Shown piece after piece: positions 1-6,429 of a stretch of DNA of 6,429 nucleotides. The stretch covers positions 1 through 6,429 of the forward strand of contig DUGE01000062.1 of the NCBI GenBank assembly GCA_013331595.1, written 5' to 3'. Below the pieces are notes generated by a model, which was given only the letters and a program-made list of their open reading frames with translations, did no database searches and was not told the origin of the DNA. The DNA comes from Microcaldota archaeon. GTDB taxonomy: Archaea; Micrarchaeota; Micrarchaeia; Norongarragalinales; UBA10210. Position numbers and translations under genes: made by a program. The stretch's first letter is position 1, and the number at the start of each line of letters is the position of its first letter.

Positions 1-53
1 AAGCCATTACGAAAACCGGGTTTTAAAGAGCAATAGTAAGAAGCCCGAATGGA

Positions 54-66
54 ACGAAAAGAAAAG
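54..66 (-). terminator. Candidate T-rich terminator after the surface-protein gene
   Basis: Read on the minus strand, the bases just after the TAA stop give CCCCC and then TTTTCTTTTCG. Archaeal termination commonly uses oligo-T tracts, so this is plausible but weak. A 13-bp perfect inverted repeat, AAAACC-G-GGTTTT, lies further downstream at 12-24 and may contribute. Confidence 0.25.
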
Positions 67-70
67 GGGG

Positions 71-2779
71 TTACTTGCGCTTGCGGGCCGGGAAAGAGCG
101 CATGGCATACAAAGCGACAAAGCCCACCAGCAAAGCAAAAAGCGGGTTGATGTCAGGCAAGGCCTTTTTTTGCTTGACGAGAATTACGGCCCTGGGTTCT
201 GAAGCGCCGTACGTGTTTCCGTCAGGATCCATCACAGTAGCAATTGTCCGGTACTCTCCCTCAGGCAATTCCATTAGGCCGAACAACCCCGGAGTGAGCA
301 CTGCCTTGAATACGCCGCGCTTTCCGGTAAACTCAACCGGAACAGTCACGGAATCCTGGTCTCCGGGCTTGAACACGGTCAAAGTTATAGAATCTGCAGC
401 ATCGCCGTCAGCAGCCAAGCCCGTGGAAGCATAATTGTAAAGCAGCGTGATTGTTGCCTTGGAAAGCGTTTCGTTCGTAACAACAACGTTTCCCTCAATG
501 CGCAGCACCGAGCTCGAAGAGTCCACAGGAGGAGTATAAGGACAGTCTACCGGAGTGCAATCCGGATTGCAAGTGTTGCATTCGTCATATTCACACGCGT
601 TGTTGCCGCAAACGCCATTGCCGCCGCAATCCTGGGGAGCACAGTCTTGAGTGCAGTAAGTGCATTCGCCAGTATCACAAACCCCATTTCCGCAAAAGCC
701 AAAACCCCGACCGTTTGTTACGGTCACGCTTGCGGCAGAACAAACGGAGAAATCGTTGCTGGAAGAAGCAAACCAACCGGTTGCAGGCTGGATTCCTGCA
801 GTGAAAGTGCCGGCATAATCATTAGGCGCCCCACCGGGCGCTAGCGAACCAAGGGATTGCGGCCGGACATCCCAATCCCACGGCGAAGCCGCGCTGCATT
901 GCGTTGAAAATCCGGTGTGAACGCAGTTTGTGGTAACCGGCGCTTCTTCAGCGAAGGTGAGATCAAGTTGCGTTTGCCCGTTGGAATCGGAGTTCCAGCA
1001 GGCGTTGCCCGAAGCAGTGGTAACCATTATGTCTTTAGTGCAGGAATTGGCTCCAAAAGAAGCTCTAATCGTATGCAGGTAAGTGACCGAGCCTGCAGTC
1101 AAAAAGGTGGATAATTCATTCCTGTCGGCAAATGTGAAGTCCCCGTTCTGCGGGAAAAATTCGCTCCACAAAACCGAACCCGAACAAGGCATAGGCACAC
1201 CATTTCCGTCAAGGCAAGTTACTGAAATTGGGGCATTCTGCTGGCCGACGGCCATGACATTCGGAGCGTTCACGAAGCAGAATGGCGTTCCACCTCCACC
1301 ACCAGCATTAGAAGCGTCGATTGAAGCCGAAGCGCACGTTTTAGTGGCGTCCCTTGAGAAAGAGAATCCTTCGCCTGCTTCGGAAGCAGAGTGGTAAGCA
1401 AAACGGTCGTCCGAAGGCTGTTCGTCAACAGAAGCTCGTGGAGGCGGGCCGTTAACCTCCCAAGCCCAAGTGCCTATTGTTCCCGAATTGCAGGGGCTCT
1501 CCGGATTATTGCCAGACTGGCAGTTCGCCTGAAGCGGCGTTATTTCACCAACATTGGTTTGAATGATGGTGTTTCCATCGGTATCTGAAACATGGCACGA
1601 ATTTCCGGAAGGGTCAACCACCCTAATCGTGCGAGCGCAAGAGAAATCCTCGCTGAAAGAAGCTTGCACTGCATGAAAATGCGTCACTTGCCCTGAAGAA
1701 ATTTGTGCCTGCATGCCTTGAGTCAAAACCAAATCGCTGTTGCGCGGGAAAGTAACATCCCAAAGCGGGGTTGAAGGGCAGGTAGTTTGAACGCCGTCGT
1801 TAAAGCAAATTACTGAAGCAGTGGAGGCATTATTCCTGTTCTGCGGAACTGAGTTGGGCGTGATCAACATGGAGCAAGACCAGCCTGAACCTCCGGGTTG
1901 AGAAGTGGAATTTATGCCAACTGCAGCGCAAACTTTTCGCGAATCCTTCGCTTCAACATAACCCGTGTTTTCCGTCAACGGGGAATAGCTTGCAAAACGG
2001 TCGTCGCCAGGAGTCTCGCTCAAAGTCGAATTTGGCACTGTGCTTGCAGCCCAAGTCCAACTGCCAATGGTGGAAGGACCGCAAGGCTTGTCGTCCTGCG
2101 CCGGAACACCGAACTTGTAGCAATTCGCTTGAAGATCGTTCTGGGAATAAATCGGCGCACGTATGGCCTGGTGTAGGGTGCTGTTTGAAACCCAGCAGGA
2201 CCAGCCGTTCACATCTTTAACTCGGAAAGTAGAACCGCAGCTTACGCCCTCGGCAAAGTTTGCGGTGACAACATGGCGGTAGGTGACAAATCCGGAAGCT
2301 ATGTCGCCAGTTAGCGGATCGTCAAAATTAGGCTCAACGGTCGCATCAGTATTGGGAGGAGTAGGTATGCTCCAAGTTGGCTCCGACGGGCAGGTTATCT
2401 CGCCTCCCCCGTTAATATCGAAACATTTTACGTTGCGGGTGGCTGTCGAACGTTGGGGAATCTCTTGCTCAACAATAAAAATCGGGTAGAGAACGCAGTA
2501 AAACGACGGCGGGTTTCCCCCACCTGCCCCTAAAGGGCAAACGCCGCCATAGCAAGGCCCTACGCCCGTATCAAAACCCGAAAAAGTACTTGAACCAATG
2601 GGAGACTCTTGGGCTACATACTGGCCGTCATAGCCGCCCTGAATGTCAGTGCCGCCAGAAGGACCGATGGCATAAATAGTGTCAAAGCCGTTGGCGTTCG
2701 AGTCAAAACCCGAAACGACAGGAGAAAAAAGCGCCAAACCGGAGAGAAAAAACAGCAGGAACAAGATCTCTTTTCTCAT
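71..2779 (-). CDS. Secreted, membrane-anchored cysteine-rich surface protein with three tandem 8-Cys repeats
   Basis: I do not recognise a named family, but the architecture is clear (902 residues from the ATG). Residues 1-24 are a signal peptide: basic MRKE start, hydrophobic ILFLLFFLSGLALF, probable cleavage after VVSG. A Gly-rich linker holds three GFD motifs and Cys76/Cys81. Three repeats of about 200 residues follow (about 94-298, 299-498, 499-694), each with eight cysteines in matching positions. Then come a 12-cysteine module (696-746), a Ser/Pro linker, a likely beta-sandwich domain (about 757-870) and a short hydrophobic anchor (about 877-893) ending in RKRK, so the protein should face outward with its C-terminus in the cytoplasm. 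Five N-X-S/T sequons (N199, N250, N290, N317, N769) are possible glycosylation sites. A GTG five codons upstream (2794) is possible, but the ATG gives the more typical signal peptide. Role in adhesion or the cell envelope is inference. Confidence 0.85.
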   Translation of the reverse strand: MRKEILFLLFFLSGLALFSPVVSGFDSNANGFDTIYAIGPSGGTDIQGGYDGQYVAQESPIGSSTFSGFDTGVGPCYGGVCPLGAGGGNPPSFYCVLYPIFIVEQEIPQRSTATRNVKCFDINGGGEITCPSEPTWSIPTPPNTDATVEPNFDDPLTGDIASGFVTYRHVVTANFAEGVSCGSTFRVKDVNGWSCWVSNSTLHQAIRAPIYSQNDLQANCYKFGVPAQDDKPCGPSTIGSWTWAASTVPNSTLSETPGDDRFASYSPLTENTGYVEAKDSRKVCAAVGINSTSQPGGSGWSCSMLITPNSVPQNRNNASTASVICFNDGVQTTCPSTPLWDVTFPRNSDLVLTQGMQAQISSGQVTHFHAVQASFSEDFSCARTIRVVDPSGNSCHVSDTDGNTIIQTNVGEITPLQANCQSGNNPESPCNSGTIGTWAWEVNGPPPRASVDEQPSDDRFAYHSASEAGEGFSFSRDATKTCASASIDASNAGGGGGTPFCFVNAPNVMAVGQQNAPISVTCLDGNGVPMPCSGSVLWSEFFPQNGDFTFADRNELSTFLTAGSVTYLHTIRASFGANSCTKDIMVTTASGNACWNSDSNGQTQLDLTFAEEAPVTTNCVHTGFSTQCSAASPWDWDVRPQSLGSLAPGGAPNDYAGTFTAGIQPATGWFASSSNDFSVCSAASVTVTNGRGFGFCGNGVCDTGECTYCTQDCAPQDCGGNGVCGNNACEYDECNTCNPDCTPVDCPYTPPVDSSSSVLRIEGNVVVTNETLSKATITLLYNYASTGLAADGDAADSITLTVFKPGDQDSVTVPVEFTGKRGVFKAVLTPGLFGLMELPEGEYRTIATVMDPDGNTYGASEPRAVILVKQKKALPDINPLFALLVGFVALYAMRSFPARKRK
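542..697 (-). repeat. Twelve-cysteine module with two tandem CGNGVC-type units
   Basis: This segment encodes residues 695-746 of the surface protein. Unit 1 is CGNGVCDTGEC followed by C..C...C....C spacing (Cys696-718). Unit 2 starts GGNGVCGNNAC and repeats the same C-x2-C-x3-C-x4-C tail (Cys724-746). Motifs of the form CGNGVC.xGE.C..C..DC recur in extracellular proteins, including those of uncultured archaea, and are probably stabilised by disulfides, perhaps with calcium. The binding role is inference. Confidence 0.65.
698..1285 (-). repeat. Repeat 3 of the surface protein's 8-Cys module, most diverged
   Basis: This segment encodes about residues 499-694. Its cysteines are at 501, 522, 532, 580, 594, 619, 628 and 680. 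AGSVTYLHTIRASF matches SGQVTHFHAVQASF of repeat 2, and SPWDWDV takes the place of the W.W motif. The DDRFA motif has decayed to NDYAG, but all eight cysteine positions are kept. Confidence 0.7.
1286..1885 (-). repeat. Repeat 2 of the surface protein's 8-Cys module
   Basis: This segment encodes about residues 299-498. Its cysteines are at 302, 325, 334, 381, 395, 420, 430 and 482, with nearly the same spacing as repeat 1. It shares TCPSTPLW, SGQVTHFHA, RVVD..GN.C, LQANC, GTIG.WAW and DDRFA-type motifs and ends in a poly-Gly linker. It is closer to repeat 1 than to repeat 3. Confidence 0.75.
1886..2500 (-). repeat. Repeat 1 of the surface protein's 8-Cys module
   Basis: This segment encodes about residues 94-298. 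Its cysteines are at 95, 119, 130, 181, 195, 220, 233 and 284. Landmarks shared with the next repeat are TCPS..P.W, SG.VT..H, a LQANC motif, STIG.W.W and DDRFA. The even and conserved cysteine count suggests four disulfides per module, which is inference. Confidence 0.75.
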
Positions 2780-2866
2780 AGGAAAACCTTTCACGATTAC
2801 AGAGCCAAGGGTATAGGGAAAACGCTCTTTTTAACTCTTATCGTGATTGCAGCCGGCGGAAGCGCG

Positions 2867-2880
2867 AAGAAAAATGAAAA
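2867..2880 (-). terminator. Candidate oligo-T terminator after the RHH-Nudix gene
   Basis: The minus strand reads TTTTCATTTTTCTT starting 5 bases after the TGA stop. No stable hairpin precedes it. It would partly separate the RHH-Nudix transcript from the surface-protein gene about 100 bp further on. The rest of this gap contains no clear gene. A weak AT-rich stretch (GTTAAAAAG, about 2829-2837) is the only TATA-like candidate for the downstream gene. Confidence 0.25.
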
Positions 2881-2884
2881 GCAA

Positions 2885-3559
2885 TCAAGCCAAATATTTT
2901 TTGCCCGTTGCATCCTTCGCCAAAAGCGCTATGGACTTGACGAACCAGATGGTGTATTTTTCCGGGTGGGCAGTGACCTCGCGCAACGCCTTTTTCGCGG
3001 CAAGGTTGACCAAGGCATCAACCTCCTTCTCATTGGGCTTGATTTTGCGGTTGTAATTCGCTATGCTCACAAGGCAAAACTCGTTCTCGCACGTGCCGTC
3101 CCCGTAATCCTTGTAGTAAGAAAAGCCGTCGAAATGCACCAGCGGGATTTTTTCCTCGATGCCGTATTCCTCACGCAGGCACCTCCACATTGCCTCGTTC
3201 TTCGACTCGTTCGAAAGAATGTGGCTTACGGGCGTGTCCAAGGCATTGCCTCCCACCTTGCGCTCTGGGCGCACATGCAAAACGAATTCCCCTTTTTTGT
3301 TCAAAACCAGAATTGCGAAAGCCAAATGCTTTATTCCCGGCGTTGAATGCGCATCCCACCTTTGAACCACCCGCCCGAGTGGTTTTCCCCTGTCGTCAAC
3401 GGCGAAAAGCAACTGCGTGCCCTTGTGCTTGTCCTTATACTCAAGCGAAGAGGCATAGTCGCCCACGGCCTTGCGCGCAATCTCGCTCCACTTCACTTCC
3501 GGATGCTCCTTCATTTTCCTGAACACTTCCTGCGGAACCGCGAAAGTAACGTTAGGCAT
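2885..3559 (-). CDS. Ribbon-helix-helix / IDI-1-like Nudix fusion protein lacking the isomerase catalytic Cys
   Basis: The protein has 224 residues from the ATG at 3559. Residues 1-40 resemble a ribbon-helix-helix DNA-binding domain: strand NVTFAVP, helix QEVFRKMKEH, then KWSEIARKAVGDY, as in archaeal VapB/CopG-like proteins. Residues 47-215 resemble type 1 isopentenyl-diphosphate isomerase, a Nudix-fold enzyme. Against E. coli Idi recalled from memory, the metal ligands H25, H32, H69, E87, E114 and E116 match H71, H78, H113, E131, E158 and E160. R51, K55, Y104 and W161 match R97, K101, Y148 and W205. Catalytic C67 is V111, and R83 is C127. The Nudix box is also degenerate (S for G, C for the first E of REUXEE). 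Isomerase activity is therefore doubtful; a hydrolase or ligand sensor is possible. The ATG at 3559 is chosen because GGGTGG lies 6 bases upstream and the conserved domain starts there. An in-frame ATG at 3658 would run through the promoter. Confidence 0.8.
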   Translation of the reverse strand: MPNVTFAVPQEVFRKMKEHPEVKWSEIARKAVGDYASSLEYKDKHKGTQLLFAVDDRGKPLGRVVQRWDAHSTPGIKHLAFAILVLNKKGEFVLHVRPERKVGGNALDTPVSHILSNESKNEAMWRCLREEYGIEEKIPLVHFDGFSYYKDYGDGTCENEFCLVSIANYNRKIKPNEKEVDALVNLAAKKALREVTAHPEKYTIWFVKSIALLAKDATGKKYLA

Positions 3560-3598
3560 TCCAAACCACCCTTCAAAGCAATTTAACTTAATTGCCTT

Positions 3599-3616
3599 AA
3601 ATAAGTGAAATAAGGG
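3599..3616. repeat. 9-bp tandem direct repeat in the RHH-Nudix promoter region
   Basis: The plus strand reads AAATAAGTG followed directly by AAATAAGGG, a 7-of-9 match in tandem. It lies between the candidate TATA box and the expected start of the RHH-Nudix transcript. Ribbon-helix-helix dimers often bind closely spaced short repeats, so this is a candidate autoregulatory operator. Low-complexity AT-rich DNA could produce it by chance. Confidence 0.3.
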
Positions 3617-3620
3617 AGAA

Positions 3621-3630
3621 ATATAAAAAG
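3621..3630 (-). promoter_or_regulatory. Candidate TATA box for the RHH-Nudix gene
   Basis: The minus strand reads CTTTTTATAT, close to the archaeal box A consensus, about 65 bases before the ATG. Transcription would start near 3600 and leave a leader of about 40 bases that carries the GGGTGG ribosome-binding site (3566-3571). CTTATTTAAG at 3596-3605 is an alternative, weaker TATA element. Confidence 0.4.
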
Positions 3631-3644
3631 CTTGCCTTTTGGCC

Positions 3645-3659
3645 TTTGCCCGCGGCAAA
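3645..3659. repeat. Perfect 6-bp inverted repeat between the divergent promoters
   Basis: TTTGCC-CGC-GGCAAA is an inverted repeat with 6-bp arms and a 3-base spacer. It sits between the candidate TATA boxes of the two divergent genes, so it could be an operator for either. It is short, and its function is unproven. Confidence 0.3.
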
Positions 3660-3676
3660 AAGACCGGCGAGCAGCG

Positions 3677-3688
3677 TTTTTTATTTTA
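3677..3688 (+). promoter_or_regulatory. Candidate TATA box for gltX, consistent with a leaderless transcript
   Basis: TTTTTTATTTTA is centred about 26 bases before the gltX ATG. Archaeal transcription usually starts about 25 bases downstream of the TATA box, so the start would fall at or beside the ATG. No Shine-Dalgarno sequence is visible before this ATG, which fits leaderless translation. Confidence 0.45.
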
Positions 3689-3707
3689 GCGCTGGCTTGA
3701 TTACAAC

Positions 3708-5420
3708 ATGACCGATTCAATCGAGGCCATAGTGCGCAAGAACGCCTTGAAAAATACTTTTGATTACGGCAAGGCCGACCCGAAAAGCGTCGTGGGAAAG
3801 GTAATCGCGGAATTTCCTGATGCGAAGAAAGACATGGGGCGAACCATGCAGCTGGTTGCCCAGGCGGTTGAGGAAGCCAACAAAAAAACCAGGGAAGAAT
3901 TGGAAAAGGAAATGTCGGACTTCGTTTTCTACGAAAAGAAGGAAGTCAAGCGCGACAAGTGGGAACTGCCCGGCGTCGAGGAAGGGAAAGTAGTCACGCG
4001 CTTTCTTCCGGAACCGAACGGCTTTCCGCACATGGGCCACGCGAAAAGCGGCTTCCTGAGTTTTACGCTCGCCAAGCAGTATAACGGAAAGTTCCTCTTG
4101 CGTTTTGACGACACTAATCCCGAAAAGGAAAAGCAAGAGTACGTTGATGCAATCAAGGAAGACGCCGAGTGGCTTGGCCTTAAAGCCGATGGGCCGGAAA
4201 CCTACGCTTCGGACTTGATGGTGCAGTTTTACGATTATGCCATCCAACTTATTACCCCGGGAAACGCGTTCATCTGCTCGTGCACCCAGGAACAGATGAA
4301 GAAAAACCGCGAGGAAAAAACCGAGTGCCTTTGCAGGCGCAGGAGCGAAGGGCAAAACCTCGCGTTCTGGCAGCAGATGGTTGAAGGCGCGTTCAAGGAA
4401 GGAGAAGCCATACTCCGATTGAAAGGCGACATGGCGAGCAACAACACGGTAATGCGCGACCCCACCCTATTCAGGATTATCCTCACTCCGCACTACAGGC
4501 ACGGCGAGAAATACAAGGCTTGGCCCACCTACGATTTCGAGGTGAGCATAGCAGATTCGCTTGAAGGCGTTACGCATGCATTGCGCTCGAAGGAATACGA
4601 ATTGCGCGACGAGCTTTACTACTTCATTTTGGACAAGCTTGGGTTGCGAAAGCCTGTGGTCTACGATTTCTCGCGATTGAACATCAAGGGCAACGCCCTA
4701 AGCAAGCGCCTCATCAAGCCGTTTGTCGATGAAAAAAAAGTCTGGGGCTGGGACGACCCGCGGCTGCTTACATTGAAAGGCTTGAAGAGAAGGGGAATAC
4801 TGCCCGAAGCAATACGCACGTTCGTGCTGGGTTTTGGCTTGAGTAAAGTCGAGAGCGAGCCGAACATTGAAGCGCTGCTGAAGGAAAATGCAAAGCTGCT
4901 CGAACCTCAAGCGGAACATTACTTCTTAGTTGAAAAGCCCTTGCGGCTCATGGTGAAAAACTCGAAGGAAACTTTCGCCAAAATCCCGCTCCACCCCACC
5001 GACAAAGGCAGGGGCTTCAGGGTTTTGCACGCCGAGAAAGACTTTTTCCTCAGCAGGAAAGACTTGGACGAGCTTGACGAGGGAGACGTTTTTCGGCTGA
5101 AGGAATTGTACAACGTCAAGCTCCTCGAGAAAAATGCGAACGCCGTCATCGGCGAGTATGCCGGCAGGGACTTGATTGACGGCACTAGGAAAGTGCAGTG
5201 GGTTCCCGCCGCAAACGCAATCAAATGCGAGGTCTTGAGGGTTAGCGAGCTTTTGGAAGGCGATAAGTTCAACCCGCGGAGCTTGGTCACGGAAGTGGGC
5301 TATTGCGAACCGGAATGCGCCAAGCTTGAGGAAAGCGCAATCGTGCAGTTGGAGCGCGTTGGCTTCGCCCGCCTTGACGACAAAACAAGAATGCGGTTTA
5401 TTCTAACCAGCGAGCTTTGA
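3708..5420 (+). CDS. gltX: Glutamyl-tRNA synthetase, archaeal/eukaryotic type
   Basis: This class I synthetase attaches glutamate to tRNA(Glu) in the cytoplasm. In archaea that make Gln-tRNA by the GatDE amidotransferase it also charges tRNA(Gln). The 570 residues match the usual archaeal length. Residues 1-95 are the archaeal N-terminal domain (ALKNTFDYGKADPKSVVGKV). The Rossmann fold follows with the HIGH motif as HMGH (108-111), FDDTNP (133-138), MRDPTLFRI (249-257), PTYDF (273-277), EGVTHALRSKEY (286-297) and the KMSKR-equivalent ALSKR (330-334). Arg293 sits where glutamine enzymes carry Cys (E. coli GlnRS C229), supporting glutamate specificity. Cys190, 192, 207 and 209 form a CxC-x14-CxC candidate zinc site. 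The C-terminal beta-barrel anticodon-binding region ends with VQLERVGFARLD. The gene diverges from the RHH-Nudix gene and stops 4 bases before the next ORF, so the two may be co-transcribed. Confidence 0.95.
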   Translation: MTDSIEAIVRKNALKNTFDYGKADPKSVVGKVIAEFPDAKKDMGRTMQLVAQAVEEANKKTREELEKEMSDFVFYEKKEVKRDKWELPGVEEGKVVTRFLPEPNGFPHMGHAKSGFLSFTLAKQYNGKFLLRFDDTNPEKEKQEYVDAIKEDAEWLGLKADGPETYASDLMVQFYDYAIQLITPGNAFICSCTQEQMKKNREEKTECLCRRRSEGQNLAFWQQMVEGAFKEGEAILRLKGDMASNNTVMRDPTLFRIILTPHYRHGEKYKAWPTYDFEVSIADSLEGVTHALRSKEYELRDELYYFILDKLGLRKPVVYDFSRLNIKGNALSKRLIKPFVDEKKVWGWDDPRLLTLKGLKRRGILPEAIRTFVLGFGLSKVESEPNIEALLKENAKLLEPQAEHYFLVEKPLRLMVKNSKETFAKIPLHPTDKGRGFRVLHAEKDFFLSRKDLDELDEGDVFRLKELYNVKLLEKNANAVIGEYAGRDLIDGTRKVQWVPAANAIKCEVLRVSELLEGDKFNPRSLVTEVGYCEPECAKLEESAIVQLERVGFARLDDKTRMRFILTSEL

Positions 5421-5424
5421 TGAA

Positions 5425-6333
5425 ATGAGAGAGAAAACAATTCGCGGGAAACAATTTCAAATTATTCGGGAATTATCGCCGGTTTACGAACAGGCTAAAC
5501 TCCAAGTCAAGCCCGAACTAGATCGCCTCAAAACGCTTTCACAAAAAAGCAAGCTCGAAGACCCTGAGAAAAAACTTGCCCGTAGGCTATTGCAGTCTCT
5601 TGGAAGAAAAATAAATTCTCACGTAAGAAAACATTATGACGAATTTAACGCGTTAGGAGAAAGCAGGCGGAAGAAATTAAGCCGGTTTTTTAGGGGCATT
5701 TTCACCGGGAAAAGCCCGATGCAGATTAAAGCTGAAGATTTTGAGGCCAGATTTTTACATCCCCCAGGAGGCGTAAGGGAGGACAAAAAAACATTCTATG
5801 CAAACTGTGTTGGAAATACGCTTGCCCAACAAGCGATCCTGCGAGAAGTTAGCGAAAACGCCCTTGGCTTTATTCAACTTCCATCGACACACCTCGTGCC
5901 AACCGTAAAAATTGCAGACCAAACGTTTGTTATTGACAATCTTCTATTATCCAATAGTAACGCTCTAACGGTAGAAGAATATTTAACGGAGTTAAAGAAC
6001 GCGGTTAGAGACGATACCCACAAGCTTCACAGGGTATTCGAAAATATTGGCGATACAGAATTGAAAGGATTTTTTGATAACATTGAAGTTGGGAGTGGAG
6101 CTAAAAAAGCGGTTACTCAGGGCTACGCACATTTGGCTGAAGCGTCACTTAGACATGGCAACGCGAAAAATGCCATTCATTTTTTTAAAAAAGCACTTGC
6201 TCTCGATCCTGAAAACCCCTATCTTCATCTTAGACTTGGTTCCGCATATGTTAAGGCGGACAACCACTCACAGGCACGCTATCATTTCAGGAAAGCAGGT
6301 TTGGGAAGCGCGGCGGAGAACACCGCAAGATAG
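5425..6333 (+). CDS. TPR protein with possible transglutaminase-like Cys-His-Asp core
   Basis: The 302-residue protein has no signal peptide or membrane segment. Residues 1-95 are highly basic and helical. Residues 118-172 contain FYANCVGNTLAQQA, then THLVPTVKIADQTFVID. The Cys128, His156 and Asp171 order and spacing resemble transglutaminase-like cysteine domains such as that of SirB1, which also carries C-terminal TPRs. Residues 231-264 and 265-298 fit the 34-residue TPR consensus (A250, F254, A257, P262; L271, G272, Y275, A284, F288, A291), so a protein-binding role is likely. The ATG lies 4 bases after the gltX stop, with no strong ribosome-binding site. GGTTTATTCT (5395-5404) could be a TATA box about 25 bases upstream for a leaderless message. 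Codons favour A/T (AAA, ATT, TTT) more than gltX, which may indicate a different origin. The enzymatic function is unconfirmed. Confidence 0.75.
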   Translation: MREKTIRGKQFQIIRELSPVYEQAKLQVKPELDRLKTLSQKSKLEDPEKKLARRLLQSLGRKINSHVRKHYDEFNALGESRRKKLSRFFRGIFTGKSPMQIKAEDFEARFLHPPGGVREDKKTFYANCVGNTLAQQAILREVSENALGFIQLPSTHLVPTVKIADQTFVIDNLLLSNSNALTVEEYLTELKNAVRDDTHKLHRVFENIGDTELKGFFDNIEVGSGAKKAVTQGYAHLAEASLRHGNAKNAIHFFKKALALDPENPYLHLRLGSAYVKADNHSQARYHFRKAGLGSAAENTAR

Positions 6334-6375
6334 TTTTTGGCTGAAGAGAAAAAATCAGTTCTTTGAAGTGGGTTA

Positions 6376-6429
6376 ATGCGAAAGTTTTTGATTGCGCCAA
6401 TGAGGCACGGCAATGCGGCAACAGAAGCC
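6376..6429 (+). CDS. Start of a gene cut by the window edge; RHG motif, possible histidine phosphatase
   Basis: Eighteen codons are open to the end of the window, giving MRKFLIAPMRHGNAATEA. A hydrophobic strand followed by RHG at residues 10-12 is how histidine phosphatase superfamily proteins (phosphoglycerate mutase and SixA-like) begin, with the His being the phosphorylated residue. The ATG is 43 bases after the previous stop, on the same strand. GAAGTGGG just upstream is only a weak ribosome-binding site. The short gap holds a T5 tract (6334-6338) and no clear TATA box. So few codons are visible that the assignment is tentative. Confidence 0.4.
   Translation, partial: MRKFLIAPMRHGNAATEA

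Follow-up and report, generated by a model that had tools for sequence, protein, structure and literature searches.

A Cys-less type-1-fold IPP isomerase candidate fused to an antitoxin-type ribbon-helix-helix head in a Microcaldota archaeon

What is the function of a protein that joins a DNA-binding-type head to an isoprenoid enzyme fold whose catalytic Cys is missing? This question is raised by a gene on contig DUGE01000062.1 of a Microcaldota archaeon (assembly GCA_013331595.1), where we analysed a stretch of 6,429 nucleotides, here called the window. The original prediction described a ribbon-helix-helix (RHH) domain fused to a Nudix domain resembling type-1 IPP isomerase (IDI-1), with Val in place of the catalytic Cys, and took the protein for a sensor-regulator or a re-purposed hydrolase. 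The gene was found exactly where it had been placed, on the minus strand from 3559 to 2885, and the observation itself was confirmed (Table 1). The interpretation was borne out in part: head, fold, residues and the Val are there, whereas the sensor or hydrolase reading became weaker.

The fused gene and its enzyme domain

Table 1. Features of the fused gene and its surroundings in the window (residue numbers of the 224-aa protein)
Feature	Position	Strand	Basis
Fused gene, RHH-type head and Cys-less IDI-1-like domain, 224 aa	2885..3559	-	ATG start, stop included
Antitoxin-type RHH head, residues 1-46	3422..3559	-	NF050799 (E 0.0031, below cut-off); kinship; model helices 10-18 and 24-46
IDI-1-fold (Nudix superfamily) domain, residues 49-224	2888..3415	-	Profile and structure comparisons
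His71, E. coli H25, metal ligand	3347..3349	-	Idi alignment, family rows
His78, E. coli H32, metal ligand	3326..3328	-	Idi alignment, family rows
Asp108, E. coli N64, invariant in the Cys-less family	3236..3238	-	Putative role
Val111 codon GTA, place of catalytic Cys67 of E. coli Idi	3227..3229	-	Idi alignment
Degenerate Nudix-box segment, residues 112-134; RE replaced by Arg126-Cys127	3158..3226	-	Sequence
His113, E. coli H69, metal ligand	3221..3223	-	Idi alignment, family rows
Cys157-Glu158-Asn159-Glu160, family-specific Cys followed by E114/E116 equivalents	3080..3091	-	Idi alignment, family rows
Candidate ribosome-binding GGGTGG 5' of the ATG	3567..3572	-	By eye
TATA-like stretch upstream of the fused gene	3620-3629		By eye
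gltX, archaeal glutamate--tRNA ligase, divergent neighbour	3708..5420	+	TIGR00463, 466.9 bits (cut-off 401.75)

The enzyme domain has the fold of IDI-1. Residue equivalences were taken from an alignment with the E. coli Idi sequence, in which H25, H32, H69, E114, E116 and E87, which we take to be the metal-site residues of Idi, correspond to H71, H78, H113, E158, E160 and E131, and Y104, W161, R51 and K55 to Y148, W205, R97 and K101. All metal and ligand counterparts listed in the original prediction were present, and both of its exchanges, Val111 at C67 and Cys127 at R83, were seen in the same alignment. Compared with type-1 IPP isomerases such as E. coli Idi and human IDI1, the protein moreover carries Asp for N64, Cys for V113 and the RHH head. 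It stayed below the cut-offs of both curated IDI-1 models, with 83 of 127 bits for NF002995 and 41.6 of 105.8 bits for TIGR02150, and matched PF00293 (Nudix) with 26.5 bits at a cut-off of 21.1. Because Cys67, R83 and the curated scores are lacking, we do not class it as a canonical IDI-1, although its mode of action may still be the same.

The canonical Nudix box is G-x5-E-x7-R-E-U-x-E-E-x-G-U. In the window protein S112 replaces the Gly and C127 the Glu of RE, while the remainder is kept. If the protein were a Nudix hydrolase of isoprenoid or other diphosphates, it would have Cys127 in place of the Glu of RE, a position held by C, A, T, M or G across the family; the five-ligand metal site of the IDI type is preserved and IDI folds scored clearly higher, so that we regard a hydrolase as quite unlikely. 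The E. coli Nudix protein 2fkb, presumably YfcD, differs as well, as it falls on a separate tree branch (nud2) and does not have the D-x-P-[VT]-[ST]-H and C-E-N-E signature. NrtR, in which a winged helix lies C-terminal to the Nudix domain, is built the other way round: in our protein the extra domain is N-terminal and of RHH type, the enzyme domain is IDI-like, and the IDI-aligned part runs to residue 224, the end of the chain, with no NrtR-type C-terminal winged helix behind it.

The fused gene and gltX are divergent, with 148 bp between them. Downstream of the fused gene, a 907-aa protein is encoded on the minus strand (71-2794). It had no Pfam or NCBIfam matches at E<=1; by eye it shows hydrophobic stretches at the N- and C-terminus, repeated segments and a Cys-rich stretch, which make a secreted or surface protein likely. 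Following gltX, a 302-aa protein on the plus strand (5425-6333) has TPR repeats toward its C-terminus (TPR_2, E 4.3e-9), and its residues 1-230 matched no family significantly in Pfam and NCBIfam. An internal start at V32 (GTG), which would yield an unfused protein, was considered and rejected, as the heads of the homologues P0003-P0006 have I, I, I and L at this position. The head of a further homologue, P0002, is identical to that of the window protein.

An antitoxin-type head

The claim of an RHH head was supported by sequence kinship to antitoxins, while the fold check of residues 1-40 gave a mixed picture. Scored alone against the curated VapB model NF050799, the head reached E 0.0031 and 18 bits, below the cut-off of 60. 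It shares 38-47% identity over 47 residues with six VapB/RelB-type antitoxin-like open reading frames (ORFs) and keeps the residues that are invariant in these free antitoxin-like ORFs. The family to which residues 1-47 belong consists of short proteins and has matches in 54 of the 87 genomes of one archaeal phylum (that of genome G009). When ten aligned members of this family were scanned with NCBIfam, eight were VapB-like (NF050799) and four RelB-like; four of the ten also matched DUF6290 (best E 1.4e-7). Pfam assigned no RHH family to the head itself, and PF26688 is annotated on the homologues P0002-P0006, P0040 and P0056. A PDB sequence search for RHH relatives of the head returned none that were credible, and Foldseek with the 47-aa head model, which is very small, gave no matches. 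The AlphaFold2 monomer models of the head contain two helices and no strand. The strand of an RHH protein forms with its dimer partner; because it pairs in the dimer, a strandless monomer model bears neither way on the RHH fold.

We read 22 loci of the head family and scanned four neighbours or fusions, which comprised PIN, ParE and PemK toxins beside the head gene as well as a Fic fusion. This company would fit, as would the nearest relative, G292, where a gene for a PIN toxin precedes gltX (locus L109, on a 5-kb contig), a head that still acts as an antitoxin, the fusion neutralising a toxin encoded elsewhere. Against this, none of the four window proteins scanned matched a Pfam toxin family, and no toxin gene lies in the window. 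Moreover, free antitoxins extend 20-30 residues past the RHH helices, and in the fusion the enzyme replaces that part. We therefore consider a remaining antitoxin function very improbable; the head is akin to archaeal VapB/RelB-type RHH antitoxins, from which the window protein differs by its enzyme and the absence of a toxin gene in the window. In six loci of the G009 phylum (L089-L094) the same type of head is fused to a Fic-like domain with HPFEDGNKR or a similar motif, and the one scanned (L090) matches Pfam Fic. By their sequences, these fusions read as another capture of the same antitoxin head by an enzyme.

In a tree with 38 standalone rows, the six full-length fused proteins group together as a single clade (SH-aLRT 98, quick method), and most likely the fusion happened once. 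The 31 positions at which 115 standalone rows show >=95% conservation are retained without exception by the six fused proteins. Between five of them, with P0002 omitted as a 97% copy, mean identity is 87% for the heads and 76% for the enzymes. Decay of either part is not expected to produce a clade in which both are conserved. The head might nevertheless have lost DNA binding and just dimerise or stabilise an IPP isomerase. The intact frame of the enzyme would agree with this, as would the region upstream of the gene, whose best intergenic palindrome as a candidate operator was not significant, its score being matched by 27 of 150 dinucleotide shuffles; an imperfect inverted repeat lies there at 3572-3601. 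On the other hand, conservation among the fused proteins is higher in the head than in the enzyme, and the head retains the residues invariant in free antitoxin-like ORFs, which makes this alternative rather unlikely.

A Cys-less family often found near mevalonate genes

Two protein searches (54 homologues, and the best 120 of 127 at E<=1e-5) yielded at least 122 homologues besides the window protein, most of them standalone archaeal proteins. Among the matches listed, position 111 holds V in 66, T in 53, A in 3 and C in none of 122 rows, including the window protein; P0040 is truncated here and contributes no residue, and P0056, which is a free head, was omitted. Homologues that mostly carry Cys would have spoken against the original prediction, and this was not the case. 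The absent Cys is a family trait that is also found in standalone relatives without the head. In the 123 rows of the matches listed, H113, E118, E131, Y148, C157 and E158 are identical in 122 of 122 rows with a residue, E160 in 121 of 122, W205 in 121 of 123, and H71 and H78 in 121 of 121. The family was compared with Cys-type archaeal IDI-1-like proteins chosen from other genomes, namely 25 of the 26 non-family loci of a search in the phylum of genome G002 (30 found, of which 4 Cys-less) and 7 loci of the G009 phylum. All 32 have the Cys. Asp108 is present in 121 of 121 family members in the matches listed, whereas 30 of the 32 Cys-type proteins have Asn. Further invariants of the family, again among the matches listed, are Pro110 (119/121), Tyr152 (121/121) and Cys157 (121/121); these counts and that of Asp108 exclude the fragments P0018 and P0040 and the free head P0056.

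Two loci with Ala at the Cys place (L027, L056) were kept out of the contrast set as a separate pair. They branch beside the Cys-less family, with long branches and an unsure placement, and are possible intermediates toward it. IDI-1 of haloarchaea may also be without the Cys. Two loci of the family (L005, L006) come from records whose titles name Chloroflexi or Chloroflexota bacteria; the genomes cluster with a phylum that includes a Diapherotrites record, and the titles are probably mislabelled. Regarding mobile elements, no relative of the window protein was confirmed on viral contigs, the best PHROGs match was no better than E 0.06, and 15 matches in plasmid records were all below 60% identity in records named for bacteria.

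The surroundings of 18 standalone loci, 12 from named genome records and six from our genome set, were read for up to about 6 kb on each side. Mevalonate-pathway genes lie near the Cys-less gene in 12 of them. Six (L001, L011, L100, L101, L103, L104) have mevalonate kinase, phosphomevalonate kinase and diphosphomevalonate decarboxylase; five (L002, L004, L005, L008, L010) have isopentenyl phosphate kinase, both aconitase X parts, UbiD and UbiX; and L009 has isopentenyl phosphate kinase with a weak decarboxylase match. As these neighbours stem from two routes that share IPP as product, they point to a step at IPP. Mevalonate genes were absent from five loci, L003 (a 3-kb contig), L007, L012, L102 and L105, and in L006 the sole pathway-related gene was that of the FMN-dependent type-2 isomerase (IDI2/Fni), which counts against an isomerase function. 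The copy in L006 (6001-6537), which has IDI2 as a neighbour, no longer carries Gly103 (K-I-D-N), invariant elsewhere, or Cys162 and was perhaps relaxed once IDI2 was present.

In ten of the 18 loci a second, distantly related IDI/YfcD-like Nudix gene occurs, often convergent with the Cys-less gene or between mevalonate genes. In L003, L005, L009 and L010 its three His are intact, with Ala, or Thr in L003, at the Cys place. The second gene of L004, L008, L011, L100, L101 and L104 is of another type; of the two aligned, that of L008 has no His equivalents and that of L004, cut by the contig end, lacks the His at the one such position it still covers. This second protein could be the true isomerase, although it is found in fewer loci and retains less of the active site. 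Besides, a D-aminoacyl-tRNA deacylase gene, assigned by Pfam in L003 and by tblastn in the other five, lies just upstream of the Cys-less gene in L002, L003, L005, L006, L009 and L010.

The distribution of other IPP isomerases was counted in the 87 genomes of the G009 phylum. The Cys-less protein occurs in 14 (one as a fragment), IDI2 in 45 (43 above the cut-off) and Cys-type IDI-1 in 7, and none of the three was counted in 22. IDI2 is present in one of the 14 holders of the Cys-less protein and in 44 of the 73 others (Fisher p 2.5e-4, a test that ignores kinship and genome gaps), and 12 of the 14 have neither IDI2 nor Cys-type IDI-1. In the G002 phylum, four of 301 genomes hold the Cys-less protein, none of them with IDI2 above the cut-off. 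Single absences are weak evidence because the genomes are drafts. Two genomes argue against an isomerase: in G006 the Cys-less protein coexists with IDI2, and G010 also has a Cys-type IDI-1, on a 4-kb contig.

A mevalonate-gltX cluster is known from archaea. The gltX protein of the window is closest to that of G292, which belongs to the G002 phylum (66% identical). We matched gltX in 173 of 296 genomes at E<=1e-140 and read the best 20 of the 173 for up to about 6 kb on each side. Mevalonate-pathway genes surround gltX in 15 of these 20 best-scoring loci; mevalonate kinase lies less than 100 bp away in six (L111, L112, L114-L117), IDI2 is nearby in nine and only about 100 bp away in two (L123, L126), and mevalonate genes are lacking in L109, L113, L119, L124 and L127. 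IDI2 occurs anywhere in the genome in 17 of the 20 and is absent from G292, G284 and G293. The fused gene consequently sits beside gltX where relatives keep mevalonate genes, though divergently. This divergence counts against an isomerase, as do the lack of a mevalonate gene in the window and the nearest genome, G292, which has neither IDI2 nor a Cys-less family member and carries a PIN gene at gltX. IDI2 itself, which shares this genomic place and seldom the same genome, has an unrelated fold, and the window protein showed no similarity to it in Pfam and NCBIfam scans.

In the original prediction, the missing Cys was read as pointing to a sensor or to a hydrolase put to new use. This argument is weakened, since the change is common to a mostly standalone family that lies near mevalonate genes in two thirds of the standalone loci; the rare co-occurrence with IDI2 and the preserved active-site frame speak against it too, and Cys127 against a hydrolase. 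A catalytically silent domain serving a DNA-binding head as its sensor of IPP, DMAPP or another diphosphate would still explain the fusion to a DNA-binding-type head and the loss of the Cys67 and R83 equivalents, and the accessible part of one report describes the release of the repressor CrtR from DNA by isoprenoid diphosphates (PMC5401885). However, relatives that have no head to serve are equally devoid of the Cys and are situated in mevalonate clusters, mostly without another IPP isomerase, and we judge such a silent sensor unlikely. An enzyme with a regulatory head would fit better.

A possible trigger enzyme and its meaning

The most likely reading, in our view at roughly even odds, is that the gene encodes the IPP isomerase of its archaeon, or an enzyme doing that job. 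The enzyme would stem from an archaeal type-1-fold branch that has no Cys and would have been joined, in a single event, to an antitoxin-type RHH domain. This reading is based on the fold, the metal and ligand residues, the family-wide absence of the Cys and the mevalonate neighbourhood of the standalone family, and further on the low co-occurrence with IDI2, the place beside gltX and the fact that the fused clade conserves head and enzyme alike. The domain would bind IPP/DMAPP at the retained metal site, and isomerisation would proceed with another residue in place of Cys67. Asp108 may be the first candidate for the substitute acid/base, with Cys157, a Ser/Thr or water as alternatives.

For the head, PutA offers a plausible analogy. 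In the part of the source available to us, PutA is described as an autogenous repressor with an RHH head and proline enzymes (PMC5293562). As predicted for the window protein, it unites an RHH head and a metabolic enzyme in one chain; it differs in enzyme, pathway and domain of life, and regulation is a guess here. A PutA-like layout is suggested by the kinship of the head and the complete set of conserved enzyme positions, but Cys67 is absent. Dimerised as an RHH unit, the head could bind DNA and adjust its own gene or other isoprenoid genes to the amount of substrate, in the way PutA responds to proline. The lack of a significant operator upstream of the gene and of an RHH strand in the models counts against this. 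More tentatively, and with a chance that we place clearly below even, a Cys-independent isomerase would use its captured head as a repressor of mevalonate or lipid genes, its own included, and occupation of the active site by IPP/DMAPP would end the repression.

IDI1 genes have been reported in Haloarchaea and Thaumarchaeota (PMC3533463, in part). In the accessible parts of PMC11052028, PMC12892359, PMC8975820 and PMC3533463 there is no mention of a Cys-less IDI-1 or an RHH fusion. Likewise, neither was found by title or abstract start among the literature matches listed, which lie mostly outside the subscription literature, in agreement with the earlier suggestion that the fusion may be undescribed.

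DPANN genomes are used to judge the self-sufficiency of archaea in lipids, and an isomerase that scores below the curated models can be counted as a gap. If the family is active without Cys67, it offers a test of which residues IDI-1 chemistry needs. The fusion would link a DNA-binding module of toxin-antitoxin systems to a lipid-precursor enzyme in a PutA-like layout, for which the literature matches listed gave no precedent in this pathway. Should the trigger-enzyme reading be true, the standalone family would be a third practical solution for IPP isomerisation beside IDI2 and Cys-type IDI-1, held by DPANN archaea and Promethearchaeota.
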